From Cyanidium caldarium (lineage: Eukaryota; Rhodophyta; Bangiophyceae; Cyanidiales; Cyanidiaceae), in contig JANCYW010000001.1 of NCBI GenBank assembly GCA_026184775.1, positions 620,001 to 684,000 on the forward strand: a DNA stretch of 64,000 nucleotides. Direction: 5' to 3'. The first letter of the stretch is position 1, and each line of letters opens with the position of its first letter. The notes under the pieces are model-generated. The model ran no database searches. It had not been told where the DNA came from and saw nothing but the letters and a program-made list of their open reading frames with translations. A program made the position numbers and the translations under genes. Positions 1 through 64,000 of this stretch are shown here, piece after piece.

Positions 1-1080
1 GACCGCGCTTCTCGCGCAACCCGTCGACAAGTGCCGCCGCATCACGGTCACGGTCGCCGCGTGCAGGTGAGCACCATGGCCACCGACGGCTATGTGGCCG
101 TGGCGGGCGGTTTCTTCGGGGAGATCGTCGGCGTCGACTGTCGCTCGGAGCGCGTCCTGTTCGATGTGCGCGTCACGCCCGATCTGAACAATGCCATCAC
201 CAACTCCATCGAGCTGTTCGGTGGGCGCGGTGGGTGCGCCACGGGGACATCAGGCCCAGCGCGCTACATGGCCACCGCCAACAACGACTGCCGCGTGCGT
301 ATCTACGATCTGGAACGGCTGGCGTTGGATGCGGCCACGGTGACCGAGCCGCCGGGAGTATCGTCGACCGTCACCTCGACGCCTTCCCGCTCCGCATCCG
401 CCCCGGCACCGCTCTCCTCGCTGGTGTTTCCGTGGCCGGTGAATCACACTTCGGTGCGTCCGAGCACAACCTCCTCCTCCTCCTCCTTCTCCTCTCGCAC
501 CGACGATATCACCGCCAGTACGCTGCTGGCGGTGGCCGGCGACGAGACCGACGTGTTCCTGGTGCCGTGCAACGCGCCGCGCGATATGCAAACGCTGCGC
601 GGACACCGCGACTACACCTTTGCGACCGCCTGGCATCCCAACGGCCTCTATCTCGCCACCGGCAATCAGGACTGCACCTGTCGGGTGTGGGATGTGCGAC
701 GACTGGATCGGCCGCTGTTGGCGCGCACCCTGGCCGCTCGCATGGGCGCCGTTCGTAGTGTGCACTTTTCCGGGGATGGACGCTTTTTGTGTGCTGCCGA
801 GGCGGCCGATTTCGTGCACCTCATCGATACAGTAAGTGCACCCTATGGTGCCGGTGACCATACACGGTGGCCGGGTGACGTCGAGGTGGGTGGTGTGGAT
901 GGATACGCGCACGAGACGGTGTTGGATGTGTTCGGCGAGGTGGCCGGCGTGAGTTTCACGCCTGGCGACGGAGAGCGACTCTTTGTGGGCGTGACCGATC
1001 GCACGTACGGTTGTCTGCTGCAGTTGCGCCGCAGTCGGTATGCGGGAGGTGCATGGCTGCCGGGTGTTGCGGTTGCGTGA
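1..1080 (+). CDS. WD40-repeat protein (fungal SPAC2A9.03 / plant transducin type), 3' part only
   Basis: The frame is open from the first base, so the 5' end lies outside the window; about 359 codons are present. The C-terminal part carries two clear WD40 blades: GHRDYTFATAWHP...CRVWDV (about 200-225 from the first visible GTG codon) and MGAVRSVHFSGDGRFLCAAE, followed by ADFVHLIDT and a final blade with FGEVAGVSFTP. The GNQDCTCRVWDVR and EAADFVHLIDT stretches match from memory a conserved but uncharacterised WD40 family of fungi and plants. Molecular role unknown; presumably a beta-propeller scaffold. A Ser-rich linker (about 110-160) interrupts the propeller. An insertion of about 28 residues after LIDT begins with the bases GTAAGT and could be a retained or real short intron (see findings). 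Confidence 0.75.
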   Translation, partial: DRASRATRRQVPPHHGHGRRVQVSTMATDGYVAVAGGFFGEIVGVDCRSERVLFDVRVTPDLNNAITNSIELFGGRGGCATGTSGPARYMATANNDCRVRIYDLERLALDAATVTEPPGVSSTVTSTPSRSASAPAPLSSLVFPWPVNHTSVRPSTTSSSSSFSSRTDDITASTLLAVAGDETDVFLVPCNAPRDMQTLRGHRDYTFATAWHPNGLYLATGNQDCTCRVWDVRRLDRPLLARTLAARMGAVRSVHFSGDGRFLCAAEAADFVHLIDTVSAPYGAGDHTRWPGDVEVGGVDGYAHETVLDVFGEVAGVSFTPGDGERLFVGVTDRTYGCLLQLRRSRYAGGAWLPGVAVA

Positions 1081-1168
1081 AGGCAGGGCGGTGGATGGGG
1101 GATGCGCGGTTTACACGGCCCGAGGGGGAGACAGGAGGGGTGTAGGTGTGCGTGTGATCGTGTGCTGG

Positions 1169-2236
1169 TTATCGTTCGGGTGGTGGTGGTGGTGGTGGCG
1201 GCGGCGGCAGTTGCTCGGAGCGGGTGGTGGCGGCGCCGGTCTCGGGCGTCGCCGTGATGGTGCTCTCGGCGGTCGCGCTGGCGGGTCCGCCCGGTTCCGG
1301 CGGTCGCAACGCCTCGGCCGGGTACAGTGCGGGCGGTCGTTCGTGGCCGATCGCTGCAGATGGTGCAGGCGATGAGAAGGTGCCGGTGCGGGCGCGAACC
1401 ATCTCGCTGCGCTCGTGGCCGCCGCCACTGTGACCACCACCACCACCACCACCACCAGTACGCCTTCGCGGCGCGCGACCACGATACCCCCGCAGCGCGC
1501 CCTCGGCTCCGGGTGGTGCTGCCGCCGCGGGCCATCCCATGCTCGGCGGGGGCGGCAGTGGCGGTGCCATCAGCGACGCTTGCGGCAGTGGCGGCGGCAC
1601 TGGAAAGTAGGGCGTAGCGGTCGCTGCCGCCGCCTCCATCCCTAAACTACCTGCTGTTGCCGCCGCCGCCGCCGTCGATGGCCCTGGCGGCGGTGGCGGT
1701 GGCTCACCGTCCAATGTCATCACGCAACGACACACCGTGCAGAAGATGCGCGACGCCGGCCCCGCCTGATACGCCAGACACGTGCCGCATCCGGCACAGG
1801 CGACATGCTCGGGCGCCGGTGCGTCGATCGGCGCCGCGCACTGTTCGCAGGTCGCTTGCCGCGTGCCCACCGGGAACGTCTGCACCACGCCGCACTGCGC
1901 GCACTCGGCCATGCCGCCGGTTTCCATGACGCTCACCGCCGGTCGCAGGTTGATGACGCATTGACAGCGCGGACACATGATCCACGCGCATCCTAACTGG
2001 TACATGAGCATTTGTCGACAGTACATGCAGGGCAAAAGGGCATGTCGCGCAGGCGAGACGCGACCGCCGGTTTCGGGAGTGGCGGCGGTCGTGGTCGTGC
2101 CGGTGACCGCGACGGCATAGGGCGTGGTCGTCGAGGTCGCTGCTGCTGCCGCTGCTCGCGGTGGCGGCGCTGCCGACTCCGCCGGGCCGGCGCCGCCCTC
2201 GCTGGCCTCTGGCTCCCGCCCGGCGCCCGATGGCAT
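1169..2236 (-). CDS. LSD1-type zinc-finger protein
   Basis: 355 residues from the ATG at 2236; the frame stays open upstream but only to a GTG. Three Cys4 fingers of the plant LSD1 type lie at about 70-97 (CMYC...CPRC), 112-133 (CAQC...CEQC) and 147-169 (CAGC...CTVC), each with the hydrophobic/Gly spacer typical of the family. In plants these proteins control programmed cell death and bind transcription factors; in algae their role is little known. The flanks are low complexity: an Ala/Thr-rich N-terminus, then a long Pro/Ala/Gly-rich tail with a Gly run (written on the plus strand as CAC repeats near 1434-1458) and a final poly-Pro run (GGT repeats near 1180-1198). Convergent with the WD40 gene. 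The family call is firm; the function is inference. Confidence 0.8.
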   Translation of the reverse strand: MPSGAGREPEASEGGAGPAESAAPPPRAAAAAATSTTTPYAVAVTGTTTTAATPETGGRVSPARHALLPCMYCRQMLMYQLGCAWIMCPRCQCVINLRPAVSVMETGGMAECAQCGVVQTFPVGTRQATCEQCAAPIDAPAPEHVACAGCGTCLAYQAGPASRIFCTVCRCVMTLDGEPPPPPPGPSTAAAAATAGSLGMEAAAATATPYFPVPPPLPQASLMAPPLPPPPSMGWPAAAAPPGAEGALRGYRGRAPRRRTGGGGGGGGHSGGGHERSEMVRARTGTFSSPAPSAAIGHERPPALYPAEALRPPEPGGPASATAESTITATPETGAATTRSEQLPPPPPPPPPPER

Positions 2237-2414
2237 AGGCGCCCGCGCGCACACGCCTAATGGGCCCTCCGATGCTGGCCAGTCGCGCGCAGTATCCAAC
2301 GTATTCACGAGCGCGCGTCAATGCGCGTGGCGCGCCCATACACAATGCCACCAGCTCACTGCGCGAGCGACGTGTAAGCGAATGGTGTCAGCGTCGCGGA
2401 AAGGCGCGTCGAGG

Positions 2415-2447
<33 letters not shown>

Positions 2448-3402
2448 AAAGGTTACGGGAGGGACAGTTAGAGGCGAGCAGCGTGACGGGCAGATGAGCG
2501 CCGGCGCTCTGGAGCGGAGTGCAATCCGGTAGGCGGAGAGCAATCGCGTCGTCCGCCGTGCAGTTCGTGCTTCTCGACCGAGTCGCCCTCGATGCAGCCC
2601 GTCGCCCACGTGCCGTATTCGTCGCGCACTCGGTCGCTGCTTTCCACAACTTTGCCACTTCTTCACGCGATCGTGCCGCTCTCAATAGCCTACCACCTCC
2701 ACTCCGGCTGCAGTACCTCGCCAGCAATCCGTTGCAGCGACGGCTCGGCCGCAACCGATTCTCCCAGCGCTCGATTCCGCCTCCGTTCCGCGCCCAACGT
2801 GTGGACTGCCGAAACTTTTTTGGACCCTCGCTTTGGCAATCGCCGTCCACTCTATCCACTGCCTCTCGCGCGTCGCCTGTGCTATCCAGTCAGCGCTGCT
2901 TGCCGCCGCCGCCACCGCCGCCGCCTCAGTTGTCGCAGTAGTGGCCTGCCCGGCACCAGCCGCCGCGAGCTATAGCATTTTCCAGCGGGCTTGCCTCGCG
3001 CTGGGACGCCTCGCCGTTCGCTCAGCGTCCCAGCGCACACGCGCATCTGCCATGCCGTGTGGCGAGCGTGTGCTCGCGCGCGTCCTCCCCGAGATCAGAG
3101 CGGGCGCGCGCGTGGATCTGCGCTGATGCGGGAAAATGCCGCGTGCAGGAGATCGCTGGGGAGAAATAAGGGAACGTGCGGGTTTCGGGAAAACGCGGGA
3201 GTGGCGTCGTCGGTCGTCGGGGATGCTTCGGCAGGGAAGGGCGGCCCCCACGAAAGTGCCACTGAGAATGAGAGGGGAATCCTGCGTTGCGCTGGTGGGA
3301 TGTTCGGTCGGTAGGCGATGCGAGGGAATGGGCAGATGAGGATGCTGAATCCCGGTTGCGAACGTTTATTCGGGTGTCCCGTCGTCCATCAGGTCTGCGT
3401 CT
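2237..3402. other. gene-poor stretch, no supported gene
   Basis: This is the longest interval without a gene I can support (about 1.17 kb). Frames on both strands reach 90-180 codons, but their translations are Arg/Ser/Pro-rich, resemble nothing known and look like the GC-driven shadows seen elsewhere. It holds a GTC microsatellite (2421-2447), a T6 run at 2815-2820 that could serve as a Pol III stop, and GC-rich inverted words. It must contain the 5' regions of the divergent LSD1-like and ICMT genes. An RNA gene is possible but I could not fold one. Confidence 0.4.
2421..2447. repeat. (GTC)9 microsatellite
   Basis: Nine perfect GTC copies in the upstream region of the LSD1-type gene. It is not in a supported coding frame. 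Confidence 0.95.
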
Positions 3403-3966
3403 ATGACGCCGCTGCGGTGCTTCGCCGGCTTTCTGCTCCTCTTTCACCTGTCGGAGTTTCTGTTCGTGCTGTGGGTGCATCCCGACGAGTGCAGTTGGGC
3501 GGCGTGGCTGCTCACGCCGGCATACGTCGGTGCGCTGTCCTTCTCGGTGGCCGAGCACTGGCTATGGCACCGCCGACCTCACGAAAGCGTCTGGGAGCAG
3601 AAAGCGCTTTACTGGGGCGTGTTGCTCTGTGTGACGGGTGAAATTGTGCGCAAGAGTGCCATGTTCACCTTGCGATCCGCCTTCAGCCACCGAATCACGC
3701 GCCGGCGGCTCAAAGCGCACTGCCTGTGCACCCGCGGTATCTATGCGCGCTGCCGCCACCCGGCCTACCTGGGGTGGTGGCTGTGGACCATCGGCATGCA
3801 GCTGCTGCTGGGCAACCGCATCAGCAATGTCGTATTGCCGTTGATCGCCTGGCGCTTCTTCCAACAACGCATCGCCTACGAGGACGCCCTCCTCCATCAG
3901 ATGTTCGGACGAGCGTACCTGCAATACTGGCGGCGCACTCCGTCCGGTCTGCCGGGAATCCGATGA
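3403..3966 (+). CDS. ICMT: protein-S-isoprenylcysteine O-methyltransferase (STE14/ICMT)
   Basis: 187 residues. ICMT is an endoplasmic reticulum membrane enzyme that moves a methyl group from S-adenosylmethionine to the C-terminal prenylcysteine of CaaX proteins. The N-terminal half has hydrophobic segments (about 8-25, 30-48 and 65-85). The C-terminal half carries the family signature: CRHPAYLGWWLWTIG (about 120-134), the WRFFQQRI-AYEDALL helix (about 150-168) and the closing YW-RTPSGLPGIR. The His-Pro of RHP and the Arg-Phe-Phe region are where the family binds cofactor. The length is at the short end for the family, close to the catalytic core alone. The ATG at 3403 is the first in this frame that gives a hydrophobic start. 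Confidence 0.88.
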   Translation: MTPLRCFAGFLLLFHLSEFLFVLWVHPDECSWAAWLLTPAYVGALSFSVAEHWLWHRRPHESVWEQKALYWGVLLCVTGEIVRKSAMFTLRSAFSHRITRRRLKAHCLCTRGIYARCRHPAYLGWWLWTIGMQLLLGNRISNVVLPLIAWRFFQQRIAYEDALLHQMFGRAYLQYWRRTPSGLPGIR

Positions 3967-4273
3967 ATGAGAGGAGAGCGGAAGTTGTGTGCACAGTGCG
4001 CATACCGATATGTGGATCAAAGTACTCACGCTTGTTGAACACGGTGGCCCATCTCCCTGTTTTCCTGCCCGTGCTTGCGTTCCCGTGCGCAGATTCGTGT
4101 CGTTCCCGCGCCATCGTTTCGAACGGGCCGCGCGTCGCCGGGAGCACCGCGGCCGCCTCTTCTTGTCCCCGACAGAGGCACTGCGCACTCTCGCCTCGTT
4201 ATCACCACCAAGTCGCGACAAGACCGCCCACTTCATTTACCCCAGTCCGAACATTCCCCGCGTGCACACCGCG

Positions 4274-5419
4274 ATGTTATCCTCGTGCACGGTGTTCGCC
4301 AACCACAAGGGCGGCTGCGGCAAGTCGGTGCTGCTGTTTCAGGCGGCGTGCGAGTTTGCGCGGCAGCACCCGAACCAGGTGGTGCTGGTGATGGACATGA
4401 CCGTGGTGGGCGACTTGACGCGGTTGTTGATAGGCGGTGACGCTTTTGAGCGCGCGTCGGCGGCCACGTTGTCTGAGCTGGCGGCGGTGCAGGGCGGGAC
4501 CACCAAGTTGCTGTTCGACGCGTTGGTGTTCGAGCAGGGCTACCAGGCCAGCGCGAACCGGGCTGCCGAGGGCACTTCTGGTGGCGGTGCCGGTCCCATG
4601 TCCTTTATGAGCCGATTGCGGCAGACGTTCGTGGCGGGCGGTGGGGCGGACAACAACGCCGCCGCGCGGTATCGTTTCCCGGTGGAGAAGTATCTGCTGC
4701 GAGTGGCCGACGCCAACCGGCACATACCGCCCAACCTGTACCTGAGCATGTCCAGTGGCACCGGCACGCAGCACCCGTTCTCGCCGTCGGAACGGATGAC
4801 TGTATGTCGCGGCTTGCGGCGCTCGCTATCCATCGCGTCGGAGGCGTACCAGGTGTTCTTCGACACCGACGGCGACCTGCACTTTTCCGACTACACCGAG
4901 ATCGCCCTGGGCATGGCCGACCACATCATCGTGCCGCTGTTTCCATCTTTCACCGACTTCCACCGGGTAGAGACGTTCATGGAGGAGCTGTTCAAGATGC
5001 ATCAGGAGGGCGAGTCGGACGCCAAGATCCAGTTGATGGTGTGGAACAACGTGGACGTGCACCTGAACAAGCCGTGGCTGCCAGTGTCGCGCAACGTCAC
5101 TCCGACCAAGGCCGCGCAGACGGTCATCGAAAAGCTGAACTACCTGCTGGCCGGGGTGGCCGCCCAATACAACACGTTGTTTGTGCATCCGATACCGGAC
5201 GGCGCGTCGGACCGCGAGGCCGCCGAACACTTCTCCGAGCACAGTTCGATGATCGTCCGCACGTTCGGGGTGACCGGCATGGCCAGCGCCGACCTCGGCA
5301 TACCGTTCTGTAGCATGGAGCCGGGGCCGCTGACCGGTGGCGCGGTGGACTATCAGATCGGGGCGGATATGTTGGAGCACCTGCGCACCAACGTGCGAGA
5401 ACTGGCCGATGCGCTGTGA
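4274..5419 (+). CDS. ParA/MinD-like P-loop ATPase
   Basis: 381 residues from the ATG at 4274. The start is followed at once by beta-1 and a deviant Walker A, NHKGGCGKS (about 9-17), with the signature lysine of the ParA/MinD (SIMIBI) class. VLVMDMTVVGDLTRLL (about 38-53) matches the switch I region, and VFFDTDGDLHFSDYTEIALGMADHIIVPLFPS (split here for description, about 195-226) matches Walker B, switch II and the following strand. Bacterial ParA proteins segregate plasmids and chromosomes; MinD places the division plane. Nuclear copies in algae are known but rarely studied, so the role here is open. The frame is open back to an ATG at 4010 that would add an 88-residue Arg-rich leader, a possible organelle-targeting sequence. 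Horizontal acquisition is possible but unproven. Confidence 0.72.
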   Translation: MLSSCTVFANHKGGCGKSVLLFQAACEFARQHPNQVVLVMDMTVVGDLTRLLIGGDAFERASAATLSELAAVQGGTTKLLFDALVFEQGYQASANRAAEGTSGGGAGPMSFMSRLRQTFVAGGGADNNAAARYRFPVEKYLLRVADANRHIPPNLYLSMSSGTGTQHPFSPSERMTVCRGLRRSLSIASEAYQVFFDTDGDLHFSDYTEIALGMADHIIVPLFPSFTDFHRVETFMEELFKMHQEGESDAKIQLMVWNNVDVHLNKPWLPVSRNVTPTKAAQTVIEKLNYLLAGVAAQYNTLFVHPIPDGASDREAAEHFSEHSSMIVRTFGVTGMASADLGIPFCSMEPGPLTGGAVDYQIGADMLEHLRTNVRELADAL

Positions 5420-5617
5420 AAAGGGTCCAGAGGTGGGGCGACGGCTGCGGACAAGTCGAACACGTCCTTGAAAGGTGCGCTCGCTTTAAGGGATACCGAA
5501 TTGGGTCAGTCGGTGGCCAGCTCGCGGCTCATTTCCCTCAGCAGACGAATGCTGTCGTCGCCGCAGCAAGCATGTCACCATGCTCGGCATCCCGAGCGCA
5601 CTGCCCTTGTGTGGAGC

Positions 5618-6142
5618 TCAGAAAATCCCCTGTTCCTTCATCACCGACAAGTAAAAGCACGCGATGAACCCGATACCGACGATGGCCAAGAGATACCCCC
5701 GCTCGCTGGTCCACGCGGCCGTCAGTCGTTCGGTGCGCCGGTCCAGTTCCCGTATGGAGGGCAGCACCGGATCGCCGGAACGATCCACCGGCTGCTCCGC
5801 CGGCGCCTCTACTTTGAGACGTGCCACGTACTCACGCCACTGTTCATTCCAATCCGGGCCGCTCTTGCCGCCAGCATCCTCGCTCACCGAGAATTCATCT
5901 TCACGCCCGCGATTTTCCTTGCCGCGTTCATCGCTCTTGTCCGGGTCGTCGCGCTCGTCGGGGCGACCGCCCGCCATGAGCACAGCGGGTGCTCGGGCGG
6001 GCTGCAACCGACGGACGCGCGCCCTCCACCACCCGTCTCGATGGATGAGACGATTCGCGCACCTGAAACGTCTCGGGCGCACTCCACTACCCAGCGAAGG
6101 GAGTGACGCGCTATGGAAGAGTAACGCGCTCCCCACCAACAT
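5618..6142 (-). CDS. hypothetical single-span membrane protein
   Basis: I do not recognise the family. From the ATG at 6142 there are 174 residues: an Arg/Ser-rich leader (1-50) that could be an organelle transit peptide, a highly charged middle (about 60-90, many D/E/K/R), a WNEQWREYVARL helix (about 100-112), and one C-terminal membrane span, GYLLAIVGIGFIACFYLSVM (about 148-168), with a tail of only six residues. In-frame ATGs at 6184 and 5977 are alternatives. It is head-to-head with the next small gene, 180 bp apart. A small subunit of an organelle membrane complex is a guess. Confidence 0.5.
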   Translation of the reverse strand: MLVGSALLFHSASLPSLGSGVRPRRFRCANRLIHRDGWWRARVRRLQPARAPAVLMAGGRPDERDDPDKSDERGKENRGREDEFSVSEDAGGKSGPDWNEQWREYVARLKVEAPAEQPVDRSGDPVLPSIRELDRRTERLTAAWTSERGYLLAIVGIGFIACFYLSVMKEQGIF

Positions 6143-6322
6143 GCCCCGCTGTAGCGTGAAGTGGTCCCGGCGCGTGCTCCCCATACCTCGCTCTCCCCCC
6201 GACGGGACACGCGCGCGACCGCAATTCGCGCGCCTCGGCAAGTGCGTCCACGAGGCGGCTTCTCCCTCCAGCGGCTGGGACGCCTCACACCCTCGGCTCG
6301 TCGCCCACGTCTAATCTTCAAC

Positions 6323-6808
6323 ATGCAGTCCATCACACCGGCGGCGACAACCGTGCACACTTTACGGACACGGCTGAGGAGAGCACAGGATGTGGCGTTG
6401 GCGGCGGCAGTGGGCGCGACGCTCGCCGGAGGCGGGTACGCGTGGGTGTCCCGGGCGGTGTGGCGCACGGCCGGCGACACTGAGGTGGCGTTGCGGAACA
6501 CCGCTCAGTCAGCCAGTCGCCCGGTGATGGTGCGGGAGGCGCCGATTGCTTCCAAAGTGCGAACGCCGCCCACTGCGGCCGAACTGGAGCGGGCGCGGCT
6601 GATGTGCATCCGGGCGCGTTACTCGCCAGATGCGCAGCCGCTCAGTATGGAGCGGTACGTCCGCGACGCTGCGGTATCGTATTGGAACGCGGCGATCGAC
6701 ACGGTGGTAGAGTGGGCTGGCGAGGCATCGTGGAGCGGGCTGCAGACACAGGTCAGTCAAGGGTGGCGAGCGGTGCGGCAGCGGTGGCAGTCGATGTCGT
6801 CCCGATGA
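6323..6808 (+). CDS. hypothetical small protein with one N-terminal membrane span
   Basis: 161 residues, family not recognised. A short basic N-terminus is followed by a hydrophobic Ala/Gly-rich segment (about 24-43, ALAAAVGATLAGGGYAWV). After that come an amphipathic middle, a helical stretch with aromatic residues around SYWNAAIDTVVEWAGEA (about 113-129), and a basic end. The ATG at 6323 is the first in frame. The arrangement (one N-terminal span plus a soluble helical tail) fits small mitochondrial inner membrane proteins such as MICOS-type subunits, but no family motif supports this. It ends about 130 bp from the convergent CNNM-type gene. Confidence 0.45.
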   Translation: MQSITPAATTVHTLRTRLRRAQDVALAAAVGATLAGGGYAWVSRAVWRTAGDTEVALRNTAQSASRPVMVREAPIASKVRTPPTAAELERARLMCIRARYSPDAQPLSMERYVRDAAVSYWNAAIDTVVEWAGEASWSGLQTQVSQGWRAVRQRWQSMSSR

Positions 6809-6941
6809 TAGGTAAGAGGCCGTGACGACAAGTGGGACGTGGCCGTTGGGCGGAACGCGGTCCGTGTACTGGTGCGGATCAGGAGATTATTTATCGAACA
6901 ACGGGTTGCACTAACGAATATCGACGCGCTTCGCGATCGCG

Positions 6942-9200
6942 TCACGGTTGCGGAGCTTTTCGAGAATCGCCACCGCTGCCTCGGTGCACGGGCGCCGATG
7001 CAGTGGACGGCGCCGAGGTGGATGCGGATGCGGCGGAAGAGGAGAGGAGCCAGCGGCGCAGAATGAACCGATCCGCGATGCTGCGACGCGGTGAGATGGA
7101 TGGCCGACGCAACGCCATCACATCTTCGTCTTCATCCCCTTCGTGCTCGCCCGGTGAGCGATGCCCACCAGCAACGGTCACGCCGATAGCTGCAGACGGG
7201 GAACTGTTCTCCGCCTTCGGGTGCGTACTGACCGCTATGTCCGCACTGGGCGCACTCTCGGCGGCGGCGGTGGCAGCAGCAGCAGCAGCAGGTACCTCCG
7301 GCTCGGGTCGGTTCAGCACTTCGTCGGAACGGGTGCGCCGCAGACCATCGTCGTCGTCGTCTTCGTCGTCACCGTCATCTCCAATGCGCCCCTGCTCTTC
7401 ATCCACCGACGGCGATAGACTGTGCGACCGACCAGCGCCTGCGCCCACCTGTGTGCTGCCCTCCACAGCGCCGTACGCGGTCGGTGGACGCCGGGCGCCA
7501 CTGCGCCCGCGACTCAGCGCCTGCATCAGCGATGCCATTAAAGCGCTGTTGCTGCCGCCGCGCAACGCCAGCTCCGCCGTGCTCTCCGGCACATTCAGAG
7601 ACGTATATTGCTCAGCGGGCGCCGTGTCCGGTTCCTCCACCTCCAACACCCATTGCCGTCCCGCGCGCCGCCCCGCTTGTTCAGCAGACCGACTCGCGCT
7701 GCCATTGTGCGATACCGCCGACTTGCTGCGTTTCTTGCCAGCCTTGCTCGCCAGTTTCTTCAGATCGATCTCGCGCACGGCCACGTAGCCGCTGCCGCGC
7801 AGTCGCGACAACGGTATGCGCACGTCTACGGCGGCGCGACTGCCCAGCACATCGCTGGCGCCGCTACCGCGAAAGCCGCCGAGACGCAGCGGCGCCCGAG
7901 CGAACGTGCCGCTGTGACGGCCACTGCCTGAGTCGCCGACCACCGATGCCGTGGCCGACAGCGGCGTCGTCAGCGTCGGCGCCTGTCCGGCCCCCATGGC
8001 CGGGTCGGTGTCCGCGCCGACCGCCGCATCCCGCCGATGCAATCGCCTCTTGCTGTGCATGTCGTAATAAATATCCGACTCGTCGATAATCTCCTGCTGC
8101 AACATATCCTCAATGATATCCTCCAACGTCACGATGCCCACCAGTTGGCGCTCGCGGGGTTTCCTGGCCTGCGGCCGCTCGAACACCACCGCCAGGTGGG
8201 TGTGTCCGCGCTGGAACTCGGCCAGCAACAGGTCCAGGCTGGTGTTGCGCGACACCATCAGCGGCGCGGTGGCGATCAGCGTGCGGTCCGCATAACGGGC
8301 GATCACCTGCCCGATGGACAGACGCTCGCTGGGCGAGTAGGCGATCAGACCCTTGACCAACAGGTATGCCACCACGTTATCGCGGCAGCCGTCATACAGC
8401 GGCACGCGCGAATGCCCCTGATGCACCAGCTCCAGCGCCAGTCGGGCGTCCAGGACCTCGTCCACCGCCAACATGTACACGTCGTCGGCGCGGGTCATCA
8501 CGTCGCCGGTGGTGCGCTCGCGCAACGACAGCGCCGAGCGGAGGAGGTTGGCCTCGTCGCGATACAGGTCGCCCATGTGATGCTCTTGCATGAATTGCAC
8601 CAGGGTGCTGAGTTCGGTGCGGTTCAGCGCACGCACGCCCATGGCGTTGGCACCCACCAGCCGATCCAGAAACCACGCGATGGGGAACGCCACCGGCCAG
8701 AACAGCAGCATCATGCCGCGCATAAAGGTGGACGAACGTGCCGCCCAGTGCAGCCCAGACGGCTGCATTGCGTACACGTCAGGTAGAATGTTGCCGAACA
8801 GCAACACCAGCGCCGTGGACACCATGAGAGAGGCCGCCGTGCCACCCGATAACATGGCGTCCACCAACAGCGCGGTGAGTTCCTGGGCGCCCGTGGCCAC
8901 CAGGATAAGCGTCACCAGCAATAAATTGCCCTTCTTGCGCAGCGGCAACAGCTTCTTGGCGTCTTCATGATACGGACTGTGTCGGTCCTTCACCAATGCC
9001 TCCAAGTACACCACGTCGGCCGAGAAGATGGCCTGCACCAGGCCGACCGCCATGGCGCACACCAGCACCGTGGCCACCAGTGACGTGGCCAACACGGGCA
9101 CGCGCACTCGCTCCAGCGGAGGCACTTGCTTGGGCGCACTGGTGAGTATGACCGAGTTTCCACCAGTGTTGGTCTTGCGCAAAAGGGGGGAGTCATTCAT
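6942..9200 (-). CDS. CNNM/CorC-type divalent-cation transporter (DUF21 + CBS pair)
   Basis: 752 residues from the ATG at 9200. The order is: short cytosolic start; DUF21 membrane domain with about four spans (about 30-205, including LATSLVATVLVCAMAVGLVQAIFSA split across span 1 and the helix LVDAMLSGGTAASLMVSTALVLLFGN); then a CBS pair (about 225-370) beginning ERTTGDVMTRADDVYML and containing GHSRVPLYDG and GIVTLEDIIEDMLQQEI, the standard end of this family's CBS2. CNNM/CorC proteins move or sense Mg2+ and related ions. The last half (about 400-752) is low complexity with Ser, Asp/Glu and Arg-rich runs, much longer than in typical CNNM proteins, and likely regulatory. The start abuts the PEX1 promoter. 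Confidence 0.85.
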   Translation of the reverse strand: MNDSPLLRKTNTGGNSVILTSAPKQVPPLERVRVPVLATSLVATVLVCAMAVGLVQAIFSADVVYLEALVKDRHSPYHEDAKKLLPLRKKGNLLLVTLILVATGAQELTALLVDAMLSGGTAASLMVSTALVLLFGNILPDVYAMQPSGLHWAARSSTFMRGMMLLFWPVAFPIAWFLDRLVGANAMGVRALNRTELSTLVQFMQEHHMGDLYRDEANLLRSALSLRERTTGDVMTRADDVYMLAVDEVLDARLALELVHQGHSRVPLYDGCRDNVVAYLLVKGLIAYSPSERLSIGQVIARYADRTLIATAPLMVSRNTSLDLLLAEFQRGHTHLAVVFERPQARKPRERQLVGIVTLEDIIEDMLQQEIIDESDIYYDMHSKRRLHRRDAAVGADTDPAMGAGQAPTLTTPLSATASVVGDSGSGRHSGTFARAPLRLGGFRGSGASDVLGSRAAVDVRIPLSRLRGSGYVAVREIDLKKLASKAGKKRSKSAVSHNGSASRSAEQAGRRAGRQWVLEVEEPDTAPAEQYTSLNVPESTAELALRGGSNSALMASLMQALSRGRSGARRPPTAYGAVEGSTQVGAGAGRSHSLSPSVDEEQGRIGDDGDDEDDDDDGLRRTRSDEVLNRPEPEVPAAAAAATAAAESAPSADIAVSTHPKAENSSPSAAIGVTVAGGHRSPGEHEGDEDEDVMALRRPSISPRRSIADRFILRRWLLSSSAASASTSAPSTASAPVHRGSGGDSRKAPQP

Positions 9201-9470
9201 GGTGAGCGTTTCGGATGCGTGGATGCGGCCGGTTTGCTCCCGCCGAAACGGAGGCGGCGGGTGGACAAGACGGGTCGGCGCTCCACCGCCTCGGGCCACG
9301 CTCCGTCTGCTCGGAGACCGGAGCGGAGAGAGCGCTTGCGGTGAGCAGGAAGAGGATAGAATTCCGGAAGATGGAGAGCGCCAAAACCAGGAGGAGATCA
9401 TCGTAGCGACGGAGTGACGAATGCGCAGGTGGAAATCGCTTCAGTTGGACTCGAAGGGACGGACGAGAGC

Positions 9471-12248
9471 ATGACGAACACCGACGTCGAGAGCGGTCGA
9501 ACGGCCCACTCCGTGCCCAAGACCAACACCGCTGCGTTCCGTTGCGGCTTACGCGTCCGTAATGACGTTCGCGACAGTTTCGTGGCGGTGCCGCCGTCGC
9601 TGGCAGCGGTGCTGGAACGGGAGTTGGCGGCGCGGCAGGCGGCCGAGGCGTTGCCCGCGGAGTCGCTGCGGTCGCAGGTGGTGCCGCTGCGAATCGCCAA
9701 CCGGCTGGTGTGTTGCTGGCACCGCGGCCGCCTATCGCAAACGGTGGCTTCGCGGTTGCGGGCCGAGTTGGAGGTGGGCGCGGCGGTGGCCGAATGTGCC
9801 GGTCTCGTAGCGACCGACCGCTCCGCGGCAGATGGACCGACGTCGTCGTCGTCGTCAGAGGTGAGCGTGGAGATTCTGCCGCTCGAGTCGCTGCGCACCG
9901 CACATCGTCTCGTCGCGCAGGCGCTGACTGACTGCGACTGGCAGTTGTTGCAAGTGCAACACGAGTACCTGGAGCGCGAGCTGTTGCGGCAGCTGCGGGT
10001 GGTGCATCGTGGCCAGCTGCTGCCGGTCTATGGACTGGCCGGAGATGCCTATGCGCGACTGCGCGTGCAGCATATCGAGCCGGCGCCGGTATGTCGCGAT
10101 GTGGACAATGCGGTGTACTGGCTGAACCGCGGCACCGAGATTGTGGTACAGCCGCCAGCCGCCGAGAGAGCTGAGGGCGTTGATGAGGGATCTGAAGCTG
10201 TGCAAGTGCAGGTGGTGCGGGTATTGCCGGTGTTATGGGAGGAAGAGGAAAACGCAGACCCCGTCGTGGAGTGGCGAATGCATCCGTCCACCGCAGCGGC
10301 CATGCGGAAGAGAGAGGCGAAGACGGAGGCACTTTCAAACACCCGATGGGCGCAGCTGAGCTGGCGGAACGCTGACGACGCATCCGAGACGGTGCGAGTG
10401 AACGGTGCAGTGCGTCTGGATGAGCGCGCACCACCAGCACATGTGATGACCCGATATGCACCGCCCTACCGTCACGTGCACTTGACGCCGATCGCCGAAC
10501 CGACCGAGACATCCAACGGACTCGAGGCGCATCCACCGACCTTCCCGCCACTGCCCAACCCTACTGTGCTCGGCGAGGCGTGCGGTCGGCGGCCGTGGCA
10601 ACGATTGGTGGACGCGCTGACACCGGTGTTTACGGTGCCGCCGAAGAGGGATCGACAGACGACACCCGCTGCGCGAGTCGTATTACTGGGCGGGCCGCCG
10701 GGTTGCGGCAAGACGTATCTGGCCACGGCGACAGCAGTTCATTGGGCGCGGCAGCCGCCGTATTTCCCGCAGCCGGTGCATTTGTCGTGTCGTCGCGCCT
10801 TTCGCGGCGCCTTGGACCAAGATGACGGCGGCGGCGGTGTGGAGGCGCTGCTGCAACAGGCGCTATCGGCGTTGTGCTCCGCACAGCCGACCATTCTGGT
10901 GTTGGATGATGTGGATGCGCTCGCAGCCAGTCCCAGCGGGACGGCCGACGAGAGCACCATCGGGCGAGCGCCGGCGTTGGATCAGTTGGCGGCGCTGCTG
11001 GAGCGTTGCCAGCGGATGCTACAGGTGGCGGTGATACTGACCGTGACCGTCAGCGCCACCAACAACGAGGCCGAACGCAGTCTGCTGCCGCCACGGCGGC
11101 TGCCCTGCACCTTGATTCACGAGCGCATCGGCATTCGGTTGCCGACGGCGAGCGACCGGACGGAGCTGCTCGGCGGTACCGCTACAGCTCTGGCAACGCG
11201 GCGGACACCGGGTGCAGTGCCGGCCGATTTACTGAAACTGCGCGCCCGCCTGGAAGTGTGGCAGGGCGACGTCCAGCGCGCCCAAGCGCACTTTCAACCG
11301 CGCGCACTGTTGCGGGCGGGCGCGTCCACCGCCGCTACCGCTCCACCCGACGGGGTGCGCTGGGGCGATATCGGCGCGCTGTCCGAAGCGCAGCAGACCC
11401 TCGTCGATACGATCGTGCTGCGGTTGCGCTTCCCGCAGGTATTTGCCCGCGCCCCCATCCGGGTGCAATCCGGAGTACTGCTGTACGGGCCGACCGGCTG
11501 CGGCAAGACGCTGTTGGTGCGTGCACTGGTCAACCGATATCGCTTGCGTATGGTGTCGGTGAAAGGTCCGGAACTGCTGAACAAGTACGTGGGCGCCAGC
11601 GAGGCGGCAGTGCGCGATGTGTTTGCGCGCGCGCGCCAAGCCCGTCCCTGCATCCTATTCTTCGACGAGTTTGAGAGTCTGGCACCGCGACGGGGCGGCG
11701 GCGATGCCGGCGGGGCCACCGGCGTGACCGACCGCGTGGTCAATGCGCTGTTGACGGAGATGGACGGGGTGGAGCCGCTTTCGGACGGGGTGTTTGTGGT
11801 GGCGGCCACCTCGCGTCCCGATCTGGTGGATCCGGCGCTGTTGCGTCCCGGCCGGATCGACAGGTGGGTGCGCGTACCGCTGCCGCAGACGCCGGCGCAG
11901 CGGTACGATATCGTGCGAAGGCTGCAACGGCGGCTGGCGTTGCCGCTGGCGGGGACGCGCGCAGAGCAGGCGGCATTGTTGCGGTGGTTAGCGGAACGCA
12001 CCGAGGGATACGTGGGCGCGGACCTGTATGCAGTGTTCGCCGACGCCCAACTGAACCGAGAGAGAGCGGGGCGCGAGGAAGCGCCCCCAATGACCCCGGC
12101 CGACTTTGAGCGGGTGCTGGCCAGTCGCCGGCTGTCGCTGCCGCCTGCCGAGCGCGAGCGGTACGAACACATCGTGCGTCGCTTTGAAGTCGGGCGCAGC
12201 GGTCTGGATGACGATCTGCCGCTGCAACGCGTGGTCATGCTCAAGTGA
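9471..12248 (+). CDS. PEX1: peroxisome biogenesis AAA+ ATPase PEX1
   Basis: 925 residues from the ATG at 9471. PEX1 with PEX6 forms the hexameric motor that extracts the import receptor PEX5 from the peroxisome membrane. The N-terminal ~300 residues fit the PEX1 double-psi barrel region (FVAVPPSLAAVLERELAA). D1 has Walker A GGPPGCGKT (about 404) and a Walker B of ILVLDDVDAL. D2 has Walker A GPTGCGKT (about 675), the PEX1 hallmark KGPELLNKYVGASEAAVRDVF, Walker B ILFFDEFESLAPRRG, then GVTDRVVNALLTEMDGVE and ATSRPDLVDPALLRPGRID with the arginine finger. D1's Walker B ends DD rather than DE, in line with the weak D1 of PEX1. The GVTDRVVN block separates it from CDC48 and PEX6. Confidence 0.92.
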   Translation: MTNTDVESGRTAHSVPKTNTAAFRCGLRVRNDVRDSFVAVPPSLAAVLERELAARQAAEALPAESLRSQVVPLRIANRLVCCWHRGRLSQTVASRLRAELEVGAAVAECAGLVATDRSAADGPTSSSSSEVSVEILPLESLRTAHRLVAQALTDCDWQLLQVQHEYLERELLRQLRVVHRGQLLPVYGLAGDAYARLRVQHIEPAPVCRDVDNAVYWLNRGTEIVVQPPAAERAEGVDEGSEAVQVQVVRVLPVLWEEEENADPVVEWRMHPSTAAAMRKREAKTEALSNTRWAQLSWRNADDASETVRVNGAVRLDERAPPAHVMTRYAPPYRHVHLTPIAEPTETSNGLEAHPPTFPPLPNPTVLGEACGRRPWQRLVDALTPVFTVPPKRDRQTTPAARVVLLGGPPGCGKTYLATATAVHWARQPPYFPQPVHLSCRRAFRGALDQDDGGGGVEALLQQALSALCSAQPTILVLDDVDALAASPSGTADESTIGRAPALDQLAALLERCQRMLQVAVILTVTVSATNNEAERSLLPPRRLPCTLIHERIGIRLPTASDRTELLGGTATALATRRTPGAVPADLLKLRARLEVWQGDVQRAQAHFQPRALLRAGASTAATAPPDGVRWGDIGALSEAQQTLVDTIVLRLRFPQVFARAPIRVQSGVLLYGPTGCGKTLLVRALVNRYRLRMVSVKGPELLNKYVGASEAAVRDVFARARQARPCILFFDEFESLAPRRGGGDAGGATGVTDRVVNALLTEMDGVEPLSDGVFVVAATSRPDLVDPALLRPGRIDRWVRVPLPQTPAQRYDIVRRLQRRLALPLAGTRAEQAALLRWLAERTEGYVGADLYAVFADAQLNRERAGREEAPPMTPADFERVLASRRLSLPPAERERYEHIVRRFEVGRSGLDDDLPLQRVVMLK

Positions 12249-12317
12249 GCAGGGTCAATTGCCGGTTCCGCCATCGACACTGGCCGCATCTTTGTCTCTC
12301 TCTGTCCCTCCCTCTCC

Positions 12318-13775
12318 TCACCATATGCCGGGAAGGAAGACTTGCGGGACGGCGCGGCAGTATTCTGCCCACGACTTGCCGTATTTCCGGGCACAGCGCT
12401 CGTCATCGCGCTTGCTGCGGTGGATGAGCAGGATGAGCAGGTAGAAAAAATAGAAAAACGCCCACGCGCCACCGGGACCGCCGATGCACGGCAGGCTGAA
12501 CGATAGCGCCAGCAACAGGTCACCGGTGTAGTTCATGTGTCGCGCCAGACCCCACCAGCCGCTGGCCAGAATGCGTCCCTCGCCAAAGGTGCGGTTGCCC
12601 GGTGTCCGTCGCCGCCACCGCCAGGCGCGTGTGACCGGCCGCTGCGGATCGCGTTTGAACGAGTCCTTCTGGGAGTTGGCCGAGCGGAACAGATATCCGC
12701 CCAGCGCGGCCACTCCGAGTATGCCGGCGGCGTGCCATGACGGCAGCGGCCGCTGGTCGTGCAACAGACACCACGCCTGCAGACTGAACGCGAACGGGAT
12801 GAACACCAGGTCGCCCCATATTAGCATCAGACCAAAGTGCTCGGCCACAATATCCCAGGTGGTGGTCATGCGCTTCTCATTCCAGAAATAATCGACGATG
12901 TATCCGTCGGCCAGCACCTGATACAGCAGCATGCGCGGCGACAGGCGGCCGTGCACCGCCAGCTGCTGCGCGGCGATAGACAGGTTGAGCAGGCACCAGC
13001 CGATCATGGACGGGCGCAACCAGAAAAACTTCAGTTCCAACCGGCCGCCCAACAGGTGCGGGTTCAGCTCGGCACCGAGGATAAAGTCGTGCAGCCAGGA
13101 CGACTCGCGATTGCGGAACCAGTTGCGGCGGCGCAGCTGATCCAGCCAGCGGGCGCGCACCACCAAGTAGGTGGCCAGGGTGAAGGCAGTGGCCTGAGCA
13201 GCTAGGAAGAGCGCACCGCAGTGGTGTGCAGCCCAAGCGCCGACCTCGTGTCCGAAATAGCGATCGCCGAGGAGCCAGGCGACCACGCTGAGCACCAGCA
13301 GCAGCAGTCCGTTACACTTGTAATAGAGGCGGGTCTTGCCGTCCGGCAGCAGCGTGCCCGGATGCACCCAACCGGGCAGTGCAGACCCGGCCACTGCCAG
13401 GAGGGTGATGAACGCGAGCAGCACCAGCCCGGCTTGAAACAGTGAGGAGCAAGTGAGGGACGAGAGGGAATGGTGAACGGAGGAGAGAGCTATCCCACGA
13501 TCTCGCCATAGCAAGCCCGAGACCACCACAGAGACATACGTCAGTGCGCCCATCAGGGGGAGGCGTGAGAAGAATGGCCCTTGATGCGCCACTGCACACT
13601 TCGAGTCGCGCAGCGTGAACGCGGTATCCGACGCCAAGCGGGAGACCGGCGCGCCGAACACCCGCGTGAGACGTGCGGCGGTGCTCGGTGGGGTCTCGTG
13701 AGGAGCGGCGGTGCCTCCAGAAGCTGACGGCAACGCGGTCGACGAAATCGCCTCGCCCACTTCAGGCACATTCAT
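12318..13775 (-). CDS. ERG24: delta(14)-sterol reductase (ERG24/FACKEL type)
   Basis: 485 residues. The enzyme reduces the C14-C15 double bond left after sterol C14 demethylation, using NADPH, in the endoplasmic reticulum. Several hydrophobic spans are visible. Family signatures: GAELNPHLLGGRLELKFFWLRPSMIGW (about 208-235, read in two parts), IVDYFWNEKRMTTTWDI (about 272-288), LIWGDLVFIPFAFSLQA (about 298-314), LASGWWGLARHMNYTGDLLLALSFSLPC (about 400-427), and the C-terminal RDDERCARKYGKSWAEYCRAVP. DHCR7 shares many of these; the ARH-NY-GD-LLALSFSLPC wording is nearest the plant C14 reductase FACKEL. The start at 13775 is only 22 bp from the divergent ATG at 13798. About 70 residues precede the first span, so a later start is possible. 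Confidence 0.88.
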   Translation of the reverse strand: MNVPEVGEAISSTALPSASGGTAAPHETPPSTAARLTRVFGAPVSRLASDTAFTLRDSKCAVAHQGPFFSRLPLMGALTYVSVVVSGLLWRDRGIALSSVHHSLSSLTCSSLFQAGLVLLAFITLLAVAGSALPGWVHPGTLLPDGKTRLYYKCNGLLLLVLSVVAWLLGDRYFGHEVGAWAAHHCGALFLAAQATAFTLATYLVVRARWLDQLRRRNWFRNRESSWLHDFILGAELNPHLLGGRLELKFFWLRPSMIGWCLLNLSIAAQQLAVHGRLSPRMLLYQVLADGYIVDYFWNEKRMTTTWDIVAEHFGLMLIWGDLVFIPFAFSLQAWCLLHDQRPLPSWHAAGILGVAALGGYLFRSANSQKDSFKRDPQRPVTRAWRWRRRTPGNRTFGEGRILASGWWGLARHMNYTGDLLLALSFSLPCIGGPGGAWAFFYFFYLLILLIHRSKRDDERCARKYGKSWAEYCRAVPQVFLPGIW

Positions 13776-13797
13776 CTTCCTTTGATTCTCCTCAACG

Positions 13798-14490
13798 ATG
13801 GGTCTGGAGGGACGAATACTCACGGACGGGTCGTCTCGGCGGCAGCGTCTGCTGGCCCTCCAACCTCACTGGCAACCGCCACCATTTGCCTGTCTGCCGC
13901 TATGGCCGCTGGCAAGTCACGCGCCACACCCATCATCTTCTATACTGATCGCCAGCCGCTCACCCAAGAGTGGTCAGCGGACGCCGCCGCCTTCCCGAGG
14001 CGATCAGCCGCCGGCGGTGGGGGCGCGCCGGCCGGTGGCCCAGGAGTTCGATCTGCTGCCGCTCAACGACAAGGTGTTTATTGTGGGCCTCGAATCGGTT
14101 ATGCAAGGTGTAGCGTCGGGTGTGCTGGGCGGAATAGCCGGTCTGGTGTACGGTGGTGTGGCGAAGCGATCGCTGGAGGCGGCGCGGGTGGAGGGGCGCA
14201 AGTTTTTCGTCACCTGGGGGCTGTTCGGCGCGATCTACAATCTCGGCATGGGGCTGGCGCGTAGTGTGCGCGGCCAGCAAGACAAGTACAACTCGGTGAT
14301 TGCGGCATGCATGTCGGGCGCGGTGTTTGGACGCGAGCAGGGACCGTCCGGCATGCTCGCCGGCTGCGTGCAGTTTGCCGGGTTCACGTACCTCCTGGAG
14401 ACGTTCCTGGTGCAACCGCAGCAGCGCAAGCTGGAGGATGCCCCCGGGCAGTCGCGAACGATCGAGATACCCGTAGAGAATGCCAGATAA
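13798..14490 (+). CDS. Tim17/Tim22/Tim23-family membrane protein
   Basis: 230 residues. The last 150 carry the four-helix Tim17/22/23 layout: a helix rich in small residues (GVASGVLGGIAGLVYGG, about 106-122), WGLFGAIYNLGMGLARSVRG (about 141-160), then QDKYNSVIAACMSGAVFG (about 162-179), the family signature in which a short loop is followed by G-x3-G packing motifs, and GPSGMLAGCVQFAGFTYLLE (about 184-203). Such proteins form mitochondrial protein translocases or related organelle envelope channels (OEP16, PRAT). The precise member is not clear. The first ~80 residues are basic and Pro/Ser-rich, a likely targeting leader. It runs convergent to UTP11, with 28 bp between stops. Confidence 0.75.
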   Translation: MGLEGRILTDGSSRRQRLLALQPHWQPPPFACLPLWPLASHAPHPSSSILIASRSPKSGQRTPPPSRGDQPPAVGARRPVAQEFDLLPLNDKVFIVGLESVMQGVASGVLGGIAGLVYGGVAKRSLEAARVEGRKFFVTWGLFGAIYNLGMGLARSVRGQQDKYNSVIAACMSGAVFGREQGPSGMLAGCVQFAGFTYLLETFLVQPQQRKLEDAPGQSRTIEIPVENAR

Positions 14491-14518
14491 AGCGGGTGCG
14501 TGGACGGGAGCCGTCCGC

Positions 14519-15184
14519 TCATTTTTGTCGCTCGGCGCGCCATCGGTAGAGCGCCGGCGCTTTGGGGCTATAGTCGCGCAGCTTGCGCTTAGCGCCCTTG
14601 CCGCGAATGAGCTTCTCCACCTCCACCTGCCGTGCCAGTCGTCGGAGGGTGGCCACGCGCGCCCGCCGCCTCTCCAGATCCTGCAAGATGGGGCGGGAGT
14701 TGTGGGAGGAGGTGGGCGACTTGTTCGTTTCGCTTCGCACAGGCCGATCGGCGGCAGCTGCAAACACCGTCTTCTTATTCACACTCATCTTCTCTCGCAC
14801 GAGTGCTCCACTCACCTCGGCCTCCAATCTTGCCAGGGCGGCTTGCTCCACCGACAACTTGTGCGTCAGATAGTTGGCGTCTTGAGTGCGCAACAGCAGG
14901 TCCTCGTCGGCGGTGGCGCCCGCACCAGCCAGTCGCCGCCGACCCTGATGCACCCCGTTCACCGTCCGACTATGTATCATGCGATAATAGAACTCGTCCG
15001 GGTTGCGCAGCGCCGCCTTCTCCTGCAGCGCCTTCAACCGGCGCTGCTTGGCGTGGTAGTTGCGGGCGCGCTGCACGTAGTCCTTGTGTTTTTCCAACAG
15101 ACCCAACTTCTCCCTCCGTCTCGGTTGCCCCCGCTCATGATGCGTCCGGCGCGGAGACGCCTTGCGGAACGCTGTCGAGGACAT
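14519..15184 (-). CDS. UTP11: U3 snoRNP / small-subunit processome protein UTP11
   Basis: 221 residues, typical length for the family. UTP11 is part of the 90S pre-ribosome and is needed for 18S rRNA processing in the nucleolus. The N-terminus SSTAFRKASPRRTHHERGQP followed by GLLEKHKDYVQRARNYHAKQ, then LKALQEKAALRNPDEFYYRMI (about 50-70), is the classic Utp11 signature. The rest is charged and helical, ending in a basic RGKGAKRKLRDYSPKAPALYRWRAERQK (split) tail that matches other members. ATG at 15184 chosen because the family motif starts four residues later. Divergent from QTRT2 with 121 bp between starts. Confidence 0.93.
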   Translation of the reverse strand: MSSTAFRKASPRRTHHERGQPRRREKLGLLEKHKDYVQRARNYHAKQRRLKALQEKAALRNPDEFYYRMIHSRTVNGVHQGRRRLAGAGATADEDLLLRTQDANYLTHKLSVEQAALARLEAEVSGALVREKMSVNKKTVFAAAADRPVRSETNKSPTSSHNSRPILQDLERRRARVATLRRLARQVEVEKLIRGKGAKRKLRDYSPKAPALYRWRAERQK

Positions 15185-15305
15185 GAGGAGCGGAGAAGTC
15201 GATGAGAGTGGTCGGACCGAACCGGAAAGGGGTCGGCGACGAAAGGCCCACCGGGCGCATGGGCGGTGGACCGCGTGGGAGAGGTGGTAGCGTGGAGGCG
15301 GACCG

Positions 15306-16748
15306 ATGAATGGAGAGTCCACTCGGTTCTCGGTGCACTTGGAGACGATCGCAGCGGACAAAGAGTGGACTGGAGCACGTCTGGGACGTCTGCGAAACGG
15401 AGACACCTCCGTATGCTTATGGACACCGACGTGGGTGCTGCCGACGGTGCGCGGCGCGGTGCCCGCGGTGAACAACGATGTGGTCCGCGAGGAGGCATTC
15501 GCCTTTGCGAATCGTTCGGACAGGTCGATGGCGACAGAGTTCGTTGCCGTTGGCGACGGCGTCATCGATGACTTGTGCGGGTCCTCTATGGAGGAGAGCT
15601 GGCGACCTCTGTTCCAACTCGGTCTCTTGGATTTCATCGCTATGAAGGGCGGGAACGGACCGAACGGCGCGGAAACGTTGCGAGCAGCCACCTCCGTCAG
15701 TGGAGGTGGTGCTCGCGAGTTCTGCAACCTCAATGGCCTGGCGCCGTCACTGCTGCTCTCCATACGTTCGACACTGTGTCCCTTCGATTTCATCGAGGAC
15801 GATGCCCAGCCGCGGGTGCTGCAAGAGGAAACATCGGGCGCACGGTGTTTGCGAGGCGATGCCCGTGGCACTCGCGTGCTGGCGGGCAGCGAGAGCGTGC
15901 TAGAGTTGCAGCAGGCCGCGCGGTGCGAATTCTACGAGTCGCTGTATGAGCCGGTGGTGGCGCCGCCGCATTCCTCCATCGCTCCGACCCGGGCGGTGGA
16001 CCGCACCATCCACTGGGCCGCGGAGATGCTGCGGTCAGCGAGTGAAAGAGATACGCCCGGCAAGATGGTGCTGAGCGTAACCGGCGGTGCGTGCATCGCC
16101 GAACGCCAGCGCTGTGCCACGGCGATGATGCAACTCGCGTTGCAGCGACCGAGACAAGTGGGCGGGTTCAATGTGGTCGGTCTGGGCCTGGGCAATGAAT
16201 CGCCGGCCGAAGGACATGCAGCAGTCGTGGCTGTGGCGCGACAAGTGCGCCAATCGATACCGCACTTGCCGCTATTCGCGACTGGCGGCGGCGGTGCCTA
16301 TGCCACCGGCTCGCCGCTGCAAGTGTTGCGCCTGATTGCCGCCGGCGTCGACGTGGTCGAATCGCGGTACCCGTTGGTGCTGGCCGAGTACGACATCGCG
16401 TTGGACCTGTTCGGCGAATCGGTGGAGAATGGGGAGACGGACGCGCCGCCATATTCGGGCCAGTTGCATTTGCGCAGTTTGCGACACGCTCGCGATGCCC
16501 GACCGATTCTGCTCACCCGCGGCGACACCCACAGCGTCCGCTGCTGTACCGTCGGACGCCAGTATTCGCGCGCTTACCTGCACCACTTGCTCAAAGTGCA
16601 TGAGATGCTCGGCAGCATGCTATTGACTTTGCACAACCTGCAACAATACTGCGCATGGTTCGCCGCGATTCGCCACAGTCTACGACACGGCGGCTTTAAC
16701 GCCTTTTACCGACGCGTGGCCGACGCACATCACCGCAGCCTGCGATAG
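15306..16748 (+). CDS. QTRT2: queuine tRNA-ribosyltransferase accessory subunit 2 (QTRTD1)
   Basis: 480 residues. The eukaryotic tRNA-guanine transglycosylase is a QTRT1/QTRT2 heterodimer that swaps guanine 34 of Tyr, His, Asn and Asp tRNAs for queuine. This copy matches the accessory subunit: a TIM-barrel with GGFNVVGLGLGNESP (about 292-306), LPLFATGGGGAYATGSPLQVLRLIAAGVDVVESRYPLVLAEYD (about 325-367, read in parts), YSRAYLHHLLKVHEMLGSMLL (about 420-440), and HNLQQYCAWFAAIRHSL. Unusually, the usual CxCxxC zinc ligands just before YSRAY read R-C-C-T-V-G, so two of three cysteines are missing, while the later His is kept. The long acidic-flanked segment at 100-200 varies in the family. Confidence 0.85.
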   Translation: MNGESTRFSVHLETIAADKEWTGARLGRLRNGDTSVCLWTPTWVLPTVRGAVPAVNNDVVREEAFAFANRSDRSMATEFVAVGDGVIDDLCGSSMEESWRPLFQLGLLDFIAMKGGNGPNGAETLRAATSVSGGGAREFCNLNGLAPSLLLSIRSTLCPFDFIEDDAQPRVLQEETSGARCLRGDARGTRVLAGSESVLELQQAARCEFYESLYEPVVAPPHSSIAPTRAVDRTIHWAAEMLRSASERDTPGKMVLSVTGGACIAERQRCATAMMQLALQRPRQVGGFNVVGLGLGNESPAEGHAAVVAVARQVRQSIPHLPLFATGGGGAYATGSPLQVLRLIAAGVDVVESRYPLVLAEYDIALDLFGESVENGETDAPPYSGQLHLRSLRHARDARPILLTRGDTHSVRCCTVGRQYSRAYLHHLLKVHEMLGSMLLTLHNLQQYCAWFAAIRHSLRHGGFNAFYRRVADAHHRSLR

Positions 16749-16768
16749 ATAGGCGCAACGCTGATAGA

Positions 16769-18109
16769 CTATGCGGCAATCTCAAAGTGCACCTGCACGC
16801 CGGCCTCGTGCGCTCGCCGGGCGATATCCGCCAACCTGACGGCGCGTCGGGCGGCCTCGTCCAGGTCGTCGGCCGGCACGATCTTCACCTGGCTCTGGCG
16901 CATAATCTCCTTGGCCTCCTCGGCCTTGTTGCCCTCCAGACGCACCACCAGCGGTACGCGCACTTGCGCCCGGGTGGCCGCATCGATAATGCCCTGCGCC
17001 AGCACATCACAGCGCATAATGCCGCCGAAGATGTTCACCAAGATGGATTCCACGTGCTGGTCGCTGTTGAGGATGGCGAATGCCTCGCGCACCTGCTGCT
17101 CGGTGGCGCCGCCGCCCACATCCAAAAAGTTGGCCGGACTTCCACCGTACAGCTTGATCAGGTCCATGGTGGCCATGGCCAGTCCGGCGCCGTTCACCAT
17201 ACAGCCGATGTTGCCGTCCAGCCCGATGTAGTTGAGGTCGTAGGCGGAGGCGGCCACCTCGCGCGGATCCTCCTGGGTGGTGTCGCGCAGGGCAAACACG
17301 TCGCGCTGCCGAAACGCGGCATTGTCGTCAAAGTTCACCTTGGCATCCACACACACCAGCTGCCCGTGCGGCGTTTGCACCAGCGGGTTGATCTCCACCA
17401 AGGTGCAGTCCTTGTCCAGGAACATGCGAAACAGGTTGCGCACCAGCTCGGTGGCGGCCTCGTGCATCGACGCCCGACCGGACGCACTCAATCCGAGCGC
17501 GTCTGCCACCCGCTGCGCCGTACTCGCATCCAGGGTGTCACCTTTGAGCGGCATATCTAGCGGCACTTTGGTGACCGCCTCGGGCGTCTCCCGCGCGATA
17601 TCCTCGATGGAGGTGCCGCCGGTGCGGCTCACCACGGCCACCGGGCCTTGCACCTCCCGATCGTACAGCAGTGCCAAGTACATCTCCCGACGGGCATACA
17701 ATCGCTCGGTCACGTACACCTGGTGGCACGGCTTGCCGTCAGCCCCAGTCTGCTTGGTCACCAGCCGCTGCCCCAGCATGCGCCCGGCCACCTGCGCGGC
17801 CTCTGCGGGCGTGCTGGCCATGTGCACCCCGCCGTGGAAACCGGACGGCGTGAAACGACCCAATCCGCGGCCGCCCGCCAACACCTGCGCCTTGATCACC
17901 ACATCGTCGGCATCCGAGTGCAACAGCGAGCGCGCGGCAGACTCGGCTTCGGCCGCCGTGCGAGCCACTTGGCCGCGCGGCACCGGCACGCCGTACTCGC
18001 GCATGATGGACTGCGACTGGTGTTCGTGCAGGTTGAGGAATCGCACTTGCACCATGTTGCGACATCGATGCATCAGTTGCCTGCCTAGTCGCCGCACTCC
18101 GATATTCAT
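16769..18109 (-). CDS. SUCLA2: succinyl-CoA ligase beta subunit, mitochondrial
   Basis: 446 residues. With the alpha subunit it converts succinyl-CoA to succinate and makes ATP or GTP in the citric acid cycle, in the mitochondrial matrix. The first ~24 residues (MNIGVRRLGRQLMHRCRNMV) form a basic, amphipathic presequence. The ATP-grasp domain starts FLNLHEHQSQSIMREYGVPVPRG; KAQVLAGGRGLG (about 72-83) holds the nucleotide-binding glycines; LVEINPLV and DAKVNFDDNA (about 255-280) give the metal-binding Asn/Asp. The C-terminal ligase domain has LDVGGGATEQQVREAF and ILVNIFGGIMRCDVLAQGI (about 335-385). ADP versus GDP specificity cannot be told by eye. Divergent from SDHAF4, 158 bp between starts. 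Confidence 0.94.
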   Translation of the reverse strand: MNIGVRRLGRQLMHRCRNMVQVRFLNLHEHQSQSIMREYGVPVPRGQVARTAAEAESAARSLLHSDADDVVIKAQVLAGGRGLGRFTPSGFHGGVHMASTPAEAAQVAGRMLGQRLVTKQTGADGKPCHQVYVTERLYARREMYLALLYDREVQGPVAVVSRTGGTSIEDIARETPEAVTKVPLDMPLKGDTLDASTAQRVADALGLSASGRASMHEAATELVRNLFRMFLDKDCTLVEINPLVQTPHGQLVCVDAKVNFDDNAAFRQRDVFALRDTTQEDPREVAASAYDLNYIGLDGNIGCMVNGAGLAMATMDLIKLYGGSPANFLDVGGGATEQQVREAFAILNSDQHVESILVNIFGGIMRCDVLAQGIIDAATRAQVRVPLVVRLEGNKAEEAKEIMRQSQVKIVPADDLDEAARRAVRLADIARRAHEAGVQVHFEIAA

Positions 18110-18267
18110 AGCGGAGAGGTGGTGCAGTGCCGCTGAGGTGCTCGCAGAACGGGAGTTCCAGCGAACGAGACACAGACAGAGACGCGCGTCCGGAGCACCG
18201 GAGCGAGCCGGAAAATGCGTCGGGTCGGAGCGACGGGAGGCGGTGGAGGGTGCGTGTGAGGAGCGCG
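18110..18267. promoter_or_regulatory. shared divergent promoter region of SUCLA2 and SDHAF4
   Basis: 158 bp separate the two outward-pointing ATGs, so both 5' control regions must lie here or overlap the coding starts. No TATA box or named motif is evident. The stretch is rich in GAGACAGA/GGAGCG purine words on the plus strand. Co-regulation of two citric-acid-cycle/complex II genes is an inference from arrangement. Confidence 0.4.
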
Positions 18268-18600
18268 ATGCCGTCGAGTCGGGTGTTGAGGAGAGTGAGC
18301 GGAGGTTTGGTGTGGAGGAGCACCAGGTATGGTGGGAGGAGCTTGAGTGACATGGCAGAGGAGGTGACGCGAGGCACGAGCAAAGAGCAGGACGCCAAGC
18401 ATCGTCCACCCGCAGGTCGGACGCCGGAGGACCAGAGCACCTCCACAGAGGAACCCGAGGAGGAGGAGGAGGAGGAGGAACAGCAGGTGGAGATGTGGAA
18501 TCGGAGTGCTCCGGCGGGACCGGAATGGGGTGGTCCGCGCGAACACGAGCCGACACGGTACGGTGACTGGGCGCGGCGCGGTCGGGTGAGTGATTTCTGA
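18268..18600 (+). CDS. SDHAF4: succinate dehydrogenase assembly factor 4 (SDHAF4/Sdh8, DUF1674)
   Basis: 110 residues. SDHAF4 is a mitochondrial matrix chaperone that binds flavinated SDHA and helps it join SDHB in complex II. The diagnostic C-terminus is present: GGPREHEPTRYGDWARRGRVSDF, read as GP-x2-x-EPTRYGDW-x3-GR-x2-DF, ending exactly at the stop as in the family. The N-terminus MPSSRVLRRVSGGLVWRSTR looks like a mitochondrial presequence. The middle has a run of about ten Glu. The ATG at 18268 was chosen for the presequence; the frame is open further upstream only from a GTG. Its stop is 13 bp from the convergent CCT1 stop. Confidence 0.9.
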   Translation: MPSSRVLRRVSGGLVWRSTRYGGRSLSDMAEEVTRGTSKEQDAKHRPPAGRTPEDQSTSTEEPEEEEEEEEQQVEMWNRSAPAGPEWGGPREHEPTRYGDWARRGRVSDF

Positions 18601-18613
18601 GGGCGCGCGCAGT

Positions 18614-20335
18614 TTACGATTCCGGCTCTTCCGGCATGGTGGCCTCGGTGATTTTGATGGAGTCGTCGATGCGGAGGATGGTGATGGCGGCCTCGGTGGC
18701 GAGCTGGATGGATTTGATCTTGCTGACGGCGGGTTCCAGCACGCCGGCGGCGAAATTGTTGCGCAGTCGGCCGCGAGAGCCGCCGCTGATGCTGACGGTC
18801 GACAAGTCCAGCCCATAGTGCCGCAAATCCTCTCTGCGCACCGCAGCACCGCCACCGAGTCGCTCCAGCAGCGCCAACGCGCTGGCCTCGTCCACGCATT
18901 CCTGGCTGACGTAGTGCGCGGTGCGCAACGACGCCAGTAGCTCGGTGGCATCGAGCGCGGCGTTCACCGCCAACGTCTTCGGGATGACCAGCAGCGCCTC
19001 GGCGAATTCGGCCACCGCCAACTGCTCGCGGGAGCCGAGGGCGGTGGCAAAGTTCTCCACAAACACCGAAACGCCGGTTTCGACGGCGCCACCGCCCGAA
19101 ACCACCGCGTTGGACTCGAGGGTGCGCTTGACGATGCTCAGGGCGTCGTGCAGCGAGCGCTCCATCTCGTCCAGCATGTACTCGCTGGGGCCGCGCAACA
19201 ACACCGTTGCCGCCTTGACCGCTTTGCAACCGCGAATAAAGGTGTAGGCGGTGTCGGCGATGTGCTCCTCGGTCACTTCGGCCGCCTGTCCCAGCAGGCC
19301 CGCATCGAAACTCTCCTCGCCCGACAGGTCGGCGAACGACACCACCACCGTGGCGCCGGTGGCTTTGGCCACCCGCTTCAGATCCGCCTTGGGGACGCGC
19401 CGGATGGCCAGCGCGCCGGCGTCACTGATGTATTTCAGGGCCATGTCGTCGATGCCCTTGGTGGTGAGAATGACATTGGCGCCCGCTTTCAACACCATCT
19501 GCACGCGGTCACGAGTGATATCCAACTCGCGCTCCTGCATGCGATTCAGTTCGTTGGGGTTGTTCACCAGCATCTGTACGCCCATCTGCAGCTTGGCGCG
19601 CCGCAAGTCCACATCCATGCAGGCGATCTTGGCGTTCGACACGTGCTCCGGCATGGCTCGCGACGCCCGCGTGGCGTTGATACCGTACCCGCTGAGCAGC
19701 GCCGACTCGCGCATACTCTTGCCATGGCACTTGAGCACGTTGATGCTCTTGATGGGATACGTGTAGCCGCTGCCGAAGGCATTCTCGCGCTTGCTTTTGG
19801 TGGCCAGCACCGCATCCACCGCCATGTTGCTGAAGGCGTCGGCCATCTCGCCGCCGAGCACTTTGCTGCTCAGCGCGGTGCGGGCGGCATTTCGCAAGCA
19901 GTCGCGCCCCAGCCGCTCCACCGGCACCGACAGATCGTCGCGAATATACTTGCAAGCCTCTTTCATGGCCATCTTGTAGCCGGCGATGATGGAGGTCGGG
20001 TGCACGCCGGTCTTGACCAGATCGTTACCGCGCCGCAATAGTTCCGCCGCCAGCAACACCACCGTGGTGGTGCCGTCGCCCACCTCCTCGTCTTGTTGGC
20101 GTGCCAGATCCACCAGCACTTTGGCCGCCGGATGGGTCACTTCCAACAGATTCAGGATGGTGGCACCGTCGTTGGTGACGGTAACGTCACCGATCTCGGT
20201 GACCAGCATCTTGTCCAGTCCCACCGGTCCGAGGGATGAGCGGACGACGTTGGCGAGCGCGAGGCAGGCAGTGACATTTTGGGCGCGGACGTCGGAGCCC
20301 GAAGTGCGTGTGCCATCAATTGAGAGGGAGGTCAT
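18614..20335 (-). CDS. CCT1: T-complex protein 1 subunit alpha (CCT1)
   Basis: 573 residues. One of eight subunits of the cytosolic group II chaperonin TRiC/CCT that folds actin, tubulin and WD40 proteins. The equatorial ATP site is intact: SLGPVGLDKMLV (about 34-45), TNDGATIL (about 54-61), GDGTTTVV (about 87-94), and the C-terminal NAVVSGGGAVE (about 400-410). SGSDVRAQNVTACLALANVV near the start, and HPTSIIAGYKMAMKEACKYI, are alpha-subunit wording rather than other CCT paralogues. The C-terminus is short and acidic (PEEPES). The ATG at 20335 directly precedes the conserved start. Confidence 0.94.
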   Translation of the reverse strand: MTSLSIDGTRTSGSDVRAQNVTACLALANVVRSSLGPVGLDKMLVTEIGDVTVTNDGATILNLLEVTHPAAKVLVDLARQQDEEVGDGTTTVVLLAAELLRRGNDLVKTGVHPTSIIAGYKMAMKEACKYIRDDLSVPVERLGRDCLRNAARTALSSKVLGGEMADAFSNMAVDAVLATKSKRENAFGSGYTYPIKSINVLKCHGKSMRESALLSGYGINATRASRAMPEHVSNAKIACMDVDLRRAKLQMGVQMLVNNPNELNRMQERELDITRDRVQMVLKAGANVILTTKGIDDMALKYISDAGALAIRRVPKADLKRVAKATGATVVVSFADLSGEESFDAGLLGQAAEVTEEHIADTAYTFIRGCKAVKAATVLLRGPSEYMLDEMERSLHDALSIVKRTLESNAVVSGGGAVETGVSVFVENFATALGSREQLAVAEFAEALLVIPKTLAVNAALDATELLASLRTAHYVSQECVDEASALALLERLGGGAAVRREDLRHYGLDLSTVSISGGSRGRLRNNFAAGVLEPAVSKIKSIQLATEAAITILRIDDSIKITEATMPEEPES

Positions 20336-20481
20336 GATGGGAAGGAGGGTAAGGTACGTTGGAGAGGAGGAGGGCAGCAGAGACGTCGAACGATCCTGAA
20401 AGGGCTCGCGAGACGGCGGACGGAGAACCGCGGTGACAGACGGGAACGGAAATGTCGAGTTCGCTCGGTATGTGTTGCAGG

Positions 20482-22170
20482 CTAGGCGAATGAGGGTATC
20501 ACTACTGGGAACGTGAGGTTATCGCCATCATGCGATGATGGTGCCCCTGGTTTGGATGCTTCGCACGAATTGGGGTTGCGGAAGAGAACGCGATGCAGCA
20601 CGTCCATAAGCGTGTCCGCGGCGTTGGCGTCGTCGTCGCGAGAGCGCCAGGCCACAAAGCCATCCGGGCGGACTAGCGACGCGCCATGCTCCGTGATGCC
20701 GAGGCGGGCAAGGGCTGCGGCGTCTCGGTCGACCAAGTCGACGCCGATACGATAGCACTCCATCGTTACGCCCAACGCAGACGAAGCTGCCGATGCCGCC
20801 TCGGTCCATGCATCGCCCTTGGGCCCAGCGAATAGCACGAATTCATCTCCTGCAAGATCCAGTGTCGATACTCGAACACCATCCCACTCCAACCACACAT
20901 GCGGCAGGCGAAAGCCCGGCCTACCGGTGGGGTGGAGTGGATCCTCTGTCGGTTGCCCATCATCAGATGTGTCGGCAAGGATAGCCGCCGAGCGATACCG
21001 ATAGCCAAAAGCAACCTGAACGTCGTCCGCTGCCATATCTGTTCCATAAAGGCCGCCCCGGTCTGGGCGCAAGTATTCTTTGTAGTTTGCGACTTGGCGA
21101 GCTGTCGTCACTTCGGCAACAGGATGTCGCTCCGCTTCATACGTTTCCAACAGCCGCGGGCCCGCTTTGTGCTGCAGTACCATCGCCAGTTTCCATGCGA
21201 GGTCTGCAGCGTCTTGCATGGCCGCCTGACTGTCGAGGCCACCCGTCGGCGGCATTTCATGCGCTGAGTCGCCTGCCAGAAATATGCGCCCAACTTGCAT
21301 GCGATCAGCCACCCGCGCTGACATCACCCACGACCGGGCGTCGAGCACTTTCAGCGGCAGGTCTGGAATACCCATGGCCGCGCGCACCATCTCGACACAG
21401 CGCTCATTGGTGTAATCCTCCACGCTTTCATGCGATGCATCGTATTCCACTCCAATTTTCCCGACGTTCGGGTCGTCCGTGCTAAGGAGGGCGCCCGAGA
21501 ACATTGGGTTCTGCAAATAATACGCAACGAACCCTGGTCGCCCCAAAATATGCTGCAAGTTCGCCTCGAAGAATATGAGCATAAGATGTGACAGCGTGCC
21601 TAACCCGTGCAAACCGATCTCGAGCGATTCCCGAACGCCGCTGCGGCCACCGTCCGCGGCGATAAGGTAGTCTGCGTACACTCGGTTCTTGGCGCCGCTG
21701 TTCAAGTCGTGCAACGTGGCGTACACACCATCTGCATCTTGGGTGAAATCCGTCGCGACTGTCGAGAAACGCACATCCGCGCCGAGGCGTCGAGCTTGGC
21801 GGAGGAGGACGAGCTCGATGCAGTCCTGCCCGGCGTTGGACATAGGCGCCGGCGAGTATGTACCCTTGGCGCCCCTGTGACGATGCACATTGGCAGCAAT
21901 TACGCGCCCGGTGACGCTTTCAGCAATTGTGACGTGGTAATCATCAAAGCTACGTGGGCTCGACGCCCGCAAGTCGTCCTCGAAACCAGGCACCACACGA
22001 AGCAGCTCCAACGTGCGCGAATGCACTCCGCGCACGAGCGGCCACCGCGCCGTGGACGGATGACGCTCGACGACCAGAGTTGAGACGCCGCGCCATGCAA
22101 GGAGCATGGCCGCGGTGAGGCCAGTCAAACCTCCTCCCACTACTAGCACGGGAACGCGTATGGTCTGCAT
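20482..22170 (-). CDS. FAD-dependent aromatic (polyketide-type) hydroxylase, copy 1
   Basis: 562 residues. Class A flavoprotein monooxygenase related to aklavinone/tetracycline hydroxylases and phenol hydroxylases. Such enzymes use NAD(P)H and O2 to hydroxylate phenolic rings. Dinucleotide fold VVGGGLTGLTAAMLLA (about 9-24), ERHPSTARWPLVRG with the RG loop, DG motif AADGGRSGVRESL (about 170-182), GD motif FLAGDSAHEMPPTGG (about 296-310), then DAADLAWKLAMVL and YEAERHPVA. The last ~150 residues form the thioredoxin-like domain found in the bacterial hydroxylases (FVLFAGPKGDAW). No targeting leader. It is the farthest-downstream of three tandem same-strand paralogues. By eye its DNA is less GC-rich than neighbours. 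A bacterial origin is likely but not shown. Confidence 0.85.
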   Translation of the reverse strand: MQTIRVPVLVVGGGLTGLTAAMLLAWRGVSTLVVERHPSTARWPLVRGVHSRTLELLRVVPGFEDDLRASSPRSFDDYHVTIAESVTGRVIAANVHRHRGAKGTYSPAPMSNAGQDCIELVLLRQARRLGADVRFSTVATDFTQDADGVYATLHDLNSGAKNRVYADYLIAADGGRSGVRESLEIGLHGLGTLSHLMLIFFEANLQHILGRPGFVAYYLQNPMFSGALLSTDDPNVGKIGVEYDASHESVEDYTNERCVEMVRAAMGIPDLPLKVLDARSWVMSARVADRMQVGRIFLAGDSAHEMPPTGGLDSQAAMQDAADLAWKLAMVLQHKAGPRLLETYEAERHPVAEVTTARQVANYKEYLRPDRGGLYGTDMAADDVQVAFGYRYRSAAILADTSDDGQPTEDPLHPTGRPGFRLPHVWLEWDGVRVSTLDLAGDEFVLFAGPKGDAWTEAASAASSALGVTMECYRIGVDLVDRDAAALARLGITEHGASLVRPDGFVAWRSRDDDANAADTLMDVLHRVLFRNPNSCEASKPGAPSSHDGDNLTFPVVIPSFA

Positions 22171-22434
22171 CGTATAGGTGTCCCGTTCGACTCGGTGGGG
22201 TCAACACGGGAGATCCTGCAAGTCGCTCGAGGGAAAGCGGTTTCAGCCTGCATCGCCGCTGTGACATCTCGGCACCGGCGCCGTGACGAAACGGATACGG
22301 CACTGCGCAGGGGGCATGCGACCACCTCGAGCGCCTCTGCAAGATGAGCGTACCGTGCTTTACTCTCAAACGGTTCACAGAGCCCGACTGCATACTGTGT
22401 CAAAGCATAACGTTCACACCGTCAGCGCCCGGAG
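22171..22434. other. spacer between hydroxylase copies 1 and 2
   Basis: 264 bp between the stop of copy 2 and the start of copy 1. It must hold copy 1's 5' control region. No tRNA, gene or repeat was recognised; small frames here are unsupported. Confidence 0.5.
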
Positions 22435-24123
22435 TCATGCAAACGACGGCACCCCTACCGGAAACATCGGGTAGTCGTCGTCGTGCGATGAAGGTGCCCG
22501 TGGTCGCGATGCCTCGCACGACCGAGGATTGCGGAATAGAAGGCGTTGCAGCGCATCCGACAAGACATCAACGGCATTCGCGTCGCCATCGCGACAGCGC
22601 CAGGCCACAAACCCGTCGGGACGCACCAATGACGCACCAGACTCGGTGATGCCGAGGCGTGTCAAGGCGTCCGAGTTGGCTTCGACCAGATCGACGCCGA
22701 TGCGGAAACATTCCACAGTGATACCCAACGCGCTTGACGTCTGGTGTGCTGCCTCCGCCCACGCCCCGCCCTCGCGACCAGCAAACAGTACAAACTCGTG
22801 TCCCACCAGATCCAGGGTGGAGATGCGCACACCATCCCGCTCCAGCCACACATGGGGCACCCGGAAACCGGGACGGCCGGTCGGGTGGAACGGATCCTCC
22901 GTCGGTTGCCCATCATCCGGTCCATCCGAAATGATAGCGGCGGAGCGATATCGATAGCCTCCTGCAGTTTCGTAAATGTCTCCCGTCGCGCCGGGCGCGT
23001 TCAACTCGCTCCAGTCCGGGCGCACGCGCTCGACATAGTTGGCCACTTGGCGCGCCACGGTTATCTCCGCAACCGGGTGTCGCTCCATCTCGTACGTGTC
23101 CAGCAACTGCGGGCCCGCCTTGTGCTGCAGTACCAGCGCCAGTTTCCATGCCAGGTCCGCGGCGTCCTGCATGGACGTCTGACTGTCGAGGCCACCCGTC
23201 GGCGGCATCGTGTGCGCGGCATCACCCGCCAGAAACACACGCCCCACTGCCATGCGGTCGGCGACGAACGCCGACATTTCCCACGGCCGAACGTCCAGTA
23301 CTCTCATGGTCAGGTCCGGCACACCCAGTGCCGCTCGTACCATGCCAATGCACCGTTCATCGGTATAGTCATCCACGCTCTCCCGCTGAGGGTCATATTC
23401 CACTACTACCTCCCCGATATTGGGATGGTCAGTGGGGACGAATGCACCGGCAAAGTTGGGGTTCTGCAGGTTGTAAACAACGAAGCCCGGCCTCTTGACC
23501 ACGTCTCTCAAGTTGGCCTCGAAGAAGATGAGGATGCTGTGCGAGATGGTGCCCAAGCCGTGCATGTCAACGTCCAGTGATTTGCGGACGCCGCTGCGGC
23601 CACCGTCCGCCGCAATGAGGTAGTCGGCGTGCACTTTGGTCTTGATGCCACTGTTCAGATCGCGCAGTGTCGCATACACGCCATCGGCATCTTGAATGAG
23701 CTCCGTCATAACCGTCGAGAACCGCACATCCGCACTGAGAAGCCGTGCATGCCGCAACAAAACAGCCTCGAGGTGCTGCTGCCCGATGCCGCACATAGCA
23801 GCCCGCGGACACACCGTTGTGGAAAGTTCGCGCCGCGGTTGAATGACGCTCAACTCCCGTCCCGTAACGCTCTCCGCGACCACGACAGCAAAATCAACAA
23901 AGCTCTGCGGACTTGCCGCTTGCAAGTCGTCTTCAAGGCCTGGTATGACCTGTAGCAGTTCCATCGTGCGTGGATTCACGCCTCGCGCCAGCGGCCATCG
24001 CGCTGTTGACGCGTGGCGCTCCACCACCAAAACTCGCACTCCGCGCCACGCCAGGAGCATGGCCGAGCTCAACCCGGTCAGACCTCCGCCTACCACCAAC
24101 ACAGGAACGCGGATGTGCTGCAT
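22435..24123 (-). CDS. FAD-dependent aromatic (polyketide-type) hydroxylase, copy 2
   Basis: 562 residues, exactly the length of copy 1 and roughly two-thirds identical by eye. Same motifs: VVGGGLTGLSSAMLLAWRG at the start, AADGGRSGVRKSL, FLAGDAAHTMPPTGGLDSQ, QDAADLAWKLALVLQHKAGPQLLDTYEMERHPVAE. The GD motif GDAAH is the canonical form, where copy 1 has GDSAH. Copies 1 and 2 share a C-terminal tail RNP-SCEAS...APSSHD ending PSFA that is absent from copy 3, so they are probably the most recent duplicates. The substrate is unknown; it is likely a phenolic or polycyclic aromatic compound, from the family. Confidence 0.86.
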   Translation of the reverse strand: MQHIRVPVLVVGGGLTGLSSAMLLAWRGVRVLVVERHASTARWPLARGVNPRTMELLQVIPGLEDDLQAASPQSFVDFAVVVAESVTGRELSVIQPRRELSTTVCPRAAMCGIGQQHLEAVLLRHARLLSADVRFSTVMTELIQDADGVYATLRDLNSGIKTKVHADYLIAADGGRSGVRKSLDVDMHGLGTISHSILIFFEANLRDVVKRPGFVVYNLQNPNFAGAFVPTDHPNIGEVVVEYDPQRESVDDYTDERCIGMVRAALGVPDLTMRVLDVRPWEMSAFVADRMAVGRVFLAGDAAHTMPPTGGLDSQTSMQDAADLAWKLALVLQHKAGPQLLDTYEMERHPVAEITVARQVANYVERVRPDWSELNAPGATGDIYETAGGYRYRSAAIISDGPDDGQPTEDPFHPTGRPGFRVPHVWLERDGVRISTLDLVGHEFVLFAGREGGAWAEAAHQTSSALGITVECFRIGVDLVEANSDALTRLGITESGASLVRPDGFVAWRCRDGDANAVDVLSDALQRLLFRNPRSCEASRPRAPSSHDDDYPMFPVGVPSFA

Positions 24124-24282
24124 GAGGAAGGGTGGTGTTCAGGAAGCAGAAGGTGCGGCGAATGGTAGAGTCCTTGCGCGTGCATTCGAAGTTTCAGCCG
24201 AAACGAGTCGCTGCGACCATTGCGACTGGATTGTGGTTGACCGCGAAAAGGAGCTCACACATTCCCACTTGTCGGCAACTGT

Positions 24283-25878
24283 TTAGCGACCCAGTATTTG
24301 CGTCAACGCCTTCCGCAACACCTCGCAGGCATTTCCATCACCTTCACGGCAGCGCCACGCCACAAATCGGTCCGGACGCACCAGTGATGCACCGCCCTCA
24401 CTGATACCGAGACGCGCCAGAGCCGTCGAGTTCTGGTCCACCAATTCGACGCCAATGCGATAACACTCCACCGCAATACCCAATTTTTCAGTCGCTGCAG
24501 TTGCCGCCGCCACCCAGACAGCGCCCTCGCGACCAGCAAACAGTACAAACTCCCGCCCCACCAGGTCCAGTGTAGACACGCGGCTGCCATCCCGCTCCAA
24601 CCACACGTGCGGCAAACGAAAGCCTGGCTGCCCACTCGGCTCGAACGGATTCTCCGCCGGTGACCCGTCATCCGGCCCGTCGGGAATGATAGCGCTTGAG
24701 CGATACCGATAGCCGCCGGCGACTGCCATGTAATCGACGACATCGCCCGGGACGCTCAACTCCTGCCGGTCGGGACGCACGCGCTCCACATAGTTGGCCA
24801 CCTGACGGGCCACGGTCATCTCCGCTACGGGATGCCGCTCTGCCTCGTACGTATCCAGCAATCGCGGACTCGCCTTGCCTTGCAGGACCATCGCCAGCTT
24901 CCAGGCCAGATTCGCGGCATCCTGCATGGCGGTCTGCCCGCCCAGACCACCCGTCGGCGGCATCGTGTGCGCGGCATCCCCCGCCAGAAACACTCGCCCA
25001 CTCTGCAAGCGGTTCGCTACCCGCGCCGACATCTCCCACGCTTTCACGTCCAGCACCTTCAGCTCCAATTCGGGCACGCCCATCGCCGCCCGCACCATCT
25101 CGACACAACGCCCCTCCGTGTAGTCCGCGACGCTCTCCTTCTGCGGGTCGTACTCCACACTGACCGCCCCGACGTTGGGGTCGTCTGAGGTCATAAAGCC
25201 ACCGGCAAACTTGGGGTTTTGCAGATAGCATAGCACAAACCCCGAGTGCTTCACGATTCCCTGCAAGTTGGCCTCGAAGAAGACCATCATGTTGTTCGAC
25301 AGAGTGCCCGGGCCGTGCACGCCGATGCCCAGCGAATTGCGGATACCGCTACGGTTGCCGTCGGCAGCGATCAGGAAGTCGGCGTGCACTTGCATCTTCG
25401 CACCGCTCTGCATATCGCGCACTGTGGCATTGACGCCGTCCGCATCCTGAGAAAAGCGCTCCATCACGGTTGAGAAACGCACGTCCGCGCCCAGATGGCG
25501 GGCGTGCTGCAGCAAAACCTGTTCGATGCGGTCTTGCCCAGCGCCAGACATAGGTGCTGGCGATATCGCGCTCGTATCCATTCCCCGAGGCGGCAGAATG
25601 ACTTTCAACTCGTGCCCGGTGACACTTTCAGCGATAACAATCTTGAAATCCATAAAGCTCGGAGGGCTTACCGCCCGCAAATCGTCTTCGAATCCGGGCA
25701 CCACCCGCAGCACCTCCAACGTGCACGGATTGACCCCACGTGCTTGCGGCCATCGCGCTGTTGACGCGTGGCGCTCCACCACCAGGCTCTGCACTCCGCG
25801 CCACGCCAGGAGCATGGCCGAGCTCAACCCGGCCAGACCTCCGCCTACCACCAACACGGGAGTGCGAATCGTCTGCAT
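24283..25878 (-). CDS. FAD-dependent aromatic (polyketide-type) hydroxylase, copy 3
   Basis: 531 residues from the ATG at 25878, which gives the same MQTIR start as copy 1; a further 60 bp upstream is open but not conserved. Motifs: VVGGGLAGLSSAMLLA, AADGNRSGIRNSL, FLAGDAAHTMPPTGGLGGQTAMQDAANLAWKLA (read in two parts), YEAERHPVAEMTVARQ. Its GLGGQ after the GD motif is closer to the bacterial hydroxylase form than the GLDSQ of copies 1 and 2. It stops at VLRKALTQILGR, about 30 residues short of the others, a clean end rather than visible decay. First gene of the array in the transcription direction; 159 bp separate it from copy 2. Confidence 0.85.
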   Translation of the reverse strand: MQTIRTPVLVVGGGLAGLSSAMLLAWRGVQSLVVERHASTARWPQARGVNPCTLEVLRVVPGFEDDLRAVSPPSFMDFKIVIAESVTGHELKVILPPRGMDTSAISPAPMSGAGQDRIEQVLLQHARHLGADVRFSTVMERFSQDADGVNATVRDMQSGAKMQVHADFLIAADGNRSGIRNSLGIGVHGPGTLSNNMMVFFEANLQGIVKHSGFVLCYLQNPKFAGGFMTSDDPNVGAVSVEYDPQKESVADYTEGRCVEMVRAAMGVPELELKVLDVKAWEMSARVANRLQSGRVFLAGDAAHTMPPTGGLGGQTAMQDAANLAWKLAMVLQGKASPRLLDTYEAERHPVAEMTVARQVANYVERVRPDRQELSVPGDVVDYMAVAGGYRYRSSAIIPDGPDDGSPAENPFEPSGQPGFRLPHVWLERDGSRVSTLDLVGREFVLFAGREGAVWVAAATAATEKLGIAVECYRIGVELVDQNSTALARLGISEGGASLVRPDRFVAWRCREGDGNACEVLRKALTQILGR

Positions 25879-26026
25879 GATGAGGATATGATCGGCAACA
25901 AGGCCATGCATTGGCAGAGCCCAACCTCGAATTCGCAACGTGAGTTTCAGCAGAGATTTCGCCCGCGCTCGTGAGACGCCTGGCGTCGCCCGTGCTTCGG
26001 CTTTGGCATCAACTTTACCTTCCTAT

Positions 26027-26884
26027 TCACATCCTGTCCATCACCCCCAGCACCGAGTGGATGGTAGCCGCCCTGCCCTGGCCCATCTCCAACAGGAACC
26101 GTTCTGCCAGCCCCTCCAGCGTATCCCGCATGTCTTGCATGTGCGTGATACCCAACTCCAGCCCTGGCCGCGTCCTAGCATATCGCACCATGTCTCGCTG
26201 CAGCAGCTCCCGCAGCGGTCTCCCGACAGTGATATTGCCGTGGTGCTCCGCGTGTACTTGGTTGCCGTGCAGGCGCACTGACCACTCCGTCACCATACGC
26301 GTCTCCTCCTTCGCCTGACACCCCTCCCCCATTCCCATTCTGACCACCGTCATGACCGCAGCGCGCGTCGCCGTCGTGCCTACTAATAACACTGTACAGT
26401 TGTGGTCCAGTGCCATGCGGGTCAGTTGCAGCCGTACCTGTTCTCGCCACCATTGCCGCCGCTCACTCCCGTCCATACTATGTAGAAGTTCTGGAGGCGG
26501 CTCTTGTCGCACACTGGCAAACGGCAGATTGTGTCCCTCTGCTAGATCACGCAACCGCTCGACAGTCTGCGCGCCTCCCTTTGACGGCACTTCCACGTGC
26601 AGCACCAGCGTCCAAAAGTGCCACTGATGCGACTCGCTACTCCGTCCTCTCCACTCCCTCTCCCAAAATCGCAGCACCAGGTCTAGCAGCGCCATGGAAG
26701 CCGGCCCGCCGGACACCGCTACCGCCACACGCGCCCCGTGTTGCAGCATCCCCTCCCGAAGCACCGCCCGCCGAAAAGTGTCCCGCACGTGAGCATCAAA
26801 GCATGGCGGACATCGCGCGCCGGCTACCGAGTAGAACTGGGCCTCTCCGCTGCCACACTTGAAACAAGCGTGCCGCGGGGTCAT
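26027..26884 (-). CDS. CTU2: cytoplasmic tRNA 2-thiolation protein 2 (NCS2/CTU2)
   Basis: 285 residues from the ATG at 26884. With NCS6/CTU1 it thiolates wobble U34 of Lys, Glu and Gln tRNAs, using sulfur passed by URM1. The start CFKCGSG...RCPPCFDAHVRDTFRRAV (about 6-36) matches the zinc-like Cys pairs and following helix of the family. GARVAVAVSGGPASMALLDLVLRFWE (about 49-74) is the PP-loop-like segment, SGGPAS, as in NCS2 rather than the SGGKDS of the catalytic NCS6. VLLVGTTATRAAVMTVVRMGMGEG (about 163-186) matches the GTTA-R-A region of the family. It is short against fungal NCS2 (about 400+), missing most of the C-terminal part. Confidence 0.8.
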   Translation of the reverse strand: MTPRHACFKCGSGEAQFYSVAGARCPPCFDAHVRDTFRRAVLREGMLQHGARVAVAVSGGPASMALLDLVLRFWEREWRGRSSESHQWHFWTLVLHVEVPSKGGAQTVERLRDLAEGHNLPFASVRQEPPPELLHSMDGSERRQWWREQVRLQLTRMALDHNCTVLLVGTTATRAAVMTVVRMGMGEGCQAKEETRMVTEWSVRLHGNQVHAEHHGNITVGRPLRELLQRDMVRYARTRPGLELGITHMQDMRDTLEGLAERFLLEMGQGRAATIHSVLGVMDRM

Positions 26885-27179
26885 GTGTCTGAGAACCGAC
26901 AAGCCCAAGACGAACGAGACGAAAAGCGAACATAATCCGCCGACCGAGGCACTAGTACCTTGTTATCAAAGTATGTGACCGAGCCTGAAAAGGACATAAC
27001 CGGTTCCATCGCATGACCTTACCGCGTCCTCCACACCCATCTTCGCGTCCCCTGTTCCGGATTCTCCGATTCGCGCGTTCCGCAGGCGAATTCGACACGT
27101 CGCCGGCGCGGGGCGAGGGCACGGCGCTGTCCAACGGGGACAAGCAGTGCGTAGGGCACTCGCGTTCGAATGCGCGGTT

Positions 27180-28889
27180 ATGTTCTGGACACTCATCGTC
27201 TGCGTATTGCTCGCAATCTCCTGGAATAATGCAAGCGCTCAGAGCAGCTTCGTGCTCCCGCTGCGGCCGGTGGAGTTGCCTGCGAGTACCGTTCTGGTCC
27301 GCGGTCGCTACGCGCAACTCGCTTCCAGCACCTTTCCCAACGACACTTTCGTGCGGGAAGGCCTTCACACTTACACACACGCTGCAGCCTCTCTGCAAAT
27401 AGCGCCGCTCTATGGCTCGGTATCGCGAGTGGGCATGTATGCCACCGAGATCAGTATCGACGGCCAGTCGTTTGTGGTGTCGGTAGATACGGGCTCGTCC
27501 TCTCTAGCGGTGCCCACCACCGAGTGCCTCAACTGCCCGCCGCAAAAGCATCTGCTGCGGGTCGACCGCGCGACAACGGTGCCGTGCACCGGCAGCACCG
27601 ACCCCATCGGCGACGACCGACCGGTCGCTTTCCAATGCGATCGTGAGCACAGCGGCATGTGCGACCGCACCGGCGGCTGCACATTCGTGATCCGCTATGG
27701 CGACGGCACCCGTCTGGCGGGAAGATACCTGGCCGGCATGGTAGGCGTCGCTCAGAGCTCGGTGCCGCTGCTCTTTGGCGGCATTCAGGACGCCAGCGGA
27801 CCGGAAAAGGACGTATTCGGCGCTGGAATCGACGGTATGCTGGGTCTGGCGTACCGCGGCCTCTCCTGCAACCCGATGTGCACCACGCCGCTGTTCGACG
27901 CCCTGGTGGAACGCCGCCGAGTGCCCGCCGATATGTTCAGCCTGTGCGAGAGCGACGAAGGCGGGCGGCTGGTGCTGGGTGGCCCCGACCCCAACGTACG
28001 CGAGTCGGACATCGTCTGGACGCCCATCGTGCACGACCTCTATTACAACGTGGAATTGGATCATATCCTGGTCGACGGCCAGAACGTGGGCATCGTCAGC
28101 CGGCAGAGCGCCTTTGTGGACTCGGGCACCACGATGATCGTGCTCTCCAGTCGTGCCTACGCCACGCTACGCGACTACTTTTACCAGCACCACTGCCAGG
28201 TGCCCTATGTATGCCCGGGTGTTCCCGACCAGCATACGATCTTCGAACTGGAGTTTTGCGTCCAATACGAACCGCAGCATTTGCAGCAGCTGCCCACGCT
28301 GACGTTCACTTTCCGAGGCAACGTGCGGCTCCGTCTATCGGCCGAGCAGTACCTCCTGCGCGTCACCGATGCCGACGGCCAACCGTTCTACTGCCTGGGT
28401 ATCATGCAAGACCGCAAGCTGGGCGACACATTCGGCATCGAGGCCATTCTGGGTCTGTCCTGGCTGCGCAACTTTGTCACCACGTACGATCGCGCCCACG
28501 GCCGTATCGGATTCACGCCGGCCAGAGGATGCGAGGTGTTGCAGGACGTGGCAGAAGTACCGCCCACTGCTGGCAACGCCACCGATGCCACGGATGAGTC
28601 TGTGCCCGACGTGGACGCCGAGAGCGTTTCGGACAAGTCCGGCTTTTGGGCGCGCCTGCACTCGCTCCTCACGCCCACGGTGCTCATCGTCATCATCGGA
28701 TGCAGCGCCGTGCTGCTCATGGCCATAGGCGTGTGGATCATCATACGCTGCAGGCGATATCGCAGCGTGTCGTCCGGCACTCCCGACAGCAGAGACACAG
28801 GTGCGGAACCGGCAGCGCGGGCGTCGTTCTTGACCAAGCAGCCGCGACCCGAGGGCGACGCCCTGCTGCCGTCCCATTCACCAGTATAA
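27180..28889 (+). CDS. pepsin-family (A1) aspartic protease, type I membrane protein
   Basis: 569 residues from the ATG at 27180. The N-terminus MFWTLIVCVLLAISWNNASA is a signal peptide with a likely cut after ASA. The two catalytic motifs are intact: VDTGSS at about 102-107 and VDSGTT at about 313-318. Between them are RYGDGTRLAGRYLAG (flap region, about 170) and GIDGMLGLAYRG. Eight or more extra cysteines (for example CLNCPP, CDREHSGMC, CNPMC) suggest a nepenthesin- or BACE-like disulfide pattern. After the lobe, GIEAILGLSWLRNFVTTYDRAHGRIGF is the standard end. A single span TVLIVIIGCSAVLLMAIGVWIII (about 503-525) and a ~45-residue cytosolic tail follow. It probably acts in the secretory pathway, vacuole or cell surface. 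Confidence 0.9.
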   Translation: MFWTLIVCVLLAISWNNASAQSSFVLPLRPVELPASTVLVRGRYAQLASSTFPNDTFVREGLHTYTHAAASLQIAPLYGSVSRVGMYATEISIDGQSFVVSVDTGSSSLAVPTTECLNCPPQKHLLRVDRATTVPCTGSTDPIGDDRPVAFQCDREHSGMCDRTGGCTFVIRYGDGTRLAGRYLAGMVGVAQSSVPLLFGGIQDASGPEKDVFGAGIDGMLGLAYRGLSCNPMCTTPLFDALVERRRVPADMFSLCESDEGGRLVLGGPDPNVRESDIVWTPIVHDLYYNVELDHILVDGQNVGIVSRQSAFVDSGTTMIVLSSRAYATLRDYFYQHHCQVPYVCPGVPDQHTIFELEFCVQYEPQHLQQLPTLTFTFRGNVRLRLSAEQYLLRVTDADGQPFYCLGIMQDRKLGDTFGIEAILGLSWLRNFVTTYDRAHGRIGFTPARGCEVLQDVAEVPPTAGNATDATDESVPDVDAESVSDKSGFWARLHSLLTPTVLIVIIGCSAVLLMAIGVWIIIRCRRYRSVSSGTPDSRDTGAEPAARASFLTKQPRPEGDALLPSHSPV

Positions 28890-28908
28890 GATTCACTCTG
28901 GTCCAGAG

Positions 28909-29628
28909 TTATTGAGCAGTTCGCGTCGCGAGACCACTGCCGCGCCATCCGAGCTGCTGCAGAATGCGCTGCTCCAACATCGCAAACGCCTCGTGCGCCT
29001 CCTCGCCGTGCTCGTGATCGTGACCCAACAAGTGCACGATGCCGTGCACCAGCAAAACGCGTACCTCGTCGCGCAGCACCTCCGATGCATCCCCTGCTCC
29101 GGCTTGCCGTGCAGCCGTCTCCAGCGATATCACCACATCGCCCAACAGGCCGTGCGTGCTCTGTGGAAAGCTCAACACATCGGTGGGGACATCCACGCCG
29201 CGATACTGCGCATTCAGTCGTCGAATAGCACGGTCGTCGCAAAGATACACCGACAGCTGCACCGGGCCATCAGTGTGCGATAGAGCGTCCGCAGGTCTGT
29301 CTAGTGCCTCTAGCGCCGCCTGCAGCGCGGCTTCGGCGTCAGCCCGGTAGGTGTCGAGTTGTTCCTCACGTACGCCCAACCCTCCCACCGCCTCCTCGTC
29401 GACGCTCAGGTCCACCTGCACCTCGAGTTGTAGTCGCAGAGTATTGACGGAGGGGACGTTTCGAATGGGGTGTTTGGAGGTGGTCCTGTGAAGGGGAACT
29501 GGTGGTGCTCGGGCGAGTCGATGGCGCGCGGTTGGAGCCCGCAAGATCCACCTCTCTCGCCTCATCACCCGACCTCTCTCAATCGGCAACCACCGTGCGC
29601 AACTCGCGCTCACTATTAGGACAAACAT
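28909..29628 (-). CDS. YBEY: organelle YbeY endoribonuclease
   Basis: 239 residues from the ATG at 29628. YbeY is a zinc-dependent RNase that matures rRNA ends in bacteria, chloroplasts and mitochondria. The zinc site HGIVHLLGHDHEHGEEAHEAF (read as HxxxHLLGHDH, about 200-212) is complete, and the upstream LNAQYRGVDVPTDVLSFP (about 140-157) and GDVVISLETA strands match. The N-terminus MFVLIVSASCARW has Phe at position 2 and few acids, the form seen in red-algal plastid transit peptides, so plastid import is my inference. An in-frame ATG at 29703 would add 25 residues. Its C-terminal tail is short. Convergent with the aspartic protease (19 bp apart). Confidence 0.88.
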   Translation of the reverse strand: MFVLIVSASCARWLPIERGRVMRRERWILRAPTARHRLARAPPVPLHRTTSKHPIRNVPSVNTLRLQLEVQVDLSVDEEAVGGLGVREEQLDTYRADAEAALQAALEALDRPADALSHTDGPVQLSVYLCDDRAIRRLNAQYRGVDVPTDVLSFPQSTHGLLGDVVISLETAARQAGAGDASEVLRDEVRVLLVHGIVHLLGHDHEHGEEAHEAFAMLEQRILQQLGWRGSGLATRTAQ

Positions 29629-29778
29629 AATTGGCCGCGATCGACGCACCGAACCTCTCACCTCCTCGCTTCCTGCAGGCACACGCGTCGTGCCCACGCA
29701 CATTCCCACGCGACCGCGGCGCTTTCGTCGACGTTTCCGGTTCGCTGCGCAGACAAGCGACGCAGTGCGCACCACCTC

Positions 29779-30708
29779 ATGCGTTGGACCCAGTTATTGC
29801 GGGCAGGCGGCTCCCACCTTGCCAACAACTGGCGAACCATCCCCGGGAAATCCACGCCTCCTCGCCCCCTCCATCCCGTAGCCTCCTTCGCCACGTCGGG
29901 CAAGGACACGCCCAGAGCGTCGGGCAACCCCGACATCGCCCCAGCTCCGGACGCTTCTGCGCTGTTGCTCGGCTCGCGGAAATCACGTTTCCGGCGACTG
30001 TGGGTGGCCAATCGGAGAGAGCTAGAGGCGGCACGGCAGCGGCTACCGTCCGGACTGCGCATGCAGTACTTGGACCGACCGCTGACCGAGACGGAACGCC
30101 TATGCGAGGAGGCGCGGGCGTACTTTCCGCTGGAACAGCAGGCGACGAACAGTGGCACCCCGGCGCCTGCTCCGGAAGTACCGCAGACGAAGCGGGTGCG
30201 GCGGCCGCCACTCTTGTCGGCGCGACAGCGAGCGGCACTGCGACGGCAGTGTCTGTTGCGCGGCGTGCCGTGGCCGTTCGATGTGCCACACAAGGAGATC
30301 GGCGTAGCGCTGCATAGTAGCGACGGCATGCGCATCCTAACGTACGGCGACGGCAATGTAGAGACGTATTTACGGCTGCTGCGCAAGGGCCACAAGCACG
30401 AGGTGGAACGGGAGGCGCGGCGGCGACTGATCGAGGAACGCATGCGGGAAATGCCGCGCATGATCGAGGAGGTGCGCGCCGAGCGACGGGCATTACGACG
30501 CCTCAAGAGGACGTTCGGCAAGCGCACGCGTTACGCGCCTGTATTGACGCAGCGCGTCGATCTCAAACCGGCCGCGTCGCTGCCCAAAATCAGCGCCGCG
30601 GTGCCCGGCCGCCGCCGCGCCGCCGCCGCAGCGGCCTTTATGCCCCTGCAGGAGCGATACGTGCGCATCAACCAGTGGTTCCAGTCCTCATCAACCGCAG
30701 ATAAGTAA
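29779..30708 (+). CDS. basic organelle-type protein with a W-P-F-D motif (possible mitoribosomal protein)
   Basis: 309 residues, family uncertain. It starts with a basic, Trp/Arg-containing leader (MRWTQLLRAGGSHLANNWR), typical of mitochondrial import. A central block, LSARQRAALRRQCLLRGVPWPFD (about 146-168, read in two parts), resembles wording I associate with mitochondrial ribosomal or RNA-associated proteins (mL59-like), but I cannot confirm it. Then come a long Arg/Glu-rich helix (about 205-255, RRRLIEERMREMPRMIEEVRAER) and a basic C-terminus ending INQWFQSSS. Head-to-head with YbeY. The pattern of basic protein plus long helix fits a ribosome component; this is inference. Confidence 0.55.
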   Translation: MRWTQLLRAGGSHLANNWRTIPGKSTPPRPLHPVASFATSGKDTPRASGNPDIAPAPDASALLLGSRKSRFRRLWVANRRELEAARQRLPSGLRMQYLDRPLTETERLCEEARAYFPLEQQATNSGTPAPAPEVPQTKRVRRPPLLSARQRAALRRQCLLRGVPWPFDVPHKEIGVALHSSDGMRILTYGDGNVETYLRLLRKGHKHEVEREARRRLIEERMREMPRMIEEVRAERRALRRLKRTFGKRTRYAPVLTQRVDLKPAASLPKISAAVPGRRRAAAAAAFMPLQERYVRINQWFQSSSTADK

Positions 30709-30718
30709 AGACTGCGAA

Positions 30719-30988
30719 TCAACTGTTTGGCTCGGGTTCGGCGGTTGTCGCCGCTGCCCCCCGCCACGCGGCGGCAGCTTCCGCCGATAACGCGCCGGCC
30801 TCTGTCGCCACTGTAAACCTTTCTACCAGCTGCTCCAGCATTCGCAGCAGTGCTTGCGACTCTTGGCGCAACTGCAGTAACCCCTGAAGCTCCTGTCGTC
30901 GCTCTTCATAGGATTTTCGGCAGGCATCGTGTGGAGCCATCGAAGGGAGCCCCGCTTCCCGCACCACCGAACCCGAACGCACCCCCAT
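30719..30988 (-). CDS. hypothetical small coiled-coil protein
   Basis: 89 residues, not recognised. A heptad-like helix SYEERRQELQGLLQLRQESQALLRMLEQLVERF (about 26-58, read in two parts) dominates, followed by an Ala/Glu tail ending EPNS. The size and single helix resemble small subunits such as Mediator heads or prefoldin-like adaptors, with no motif to decide. ATG at 30988; a second ATG at 30940 (MAPHD) would give 73 residues. Its start is only 11 bp from the divergent RRG7-like ATG, and its stop 10 bp from the convergent stop at 30708. It could still be a chance frame. Confidence 0.4.
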   Translation of the reverse strand: MGVRSGSVVREAGLPSMAPHDACRKSYEERRQELQGLLQLRQESQALLRMLEQLVERFTVATEAGALSAEAAAAWRGAAATTAEPEPNS

Positions 30989-30999
30989 TCAAACGCGCG

Positions 31000-31716
31000 A
31001 TGCGTGTCACGCGGGCCGCCTCGTTCGATCCCGTTGCGCGCTGGTGTTGCCCTCGTCCGAGCATCGCCTCCATCGCGCACTTGATGTCTTTGCGTTCGGG
31101 AGTGCGATGGGAGCAAGAGGCACTACATAGGCTACAGCGCCTGTTCGGGTCAGCCGCGGTGTTTGTGCGCACCGGCGGCTCCTTTGATGGTGGTGTCGAC
31201 GTGTTGGGTGCCCTCGGGCCGTCATCGGGAGACGCGTCCACCGTGGCTCCGGGCGCACGATGCGTGTCCGTCGCGGTGCAGTGCAAACGGAGTCGACGGC
31301 CGCTGGGTCCATCGCTGGTGCGCGAGCTGGTGGGCACAGTGCAAGCGTTGACCAGCTGGAGGACGGAGACGGCGGCAGCATCTGCCAGTGCCTCTGCCCA
31401 ACCCGCGCTGGGCCTGTTGCTGTTGGCCGGGGAGGGCGGTTTCACCCGCGCGGCCGCCACCGCTATGCACGCCAGCGCGCACGCCATGGCCTTGCTGCAT
31501 ATCGTCGAGGAGGCCGATCGACAGGCACTACAGGATATGCAAGCAGTCGCCCCCAACGGCATCCAGGTGCACGGCTTTGCCATGAATGCCGCCGCCCGAG
31601 CACTCTGTCCGGGGCTGAACGTGATGCAGCGAAGAGCCCGCGCTCGTGGCCATCGAGATGTTCATAGTCGCCGCTCCGAACACTTGTGGCTGACACTCGA
31701 CCAGCAGATGCTCTAG
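31000..31716 (+). CDS. RRG7-like protein with Mrr/PD-(D/E)xK nuclease fold
   Basis: 238 residues from the ATG at 31000; an alternative ATG at 31084 would begin MSLRSGVRWEQEAL. The core matches the fungal RRG7 (DUF2034) family related to Mrr restriction enzymes: SGVRWEQEALHRLQRLFG (about 31-48), RTGGSFDGGVDVLGA (about 56-70, catalytic Asp in GVDV), and VSVAVQCKRSRRPLGPSLVRELVGTVQA (about 88-115, QCK giving the lysine). RRG7 is needed for respiration and mitochondrial genome upkeep in yeast; action on mitochondrial DNA is likely but not shown. An Ala/Ser-rich stretch and a LGLLLLAGEGGFTRAA strand-helix follow, as in the family. Confidence 0.75.
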   Translation: MRVTRAASFDPVARWCCPRPSIASIAHLMSLRSGVRWEQEALHRLQRLFGSAAVFVRTGGSFDGGVDVLGALGPSSGDASTVAPGARCVSVAVQCKRSRRPLGPSLVRELVGTVQALTSWRTETAAASASASAQPALGLLLLAGEGGFTRAAATAMHASAHAMALLHIVEEADRQALQDMQAVAPNGIQVHGFAMNAAARALCPGLNVMQRRARARGHRDVHSRRSEHLWLTLDQQML

Positions 31717-31813
31717 ACTGTTTCAGGAAACTTTTTCTCACTGCTCATCTCATCAGATATCATAACACCGTACGTCTTCGCGGTGCACCTCCTGACGCGC
31801 TCCATCGCCCGAG

Positions 31814-34800
31814 ATGTTGCGCTTCACTCGGCCGATCCGCGTCCGGCGGCAGCAGCGGAGACGCTTGCTCGCGACTGCGGTTCTCGCCCGAACGCTTCGC
31901 CTCGTCCCGGACACAATGCTAGGTACCGCTCCCCTTGCAATGGCTTTTGTGCCTTCGAAACTCCTCTCCTCTCATGGCTTACACCATTGTAGGGCGGTCA
32001 CTTGCTCCTATCCCCCTTCCTCACGGCGTCTGCAGGCGTCGGATGCTGCAGCACCGCGCCCGCGACCGCGGATGGATTGGCGCTCGGAGCGGGTAGGCGC
32101 ACCGGCATCACCGCCCAACGCCCCTGTTCCTGCAACCCTCGCGGATGTCACCGAGGCGAGCTTGTTGGAAGCGGCACGCCGCGATCCTCTGGATGGGCGC
32201 GGCTGGATCCGCCTGGCCAAAACCGCCTGCGGGTCGCACGAGGGCGAGTCGTGGTCGGCCATGCGCACCCGCCGGCAGGTGTCGGTGGAGACGATGCGGC
32301 GCGCGTTGCAGTACTTGCGCGAGGGCCTGAAGCACAACCCGCGCAACGAGCACTTGTGGTATGCGCTGGTGATGTGCGTGCAAGCCATATGCGGGCCGAC
32401 GGAGACGGCGGCGGTGGACAAGGTGTTTCAGCACGCATTGACGCAGGTACCGGACGCCGCTCGCCTATACATCGCCTACGCGAAACATTTAATGGGCACC
32501 CGACGAGAGCACGCCCAGGCAATCGAGCTGCTGGAGGGGGCACGTCGGCGCGGCGCGCTCAGCTCGGAGTTGGTGGCGCTGCAGGCGACCGCGCATCGAC
32601 AGCTGTTCCAGCCGGAACAGGCGCTGTTGGCGCTTTTCTCGGCCATCCTGCCGATGCCGGGTGACCATGCGATGCCGCAATCGGTGCGGGCGTACGAAAC
32701 GCTCATCTTGCAGGGCCAGTTTTCTGCTCCGAAGGAGCTGTCCCACAGCGGGTACCTCTGGCGGGCGGCGGCGGCGCTGTACGATAGCATGGACGCCGAC
32801 GACAACGACGACACTGACGGAGACAGCGCGGCCGACGGACTGTCGCCGGCGGAGGATCAGGCGGCCATTTCGTTGCGGAAGATGCGGGTGGCGGCCGCAC
32901 TGTGGCGGCGCGTGTGCATGCTGGAGCCGGTTCACTCGCAAGCGTGGGTTCGCTGGGCCGAACTGGAACAGGCGCTGGTGAACCGCGGCGGCGCTGTCGA
33001 CGGCGATGCCGATCCGACGGTTGGCATTCGCATCTTACGGCGGGGCATGGCGGCCACCGAGGGGCAATTGATGCCGATACGACTGGCGCTGGCAAACGCC
33101 GAGCTGAGGCGCGGCGCATGCGAGGCGGCGCGGGCCACCCTGCTAGAGGCGCTGGGTCACGACAATGGGGAAGCGAGCGATGGCAAGCGTACCGCCGTGC
33201 CAGAGACGCCGCTCAAGGTGGCCGACCGCCTGCACTTGGCGGATTTGTATCGCCTGCTGGGCACGATCGAGTTGCGCATGAAGCAGCGCGATGTGGCGCG
33301 GTCGCACTTTCATGAGGCGCTGGCGGTGGTGTCGACCATTCCGGGTGACACCAAAGCGATGGCGGCAGTGCGAGCGCGACGTCGTCGGGCGTTACTGCGC
33401 GTCTGGGCGTTGACCGAATGGGACACCGGCGATATCGATTTCGCGCTGAACGGTGTGCTGAACGAGGTCAACGTCAGCAGCGTGCCGTACAACGGCGAGT
33501 TGTGGCGCCTAGCGGGCGAGTTGGAGACTGAGCGCGGCAACCTCCAGAGGGCGCGCCAGTGTTTCTCGCAGGCGCTGGCGCAGCTGGGCGATGCCGACGG
33601 CAAGAACGCCGCCCAGCCGTTGGGGTCCAGCCGGCGCTCGCTGATAACGCAAGTGACGCAGGATTTGGATGCGGCGCGCCTGTGGCTGGCCTGGGGTCGC
33701 TGCGAATCCCGTCGCGCCCGCGGACAAGGCTTGCTGGACACGCCGACGGAGGTGCCGGAGGAGAACGCGCAGCTGGCGGCGGAGTATCTGGAGCGGGCGG
33801 TCGGCATCGCCGAACGGCGGTGCTCTGCGGCGGATGTCGCCGCGTGGATGCCGGCGCAGTACAGTGCGCGCTACCGCCCGCTGCGCATGCTGCGGCGTGT
33901 GGGCTCGCGAGCGTTGATCGAGCGGGCGGCCCTGTCGCTGCATCTCGGTCGTTTTGAGGAGCAGCGCGAGCAGCTGCGCAAGGCACTGCAGCTGGATCCG
34001 TACGACTCGGAGGCGTGGCGCGATCTGGCGGACGCGGAAATGCGTCGGGCGCGCTCACAGCAGCGCAAACGGGATGCGACAGGTGCGGCGGCGGCACTGG
34101 AAGCGCTGCGGTCGTTTTATCGCAGTGCTACCAGATGGACCGAGGGGGACGCGGACGAGAACCACGACGACGATGACGAGGAGGAGGAGGAGGAGCCGGA
34201 ATCCATCGACAAAGTCCAGCTGACGGTGCACGATGGCGCTGTGGCGGTGGTAGCACCGCGCTCCATTCAACCCATTCTGCTATGCCACTGGGCGCAGGTG
34301 GAGCGGTCGCATGGCGATCGGGAGCGGGCGCGCGAGCTGGCGCGTCGTGTCTGCACCCGCATCGCTCCGGACTATCTCAAGGCGTGGATGATGTGGGCGC
34401 TGTGCGAGAAGGATCGCGGCGCGTACGAGCAGGCGCGGCAAGTGTATCGGGAGGGAGCGGCGCGTGCCCGCAGCGAACGGCTGCAAGCGACGGCGCTGTT
34501 CATCGCCTGGTCCAAATTCGAGGAGGAGCGCATAGGCGATGCGGCCGCGGCCATCAAGGTGCTGGAGCAAGCGCTGGCGCACATGCCGGATTCGACCGAA
34601 CTGCAGCGAGCGCTGGCGGCAGTGCTGGAGCGACACGGGTACGTGGAGCAGGCGTACACCGTGTTGCAGACGCTGTTACAGCAACAAGAGTCGCAACAGC
34701 GTGCGGGATCGCCGCCGGGAGCGCGGGACAAGGTTGGCGATGCCGCGGCCTGGCAGCAGCTGGCCATGTTGGAGGCGCGTGTACACCACAACTACGACCG

Positions 34801-35836
34801 CGCCTGTGCGTGTTTGCAGGAGGCGATCGCCATCGATCCGCGCAACGCCTCTCTGTACACTTCGTTGGGCGTGCTGGAGCAGACGTATCGGCGGAGCACG
34901 GGCGTGGCGCGCGAGCTGTTTCAGCGCGCCCTCACCTATGACCGCACTTTTGCGCCGGCGTTGCTGGCGTGGGCGCGATTGGAGGCGCAGCAGGGCGATG
35001 TACGGCACGCCGAGCAGCTGTTGCTGCAGATTGTGCGCGCCAATGCGGAGGCGCCTGGGACGCCGGGAGTGCCCTCGCCCGCCTCGTCCAGTCTGGCGGG
35101 TCATCGAGTGCCGCTGTTGGTGGACGAGCGCCGTCGCGACGCTGCCATGGCGTTACGGGAGCTGGCTCAGTTGTATGACAGCGATGCCCGCGATTCGAGC
35201 GTGGCCAAACGCCGGCAGTACCTGTTGCAAGCGGTGGAGGCGAACCCGTGGGATGCGGAGACATACGCGGCACTGGCTACACTCGCCATGCAGAGCACGG
35301 AAGGCGACGGCGATGGGATGGAGGCGGCGCGCGAATGGTACCGCCGAGGGCTGGAGCGCTGTCCGCACTCGGGCACGCTGCTGCGCGCGTGGGTGACCGA
35401 GGAGCGGCAATGGCAGCTTGCTGGCGGCCGCTCTTGTGCGGCACTCCAGGCGGCGCTGGAGCAAGCGCGTGCAGCGTGTCCGCGGGATGTGGATGTGGCG
35501 ATCGCATGTGCCGAGTGGATGGGCGATGCCAGCTGCTTTGAGACGGCGCTATCGCAAGTGGCCGAGGGCGATGTGCGCGCCGATATCTACTTGGCGTGGG
35601 CGCAGCAGGTGGAGCGACAAGGCGGCGGCGAGAACGGCGAGGGATCGGCATGGCAGCAACAGGCGCGCAGTCTGTTGCGCAAGGCGGTGGCCGAGCAACC
35701 ACGGTCGCGCGCCGCATGGCACGCTAGCATCGCGCTGGAGCAGCGTATTGGCGATGCGGCCCGGGTGCGGGAACTGCAATGCCAAGCGGCCGCCGTACTG
35801 CATCCCGGCACCGAAGTGGGGCAGACGGAGCGTTGA
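31814..35836 (+). CDS. large HAT/TPR-repeat protein, likely organelle RNA-binding (HCF107/MBB1-like)
   Basis: 1340 residues from the first ATG. Nearly the whole protein is helical half-a-TPR/TPR repeats, about 20-25 units, e.g. LREGLKHNPRNEHLWYALVMC, ARELARRVCTRIAPDYLKAWMMWALCEKDRGAYEQARQVYREG (read in two parts) and ARELFQRALTYDRTFAPALLAWARLEAQQGD. Such arrays stabilise or process organelle transcripts (HCF107, MBB1) or act in splicing (PRP6). There is no PRP1_N domain, which argues against PRP6. In-frame ATGs at 31916 and 31940 follow; the last begins MAFVPSKLL, a red-algal plastid-transit look. Two acidic linkers (near 325-340 and 780-795) break the array. Target RNA unknown. Confidence 0.75.
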   Translation: MLRFTRPIRVRRQQRRRLLATAVLARTLRLVPDTMLGTAPLAMAFVPSKLLSSHGLHHCRAVTCSYPPSSRRLQASDAAAPRPRPRMDWRSERVGAPASPPNAPVPATLADVTEASLLEAARRDPLDGRGWIRLAKTACGSHEGESWSAMRTRRQVSVETMRRALQYLREGLKHNPRNEHLWYALVMCVQAICGPTETAAVDKVFQHALTQVPDAARLYIAYAKHLMGTRREHAQAIELLEGARRRGALSSELVALQATAHRQLFQPEQALLALFSAILPMPGDHAMPQSVRAYETLILQGQFSAPKELSHSGYLWRAAAALYDSMDADDNDDTDGDSAADGLSPAEDQAAISLRKMRVAAALWRRVCMLEPVHSQAWVRWAELEQALVNRGGAVDGDADPTVGIRILRRGMAATEGQLMPIRLALANAELRRGACEAARATLLEALGHDNGEASDGKRTAVPETPLKVADRLHLADLYRLLGTIELRMKQRDVARSHFHEALAVVSTIPGDTKAMAAVRARRRRALLRVWALTEWDTGDIDFALNGVLNEVNVSSVPYNGELWRLAGELETERGNLQRARQCFSQALAQLGDADGKNAAQPLGSSRRSLITQVTQDLDAARLWLAWGRCESRRARGQGLLDTPTEVPEENAQLAAEYLERAVGIAERRCSAADVAAWMPAQYSARYRPLRMLRRVGSRALIERAALSLHLGRFEEQREQLRKALQLDPYDSEAWRDLADAEMRRARSQQRKRDATGAAAALEALRSFYRSATRWTEGDADENHDDDDEEEEEEPESIDKVQLTVHDGAVAVVAPRSIQPILLCHWAQVERSHGDRERARELARRVCTRIAPDYLKAWMMWALCEKDRGAYEQARQVYREGAARARSERLQATALFIAWSKFEEERIGDAAAAIKVLEQALAHMPDSTELQRALAAVLERHGYVEQAYTVLQTLLQQQESQQRAGSPPGARDKVGDAAAWQQLAMLEARVHHNYDRACACLQEAIAIDPRNASLYTSLGVLEQTYRRSTGVARELFQRALTYDRTFAPALLAWARLEAQQGDVRHAEQLLLQIVRANAEAPGTPGVPSPASSSLAGHRVPLLVDERRRDAAMALRELAQLYDSDARDSSVAKRRQYLLQAVEANPWDAETYAALATLAMQSTEGDGDGMEAAREWYRRGLERCPHSGTLLRAWVTEERQWQLAGGRSCAALQAALEQARAACPRDVDVAIACAEWMGDASCFETALSQVAEGDVRADIYLAWAQQVERQGGGENGEGSAWQQQARSLLRKAVAEQPRSRAAWHASIALEQRIGDAARVRELQCQAAAVLHPGTEVGQTER

Positions 35837-36172
35837 GTGGGGAGCAAAGGGTGCTCTATCGACTGCCGCAGAGTCTGTGTGGGAGTCGATGGCTCGAATT
35901 GTGAGCGGTAAAGAGGTGACGCGTTCCATGTCGGGTCGGGGTAGTGCCAAGCATCGCGACGAGTGGGTGTGGGGTTTTGCCAGTTCGACTTGCCAACCAC
36001 CGCTCCGGCTGTTCGGTCTGTCGGACGGGTGTGAGGTCAGGCGTGCGCTTGGACAAGTGGATGGGTGTGTGAAGAAAGCTCCGGGACGGTCGGATCGAGG
36101 TTGATCGCGGCAAGCCCTCCCGTCCCCGAACGTTCGACACACACACACTCTCTCTCTCTCATTCCCGGGGGC
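35837..36172. other. spacer before NDUFA5
   Basis: 336 bp with no supported gene on either strand. It contains an alternating AC/TC simple repeat just upstream of the NDUFA5 start. I see no RNA gene. Confidence 0.5.
36137..36160. repeat. (AC)6(TC)6 simple repeat
   Basis: Twelve bases of AC repeat pass directly into twelve of TC repeat, 12 bp before the NDUFA5 ATG. The pyrimidine-rich end may form part of the leader. Confidence 0.9.
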
Positions 36173-36673
36173 ATGCGCCACGTTTTACCAACGCTGTGGC
36201 GAGCGGCAGCGGTCGCCTTTCAAGGCCACTTCAAGCCCCTCCAACAGTTCTGCTTATATCGACCTGCACTCACCAACGCACACCGTCTACACCTGCGTCT
36301 CTGCAGTGAAAAGGCATCGGCCGCATCCTCCGCGCACCCGTCGGCTGCGACCTACCCTGTGGGGATGCAGCCCGACCCCGAGGCCGCCACCAAGTTGCTC
36401 CAAGTGTACGATCAGACGTTGCGGACGTTGGAGACACTGCCAGCGGATTCGGTTTATCGTCAGAATGTGGAGGTGGTGACCCGGCATCGCCGCGGCATCG
36501 TGGCGTCAGCGGTGGACGACCGCGCCGCCATTGAGCGCCGTATTGGCGTCGGCCACCTGGAGGAGGTGCTGGAAATGGCCCGCGACGAACTGGAGCTGGT
36601 GGCGCACATGAAACAGTGGCAGCCGTGGCAACAGAGTCAGGACAAGGCGGTGCCCCTGCAGGTTTTGGATTGA
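36173..36673 (+). CDS. NDUFA5: mitochondrial complex I subunit NDUFA5 (B13 / 29.9 kDa)
   Basis: 166 residues from the ATG at 36173. It is an accessory subunit of the NADH dehydrogenase matrix arm. A ~60-residue basic leader (MRHVLPTLWRAAAVAFQGHF...) fits mitochondrial import. The family core is clear: KLLQVYDQTLRTLETLPADSVYRQNVEVVTRHR (about 74-106, read in parts), then AAIERRIGVGHLEEVLEMARDELELVAHMKQWQPW (about 118-152). The spacing LY-x2-TL-x3-LP-x3-YR and E-x5-G-x-EE-x6-EL matches other eukaryotes. The upstream frame is open but begins after the simple repeat, so this ATG is preferred. Confidence 0.9.
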   Translation: MRHVLPTLWRAAAVAFQGHFKPLQQFCLYRPALTNAHRLHLRLCSEKASAASSAHPSAATYPVGMQPDPEAATKLLQVYDQTLRTLETLPADSVYRQNVEVVTRHRRGIVASAVDDRAAIERRIGVGHLEEVLEMARDELELVAHMKQWQPWQQSQDKAVPLQVLD

Positions 36674-36831
36674 GGGGAGGATAAACGCATGCCTATGCGC
36701 ACCTGCGCGCCCCGGAGGTTCCGTCACCCGGTTGCCACGCGCTTCGTGCGTCACCTTGTTCAGCACCTAGGCACGCCCATCGACAACATCGATCGGCTGG
36801 CGGCGTCGACACAGCAGGTGCGTGCCCGCCT

Positions 36832-37089
36832 TCAGTCCACCTTTTTTCGGAACGAGCACCCCTCGGTCAACCGCGCCTTGCCGCCGGTGGGCGTGCACAA
36901 CACGGTGGCACAACTGCCACACACCACCACGGTCTGCGCGTGCGAGAAAATGGTGGTGATCGCCAGGCAGCCGTGGCACTTGACGTCCAGAAAGTACGAG
37001 TTGGGAGACTGCACGAGTCGCTTGAGCTTGTGTTTGCGCTGCTCGGATTCCCGCGACGGGTGCAGCAGATCGGTCTCTAGGAGGGTCAT
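36832..37089 (-). CDS. RPS27: 40S ribosomal protein S27 (eS27)
   Basis: 85 residues, the usual length. Near-textbook eS27: [32 protein letters not shown] then the zinc finger CHGC-x15-CGSC (about 37-58) with [14 protein letters not shown], and [16 protein letters not shown] at the end. It is part of the cytosolic small subunit. It lies convergent to NDUFA5 with a 158 bp gap. The 5' side (37090 onward) is a long leader region. Confidence 0.96.
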
Positions 37090-37785
37090 CCTGAGCGGTC
37101 AGCGGAGGGGATGTGCCTGTGCAGCAAGCGCTCAGGGTGGAATCGCGCGACGGATGAGGAGGGAAGTGGTTGTGCAGTGGGCGGTCCACAGCAAAGCCGG
37201 CGCGCACCGAGCGTGGACGACGGCGGCGGCGTGCGTTGCCGCGGTAGCAGATTTGTCACGAACGTGACAGAATGCAAGAGTGCAACTTTGTCGCAGATAT
37301 GGGATGCTCTTGCATGGTGCCCCGCATGCATGGTCCGATCATCGTTACACCCAGGGGCTCACTCCACATGCGTCGGTGCCGGATAGCCTGCCCCTGTGCA
37401 TGTACTCGGCATTCCGGTCGCCCTGACGCGATCAATTCTTAACGCATCGCTCTCGTTGCCCTCCTCCTCAAGCTCTCTTGGCGAGCCTCCGAGCACGCAT
37501 ACCGCACCCTTCATCCTCCGTCCGCAATCTCCCTCTCTTCCCCTCTCATCCGCATTCGGACACGTGCTGGTCCCCATTCTCATGGCTGCCGCGCGCGGCG
37601 AGTTGGGCGTTTTCTCGCCCGCCCGCATCCCGTCGCGCGCCGCCGTGCTATCGTTCTCGTTTCAGCGCTTATTCGCGCGCGCGCACACGCTCCTCTCTTC
37701 CGCGCATCACCTCTTTCTCTCCCTCATCCCTTTCGCATCAGTCGCCAGCGCGAAGCGTCTCCACGCCGCACTCCTCGACCCGGCC
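37090..37785. other. 696 bp divergent spacer between RPS27 and SAR1
   Basis: No supported gene. The SAR1 side (about 37430-37780) is strongly pyrimidine-rich on the plus strand (CTCCTCC, CTCTTCCC, CTTTCTCTCCC words), as expected of a leader or initiator region, and stays open in frame with SAR1 without resembling protein. This is one of the roomiest promoters in a window where most gaps are under 200 bp, consistent with two highly expressed genes. No TATA box was identified with confidence. Confidence 0.45.
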
Positions 37786-38388
37786 ATGTTCGAGTGGTTC
37801 TGGAGCATCCTCAGCTACCTCGGCCTCTACTACAAAAACGCCAAGATCCTCTTTCTGGGCCTGGACAATGCCGGCAAGACCACGCTGATGCACGTACTCA
37901 AAGATGACCGGCTGGCGCAGCACGTGCCGACGCAGCACGCCACCGCCGAGGAGGTGATCGTCGGCAAAGTGCGCTTTCGCGCCTTCGACCTGGGCGGGCA
38001 CGAGGTGGCGCGACAGATTTGGCGAAACTACTACACCAACGTGGACGCGATCGTGTTCATGGTGGACGCGGTGGATCGCGAGCGTTTTCTCGAGGGTAAG
38101 GCCGAGCTGGATCGGCTGCTGGCCGACGAACAACTGAGCGACGTGCCTTTTCTGATCCTGGGCAATAAGATCGACGTGCCGCAGGCCGCCAGCGAGGAGG
38201 AGCTGCGAACAGCGCTGGGACTGCACCATTTGACCACCGGCAAGGGTGACGGGTTTCGCGGGATGGGTGCTGGCGGCGGCGGCGGCGGCGGAGGCAAGGA
38301 CATCCGACCGCTCGAGTTGTTCATGTGCAGCGTGGTGCGGCGCATGGGGTATGGCGAGGGATTCCGCTGGCTGTCGTCGTATTTGTGA
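37786..38388 (+). CDS. SAR1: SAR1-type small GTPase (COPII coat)
   Basis: 200 residues. SAR1 recruits the COPII coat to endoplasmic reticulum exit sites. The amphipathic N-terminal helix [20 protein letters not shown] is present in place of a myristoyl site. GTPase motifs: [10 protein letters not shown] (about 26-35), [10 protein letters not shown] (switch I), [17 protein letters not shown] (about 71-87, the SAR1-type His after GG), NKID (about 126-129), and the SAR1-specific end [18 protein letters not shown]. Odd feature: a glycine run of about nine inside the loop before [11 protein letters not shown], where other SAR1 proteins have a short Lys/Gly loop. The upstream frame is open but the ATG at 37786 is the conserved start. 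Confidence 0.95.
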
Positions 38389-38466
38389 GCCGACGAAAAA
38401 TGTATGCCAAAGATGAGCTGGCGAGTGTACATGTGGCGAATAGGTTCTCGAGTAAACGGTGATGGT

Positions 38467-40314
38467 TTACGCGGTGGTGTTCGACGGCTCTCCCGGCGAT
38501 GCTGCTGCTGCGGCCGCCGAGGAGTTGCCCGAGTCGCGACGCGGCGTCTTTCGGGCCTTGAGCAGCTGACGCCATAAATAGCGCGGCACCGCTTCGTGCA
38601 CCCATTGCTGGTGGTAGAGGCCTGAGCGGCGCTCCTCTTCAGGGAAACGTCCCGATTTGCCCTGCAGCAGCAGTCGGTCGCGAGTGTGGCTCACCAGCAG
38701 GTCGCGCAGAAACTCCACCGGCGACTCTGCAAAGTGAGCAAAGAAGGCGCGCCGCAGACGCGCGCAGTGCAGGCGCTCCACGGCGGCATCAGTAGCGGCC
38801 TGCCAACGCGCCACTTTGGGATGCGCCGCGTACAGGGTGGTGGTGGTGGTGGCCGGCGTCGTCTGATGACGAGGGCCGACAGCCACATTTGCGGCCGCGG
38901 CGGCGTTACCCGACCCCGTCGTGCCCGTATTCAGCGCTACACTGCCCGCGGTCATCGCCTCTGCCGATGCACCCTCCAGCAATTCCGCGTCCACATCGAC
39001 ATCGATGTCGTAGCAGTCGTGATGCACGATGCCGCTCAGCTGCACGCGGTAGCGTATCTCGATCGGCGGCAGCGGTGCCAAATGCTGTCGCACCAGATCG
39101 CACAGCTGGCTCAGTCGCAACAGAATCAGCTCGTAGCCTCCCGCTGCTTCGTCCGGCGCGCCTGGCGGCTGCCATCGTTGGGCGGCTCGCACCGCGGACT
39201 CGCCGAACACGCGCCGCAGCTTGTCGTCCAGCATGACCACGCCGCGCATCTCCGGGTGCAGCAGTCCGTGGCGTTTCACGTAATACCACAATGTCACCAG
39301 CGCACCGCCCAGAGTATCCTCCTCCACTGCCAACAGTTCGGCCAGCGCCGCTGACAGCCGGTATCGCGGCGGCAAGTGTGCGGGAAACAAAAATAGGCGC
39401 ACCTCCACCGGCGTCTCGCCTTGCCGCTGCACCTCAAAACCGTCAGCCCATTGGGATGGAGTAGACGACGATCCGGCGGTCGCTCGTGCGGTTGGGCGTA
39501 CGGCCTCGGGGCGGGACGGTGATGCCGCCGCGGCGGTTGTCGCCGCTGGTCCCTCCTCCGATTGGCGGACGGGCGTGGCACTCGCCCACTGCGCACTGCA
39601 CCGAGCGGTATCGCGCGGCGCCACCCACTCAAAGGTCTCCTGTTGGCCGGCAACGTTGTCCGGATCCACCTCGAGCACCACTCGATGAAAAAACGAGGTG
39701 AGCGCCAGCGCCGGGAGCGCCGGCGCATGGAGCAACGACCCCTGCACGCGCAACACCCAGCTGGGTGGTGTTTCTGTCTCCCCACCCTGGCCTCGATACG
39801 TGTTGTACACGTAGAGGCGCAGCGTGCGTTTCACCGTCGGCCGTCGCGTCCAGTGCCCGCCGCCCCACAGCAGACGCGATTTCGTGACCAAGTTCGTCGC
39901 CAAACGGCCCTCGGGTGCTTGCCGCCTCGTCTCCGCCAACGCGAGCGCCGCCGCCGCCAACTCGGTCACGTCTTGCAACTTTCGCGCCACGTGCACATCC
40001 AGCTGGCGCTCCAGATCCACCATGCGCCCATAGACAGCGTGCTCCGCGGCCAGCGCTTGCTGGGTGGTGGCGATGCTTTCGTGATAGCTCTGCTGCGACA
40101 GCCGCTTAGCCGCCTCGATCCGCGACAATAGGATGCTCTGTCGGTCCGCATCCGATGGAGAGGTGGTCGTGTCCGCGGCCGTCTCCTCGGCGGCTTCTTC
40201 GTGCTCCATCGAGGCGTCCCGCAGTGTCTCGGACTCCCCGCCACCGTTGCCCTCCTGCGTCTCCACCTTGACGTGCTTCCTCGGCGATTCGGCCACGGAA
40301 GTGTCCGGCTCCAT
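38467..40314 (-). CDS. SWP73: SWI/SNF complex subunit BAF60/SWP73 (SWIB domain)
   Basis: 615 residues from the ATG at 40314. BAF60-type subunits link transcription factors to SWI/SNF-class chromatin remodellers. N-terminal acidic/Ser region; helix RIEAAKRLSQQSYHESIATT (about 62-81) ; LRLYVYNTYRG (about 160-170), the conserved beta strand of the family; a degenerate SWIB domain with YRLSAALAELLAVEEDTLGGALVTLWYYVKRHGLLHPEMRGVVMLDDKLRRVFG (about 315-368, read in parts), matching L-S..L..LLG..E.T...V...LW.YIK...LQD. C-terminal FAHFAESPVEFLRDLLVSHTRDRLLL (about 545-570) is BAF60-specific. It contains Ala/Thr-rich inserts. Convergent with SAR1. Confidence 0.88.
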   Translation of the reverse strand: MEPDTSVAESPRKHVKVETQEGNGGGESETLRDASMEHEEAAEETAADTTTSPSDADRQSILLSRIEAAKRLSQQSYHESIATTQQALAAEHAVYGRMVDLERQLDVHVARKLQDVTELAAAALALAETRRQAPEGRLATNLVTKSRLLWGGGHWTRRPTVKRTLRLYVYNTYRGQGGETETPPSWVLRVQGSLLHAPALPALALTSFFHRVVLEVDPDNVAGQQETFEWVAPRDTARCSAQWASATPVRQSEEGPAATTAAAASPSRPEAVRPTARATAGSSSTPSQWADGFEVQRQGETPVEVRLFLFPAHLPPRYRLSAALAELLAVEEDTLGGALVTLWYYVKRHGLLHPEMRGVVMLDDKLRRVFGESAVRAAQRWQPPGAPDEAAGGYELILLRLSQLCDLVRQHLAPLPPIEIRYRVQLSGIVHHDCYDIDVDVDAELLEGASAEAMTAGSVALNTGTTGSGNAAAAANVAVGPRHQTTPATTTTTLYAAHPKVARWQAATDAAVERLHCARLRRAFFAHFAESPVEFLRDLLVSHTRDRLLLQGKSGRFPEEERRSGLYHQQWVHEAVPRYLWRQLLKARKTPRRDSGNSSAAAAAASPGEPSNTTA

Positions 40315-40488
40315 CGTCGCAGAATCGACTGGCTTGCCTGCGGAGGCGACAACCACTCTTCGGGGTCACTCTTCCGACGTTTTCCGCAGAGGCGTGCGCT
40401 GCGTTCAAGACTCGCTCCGCGAACGTTCCCCCGCCGAATCGTCGCCACCGTCGGGGCGCCGCTTCCACTCGCCTCCCTGGTCGGTTCG

Positions 40489-42205
40489 ATGACCCTGGAT
40501 CCGACGAACGGAGGCGCAATGAGCACCGCAATGGAGACGGTGGACCCCAAGTCATATGCCACAATACTGTGCTGCCTGTGCGGCACGCCGATATCGCCCA
40601 ACCCTTCCAACACTTGTGTGAACTGCATCCGGTCGCAGGTGGACCTGTCGGAGGGCATCCCGAAGCAGTGCTCGCTGCTGTACTGCCGATTCTGTGGGCG
40701 GTACTTGTCACCGCCGAAGACCTGGGTGGCAGCCGAATTGGAATCCAAGGAGCTCATGGCGCTATGCTTGCGGCGTATCAAGCGCTTGTCGAAGCTCAAG
40801 TTGGTGGACGCGGCGTTCGTGTGGACCGAGCCGCACTCGCGACGCATCCGCGTCAAACTGACGGTGCAGGGCGAGGTGCTGCACAACACCATCTTGCAGC
40901 AGTCGTTTGTGGTGGAGTTTTTGGTGGAGCTGCAGCAGTGTGTCGATTGTCAGCGCGAAGCGGCCAAGATGGATGCGTGGCAGGCGGTGGTGCAGGTGCG
41001 GCAAAAGGTGGAGCACAAGCGCACCTTCTACTACCTCGAACAGCTGATCCTCAAACACAACGCGCATGAGGATGCGCTGGGTATACGACAGCAGACGGAT
41101 GGTATCGACTTGTACTTTCTGCAGCGCTCGCATGCGCTCAGCTTCCTCGCCTTTCTCAACGCGACGGTGTGCGTGCGTCAAAAGCACAGCGATCATCTGG
41201 TGTCGCACGACCCGAACAACAACACCTACCGCTACAAGTACACCTTCTCCGCGGAGATCGCTCCACTGTGCAAGGACGACCTGTTGTGTCTGCCGCGCAA
41301 AGTGGCCGCGCAGCTGGGCGGCATCGGGCCGCTCGTGCTGGTGCATCGAGTGAGCAATTGGATCGGGCTGGTGGATCCGTTCACCACCCGGTGGCAGAGC
41401 GTCGATGCCGCGTTCTATTGGCGGCACCAGTTGCGGCCGCTGTTGTCGTCGCGGCGGTTGGTGGAGTACGTGGTGCTGGACATCGAGCCGTTGCGCCCCG
41501 AAATGGTGCTGGGCGCGGCGGTGGACGGCCGCGGTGAGTCGAAGTTTTGGATGGCCGAGGCGGTGCTGGCGCGCAGCAGCGACCTGGGCGCCAACGACCA
41601 GCAGTTCACCGTGCGCACGCATCTGGGCAAGTGGCTGAAACCAGGCGACTTGGCGCTGGGGTACGATTTGGCCACCGCCAACGTGAACGACGTCGGCGTG
41701 GCCGAGATGCTGGGTGCTGTGGGCGGCGAGGATGCGGCGCATCTGTTGCCGGACGTGGTGCTGGTGCGCAAGACGTATCCGCGCAAGAACCGCGCCCGTC
41801 GGCGCAAGTGGGTGTTGCGCGAGCTGCCCATGGAGCGGCAGGAGGGGCCGACTGGACGCGGCGGGCAACGGGAGCGCCAGGCGGCGCTGGCGCGGGAAAC
41901 GGAGGAGCGCGAGGCATTTATGCAAGAGCTGGAGCAGGACCCCGAGATGCGCGCCACTATCCGCTTGTATCGCGACCCGAGCGTGAACGTGGAGGAAGAG
42001 CTGGAAGCGCTGAAGATTCGATACGCCGGCGACCGCAAGTGGACCGCGGCTGAGCGGGCTGCGGGACAGGTGCGCCGCAACGCCGCCTCTGTTCATGTGG
42101 AGACGACCGCGCGCGAGAATAATAACGTTTTCGACGCCTTGCCGGAAGATCGGGAGGAGGAGAGGGAGGCAACTGGAGCGCCCGACGAAAACGCGAGCGC
42201 CGCCT

Positions 42206-42243
<38 letters not shown>

Positions 42244-42354
42244 GGTTACCCCGAGGTGCCGTTGGACGAGTTGCTGGACGGGCTCGAGTTGGATACCGCA
42301 TCAGCTGCCGCCGGGCGTGCGGCAGCCTCACCATCTCGTGAAAGAGACAAGTAG
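40489..42354 (+). CDS. NMD3: 60S ribosomal export protein NMD3
   Basis: 621 residues from the ATG at 40489. NMD3 is the CRM1 adaptor that carries pre-60S subunits out of the nucleus. The N-terminal treble-clef zinc region is complete: CCLCGTPI, CVNCIRSQVDLSEGIPKQC, YCRFCGRYL (about 25-75). PKTWVAAELESKELMALCLRRIK follows, then the eL22/eIF5A-like domains with QTDGIDLYFLQRSHALSFLAFLNA and WIGLVDPFT. C-terminal helix RDPSVNVEEELEALKIRYAGDRK. The tail is acidic with a run of ten Asp coded by (GAC)10 and ends in a short basic stretch. The open frame upstream is not conserved. Confidence 0.94.
42211..42240 (+). repeat. (GAC)10 coding microsatellite
   Basis: Ten perfect GAC codons encode the Asp run in the NMD3 tail. 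Length variation between strains would be expected. Confidence 0.95.
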
Positions 42355-42383
42355 GGAGTGGCGGGAAGGCTTCCGGAATCAGG

Positions 42384-43298
42384 TCAACTGATGCCGTCCT
42401 CCAACGTCTCCAACGTTGCAAGCGCCCCACCGTCATTCGTCGCTGCGGTCGGCTCGTCCGAGGCCATCGCAGCGCTCGCTCCATACAAATACACACGACC
42501 GATGACGCGGTTGGCAAACGCGCGACCGTCGCTGGTGAGCGCGGTGAAGGCACATCGTTCGCGCGACACGCAAGTGGCCACCCAAACGGCGCGGCGGGCC
42601 ACGTCAAGGAGCTGGGTGGCGATGCCCCGACAGCGGTATCGCCAGTGCACCCACACGCGGTCGATGCCACACCAGGCCGATGGCTCATGGCCGCCAGCGC
42701 ACACCCGCAACGGCCGCGCGACCACCACTCCGATCGCTCGGCGCTGGGTGCGCGTCATGGCCACGAGAGTGGTGCAGCTGGGCGATATGTCCATGGCAAC
42801 ACTTGCGTCTGCCGAAGAAGCGTCTCCGTTCCAATCGCGACAGGCCAACCGCCACACCGCCGCGAACCACGCTTGATGAATCGACCAGGACGTACCAGCA
42901 CCTGTTGCAGACTTGCGGTTTGGAGAACCGGAGTCGACCGGCACGATATCCACCACCTCGCCATCCCGCAACGCCTCACCACCTCCCTTCCCAGCATTTA
43001 TCCTAAAGTGGTGTACGGCGGCACTCGACGCAACCGCCTTTCCCGGCACGCGCACCCCCAGATTGGCCTCCGCGTGATATCGCTGGTGGACGGCCTCGTC
43101 CTCGGCCACCCCGGCCACATAACCGTACTGACAGTGCGGGCACACGGTGAGACCGATACGCCGTCGCTGCCCCAGCTGCAAGTACGTCTGCTGCAGACGA
43201 GGCGATTCCGTGCCCTGTGTTGGAGTCTTCGGTTTCCTTTTGCGATGGAGGGTGTTGCACTGAGCAGTTTGATAACCGCGTCCCCGCCTGGTCGACAT
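42384..43298 (-). CDS. ECO1: cohesin acetyltransferase ESCO/ECO1/CTF7
   Basis: 304 residues. ECO1 acetylates the cohesin subunit SMC3 in S phase to establish sister-chromatid cohesion. The N-terminus holds the family zinc finger: QQTYLQLGQRRRIGLTVCPHCQYGYV (about 35-60) with H-x3-H as HQRYH at about 72. The C-terminus holds the acetyl-CoA fold: CGIDRVWVHWRYRCRGIATQLLDVARR (about 215-241), where R-x2-G-I-A is the acetyl-CoA loop, and FTALTSDGRAFANRVIG-x-VYLYG (about 255-278). This DGR-FA wording replaces the usual S-P-T-x-x-G-x-x-FA. Close to the minimal length for the family. Convergent with NMD3 (29 bp). Confidence 0.88.
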   Translation of the reverse strand: MSTRRGRGYQTAQCNTLHRKRKPKTPTQGTESPRLQQTYLQLGQRRRIGLTVCPHCQYGYVAGVAEDEAVHQRYHAEANLGVRVPGKAVASSAAVHHFRINAGKGGGEALRDGEVVDIVPVDSGSPNRKSATGAGTSWSIHQAWFAAVWRLACRDWNGDASSADASVAMDISPSCTTLVAMTRTQRRAIGVVVARPLRVCAGGHEPSAWCGIDRVWVHWRYRCRGIATQLLDVARRAVWVATCVSRERCAFTALTSDGRAFANRVIGRVYLYGASAAMASDEPTAATNDGGALATLETLEDGIS

Positions 43299-43436
43299 CT
43301 CGTTCCGAAACGGGTGGTTTGTTGCTCGCTTGATCAGATTCTCGTGCTCCCTGCTCCCTGCTCCCTGCTCCTATTCGCGCGAGTCGATTCGTTCGCGCCA
43401 TCGCTCGCGGCGGTTCGGCGCGGCGGTTTCCAAGGC

Positions 43437-43460
43437 GGTCGGTCGGTCGGTCGGTCGGTC
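43437..43460. repeat. (GGTC)6 microsatellite
   Basis: Six perfect GGTC units in the 180 bp between the divergent ECO1 and mitochondrial carrier starts, 17 bp before the carrier ATG. Confidence 0.92.
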
Positions 43461-43477
43461 GGTTGCGTGTTGCGACC

Positions 43478-44731
43478 ATGCAGACGGATTCGGTGCCGGT
43501 GTTGCAAACCAGTGCACACCACTTGCACTTGAGGAGGATCAGGAGGAATCGATGGACGGTGGAGTGCGAAAAGATGAGAGGAAGAGGAGAAAAGAGCCAC
43601 AAGCTGGCGTTAACAACTGCGTTGGCGGCGGTCTCTCCTGAGCCGCGTTTCAGCCAGCTGGCCAAACGGTTGCGGCTATTGTCCGTGCAGTTTTCCAGCT
43701 GGTTTTCGGCGGCGCCGTCGCATCGATCCGATGCGCACGTCTCGCGCATAGCCAGTGAACGAGAAACAGGCACAGCGGCGCCTTGGATGAATTTCGTGGC
43801 CGGCGTGGTGGCCACGCTGGTCACTCGGGTGGCGCTCACCCCGTTCGACGTCGTCAAGACCAATTTGCAGTACATCAAAGGCCAGCCCGGACTGCCCACA
43901 CTCCTGCCTTATCGGGTCGGGTGGGTGATGCGCGATATTGCCAGAAGAAATGGCCCGGCCGGATTTTGGAGCGGTCTGCCCGCTGCCCTGCTCGGCGGTG
44001 CGCCGGCGCAGGCGCTCTACATGACCGTGTACAGTGCGTGCAAGGTACGATTGGGCGCATCGCACCCCGATGCATCCCGCGGTGCTTTGCTGCGCGTGGC
44101 GGCGGCGGCCGCGCTGGCCGATGCGATGGTGGCGCTGGTGCGCGTGCCGCCCGAAGTGGTCAAGCAGCAATTGCAAACCGGCCAGCATCGTAACACCTGG
44201 GCGGCAGTGCGAGCACTGGCCCAGCGGCCGCTGCACCGTGGCGGCTTTTACCAGGGGTTCTGGGCGCAAGTGTGGCGCGATGTGCCCTTTGCGGTGACAC
44301 TATTCGTGGCGTACGAGCTGCTGAATCGACAGGCGGCGAGCCGAGCCGCGCGAGCGCAGCACACTGCGCAAGTGGGCACCGACGCCTTGGCACCGCCCCC
44401 TTCATCTTCCCCCGTGGCCTGGACGAGTGGTGCGGCCGGCGCCATTGCGGCACTCTGCACCATGCCGATGGACGTGGCCCGCACCCGGCTGATGACTCGG
44501 CCGCCGGACGAGTACCGCGGCGTGTGGCATGCCATGCAGCGCATCGCCCGCGAGGACGGCGTGGCGACGCTGTTCGCCGGCACCATCCCGCGCATCCTCT
44601 ACAAGATACCCTCGGCGAGCATCTTCCTCACCAGTTTCGAGGCCACCCGCACCATGCTGCTTCGACACCATCAGCGATGCAACGCGGGTGACGCGACCGA
44701 AAGGTACTCTCCTGCTAGTGTGGCACAGTAG
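43478..44731 (+). CDS. mitochondrial carrier family (SLC25) protein
   Basis: 417 residues from the ATG at 43478. Three tandem carrier repeats are visible, each with the P-x-[DE]-x2-[KR]-x-[KRQ] signature: TPFDVVKTNLQ (about 123), VPPEVVKQQLQ (about 230) and MPMDVARTRLM (about 332). Second-half motifs such as GFWSGLPAALLGGAPAQALYMTVY and FYQGFWAQVWRDVPFAVTLFVAYELL also fit. The second and third repeats resemble the S-adenosylmethionine carrier group (SAMC/SLC25A26), which serves mitochondria or plastids in plants; this substrate call is tentative. The first ~105 residues are an unusually long, basic leader, not typical of mitochondrial carriers but found in plastid-targeted ones. Confidence 0.85.
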   Translation: MQTDSVPVLQTSAHHLHLRRIRRNRWTVECEKMRGRGEKSHKLALTTALAAVSPEPRFSQLAKRLRLLSVQFSSWFSAAPSHRSDAHVSRIASERETGTAAPWMNFVAGVVATLVTRVALTPFDVVKTNLQYIKGQPGLPTLLPYRVGWVMRDIARRNGPAGFWSGLPAALLGGAPAQALYMTVYSACKVRLGASHPDASRGALLRVAAAAALADAMVALVRVPPEVVKQQLQTGQHRNTWAAVRALAQRPLHRGGFYQGFWAQVWRDVPFAVTLFVAYELLNRQAASRAARAQHTAQVGTDALAPPPSSSPVAWTSGAAGAIAALCTMPMDVARTRLMTRPPDEYRGVWHAMQRIAREDGVATLFAGTIPRILYKIPSASIFLTSFEATRTMLLRHHQRCNAGDATERYSPASVAQ

Positions 44732-44849
44732 GACGTATGAGGCGCCTGCCGAGGACCGGCGCGGCACCCCCTCGCCGCCGCGAACCCTTTATGACTCGTT
44801 TTGCGATCGTACCGCTGCTGCGGGCTCCACCAAAGGGGGTGGACTTAAG

Positions 44850-44884
44850 TTGGCCGACCAAGTCGCGTGCCGGCTTGCCAGGCT
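44850..44884 (+). other. 35-base tRNA intron at position 37/38
   Basis: It interrupts the anticodon loop after G37 and before A38, the standard nuclear tRNA intron site. Removing it restores a perfect five-pair anticodon stem. CTTG at 44874-44877 can pair with TAAG (44846-44849), the usual anticodon-intron pairing. Confidence 0.8.
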
Positions 44885-44931
44885 ATCCACTGCGAATATT
44901 TCGCTCGTGAGTTCGAATCTCGCCGCCAGCA

Positions 44932-44993
44932 TGAACGGTAGGGCGGGTACAAGCCGACGGCGCTGCGCCGTTGCCTGCCGCCCGCCCCCGCCA
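44932..44993 (+). other. intervening sequence between the 3' and 5' tRNA halves
   Basis: 62 bases between the discriminator base of the 3' half and the first acceptor base of the 5' half. In permuted genes this segment is removed from the circular precursor by RNase P and RNase Z. It has a strong hairpin, ACGGCG-CTG-CGCCGT (about 44957-44971), flanked by GGCGGG...CCCGCC words. Confidence 0.8.
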
Positions 44994-45041
44994 GCTGGCG
45001 TGCCCGAGTGGTTAGGTCCGCATCGCCGTGAAGAGAGGACA

Positions 45042-45046
45042 TTTTT
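45042..45046 (+). terminator. Pol III terminator (T5) after the permuted tRNA
   Basis: A TTTTT run on the coding strand about 28 bases after the 5' half, as expected for RNA polymerase III. The internal promoter boxes occur in reversed order: B-box-like GAGTTCGAATCTC (44909-44921) precedes the A-box-like TGGCGTGCCCGAGTGG (44996-45011). Confidence 0.75.
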
Positions 45047-45288
45047 GGGTGAGGGAGGGAGAAGATGTTTTGTTTTGCGGTCTCGGGCTCGGCTTTCATT
45101 TCGGTGCGTGTGTCCATTCGTGCTTTTCACGTATCGGAAGCGTTACCTGAACGTGACGCTCGGCGACGAACCCTTTTTGTCGCCAACATTCGGTGCGGGA
45201 GACGCGCGACAACCGTCACCCGAACCGCGCACGCCTCCTCTGACGATACAACGAGCACGTCATTCAAAGATCAACTGAGGTGCTCGAC

Positions 45289-46623
45289 ATGAAACGTACG
45301 GCGTTCTGTCCTGCAGGTGCTCTGCGACTTCAACAAACTCCCTCACCGCTCTCCCGGTGCACCTCACCCGCGCGGCTCACACGGTACTGCCTGAGTCGAC
45401 TGCGCCTGTGCGAGAGCGGAGCGCCACCGCTCCACTCCGAAACACAACCCTCCCGCCAGGCTGAGCACCGCTCCACGCCACCGGATCGATCACTGGACAC
45501 GGCGGTCGGCGGCGACGGCCGCGGTGGATCGGGCGGCGGTGCCGGTGGTCCCAACGGCGGTGGTGGATCGGGCGGCGCGAATGGCGACGACGGTTCCCGC
45601 GGTGTCGATCCTGAACTGCTCGGGGTGATGCTGGCGTACCAGCGTGCCCTATCCAGCCTGCCGGCCGAATTGCAAGAGGCGGTGCGGCACGGCTGGCTGA
45701 CCCGCACGCAGCTGGCCGGGTATCTGTCGCAGGATCGCTCGTGGATGTCGTGGCTGCTGCGCTGGCCAATGCTGCGCAACCGAGTGCTCTGTGACCCGGA
45801 GTTTATGTTCAAGCTGTGGGTGCAAGAATGGGTGGGCAACGGCACGCAGCTGGTCGGTGAATTGCTGGTGCGCGGCCGCGAGATCGTGGACGAGCTGGAG
45901 TACGTATTGGCGGACCTGGTGGTGGGCACCGTGGTCGAGGCTTCTTTTGTGGTGCTTCTCGCGCCGGCCATGCCGTTCCTGCGGCGGCCGCCGTCGGCCG
46001 CTCCGGCCACGCGAGGCACCGGTGCCGTGCTGGAGGCGTATCGTCGGTGGTCGTTGTCGCTGCCGGCCAATGCGTTCGAGGCGTCTATCCCGCCCGCGCG
46101 CGTCTACTCGCTGACGTCGCGGTTCATCACCGTGGTGAACGCCTCCGCGCAGTACTTTGCCATCGGCGTGGTGTGCGGGCTGGTGGGTACCGCGCTCACC
46201 TACGGTATGCTGGAGGCGCGGCGCCTCTTCGACCCGGCGTATCAGCCGCTACGACCGCAGCCGCCGGTGCTGCCCAACTCCATCGGCTGGGGCGCGTTCA
46301 TGGCGCTCTCCAGCAATCCGCGCTTTCAGTTGGTGGAGGGGCTGGAGCGCCTGTCGCAGTGGGTGCTGCGGCGGCACCCGATGGCCAACCGGGCGGTGAT
46401 TATTGCGCTGCGTTTGGCGAACAATTTTTACGGCGGGATACACTTTGTACAGTTCTTCCGCTGGACCGGCCTGCAGACCGTGGCCGAGGCGACGACGGCG
46501 ACAACCGACGCGGAGGTGTTGACGGCGGGCGCCGCGCATGTGGTGCAGGCGACATCGTCAGCAGACTGGGAGGCGCTGCTGGCCGCGGTGATGCGCGCGA
46601 TGTCCATGGAAGCTGTGCTATAA
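45289..46623 (+). CDS. RETICULATA-related chloroplast envelope protein (DUF3411)
   Basis: 444 residues from the ATG at 45289. RETICULATA and RETICULATA-RELATED proteins sit in the plastid inner envelope of plants and affect leaf cell development and amino-acid metabolism; the molecular role is unsettled. The N-terminal ~60 residues are Arg/Ser/Pro-rich (MKRTAFCPAG...), a plausible transit peptide, followed by a Gly-rich linker. The DUF3411 core begins DPEFMFKLWVQEWVGNGTQL and contains ELEYVLADLVVGTVVEASFVVLLAPAMPF (about 203-231), LPANAFEASIPPARVYSLTSRFITVVNASAQYFAIGVVCGLVGTALTYGM (about 262-311, read in parts) and the end LANNFYGGIHFVQFFRWTGLQ. Several membrane spans fit. Confidence 0.87.
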   Translation: MKRTAFCPAGALRLQQTPSPLSRCTSPARLTRYCLSRLRLCESGAPPLHSETQPSRQAEHRSTPPDRSLDTAVGGDGRGGSGGGAGGPNGGGGSGGANGDDGSRGVDPELLGVMLAYQRALSSLPAELQEAVRHGWLTRTQLAGYLSQDRSWMSWLLRWPMLRNRVLCDPEFMFKLWVQEWVGNGTQLVGELLVRGREIVDELEYVLADLVVGTVVEASFVVLLAPAMPFLRRPPSAAPATRGTGAVLEAYRRWSLSLPANAFEASIPPARVYSLTSRFITVVNASAQYFAIGVVCGLVGTALTYGMLEARRLFDPAYQPLRPQPPVLPNSIGWGAFMALSSNPRFQLVEGLERLSQWVLRRHPMANRAVIIALRLANNFYGGIHFVQFFRWTGLQTVAEATTATTDAEVLTAGAAHVVQATSSADWEALLAAVMRAMSMEAVL

Positions 46624-46687
46624 ACGAACCACAAATAGGATTGGTACAAAAGTGGGGGCAGCGTCTGAACTCGCCCTGATCAAACGA

Positions 46688-47782
46688 TTATCTTTGGGGA
46701 TAGGCCACTTTTGGCGCGGCCATCGGGTCCGCCGGCAATTCCTGTGCCGCACGCGATACCCGTTGCGACAACTCCAACGCGATACGCACGGGCGCGTTCA
46801 CCGTCAGATGTGGGCGCAGCGCTTGCCACGCGGCAGCCGCCTCCGTCGGGATATGCAGCCGTAACCGCCGCGGCGTGTTTCGCAAGAGTGCTTCGTCGGC
46901 GGCGCCATTCGCGTTTGCGTCCACTGGCTGCATATGCACCGTCACCGAAATGGTCGCTGGCGCGGTGCCATCCCGCGTCTCCGCTTTCACCATCGCCCTC
47001 GCCGCATACCACCCCGGCGCGATCGGCGGTTGATTCTCCCAACCCGCCACCCGCGCCTCCATGCCACGCTCCTCGGTACCGATGACTTGCATTGCGCCAT
47101 GCACCTGATGTGGACGCCCTAGCAGGCCGGCCACCTGCTCCATATCACCGCGCGCCAGACATTCCCGCACCCGCGTGGACGACACCCGTTCACCGCCATA
47201 CAGCACCGGCGGCAGCGCATCCACCGTGAGCGGTCGGCTGTCCCGAATACACTCCTCGGCAAACGCCAAAAGCGTCTGTACATCGCCCTGAGCGCGGTGT
47301 CCAAAGCGCCAGTTGGCACCGCACACCACCCCGGCCGCACCGAGCCGCCGCACCACGTACTCCTGCAAGAACGCCCGCGGCGACATCTGCCGCAACTCGG
47401 CAAACGGCAACACCACCGAATCGAAGGCGTCCGCATCGCCACCCAGCCAAGAGCTCACCACCTGCTCCATATGCGTGCGGGGCACAATCGGCAGCCGCGC
47501 CTCCCAGCCGAGCGCCTCGGCCATGCCGCTGAACGACAGCAACACCGGTCGGCCGCGCTCCGCAGCCCGCAACACCAGCGCCCGGTGTCCCAGATGCAGC
47601 GCATCAAACTTCCCCGGCACGATGATTCTTTCGGAAGAAGAAGCAGCCTGGTTGCGAACGTGCAACGTGCGACCACCGCGTGTAACGCGGGCAGCAACGC
47701 ATCCGCCGCCGGGCCGTCGCACCGCTCGACCCAGCGTGCCGGCCCATGCGCCACCGAAAAGGAGCGGTGAAGACGGCCGCAT
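46688..47782 (-). CDS. RIBF: plastid-type FAD synthetase (RibF, FMN adenylyltransferase)
   Basis: 364 residues from the ATG at 47782. Joins FMN and ATP to FAD. The nucleotidyltransferase domain is intact: PGKFDALHLGHRALV (about 72-86) with the HxGH motif, LPFAELRQMSPRAFLQEYVV, VVCGANWRFGHRAQGDVQTLL (about 165-185), and SSTRVRECLARGDMEQVAGLLGRPHQVHG (about 215-243). The bacterial riboflavin-kinase half is represented only by a degenerate C-terminal region, as in the monofunctional plant plastid enzymes RibF1/RibF2. The basic, Gly/Arg-rich first 60 residues fit a plastid transit peptide. Its start codon overlaps a plus-strand ATG (the sequence CATG). Confidence 0.87.
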   Translation of the reverse strand: MRPSSPLLFGGAWAGTLGRAVRRPGGGCVAARVTRGGRTLHVRNQAASSSERIIVPGKFDALHLGHRALVLRAAERGRPVLLSFSGMAEALGWEARLPIVPRTHMEQVVSSWLGGDADAFDSVVLPFAELRQMSPRAFLQEYVVRRLGAAGVVCGANWRFGHRAQGDVQTLLAFAEECIRDSRPLTVDALPPVLYGGERVSSTRVRECLARGDMEQVAGLLGRPHQVHGAMQVIGTEERGMEARVAGWENQPPIAPGWYAARAMVKAETRDGTAPATISVTVHMQPVDANANGAADEALLRNTPRRLRLHIPTEAAAAWQALRPHLTVNAPVRIALELSQRVSRAAQELPADPMAAPKVAYPQR

Positions 47783-48014
47783 GAAGGAGGTGATGATCTC
47801 GCGTCGTCGGGAGAATGTCCTCGTCCGCATTGCCCTTCCCGTTGTTATGAAGCACTTCCCATTATGTCTCGGGGAGTGGAAACGCGTGCAGCGCCCTCGT
47901 CCGAGGTGCCCCCTCGAAGGAGCAGCGCGGCGGCGGGGCGCGGTTTGCGGTCCGACGGCGTCCGACGAGAGCAGCCGAGGCAACTGCTTGCGGAAGCGCC
48001 TGGAAACACTCAGC

Positions 48015-49961
48015 ATGGAAGAGGGGGCGTTGCGGATCAACCAAAAGTACGCCGAAGAGTATGCACGGCGGAAGCGGCGGGAGGAGCTGTCTCGGTTGCG
48101 GGATCTGGAGCGAGAACGGAGGAAGGAGAGACGGCGCGGGGAGCGCGGGGGAGCGGCCGACGGCCGCGAAGCATCGTCGCACGAGAGCAGCACCAGTGAC
48201 GATGAAGACGATGAGGATGAAGAGGAAGATGAGTGTGCTGTGTTGTTGACTCGGAAGATGGACGCGCAGTGGGCGGCGACGCTGGAGGCGATACGTCGAC
48301 GGGACGCGCGCATCTACGACGCGAACCACCGCTTCTACGACAGCGACAGCGGCTCGTCGAGCTCGTTGGGCGATGAGCCAGTGGCTGGATACGAGACGGT
48401 GGTGGCGGCGGGCGTCGGTCGGGAGACCGGCCTGCTGCTGAAAGACTACGTGCGGCAGCAACTGCTGACCGAGGGACTGGAAGGCGGTTCCTCCTCAACG
48501 GAGTCGGAGGGCGCAGATGCCCGGGCGGCAACGCCAAGGCAGCGAGATGGCGATGGTGTAGGTGGCCATGTGCCCGTGTATGATGCCGAGCAAGCCGAGT
48601 TGCGACGGGCGGTCCTGAACCAGAGCGCAAGAATGGGCGACGAGACCGGCGAGAGAGACGATGTCCACTCGGACGACGCCGAGGACGACTTGTTCCAACT
48701 CAAGCGGCGGGATGCACTCTGGGAGGATATTGCACCGACGGCACGCGAGAACGGGCAGCTGACGGGAGAGGAGGCTGCGGCAGCTTCAACCGTCGTACCG
48801 TCGGTTGTTGCCACTGAAGACGACAGCGCACACGCGTATTTGGAGCGGGAGACGGCCGATGAAAAGGAGCGCTTTCTGCGTGAGTTTGTTCTGCGTAACG
48901 GCTGGTTGCCAGTCGCTGCCGCTGGCCCGGGCGCCTCATCGACTCGCCCATCCGTATCGCTGGAGCGCCGGCACACTCCCACCGATGAATCCGGCACCGC
49001 CTGCGATACATCCGCCTCGACGGATAGCGTGGAGGAAGACGCGGCATTCCTGCAGAAGCAGGAACAGTTCGAGTATGCACACAATTTCCGTTACGAGGAG
49101 GCGTGCGCGACACAAGTACCGACGCATCCGCGGCGCGTTCCGGACTCGATGCGGCGGCCGAGCGGCAAGAGCGAGGCGCGACGACGTCAGCGCGACATGC
49201 GGCAGCAGCGCAAAGAGGTGGAACGCCGGCGCCGCGAGGAGGAGTTGAAGCGATTGAAGAATTTGAGGCGCGCAGAACAGGCGGAACGGATTCAGCGCCT
49301 GGCCCGCGCCGCCGGATGCGAGGCGAGCGACAAGACGGAGGCGGTGTTTGCGCAACTGCTCGGCGATGACGACGATTCGGATTTCGATCCCGACAAGCAC
49401 GACCGATTGATGGGGGCACACTTTGAGAGCGAAGTATACCGAAATGCGCCCGATGCCGACCTGGAGCAGCAACGGCACCGGGAGGATGCCGAGACGGCGG
49501 CCTGGTCGGATGATCAGGATGACAAAGAACGGGAGGACGCGATGCGTCCATCTCGCAGCCGCGGGCGGTCCGCCGATCGTACAGACGCGCTGGAGCATCA
49601 TCTGGACCAGCTCGACCGAGAGGATGTGCTCGCCGGCACTCGCTTCCATTATCGACCGGTCGATCCGGTGGACTGCGGCTTATCCGCGCTGGACGTCCTC
49701 AACATGGACGACAAGGAACTGAACCGATTTGTATCCATCAAGTACTACCGGCCGTTTCGCCCGCCGCATAGCTTGCCCAGACGCATCCGCAAACTGTTCC
49801 GCGGCAACGTGAGTATGAAGAGGCACCGCCTGGCGCGAGCATCTCGGCCGGAGGAAGGAGGGAGGGCAAGTCACCGTCGGGGTCGTTCTCCTGAAGAGCG
49901 GTTATCCGCCGAAGATATTCGCCGGCGCGCCTATGGTATCCATCCGCGTGAGAAAAATTGA
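48015..49961 (+). CDS. KRI1: ribosome assembly protein KRI1
   Basis: 648 residues from the ATG at 48015. KRI1 works with KRR1 in the small-subunit processome for 40S assembly. The start MEEGALRINQKYAEEYARRKRREEL lines up with the family's first block, and WAATLEAIRRRDARIYDANHRFYD (about 86-109) with the second. Acidic/Ser linkers follow. EQFEYAHNFRYEEACATQVPTHPRRVPDSMRR (about 345-376, read in parts) is the RFEE region of the Kri1 family. The C-terminal domain is unmistakable: RFHYRPVDPVDCGLSALDVLNMDDKELNRFVSIKYYRPFR (about 546-585, read in parts). Starts further upstream (47781) are open but add nonconserved sequence and collide with RibF's start. Confidence 0.9.
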   Translation: MEEGALRINQKYAEEYARRKRREELSRLRDLERERRKERRRGERGGAADGREASSHESSTSDDEDDEDEEEDECAVLLTRKMDAQWAATLEAIRRRDARIYDANHRFYDSDSGSSSSLGDEPVAGYETVVAAGVGRETGLLLKDYVRQQLLTEGLEGGSSSTESEGADARAATPRQRDGDGVGGHVPVYDAEQAELRRAVLNQSARMGDETGERDDVHSDDAEDDLFQLKRRDALWEDIAPTARENGQLTGEEAAAASTVVPSVVATEDDSAHAYLERETADEKERFLREFVLRNGWLPVAAAGPGASSTRPSVSLERRHTPTDESGTACDTSASTDSVEEDAAFLQKQEQFEYAHNFRYEEACATQVPTHPRRVPDSMRRPSGKSEARRRQRDMRQQRKEVERRRREEELKRLKNLRRAEQAERIQRLARAAGCEASDKTEAVFAQLLGDDDDSDFDPDKHDRLMGAHFESEVYRNAPDADLEQQRHREDAETAAWSDDQDDKEREDAMRPSRSRGRSADRTDALEHHLDQLDREDVLAGTRFHYRPVDPVDCGLSALDVLNMDDKELNRFVSIKYYRPFRPPHSLPRRIRKLFRGNVSMKRHRLARASRPEEGGRASHRRGRSPEERLSAEDIRRRAYGIHPREKN

Positions 49962-50274
49962 ACTCGTTCGAAATCCGCGATATCTTTCTCCATCGGATGC
50001 AATCATCGTACGCATCCTGCCGCCGACCGGAAACGCTTCGTCGCGCCTTTCCATGGCGCGAATCGTCCGTTCGCCCTCGCAAACCGTTACGGATTTCACC
50101 GCAACGATCGCCTGCCCCGCTGCGCAACCGCGCTGCGCGCCGGAACGCTGGCGGGCGCTCGGATACGGTTGCCTCCACGGTATCTGCCTGCACCGAGGAC
50201 GCTGGATGTCTTTCGTCAGGGTGCTCTCCACGTGAGGCAGGGTGACCGACGTGTTGCACACACACACACACACT
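49962..50274. other. spacer between KRI1 and the armadillo-kinase gene
   Basis: 313 bp, lower in GC at its 5' end. It ends in a CA dinucleotide repeat that runs almost to the kinase ATG. No gene or RNA recognised. Confidence 0.5.
50257..50273. repeat. CA dinucleotide repeat
   Basis: Seventeen bases of alternating C and A ending 1 bp before the ATG at 50275, so it lies in the immediate leader of the kinase mRNA. Confidence 0.92.
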
Positions 50275-52956
50275 ATGGGGTTGTTCGGCTTTGGCAAGAA
50301 GAAACGGGAGGTCGGCAAGACGGTGGCAGTGCCGCCGCCCGCCGAGCCCAAGTACCGCCCGGCGGCCCGATGGGATCGGGCGGGCGGCAACGCTCCGAAC
50401 GCTTCCGCGCGGGTGGGTGGCACTGTGGTGGCGACGGCGACGGCTGCGAAGGAGAATCAGCGAGTGGGGATGAACGGGGCGTCCGGCGTCAACGCGTCCG
50501 CTCTGGCGATCAAGGGCAACAGCGCGATGCGGCAGCGGGCGGGCGACGCGCCGCCGGGGAGGCGGAAATCGCTGGCCCGGCGACACGTGCCCGCCGGAGT
50601 GACGACTGCACACGCGGAGAACCGCCATCAAGGCCGGCACCAGCGCAGCGACTCTTCCTCATCCGTCTCGTCCGCCAGCGTCCTCTCTCCCAATCCATCT
50701 TCGTCGCGCGACCGGGATGAGCAGTTGCTGCGAGTGGCCCGCCTGGCCGCCAAGGACGACGAGTCGCGCCGGCGTCTGGTGGAGCGCGACGGCCTGCCGG
50801 TGTTGGCGTCGGCGTTGGTGGACACACAGACCAGCGCCACCGGCAAGTCGCATGCGGCATTCGCCTTGGCAGAGCTATCGGTGCTAGAAGAACACGAGGC
50901 GGCGCTGGTGCGTGCCAAAGCACCGCGCGCCCTGCTGAACACCCTGAAACAGTGTTTGGCGATGGCGCCGATGGCGATGGCCCGGGAGCGCGACGCGGTG
51001 CCGCCGGCGCTCACCACCCTGGTGTCGGTGGTGCGAGCGCTGCGCAACTTGGCTGCCGGCACGCCCGCCACCGTATCGGTATTGTGCACCGACGGGGCGG
51101 CGATCGGCCTGAGTCAGGTGTTGCTGTTGACGGCGCCCGCATCTGGGGGCCATGCGGCGGTACGCGGCGCCCTCCAGGACGCCTGGGTGGAGGCGTCCGC
51201 CGCCCTGAGCAACATCGCCCAGGAAGCGCCGTATGTGCCGATGCTGGTTAAGGCCGACACCCTCAAAGCCATGTTATCGCATTTGAATGGTATCGGCGGC
51301 GACGAGGACGCGGCCGAGTACGTGTTCCACATCATGAGCGTGATGGCGGAGATGTCGCTGCACAGCGGGCCGACGCATGCGTATTTGCTGGCGGCGGGTG
51401 CGTTGCCGGCCCTGGCGGCCATGTTGGAGGCGGCCGCCAGCCGGTTAGCACAAACTGGCGCCTCGTGCGGCGCTTTCAGCGTGGCCGACACTGCCGCCGA
51501 GGCCTGCCGCGCCCTCGGCAACCTGTGCGCCACGCCCGATGGCCGCGCTGCCGCCGCCCGCCACAAACCGGTGCTGCGAGCGTTGTGTCAGACGGTGCTG
51601 GCGTATGTGCGGCGCAACAGTGCCGCCGGTTCCCCGTTGCCGCCGCCGTTTCCCGACGCCTGCCGCGCTCTGGCCAATTTGTGTATCGACCAGGGCGCCG
51701 CCCGCGTGGCTATGCAGGCCGGTGCTGATGTGGCCCTGCTCGCTATGCTGGACGACGCCGACGGACAGGGCGACGGCCATCACGAGGGCCGGCGCGCGCT
51801 GATGGTGCTGGCGCACGGCAGCGACGAGGCGCGCGCCGAACTGCTGATGCACTTGAAACAGCGCGTCGAGTTGGCCGTGAAGCAAGGTCGCTCCACCGCG
51901 GCGCTGATCGAGCTGCGCGGCACCCTGGTGCAGCTGGCGCGACAGCGCTCGGGTGGTGCGGTGGCAGCAGCAGCAGCGGCGGTCGCACACGCCCCCAGCT
52001 CCCTCAAGAGTCGCGGTCGACAGGTGGCGCGCCGCTTTCAGTCCACCGGGCACACGGTGAACACGCGCACGCTGGGTGACCACGGCGACCGCTTCTTCAC
52101 CTCGGACACCTTCGAGCTGGGGCAGGTGCTCGGTCGTGGCGGGTATGGCGTGGTGTATCTGGCACGCAATACCCGCACCAACGAGGTGGTGGCCATCAAG
52201 TCGTTCCAGGTGATGGATAGCCCGTCCGCGCGTGGTAGCGGCAGCGGCAGCAACAGCGAGCGTCCCGATCAGCGCAGCGGACAACCCACCATCGACCCGC
52301 GTGCCTTCAAAGAGCAGCGCCTGTGGAAGCGCCTGCGCCACGAGAACATCGTCGAGTACAAGGGCTCGTTCGTGGGCGAACGCGGCGACCTCAACCTCGT
52401 GCTGGAGTACGTCGACGGGTGGTCTCTGGCGGAGCACCTGGCGCAGTTTAACGAATTCGACGAGCCGCTGGTGCGCGAGATCACCCGCCAGGTGCTACGC
52501 GGCCTGGCGTACCTGCATCGGCACGGCATCACGCATCGCGACCTCAAGCCCGGCAACGTGATGGTGAACCAGAACGGGGTGGTGAAGATCACCGACTTTG
52601 GCGTCAGCTCCTGTGTCGACTGGCAGACGCTCGGCAGCGGCCACACCATGGTCGGCACGCCGTGGTACATCGCCCCGGAGATGATCGAGGGACGCCACTA
52701 CGACCAGAGCGTGGACATCTGGAGCCTGGGCTGCACGGTGCTAGAGCTGGCCACCGGCAAGCGGCCGTATCACGAACTGAACGGCATGGCCGCCCTGTTC
52801 CGCATGGTGCAAGACCGCATGCCGCCCATCCCACCCGGTCTGTCCGCCGTGTGCGAGTCGTTCCTGCGGGCGTGCTGGGTGTGGCAGCCGCAACAGCGCC
52901 CGTCGGCAGCGGCATTGCTACAACACCCGTTTGTGAGAGAGAACGCGAAAAAGTAG
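50275..52956 (+). CDS. armadillo-repeat protein kinase (MAP3K/STE11-like kinase domain at the C-terminus)
   Basis: 893 residues. N-terminus MGLFGFGKKKREVGK (Gly2 then a basic cluster, possibly lipid-modified), a disordered Ser-rich part, then armadillo-like helical repeats (about 150-580) with units such as ALRNLAAGTPA, ASAALSNIAQEAP, EACRALGNLCATPDGRAAA and ACRALANLCIDQGAARVAM. The kinase domain (about 610-890) is complete: GRGGYGVVYLA, AIKSF lysine, HRDLKPGNVMV, DFGVSS, GTPWYIAPEMIEG, DIWSLGCTVLELATGKRP. The GTPWYIAPE and DIWSLGCTV-E-ATG wording is that of MAP3K/STE and Cdc7-type kinases. In plant MAP3K-epsilon and fungal Cdc7 the kinase precedes the armadillo region; here the order is reversed. 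Target unknown. Confidence 0.88.
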   Translation: MGLFGFGKKKREVGKTVAVPPPAEPKYRPAARWDRAGGNAPNASARVGGTVVATATAAKENQRVGMNGASGVNASALAIKGNSAMRQRAGDAPPGRRKSLARRHVPAGVTTAHAENRHQGRHQRSDSSSSVSSASVLSPNPSSSRDRDEQLLRVARLAAKDDESRRRLVERDGLPVLASALVDTQTSATGKSHAAFALAELSVLEEHEAALVRAKAPRALLNTLKQCLAMAPMAMARERDAVPPALTTLVSVVRALRNLAAGTPATVSVLCTDGAAIGLSQVLLLTAPASGGHAAVRGALQDAWVEASAALSNIAQEAPYVPMLVKADTLKAMLSHLNGIGGDEDAAEYVFHIMSVMAEMSLHSGPTHAYLLAAGALPALAAMLEAAASRLAQTGASCGAFSVADTAAEACRALGNLCATPDGRAAAARHKPVLRALCQTVLAYVRRNSAAGSPLPPPFPDACRALANLCIDQGAARVAMQAGADVALLAMLDDADGQGDGHHEGRRALMVLAHGSDEARAELLMHLKQRVELAVKQGRSTAALIELRGTLVQLARQRSGGAVAAAAAAVAHAPSSLKSRGRQVARRFQSTGHTVNTRTLGDHGDRFFTSDTFELGQVLGRGGYGVVYLARNTRTNEVVAIKSFQVMDSPSARGSGSGSNSERPDQRSGQPTIDPRAFKEQRLWKRLRHENIVEYKGSFVGERGDLNLVLEYVDGWSLAEHLAQFNEFDEPLVREITRQVLRGLAYLHRHGITHRDLKPGNVMVNQNGVVKITDFGVSSCVDWQTLGSGHTMVGTPWYIAPEMIEGRHYDQSVDIWSLGCTVLELATGKRPYHELNGMAALFRMVQDRMPPIPPGLSAVCESFLRACWVWQPQQRPSAAALLQHPFVRENAKK

Positions 52957-53201
52957 AGTCGCGAGCAGCGAGAGGCAGAGAGCGTGAAGTCCTAAAGCGG
53001 CGGTGGCGGGGAGCGTCCCTCTCACTCTCTTCTCTCGGCATACACGGGAATGGCCGGCTGCCACGCATGAGGGGTCCCGACGATGCATCGTTGCACGCAT
53101 CGGTTTGGCGGTGGGCGATTTTCGGCGGCGCGCAGGTGCCGCGCGTCGCTTTCGTGACCGACGATCCGGTCGTCCGAGAGGAGGGGGAGACGTGAAGAGG
53201 C

Positions 53202-54641
53202 ATGAGACGCGTCGAGAAGCGTTGTTCTTGCACGCGACAGGCGATCACCGCGGGAAATCCTTTCTCCAGCGCGATGACTCCCGTTAACACCGGAAACGAC
53301 CCCGCGGCGTTTATCGGCGTGCACGGGTTCCTCCGTTCCACCTCTCGACATCGTCTCGTGCACACGCCTCTTCGCGTTGCACACCGGCATCGCGTCGCGT
53401 TTGGATGTCGCGGCCTGCGTTCCAAATTGCAAACTGGCCTGGTGGGCTTGCCCAACGTGGGAAAATCCACTCTATTCAACGCGCTGTGCGAGCAGGCGCA
53501 GGCGCAGGCGGCCAACTTTCCCTTCTGCACCGTCGAGCCCAACGTGGGCGTGGTGGCGGTGCCCGACGCGCGTCTGGATGAATTGGCGCGCGTGGGTCGC
53601 TCGGCGCGCATCGTGCCCACGGCGCTGGAGTTTGTGGACATCGCCGGGCTGGTGGCGGGCGCGTCGCGCGGCGAGGGCCTCGGCAACCAGTTCCTGTCCA
53701 ATATCCGCCAGTGTGATGCGGTGGTGCACGTGGTGCGCTGTTTCCAAGACGATCAAATCGTGCACGTGGCCGGATCGGTCGATCCGGTGCGCGATATGGA
53801 GACCATCGGGCTGGAGCTGGCGTTGGCGGATGCGGCCCAGGTGGAGCGGCGGCGACAGCGGTCGGCGCGACGGCCGGCCGCGGCCGCCGTCGCCAGTGCT
53901 GGCGGCAGCGCCGGCGCCCGGTTGATGGAGGAGGCCGAGCGTTCGGCGCTGGATCGGGTGGCCGAATGGCTAGACGCCGCCGTGCCGGTGCGCCAGCGCT
54001 GGTCGGAGCTGTCGTCGGAGGAGCAGCGCAGTCTGCAGCCGTTGGGATTGCTCACCGCCAAGCCGATGCTGTACGCGGCCAACGTGGCGGATGTGGAGCT
54101 GGCCGATGCCGCGGCCGCCCTCAACACTTCTCCGTCGTCGTCGTCGACGACGGCGGCGGCGGCGGCGGAGGGCATGGGCGCGCCCTCGCCCCAGGTGGAG
54201 GCGGTGCGCGCGTATGCCGCGCGCGAAGGTGCGCGCGTGGTGGCGGTGTCGGCGCAAGTGGAGAGCGAGCTGGCCGAACTGACACCCGACGAGCGGCGCG
54301 AATACCTCGAGTCGCTCGGCGTGTGCGATATGGATACGGTGGGGTTGCGGGCGCTGATACGCGCCACCTACGACACGCTGGCGTTGCGCACCTATTTCAC
54401 CTGCGGGCCGGAAGAGACGCGTGCCTGGACCATCCGACGGGGCACGCGCGCCCCGCAAGCAGCCGGAGTGATTCACTCAGACTTTGAACGCGGTTTCATC
54501 CGCGCCGAGACCGTCGGGTACGCGCAACTGATTGACGCGGGCTCCTTGGCGACAGCTCGCGAACGCGGCCTGGTCCGCAGCGAGGGCAAGGAGTATGTGG
54601 TGCAAGAGGGTGACGTGATGCTGTTCCGCTTCAACGTCTAG
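53202..54641 (+). CDS. organelle-targeted YchF-type GTPase/ATPase
   Basis: 479 residues. The OBG-family member YchF/OLA1 binds ribosomes and hydrolyses ATP or GTP. G1 GLPNVGKSTLFNAL (about 77-90), NFPFCTVEPNVGVV (about 100-113), G3 DIAGLVAGASRGEGLGNQFL (about 145-164), a coiled helical insert (about 205-270), G4-like NVADVEL, and the C-terminal TGS domain RTYFTCGPEETRAWTIRRGTRAPQAAGVIHSDFERGFIRAETV (about 392-434, read in parts) to GDVMLFRFNV. About 70 leader residues rich in Arg/His/Ser precede G1, whereas cytosolic OLA1 starts within ~20, so this is likely a mitochondrial or plastid bacterial-type copy. A Ser/Thr/Ala insert (about 310-330) is unusual. A second in-frame ATG at 53277 is possible. 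Confidence 0.88.
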   Translation: MRRVEKRCSCTRQAITAGNPFSSAMTPVNTGNDPAAFIGVHGFLRSTSRHRLVHTPLRVAHRHRVAFGCRGLRSKLQTGLVGLPNVGKSTLFNALCEQAQAQAANFPFCTVEPNVGVVAVPDARLDELARVGRSARIVPTALEFVDIAGLVAGASRGEGLGNQFLSNIRQCDAVVHVVRCFQDDQIVHVAGSVDPVRDMETIGLELALADAAQVERRRQRSARRPAAAAVASAGGSAGARLMEEAERSALDRVAEWLDAAVPVRQRWSELSSEEQRSLQPLGLLTAKPMLYAANVADVELADAAAALNTSPSSSSTTAAAAAEGMGAPSPQVEAVRAYAAREGARVVAVSAQVESELAELTPDERREYLESLGVCDMDTVGLRALIRATYDTLALRTYFTCGPEETRAWTIRRGTRAPQAAGVIHSDFERGFIRAETVGYAQLIDAGSLATARERGLVRSEGKEYVVQEGDVMLFRFNV

Positions 54642-54798
54642 AGAGGGGGAGTGTGAGTGCGTGACGCCTGCTCGTCGTCGGTCGACCGGTGCGACCGGAG
54701 CAAGTAGCCGCCGGTGGAGTATTCCACGTTCACCTTTAAACCCTGGCGATGCCCCCGTGCCATTCCACCCCCGTGCACGCCTTCACAGCCTCCGGCAT

Positions 54799-55119
54799 CT
54801 ACTCGCGCAGTGGTGGCGACAGTGCCAGGATGATGGCGGCGATGACGATCAGCGACAGCGCCGGTATGGTGTAGCCGCCAAAGTCGTCGGCGTTCGCCGC
54901 CAGCATCCGCGACACGTCGTTCATAGCGTTGGCCGCCTCACAACCACCGCACGGTATGGCCACGTTCGCCACGCACTCGGTGCCCGGCATCAGCACCATC
55001 GCCACCTGGGCCGCTTTACCAACCGATGTCTTCGGCGCCCGCCGCGACCGCGCCGCCCGGCACATTGCGCCCGTCCGCGCGCCCACCCGTGAAGTCGGTG
55101 CCGACGTGCTCACGAACAT
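54799..55119 (-). CDS. small single-span protein, probably plastid
   Basis: 106 residues from the ATG at 55119; family not recognised. N-terminus MFVSTSAPTSRVGARTGAMCRAARSRR: Phe at position 2, Ser/Thr/Arg-rich and acid-free, as red-algal transit peptides are. Next a moderately hydrophobic stretch with AMVLMPGTECVANVAIP (about 41-56), possibly a thylakoid-lumen signal, a Cys-containing GGCEA, then a single C-terminal span in DDFGGYTIPALSLIVIAAIILALSPPLRE (about 78-106), ending right after the span. The general shape is that of a small photosystem or thylakoid assembly subunit. The frame is open for 70 more codons upstream, but these have no such leader. Confidence 0.55.
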   Translation of the reverse strand: MFVSTSAPTSRVGARTGAMCRAARSRRAPKTSVGKAAQVAMVLMPGTECVANVAIPCGGCEAANAMNDVSRMLAANADDFGGYTIPALSLIVIAAIILALSPPLRE

Positions 55120-55527
55120 GGAGAGAAGGTCAGCTGCACAGATTCCGCCTTGTCGCGCGTTCAAGTCCCCCGATGAAGTGTCACCGTACGTCCCGTTGAC
55201 ACGGACCACGTACACGACGGTCTCGGAAACGACCCGGGCCCCGGGATATGCGCCAAGGAGGGAACCGGTCGAGCGGTCCGGCGGCGAGGCGGTGAGCTCG
55301 CGCTGACCCTCGAATCGACAATTTCGCACTACATTGTCTAAGATGAGTCATCGTCCCGCCAGAGCTCCCGAGCGTGCAGACGGCGCGCCGGCTGCAGCAC
55401 CTCCTCGCATCCGTGGCACGGGCTGCTCGCAAACCCCGCAGCGAGTGCTCCTCTCGTCGCCGTCTATAGGGTGTCGGACGCGCCATCACGCACGAGCACT
55501 TGTGTAGAACACACGCAACGCAACCTC
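55120..55527. other. divergent spacer between two small plastid-type membrane proteins
   Basis: 408 bp lying between outward ATGs at 55119 and 55528. No tRNA or other gene was found; partial T-loop-like words (for example GCGTTCAAGTC near 55158) do not give paired stems. Probably a shared promoter. Confidence 0.45.
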
Positions 55528-55929
55528 ATGGCACCGAGCGCATTTATCGTGAGCGCCGGAGCGCGGCCGTTTGTGGGCCGCGCGGTCCCGCGGACGACGA
55601 CGACGACGACGACGCGCTCGACTCTGTGGCGGGCGGCCCGGCGGGCACCGCAACTGCGGGCGTCGCTGGTGGAGGGTACGGCTGCGGGAGTGAAGCAGGC
55701 AAGCGAGCTGTTGGCATCCACGCTCAGCTTGACGCTGCCGTCGATGAACCTGAGCGCCGAGGACGGTGGCATGGTGGTGCAGTTTGGCGCCTACCTGGCC
55801 ATATTCTTGGGCCTGCTGTTGCCGGTCGGTTTTCTCATCATCCTATACATCCAGTCGGCAACGCGGAATGCAGCGCTCAAGGAGGCAGCCGGGCCGGAGG
55901 AGGAAGAGGAGGAGATCACTTTCGAGTAG
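55528..55929 (+). CDS. small single-span protein, probably plastid
   Basis: 133 residues from the ATG at 55528; family not recognised. Leader MAPSAFIVSAGARPFVGRAVPR carries Phe residues near the start and no acids, then a Thr run and Arg-rich stretch (transit peptide look). A helix ending in LSLTLPSMNLSAEDGG precedes a strong membrane span MVVQFGAYLAIFLGLLLPVGFLIILYIQ (about 82-109), then a short tail with a run of Glu, ending EEEITFE. The layout resembles small thylakoid proteins. Divergent partner of the gene at 54799-55119. Confidence 0.58.
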   Translation: MAPSAFIVSAGARPFVGRAVPRTTTTTTTRSTLWRAARRAPQLRASLVEGTAAGVKQASELLASTLSLTLPSMNLSAEDGGMVVQFGAYLAIFLGLLLPVGFLIILYIQSATRNAALKEAAGPEEEEEEITFE

Positions 55930-56400
55930 TGCGGCAGGGGTAGTCGTCGAGTGCCGGCGGCCGACCACCGATGGACGAATCGGGAACGTGGCGGAAGGCG
56001 ACGGCTGATGCGAGTGGAGTCCGGTAGCGACGTCGTCCCAGTCGACAGAGGCCGTTTGTGAAGTAGGCAGTGAGTCGACGGCTCACAGAGCGCACCCACA
56101 CGGGCAGTCAGGCTGTGGTGAACGCGGGTATCGATAAAAGAATGGAATGTCACTTTTCCCATGGAGCGGGTGCATGGATGGAAAACCGAGGGCATGCGTG
56201 TTAGGCATGTCCTGACGACGTTGTCGGAGCTGCAACGTACATCGAGACGGCCTCTCTGCTGGAGACGCTGGCGGGAGTCGAGCGGAGCGAGCGTTCGACT
56301 CTGTCGGCCACGATGCACCGATCTTGTCGGGTTTGACGAGCGCACAATTTCCGGCTTGCACCCGCTCTCTTTACTTTCTCAGCCCTTGCAGCTCCGCTGC
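55930..56400. other. spacer upstream of the ARFRP1-like gene
   Basis: 471 bp without a supported gene. The frame of the next gene remains open back to 56161, where an ATG would add 80 residues, but that stretch does not resemble a small GTPase start. No RNA gene recognised. Confidence 0.45.
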
Positions 56401-57168
56401 ATGTACGGACTGTTGTGGGCGCTGGCGGAACCGTGGCGCGCCGGGCAACGACACTCGTACCGGATCCTGGTGTTGGGCGTCGATGAGTCTGGCAAGACCA
56501 CCTGGGTGCGAGCAGCACAATCGGTTCGCCACAAAAGACAGACGTCAGATGCCACTGCCGCACCTCCTCCCCCCTCCAACCTGTCCGATCCGCACCCGCA
56601 CTCTCTCTCGTCAGCGTATCAGCCGACGGTGGGGCTGTCGGTGACGCGGTTGTCGGTGCGGTGCACCGATCCCGCCAGCGCTACTCGTCACACGCAGTCG
56701 TGGCTGTTGTGGGATCTGGGCGGCAAGGCGTCCCTGCGCGGTATCTGGGAACGATACCTGCCCGAGGCGGACGCCATCGTATGGGTTATGCGGACATCGG
56801 AGCCGAGCGATGAACCTGGCCAATTGTCGCCCCGCTGGTCGGAAGCGTGTGCCGAGCTGCAACGGGTGCTGCGCCGTCTGCCACGGCGACAGGATGCCGT
56901 CCGCTCGGTGCCGCTGCTGGTGGTGTTGAACGGTAGCGCCGACGAGCGCCGCTTATCCCAACTGCGCAGTATTCTGTCAGCGCGCGCTTTTCCGAGGGAT
57001 CGGAATGCACCGACCGAGAGGAACGGGACCGACGGCCTGCATGCCACCTCGCATCGCCACCTCCTGTGCAGCAGCGTGCAGCGGGTGGATCTGCGCAGCG
57101 GTGCCGGCGTGGCCGCCTGCATCGACTGGCTGGCACTGCAATTCCAGGCGAGTGGAGGCACGGGCTGA
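56401..57168 (+). CDS. ARFRP1/ARL-like small GTPase with degenerate nucleotide motifs
   Basis: 255 residues from the ATG at 56401. The start MYGLLWALAEPWRAGQRHSYRILVLG matches ARFRP1 (MYTLL...YCILILG), a trans-Golgi ARF-like protein that is not myristoylated. G1 GVDESGKTT (about 28-36); switch I-like PTVGLSVTRLSV (about 76-87); G3 WDLGGKASLRGIWERYLPEADAIVWVM (about 103-128). Two departures: the catalytic Gln after DLGG is Lys, and the G4 NKxD motif reads LNGSADERR. A disordered Pro/Ser loop (about 45-75) is inserted after G1 and another in the later part. It could bind nucleotide weakly or act as a pseudo-GTPase. A distant SRPRB-like identity is a second option. Confidence 0.7.
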   Translation: MYGLLWALAEPWRAGQRHSYRILVLGVDESGKTTWVRAAQSVRHKRQTSDATAAPPPPSNLSDPHPHSLSSAYQPTVGLSVTRLSVRCTDPASATRHTQSWLLWDLGGKASLRGIWERYLPEADAIVWVMRTSEPSDEPGQLSPRWSEACAELQRVLRRLPRRQDAVRSVPLLVVLNGSADERRLSQLRSILSARAFPRDRNAPTERNGTDGLHATSHRHLLCSSVQRVDLRSGAGVAACIDWLALQFQASGGTG

Positions 57169-57238
57169 GGCGGCATCACCGTTCATCCGCGTTTCCTCGG
57201 AAATGTCTCGGGCATTTACCTGACGTTTTCCCCATTTC

Positions 57239-59110
57239 TCACACTTGACCGCGATGCACCACCTCTATATTCCGCACCGTTTCGCTCTCGGCGGCTCGTC
57301 CGCGGTACACGATCAACCAGAGGAGAAAGGCCAGCGCCAGCAGAACCAGCGGCGCGCCCAACAGTGCCACCGCCCACATTCCAGCGGTGCGCGGCATCGA
57401 CGCCGCCGTGCTGTACAGCATTCCCAGCACCAGTCGCATGTTCAAGGCGATCACAAACGCCGCCGCCGACCAGGCCGCCAGCCGCACCCATCGGCCGTTC
57501 ACGAAGTCGTCGCTCATCAGGCGCGCATCGCCGGTGAACCGAATCACCGGCACGATGGCAAACGGCAGCTGCAGCGACAGTATCACCTGCGATAAAATCA
57601 GCAGCCGGTAGGTGCTCTGCGTGCCCAACACCGCAATGGCTGCACAACTGGGCAGCACTGCACACAGCCGGGTCAGCAGTCGCTGCTTCCAGGGTGTGAG
57701 CGCGACGCCCAAAAACCCGTCCATCACGTACTGTCCAGCCAGGGTGCCGGTGAGGGTGCTGGACTGGCCGGCGGCGATGAGGGCGATACCGAACGCCAGC
57801 GGCGCCAGCTCCACCCGCCCGAACAGCCGCACCTGCAGCACCCGCTCCAGCATCGCGTGTGCGTCCTGCAACGTATTCACCGGGATGTGGTGTTTGTAGA
57901 AGACGGCCGCCGCGACGATGAGAATGGCGGCGTTGATGAACAGCGCCGCATGCAACGCCACCGCACAATCGAGCAAGGCATACCGACATTCCAGGCGGAC
58001 CGCTGCTGCGGAACGCGGCATGGGAGTGGCGACGTTGTCGTCGCCGTTCCTATCCCACGCATCCGCCGCTTTCCGCATGCCCACTGCTCGATGTGGTGGT
58101 GGCGCGGCGCTCTCCTCTTCGTGTCGCTCCCTTGCCATCGGTGTCGGTCGTCGAATCACCAGCGCCGAGTGCAGATAGAAATTGTGCGGCATCACCGTAG
58201 CGCCCACCATGCCCAGCGCTATATACAGACTGTCGCCGTCAATGTGCGGCACCAGACCGGCGGCCACTTCGGATATACTCGGGCGGCTGAGCACCAGTTC
58301 GATCACAAAACTGGCGCCAATGACGCCCAACAAGGTCAGGATGAGCTGCTCCAGCCGGCGCATGCCGTACCGCTCGGCCATCAACAACACCAACGTGTCC
58401 AACGCCGTGAGCAGCACACCCAGCAACAGCGGTATGCCCAGCAGCAAGTTGAGCCCGATGGCGGTGCCGAGCACCTCCGCCAGATCGGTGGCCACGATGG
58501 CCAGCTGCGCGGAGGCGAACAGCGCCATCCGCGGCCCGAACGGATACACCTCCCGACACAGCTGCGCCAAGTGTCGCTGCGTCACGATGCCCATCCGCGA
58601 CGTCAGCGTCTGCAGCAGCACCGCCATCGCGTTGGAGGCCACCAATACCCACAGCAGCTGGTAGCCGAATCGCGAGCCGCCCTCGATGTCCGTGGCCCAG
58701 TTGCCCGGATCCATGTACCCGATAGAGATCAGAAAAGCCGGTCCCATCTTGGCGAACGCATCTCGCCATCGGAACGATTCGGACAGCGCAGGTGCGGCAG
58801 GTGATGAGGCGAGGGAGCCGCTGGAATGAGTCACGCGCGGCGATGGGGACGGGCGAACCTCGTCTGAAGCGCCCGACGCCTCGCGTGCCCGCGGTTGACC
58901 GTTGCGGGACGACACTCCAGACGACCCATGCGCGCCGTCTCGCGAGCGCCAGTCGAGGCGGCGAGGGCTGGGTTCGCGGTGCAGAACGGGCATGTCGGCC
59001 AGGCCGCTTTCCGGGGTGAGCACCTCCGTCTCCGGCGGTGGTTTCTCCCGCCCGGTGGCACTGTCATCGTCCGCCAGTGACTCGAGAGCGATGGATGTCG
59101 CCGGCACCAT
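57239..59110 (-). CDS. NRAMP-family metal transporter (bacterial MntH-like core)
   Basis: 623 residues. NRAMP proteins import Mn2+/Fe2+ with protons. The N-terminal ~115 residues are disordered and charged. The membrane core begins FAKMGPAFLISIGYMDPGNWATD, with the metal-binding DPGN of helix 1 at about 134-137. GGSRFGYQLLWVLVASNAMAVLLQTL and LGIVTQ-like wording follow; helix 6 holds MVGATVMPHNFYLHSALV (about 302-319), with the metal ligand Met and the MPHN motif. GQSSTLTGTLAGQYVMDGFL (about 450-470) is also standard. DPGNWATDI-GGS-FGY is nearer to bacterial MntH than to animal or plant NRAMP. The loop after helix 6 is long and acidic. The end is short and cytosolic. Confidence 0.92.
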   Translation of the reverse strand: MVPATSIALESLADDDSATGREKPPPETEVLTPESGLADMPVLHREPSPRRLDWRSRDGAHGSSGVSSRNGQPRAREASGASDEVRPSPSPRVTHSSGSLASSPAAPALSESFRWRDAFAKMGPAFLISIGYMDPGNWATDIEGGSRFGYQLLWVLVASNAMAVLLQTLTSRMGIVTQRHLAQLCREVYPFGPRMALFASAQLAIVATDLAEVLGTAIGLNLLLGIPLLLGVLLTALDTLVLLMAERYGMRRLEQLILTLLGVIGASFVIELVLSRPSISEVAAGLVPHIDGDSLYIALGMVGATVMPHNFYLHSALVIRRPTPMARERHEEESAAPPPHRAVGMRKAADAWDRNGDDNVATPMPRSAAAVRLECRYALLDCAVALHAALFINAAILIVAAAVFYKHHIPVNTLQDAHAMLERVLQVRLFGRVELAPLAFGIALIAAGQSSTLTGTLAGQYVMDGFLGVALTPWKQRLLTRLCAVLPSCAAIAVLGTQSTYRLLILSQVILSLQLPFAIVPVIRFTGDARLMSDDFVNGRWVRLAAWSAAAFVIALNMRLVLGMLYSTAASMPRTAGMWAVALLGAPLVLLALAFLLWLIVYRGRAAESETVRNIEVVHRGQV

Positions 59111-59406
59111 GGTCTGTCTCTCTATAAGGAAAGAAACCTAGGTTGGCGTGGGTCGCGTCCACGCGCGGACGACCCGCGGACGTGTGGAAGCCGGAGTGCG
59201 CACCGAAACGGGCGCGGTCGAAGGTGTCGCGAGGGGAAACGGGCGGCGGGGCACTGGACCAAGGAGCGGGGCAGCGGGTAGACACACAGGGAGAGAGCAG
59301 CGATAAGGAGAACATAAGGTAAGCACATACGCGCGCGCAGGGGAGTAACGGTGCCAAGAGCAGTGAGCGGAGTGAGGTTGATCGGAGCACTGTGCCCAGC
59401 GACGTT

Positions 59407-60672
59407 ATGATCCTGTGCCCGAGATTCCCCACCGCTTGGTCACTGGACCCGCTTCTCTCCCCCGTTGACCCGCTCCCTTCCTCCTCCCATTGTCTTCTCT
59501 TGACCGGCCCCTCATCCGCTATCCTTCGTTCACGCCCGCACTCCGAGCGCGATGTCGCTCGTGCTTGGCCGCGCGCCCGCGCGACGGATACGCTCGCGGT
59601 TGGCGGTGGTGCTCTGGCACGAGCACACTGCGGGCCGTCCGCATTTCTGGAACGGTTAGGGACTGGGTGGCGCTGGCGGCAAGCACTCATGGGGGCGTTA
59701 CGGCAGCGCCCGGTTACGGAAAGCGGCTTGGCTGGGCGGCAGGTGTCGTCGCCAACACCCGAACACCGCCTCGCTTTCGTCTCTTCCATCTCGTGCTGGC
59801 GGGCGGGGACAGCACACCGAGGCGGCTGCAGTGGCGCAGCTCAGGCTGTCGGGAGACCGCCGCTGCCGAGTAGGCGGCCGCGACCGGTCTCTCTACACTG
59901 GAGGGGACGCGTTCGGTGGTGGTCCGTGCGAGCGTGCGCCTCACCCTCTCCGGAGCCGAGCACCGACGACGACGACGACGACGACGTGGCCGTGCGCATT
60001 CACGACGCCTTTCTCAACGCGTGCGTGCCGACGCGCGGCGTGCCGTACGTGAACGCGCTGAAAGCGTTCATAGCGGCCACCGCAGAGGCCTACCGACGCG
60101 GGTATTCGTTGGAGGCGCTGGACGTGGAGGTGCGACGCGCCAGCAGCGAGACGCGCACCCGGGACGGACGGCCGGTGGTGCAGCGACCGCTGCAATCGGA
60201 TGAGGTGGAGTTGCGCACCATATGGCTGACGCTGGTGTACAAGGCATTGCGCTATATTGATTATCCGCGGGAGCGCCTGCCGCCCGATGTGGATGCGGCC
60301 GGTATGGCCGCCGGACGCCCGCCGTCCCCCTCCAACACGGCCGCCACCCCCATCACCACCCGTACCACCGCTGGCGCCACCCGCACGGCCACCGAGTTCC
60401 GATTCCCGGACCCGTTCGACCGCTTCGTCAAGTCGATCGTGGATGCGGCGCGCGCCGGGTACGATCTGGCGCGTATCAAACTGGAGCAACAGATCCGCAA
60501 CGCCACCACCAACAATTCAGAGGCGGATGCCAGCGCTGCAGGAGGCAGCAGTCCGGGCGCACCGCGCTCCTCGCTCGAGTCGGCCATCCTGGCGCAGTCG
60601 ACGCGGCTGGTCTGGCTCACCGTGCAGGTGGTCGACGGCATGTCGGGCGATGGCGGTGCCGCTATGGGCTGA
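59407..60672 (+). CDS. hypothetical protein with a duplicated helical unit, probably plastid
   Basis: 421 residues from the ATG at 59407; family not recognised. The first ~190 residues are Arg/Ser/Pro-rich with no acids in long stretches (transit-like or misassigned 5' leader; an in-frame ATG at 59690 is an alternative). An Asp run of seven precedes the folded part. Two similar helical units follow: unit A NALKAFIAATAEAYRRGYSLEALDVEVRR with LRTIWLTLVYKALRYIDYP, and unit B DRFVKSIVDAARAGYDLARIKLEQQ with ESAILAQSTRLVWLTVQVVDGM. The shared pattern is F-[IV]-x4-[AD]-A-x-x-x-GY-x-L-x5-E, then L-x3-W-LT-x2-V. This looks like an ancient internal duplication. Confidence 0.6.
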   Translation: MILCPRFPTAWSLDPLLSPVDPLPSSSHCLLLTGPSSAILRSRPHSERDVARAWPRARATDTLAVGGGALARAHCGPSAFLERLGTGWRWRQALMGALRQRPVTESGLAGRQVSSPTPEHRLAFVSSISCWRAGTAHRGGCSGAAQAVGRPPLPSRRPRPVSLHWRGRVRWWSVRACASPSPEPSTDDDDDDDVAVRIHDAFLNACVPTRGVPYVNALKAFIAATAEAYRRGYSLEALDVEVRRASSETRTRDGRPVVQRPLQSDEVELRTIWLTLVYKALRYIDYPRERLPPDVDAAGMAAGRPPSPSNTAATPITTRTTAGATRTATEFRFPDPFDRFVKSIVDAARAGYDLARIKLEQQIRNATTNNSEADASAAGGSSPGAPRSSLESAILAQSTRLVWLTVQVVDGMSGDGGAAMG

Positions 60673-60938
60673 TGGAGGATGACAACTGCCGCAGTGAAGG
60701 GACGCATGGCGCTCTTGTTATGCTAAAGTGGTGGATGGTGCCTGGTGTGGATGCCGCCGCACGCACTCATGCGTTCGAGACCTGCGATCCGGTTCGCGCA
60801 GCGCGCTAGCCGTGCACGCGTCGCTGCTGAGGATGTGCTCCGGATAGAACAGGTGGCGCCAGGGCATCCAAGAGGAGGATGTAGCTGAGCGTGCGCGACA
60901 AGGCATTATGCAACAACGCTGCAGCTCCACGACACGAG

Positions 60939-61832
60939 ATGGAGGATCGTCTGGCGAACCAGCCCGCAGCCGACCTCCTCTCAACGGGGACGACCGCGAC
61001 GCCCCCTGCCCCGCAGACTTTCCACGGCGACCTGCAGCACTGTCTGGCGTATATCGACAGTGCCGTGGCCGGTGATCTGTTGCCGCCGACGCTCCTACTC
61101 CGTGTGGCATTGCCATCTCGCCGTTGCAGCTGGCGGACGGTGTTGCAGACGCTGCACGAATTGTACGCAGCGGTGGCCGTGGCCGCCGCCGGATATATCG
61201 CCGACGAACCGACACGAGCGGTGCGCATCATCACCTGGCCGGTATGGATCGTGGTGCAAGTTTTCGTCTCCGGTGCTCGCTCCCCTCCGTGGCCTCGATA
61301 TGACACGGTGGCGGTGGGCGGCACCTTTGACCACTTTCACGCCGGCCACCGCCTGCTGCTGTCGGTGGCGCGATACGCCTGTCGACGACGGCTGCGCATC
61401 GGCGTGACCGGTGCCTCGCTACTGCAACACAAGGCGGCGGCCGCAGCGATGGAGCCGCTGTCGGTGCGCATGCGCGCTGCCGAACAGTTTGTGCGGCAGT
61501 TGGAAGAGGCCGCGCAACCGGGCACGCGTTCCGATGTGAATGATGATGATGATGATGAATTCGGCCGTGTGCAGATATTGTTGAGCGAGTTGCGGGACGC
61601 TGCCGGGCCGGCCGGCACCGACCCCGACATCGACGCGCTGGTGGTGTCCACCGAGACGGTTCGCAGTGCCCGCCGGGTCAATGCGCAGCGTCGGGCCCGC
61701 GGCCTGCGCGCCCTCACCCTGCTGGTGGTGCCGCTGGTCGCCAGCGGCATCGACCGACATGCCGAGTGCACGGCCGGCAAACTCAGCTCGACCTGGTTGC
61801 GGGAGCAGGCCCTGAAGCGAGTGCGCCCGTAA
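60939..61832 (+). CDS. COAD: phosphopantetheine adenylyltransferase (eukaryotic PPAT/CoaD)
   Basis: 297 residues from the ATG at 60939. PPAT makes dephospho-CoA from 4'-phosphopantetheine and ATP, the fourth step of CoA synthesis. The nucleotidyltransferase core starts DTVAVGGTFDHFHAGHRLLLSVA (about 121-143), with the HxGH motif intact, then RIGVTGASLLQHK (about 152-164), ALVVSTETVRSARRVNAQRRARGLRALTLLVVP (about 234-266, read in parts) and GKLSSTWLREQALK near the end: all eukaryotic/archaeal PPAT wording. The N-terminal ~115 residues resemble the poorly conserved front of COASY. No dephospho-CoA kinase domain follows, so it is a single-function enzyme as in plants and yeast. A short acidic DDDDDE run lies in a loop. 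Confidence 0.9.
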   Translation: MEDRLANQPAADLLSTGTTATPPAPQTFHGDLQHCLAYIDSAVAGDLLPPTLLLRVALPSRRCSWRTVLQTLHELYAAVAVAAAGYIADEPTRAVRIITWPVWIVVQVFVSGARSPPWPRYDTVAVGGTFDHFHAGHRLLLSVARYACRRRLRIGVTGASLLQHKAAAAAMEPLSVRMRAAEQFVRQLEEAAQPGTRSDVNDDDDDEFGRVQILLSELRDAAGPAGTDPDIDALVVSTETVRSARRVNAQRRARGLRALTLLVVPLVASGIDRHAECTAGKLSSTWLREQALKRVRP

Positions 61833-61917
61833 AGGGGCGTGTGCGTTTACCACCCTGTCGCACGACGCTGACCGCTTGTCACTCGCATGTCCCAATCCAC
61901 CACCCAGTCTCACCGTC

Positions 61918-64000
61918 TCACTCTCCTCTCTCCGACGGGGTATTCTCCGTCGGGCGTGCACGTTTGCGCGCCTCGATCTCCCGCTGTAGGGAGTCCTCGC
62001 CCAGGCGCAACAGCCGCTGCCACAGCCGGATGGAGTTGCGCTCGGCCAGTTTGCCCATCACCATGCGGGTGTCCCGCCGGATCTCCTGCAGCCACTTGCG
62101 CAACGTCTCCGCGCTGGGCAGGGAGGCGTCGCCGTGTGTCGAGCGCTGCCGCCACCAGCCGTCGTACGCCGCCGCGGCATCGCCTCGGGAAGACGACGAC
62201 GAGGAGGCAAAGGTGCCGGGCGCGAACAGCGACGGCAGCACCACCGTGGCCAACACTTCGCGCACCGTGTCCAGCCGATCGTAATTCGGTTCACCGAACG
62301 ACGGCACCAGACCGCGCGTCCACTGCGACAGCTGCTGCTGGATGGCCAGCTGGGCGTCATCCACCGTATCCACCACCTCCTCCATAAACGCGTCGCGCAG
62401 GAACGCACCGTCATCGGAGAAGAGATACTGCAGGGCCGCTTGCCATTGCGTCGACGTCAGCATCGTCGTCGATGCAGCGGCCGTCCTGCCTGCAAGGTAC
62501 TCGCTGCTCCTCTGTCCGCCCGTCACTCCATTCCTGGACGATACCGGCTCCTCGCCGCCCACCGACGCCACCTCGCGCCTACTCTGCCGCAGCAACGAGA
62601 ACAGCCGTCGCCACCGAATGCGACCAGTGCGCCCATCCAACAACGCCTCGCGCATGGCCGCGCGCAACGGCGGTGCCGGGTCGCGCATCAGCCGCCGCGC
62701 CACGTACGGATACACCGCGTCGACGATCTTGAAGTCGGGATCGTGCATCAGTGCCAGTCCCTCCAGGATGGTCAGCGAACGAATGACCAGCGAAAACGCC
62801 GCCGGAATGCGGATGGGATAGCGGTACGCCACATCCGCCAGGTTGGTGCTCAGTGCCGCAAAATTCAGGTCGGACAATTGGTACGTGTCACTACCATTGC
62901 TGCTGCTGCTGCTGCTGCTGCGCAGAATGCTTCGCGCACCGGTCAATGGCTCGACGCGGTACGGCCATCGGGAGGTCGTGGCGCCTCGACTCGACGTCTG
63001 CGCCATATCCGGCGCCCGCTGCGCATTCCGAAACGCCGCCGCCAGCGCCGGACCCACCGGGGTGGTGTCCGCATCGGGCGGCAAAAAGTCCAGCTCCACG
63101 AAATCGCGCGCCAGCTGCTCAAAGTCGCCGTTGATCAAATGCACAATGGCCAGGATGAGTCCGTACCGCCGTTGGGCGCTCAGCTCGGCCATGCACCCGA
63201 AATCCAAATACGCCAGTCTGCCGGCCGGCACGGTGCACAGCAGGTTGCCCGGATGCGGGTCGGCGTGGAAGAAACCCTCGTCCAGCAGCTGTCGCAACGA
63301 ACACTCGATGCCGATGCGGATGAGTCGCGGCGCGTCCCGATCCGACCAGGCGATCGGTTTGATGCCCTCGATCCACTCGGTGGTGAGCACGTAACGGCTG
63401 GTGAGGTGCCAGTGCACGCGCGGCACCGTCAGCTCGGAGGCGTACACGTAGCCGGTTGTTGCAGAGGAAGAATCCGCCGGGGTGCCATCGTCCCCGTGCG
63501 CATAGAGCGCGGCGAACCGCTCGGCATGATGCGCCTCACACACGTAGTCCATCTCCTCGAAGAGGCGCGTGCCGAACTCGTCCAGAATCGCTTGCAGGTC
63601 GGACCGCAGGCGGAAGCGCCGCTTGAGCCAGCCCGCCAGGGCGCGCAGGATGCACATGTCCAGCGGCACGTTCAGGGCAAGCCGCGGCCGCTGCACTTTC
63701 ACCGCCACCTCCTCGCCGGTGGCCCGCACGCGCGCTCGATAAACCTGTCCCAACGAGGCGGACGCTATCGGCAGCGGCCGGCCGCGGGCGTCCCGTGTCA
63801 CGAAATCGAATACCTCCTCGGCGGAGCGCACGCCCAGTTCGTGCGCCATGCTGGCCATGGCCAGCTCAGCGGAAAACGGCCCGACATCGTCTTGCAGCTT
63901 TTGCAGCTCGGTCATCAGCGTCGGGCCCACTGCATCCGGTCGATTGCTGAACGCCTGCCCGATCTTGATGCCGGTGGCGCCGAGGCGCACCGCCAGCGCC
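61918..64000 (-). CDS. ABC1/UbiB-family atypical kinase (ABC1K), C-terminal part
   Basis: The frame runs off the end of the window, so the N-terminus is missing; about 694 codons are present. Visible motifs: LGATGIKIGQAFSNRPDAV (the KxGQ motif that covers the active site), the Ala-rich loop ASASLGQVYRA, VAVKVQRP lysine, TEWIEGIKP, HADPHPGNLL, and LDFGCMAEL for metal binding. Plant plastid ABC1K proteins act in plastoglobules on prenylquinone and tocopherol metabolism; mitochondrial COQ8 acts in ubiquinone synthesis. The long C-terminal extension after the kinase core (about 250+ residues, with DPDFKIVDAVYPYVARRLMRD and later LLRLGEDSLQREIEARKRARP) matches the plastid group better than COQ8. 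Subgroup is inference. Confidence 0.87.
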   Translation of the reverse strand, partial: ALAVRLGATGIKIGQAFSNRPDAVGPTLMTELQKLQDDVGPFSAELAMASMAHELGVRSAEEVFDFVTRDARGRPLPIASASLGQVYRARVRATGEEVAVKVQRPRLALNVPLDMCILRALAGWLKRRFRLRSDLQAILDEFGTRLFEEMDYVCEAHHAERFAALYAHGDDGTPADSSSATTGYVYASELTVPRVHWHLTSRYVLTTEWIEGIKPIAWSDRDAPRLIRIGIECSLRQLLDEGFFHADPHPGNLLCTVPAGRLAYLDFGCMAELSAQRRYGLILAIVHLINGDFEQLARDFVELDFLPPDADTTPVGPALAAAFRNAQRAPDMAQTSSRGATTSRWPYRVEPLTGARSILRSSSSSSSNGSDTYQLSDLNFAALSTNLADVAYRYPIRIPAAFSLVIRSLTILEGLALMHDPDFKIVDAVYPYVARRLMRDPAPPLRAAMREALLDGRTGRIRWRRLFSLLRQSRREVASVGGEEPVSSRNGVTGGQRSSEYLAGRTAAASTTMLTSTQWQAALQYLFSDDGAFLRDAFMEEVVDTVDDAQLAIQQQLSQWTRGLVPSFGEPNYDRLDTVREVLATVVLPSLFAPGTFASSSSSSRGDAAAAYDGWWRQRSTHGDASLPSAETLRKWLQEIRRDTRMVMGKLAERNSIRLWQRLLRLGEDSLQREIEARKRARPTENTPSERGE

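Follow-up and report, generated by a model that had tools for sequence, protein, structure and literature searches.

Does a locus of Cyanidium caldarium at which the 3′ half of a tRNA-Leu(UAA) precedes its 5′ half encode a working tRNA, and by which route could its transcript be matured? The locus lies in a stretch of 64,000 nt (the window, to which all coordinates refer) with a GC content of 64.8%, taken from a genome assembly of 8,787,356 bp in 20 contigs, and it is flanked by ORFs for a mitochondrial carrier (43463-44731) and a RETICULATA-like protein (45280-46623). Further along the window, two ORFs with Pfam hits overlap on opposite strands, a FAD synthetase-like one (46688-48313, -) and one for KRI1 (47313-49961, +); the start of KRI1 is probably located further downstream than that of the ORF.

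By direct reading of the + strand, the 3′ half (44833-44931) was found to precede the 5′ half (44994-45013); the individual features are listed in Table 1. The spliced tRNA, composed of 44994-45013, 44833-44849, and 44885-44931, has 84 nt, belongs to class II, and carries the anticodon TAA. In the joined form A73, T8, G18G19, a match of G15 with C48, and the T loop TTCGAAT are present, and CCA is not encoded. All seven pairs of the acceptor strands are Watson-Crick pairs, the T stem has 5 of 5 pairs including one G-U, the anticodon stem and the variable arm have 5 of 5 pairs each, and the D stem consists of three C-G pairs that form solely after the halves are joined. These results confirm the observation of a 3′-half-first tRNA-Leu(UAA) gene at 44833-45013. 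An earlier note on this DNA had described the reversed order of the halves, their separation by 62 bp, the pairing of the acceptor strands at seven positions, the closure of the D stem just on joining, perfect stems with a class II variable arm, pairing of leader and trailer, and a T5 stop downstream, all of which held. Two of the ends it gave (44931 and 44994) stood, whereas the other two (44832 and 45014) were one base off and are read here as 44833 and 45013. The 35-nt intron at 37/38 went unreported in that note, which also overlooked that the Leu(UAA) gene of Cyanidioschyzon merolae agrees with this one in both its junction and the site of its intron.

Table 1. Features of the tRNA-Leu(UAA) locus in window coordinates; ^ marks a predicted cut, and numbers such as 37/38 are tRNA positions.
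Feature	Coordinates	Strand	Remarks
TATA-like box TTTAT	44788-44792	+	45 nt before 3′ half
Leader end	44820-44832	+	44820-44826 forms helix h with 45015-45021 of trailer
Helix H	CCAC 44827-44830, GUGG 45008-45011	+	possible pairing
Bulge CA^A, leader side	44831-44833	+	predicted cut 44832^44833
3′ half, exon 1	44833-44849	+	A21-G37; 3′ strand of D stem, 5′ strand of anticodon stem
Anticodon TAA	44846-44848	+	inside exon 1 of 3′ half
35-nt intron at 37/38	44850-44884	+	anticodon loop; from ARAGORN on joined halves
3′ half, exon 2	44885-44931	+	38 to A73, including 3′ strand of anticodon stem; CCA absent
Variable arm	44892-44904	+	inside exon 2 of 3′ half
T arm	44907-44923	+	inside exon 2 of 3′ half
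Acceptor 3′ strand	44924-44930	+	inside exon 2 of 3′ half
Discriminator A	44931	+	inside exon 2 of 3′ half
Intervening sequence, 62 bp	44932-44993	+	predicted hairpin on acceptor stem
5′ half	44994-45013	+	acceptor 5′ strand, T8 G9, D-stem 5′ strand CCC
Junction	end of 44994-45013	+	D loop through 20/21
Bulge UU^A, trailer side	45012-45014	+	predicted cut 45013^45014
Trailer	45014-45041	+	45015-45021 pairs with leader
T5, likely RNA polymerase III terminator	45042-45046	+	starts at +29 from 5′ half

As the earlier note had anticipated for ordinary scanners, ARAGORN and Rfam miss this gene: across the whole window in genomic order ARAGORN named no tRNA, and Rfam gave none at gathering score. 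The unspliced halves were joined with 60 different combinations of ends, and for 42 of these ARAGORN reported tRNA-Leu(taa) with the 35-nt intron. After splicing, the 84-nt form was likewise named tRNA-Leu(taa); neither the genomic-order control nor any of 500 sequences made by shuffling the letters of the spliced form was called. A mechanical rule for the permuted arrangement, which demands a T-arm motif (stem 5/5), a downstream acceptor strand pairing 7/7, D and anticodon stems that close, T8, A14, and GG, had one match in the window and none in 100 dinucleotide shuffles, the rule having been drafted with the gene in view. A type-I covariance model trained on class-I permuted tRNAs scored only 18.8 bits (E 0.0015) at this locus and aligned the wrong halves, probably because its training set lacks both an intron and a long variable arm. 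At the gene, a type-II model run on the window scored only 13.3 bits.

When 44810-45035 was folded without constraints, the minimum-energy structure contained all tRNA stems together with the leader:trailer pairing (44819-44826 with 45015-45022) and the hairpin of the intervening sequence; its z score was -3.05, and none of 200 shuffles was equally stable. This prediction allows a bulge-helix-bulge between leader and trailer, with two 3-nt bulges. We call it relaxed because the register required for canonical cuts lies 0.9 kcal/mol above the minimum-energy register (ACCA/UGGU) and because the D-stem side is imperfect. The junction of the C. merolae Leu(TAA) gene, listed as HBh′, is likewise not of the strict form (PMC3978253; here as for the other papers cited, reference is to the accessible portions of text and tables). 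The two predicted cuts would yield the D loop GAGUGGUUAAGG, which is identical to a stretch in the linear Leu(GAG) of the same genome. For the 35-nt intron no strict bulge-helix-bulge was found in the lowest-energy folds, in contrast to the C. merolae Leu(TAA) intron, whose motif is listed as hBHBh′ (PMC3978253).

We infer that the gene would be matured as follows. RNA polymerase III would synthesize one RNA running from the leader through the 3′ half, the intervening sequence, and the 5′ half to the trailer, in which leader and trailer would pair and, with both ends of the tRNA, form the relaxed bulge-helix-bulge in the D loop. Cuts at 44832^44833 and 45013^45014 would then be made by the tRNA-splicing endonuclease, and a ligase would seal the two D-loop ends to give a circle. 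The anticodon-loop intron would be excised by the same splicing machinery, and the circle would presumably form before this intron leaves, since the 37/38 motif of C. merolae was reported to be the last one processed (PMC3978253). Finally, RNase P and tRNase Z would excise the 62-nt intervening sequence, and CCA would be added. A pathway through the splicing machinery fits with the two tRNA_int_endo domains and the one RtcB that the genome encodes, and RtcB may be the enzyme that joins the D-loop ends. RT-PCR on algal permuted tRNAs detected both linear permuted precursors and circles in which the intervening sequence was retained; the splicing machinery was named as the likely cutter of the junction, and the intervening sequence was considered to be possibly excised by RNase P and tRNase Z (PMC3978253).

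These data are best explained by reading the locus as a tRNA-Leu(UAA) gene permuted in the manner known from C. merolae. With a probability of about 95%, we regard it as a working, probably single-copy nuclear gene for a cytosolic tRNA-Leu(UAA), permuted at 20/21 (type I), carrying a 37/38 intron, and corresponding to the C. merolae gene. The basis is the anatomy of the locus, the complete cloverleaf, the compatible predicted fold, and the presence of endonuclease and ligase domains in the genome. Copy number was addressed in three ways. A DNA search of the genome with the Leu(UAA) region returned a single locus among the best-scoring candidates; a search with the spliced 84-nt tRNA returned, among the best candidates scored, its own two pieces alone (the third piece, of 20 nt, was unreported); and Leu(taa) was absent among the loci named by ARAGORN. 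The intact linear Leu(UAA) elsewhere that would have spoken against the proposal of the earlier note was thus found neither by DNA search nor among the ARAGORN-named loci, and a diverged second copy could have escaped the search. Because a second copy was not found, the permuted gene is probably the sole decoder of UUA, though this codon is rarely needed: in a sample of eight mechanical ORFs with Pfam hits (four of them trimmed, two overlapping), the 421 leucine codons include 6 that are UUA.

The locus might instead be a pair of remnants left by the decay of tandem linear tRNA-Leu genes, with the working tRNA encoded elsewhere. Permuted genes have indeed been proposed to arise from tandem duplicates that lose their outer halves (Soma 2014, PMC3978253). 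Such a pseudogene pair is very improbable, since the genome searches revealed no other copy among the best-scoring candidates, every stem is intact, and 42801-47100 contains no good extra half-copies (the best others match at 14/20 and 26/47); moreover, a C. merolae counterpart with identical junction and intron site is listed in PMC3978253. We give just as little credence to a split tRNA, the halves of which would be made as two separate RNAs and then trans-spliced, as might be supposed from the distance between the halves and from a junction of the splicing type. The 62-bp intervening sequence, in which no run of four or more T was found, leaves little space for a second promoter and, according to the predicted fold, forms a hairpin on the acceptor stem; in addition, the algal permuted tRNAs studied by RT-PCR gave linear permuted precursors and circular intermediates (PMC3978253).

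The permuted Leu(UAA) gene is accompanied in this genome by eight further permuted genes, for Gln-CTG, Leu-CAG, Thr-CGT, Thr-AGT, iMet, Ala-TGC, Arg-CCT, and Lys-TTT. In order of locus number, not of the genes just named, the eight loci are L015 (contig C5), L018 (C18), L020 (C2), L023 (C9), L044 (C10), L045 (C11), L047 (C13), and L118 (C11). The Rfam tRNA family had 22 matches in the genome, 16 of them above the cut-off. ARAGORN with introns allowed named 15 of these 22 loci, none with any of the nine permuted anticodons, and four of the seven unnamed ones were recognized by direct reading as permuted: Lys(TTT), type IV, above the cut-off, and, below it, iMet, type III (50/51), as well as Ala(TGC) and Arg(CCT), both type IV. 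Besides its permutation, Arg(CCT) (L023 on C9) contains a 48-nt D-loop intron at 14/15; an intron at the same site, of 27 bp, is listed for C. merolae Arg(CCT) (PMC3978253). Three ends of this intron were tried, each of which led ARAGORN to name Arg(cct), and the end giving 73 nt was kept.

Three of the remaining four genes were detected with the type-II covariance model, and the fourth, Thr(CGT), which had already been noticed, was scored by it as well; the model had been built from other tRNAs of the genome, and none of the four belonged to its training set. In 70 loci (93 minus 23 carrying ARAGORN-named tRNAs) it scored Thr(AGT) with 59.1, Gln(CTG) with 48, and Leu(CAG) with 37.3 bits, and in 38 small loci Thr(CGT) with 55.5 bits; it is not fully specific and also scored linear tRNAs (27.1 bits at L016, 24.1 at L022, and below). 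A type-IV model, run over 41 of the 93 loci as well as the window, placed Lys, Ala, and Arg on top, all three being members of its training set; it left their 3′ halves unplaced, and these were located by reading. Its fourth match, iMet (L018), was a partial alignment. All nine permuted genes were named as expected by ARAGORN in the joined form (Arg after removal of the intron) and none in genomic order; their junctions were set where the cloverleaf closes, not mapped on RNA.

The sequence TTTAT or TATAT occurs at most 70 nt upstream in seven of the nine permuted genes (not in Gln and Thr-CGT), the distances for Leu-CAG and Thr-CGT being off, and in all nine a run of five or more T begins no further than 29 nt past the 5′ half. 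A box resembling CTTTATAT recurs about 35 to 65 nt upstream of permuted and linear tRNA genes, for example at L015, L016, L018, and L020, and could help to locate missing tRNA genes. Misassembly or a local rearrangement in the assembly that reversed the order of the halves is the least probable explanation of all, for although a single assembly was examined, both Leu(UAA) halves lie on one strand, and an assembly error would hardly yield nine permuted genes with C. merolae junction types on eight contigs.

The tRNA census in which no linear copy of any of the nine permuted species was seen is incomplete. All of the 22 Rfam loci but L019 were resolved in it, and it also covered places matching T-arm patterns: for GGTTCRANTCC 30 of 31 places were examined, the remaining one being known; for AGTTCRANYCT all 10; for CGTTCRANYCG 30 of 230, chosen among 100 listed; for GGTTCRANCCC 11 of 14, with 3 in known loci; and for TGTTCRANYCA all 19; none of the 29 places of GGCTCRANYCC was examined anew. 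Permuted genes specific to Cyanidium could have escaped this census. A D-arm pattern used for Gly(CCC), the remaining species that is permuted in C. merolae, had 15 places, one of which is the known Gly(TCC), and none of the eight examined read as a tRNA; Gly(CCC) would escape the T-arm patterns because in C. merolae its T loop is interrupted by an intron (PMC3978253).

Some ARAGORN calls are read differently here. At L062 the call was linear Thr(cgt) containing an intron of 77 nt, which, if true, would rival the permuted Thr(CGT); after splicing between 37 and 38, ARAGORN named the locus Pro(cgg), which we take as right. L039, called Ser(cga), was read by eye as Pro on the basis of what we take to be Pro features, and L013, called Ala(CGC), was read by eye as Ser(CGA) with a 37/38 intron from its long variable arm, G73, and loop. 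As also judged by eye, L021, L022, L063, and L036 are linear tRNA genes (Ser-GCT, Glu, probably elongator Met, and probably Pro, respectively) with introns in the D arm and/or the anticodon loop, some of them probably with two introns. For genomes of this type, ordinary scanners leave a tRNA set that is far from complete.

Permuted Leu(UAA) is already known from C. merolae and is not a new kind of gene. For Cyanidium, we found no report of permuted tRNAs, or of the set being conserved, in the open literature, mainly titles and the beginnings of abstracts, and a prior description is possible; in their accessible portions, PMC13353863 contains the word "permuted" just in a reference, the main text of PMC9812998 does not contain "tRNA", and PMC9602550 and PMC3978253 name Cyanidium in references alone. 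Whether permuted tRNA genes are ancient relics or later, patchy rearrangements has been debated (Soma 2014, PMC3978253). C. merolae has 11 permuted genes for 10 species (Soma 2014, PMC3978253), and by anticodon and junction type, as given in Table 1 of that paper, 9 of these 10 are shared with C. caldarium; the tenth, Gly(CCC), did not turn up in the incomplete census. The split between Cyanidium and Cyanidioschyzon has been dated to about 0.3 billion years ago (PMC13353863), and that nine anticodons with their junction types are common to algae separated for so long suggests old and stable inheritance in this lineage. As linear copies of the nine species were not seen in the census, selection may act on the permuted arrangement, or on the circular intermediate that it forces, rather than the arrangement being a neutral relic, an idea we consider rather doubtful. 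Since C. caldarium NIES-551 can be transformed (PMC13353863), the effect of replacing a permuted by a linear gene could be asked.

Comparison of listed features rather than of sequences identifies the C. caldarium gene as the probable counterpart of C. merolae Leu(UAA), which according to Table 1 of PMC3978253 is permuted as well: isoacceptor, type I 20/21 junction, and 37/38 intron are common to both. With the C. merolae permuted genes in general, most of which have TATA-like sequences at most 50 bp upstream, it shares a TATA-like box upstream, a T run downstream, and an unencoded CCA (PMC3978253). The two Leu(UAA) genes differ in the length of the intron (35 nt in C. caldarium, 21 bp in C. 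merolae) and of the intervening sequence, which is 62 bp here and 10 bp there. The corresponding values for the other species (C. caldarium/C. merolae, in bp) are 22/31 for Gln, 12/9 for Leu-CAG, 26/31 for Thr-CGT, 73/24 for Thr-AGT, 117/74 for iMet, 75/8 for Ala, 24/23 for Arg, and 71/38 for Lys (C. merolae values from PMC3978253). The 62 bp of Leu(UAA) lie inside the range of 1 to 74 bp in Table 1 of that paper, whereas iMet and Ala of C. caldarium exceed it.

Reversed halves are also found in the permuted tRNA genes of the green alga Auxenochlorella, which were discovered after tRNAscan-SE had returned an incomplete set (PMC12633428). In Thermofilum pendens, the permuted genes for iMet and Tyr resemble C. 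caldarium Leu(UAA) in that the 3′ half comes first and a 37/38 intron is present; unlike it, they are archaeal, encode CCA, have their junction in the T loop, and possess intervening sequences of 1 to 7 bp (PMC3978253). Ostreococcus lucimarinus and Micromonas pusilla have the same isoacceptor, Leu(UAA), with reversed halves, but there the junction is located in the anticodon loop at 37/38 (type II) and the genes are intronless (PMC3978253); they probably originated independently of the C. caldarium gene.
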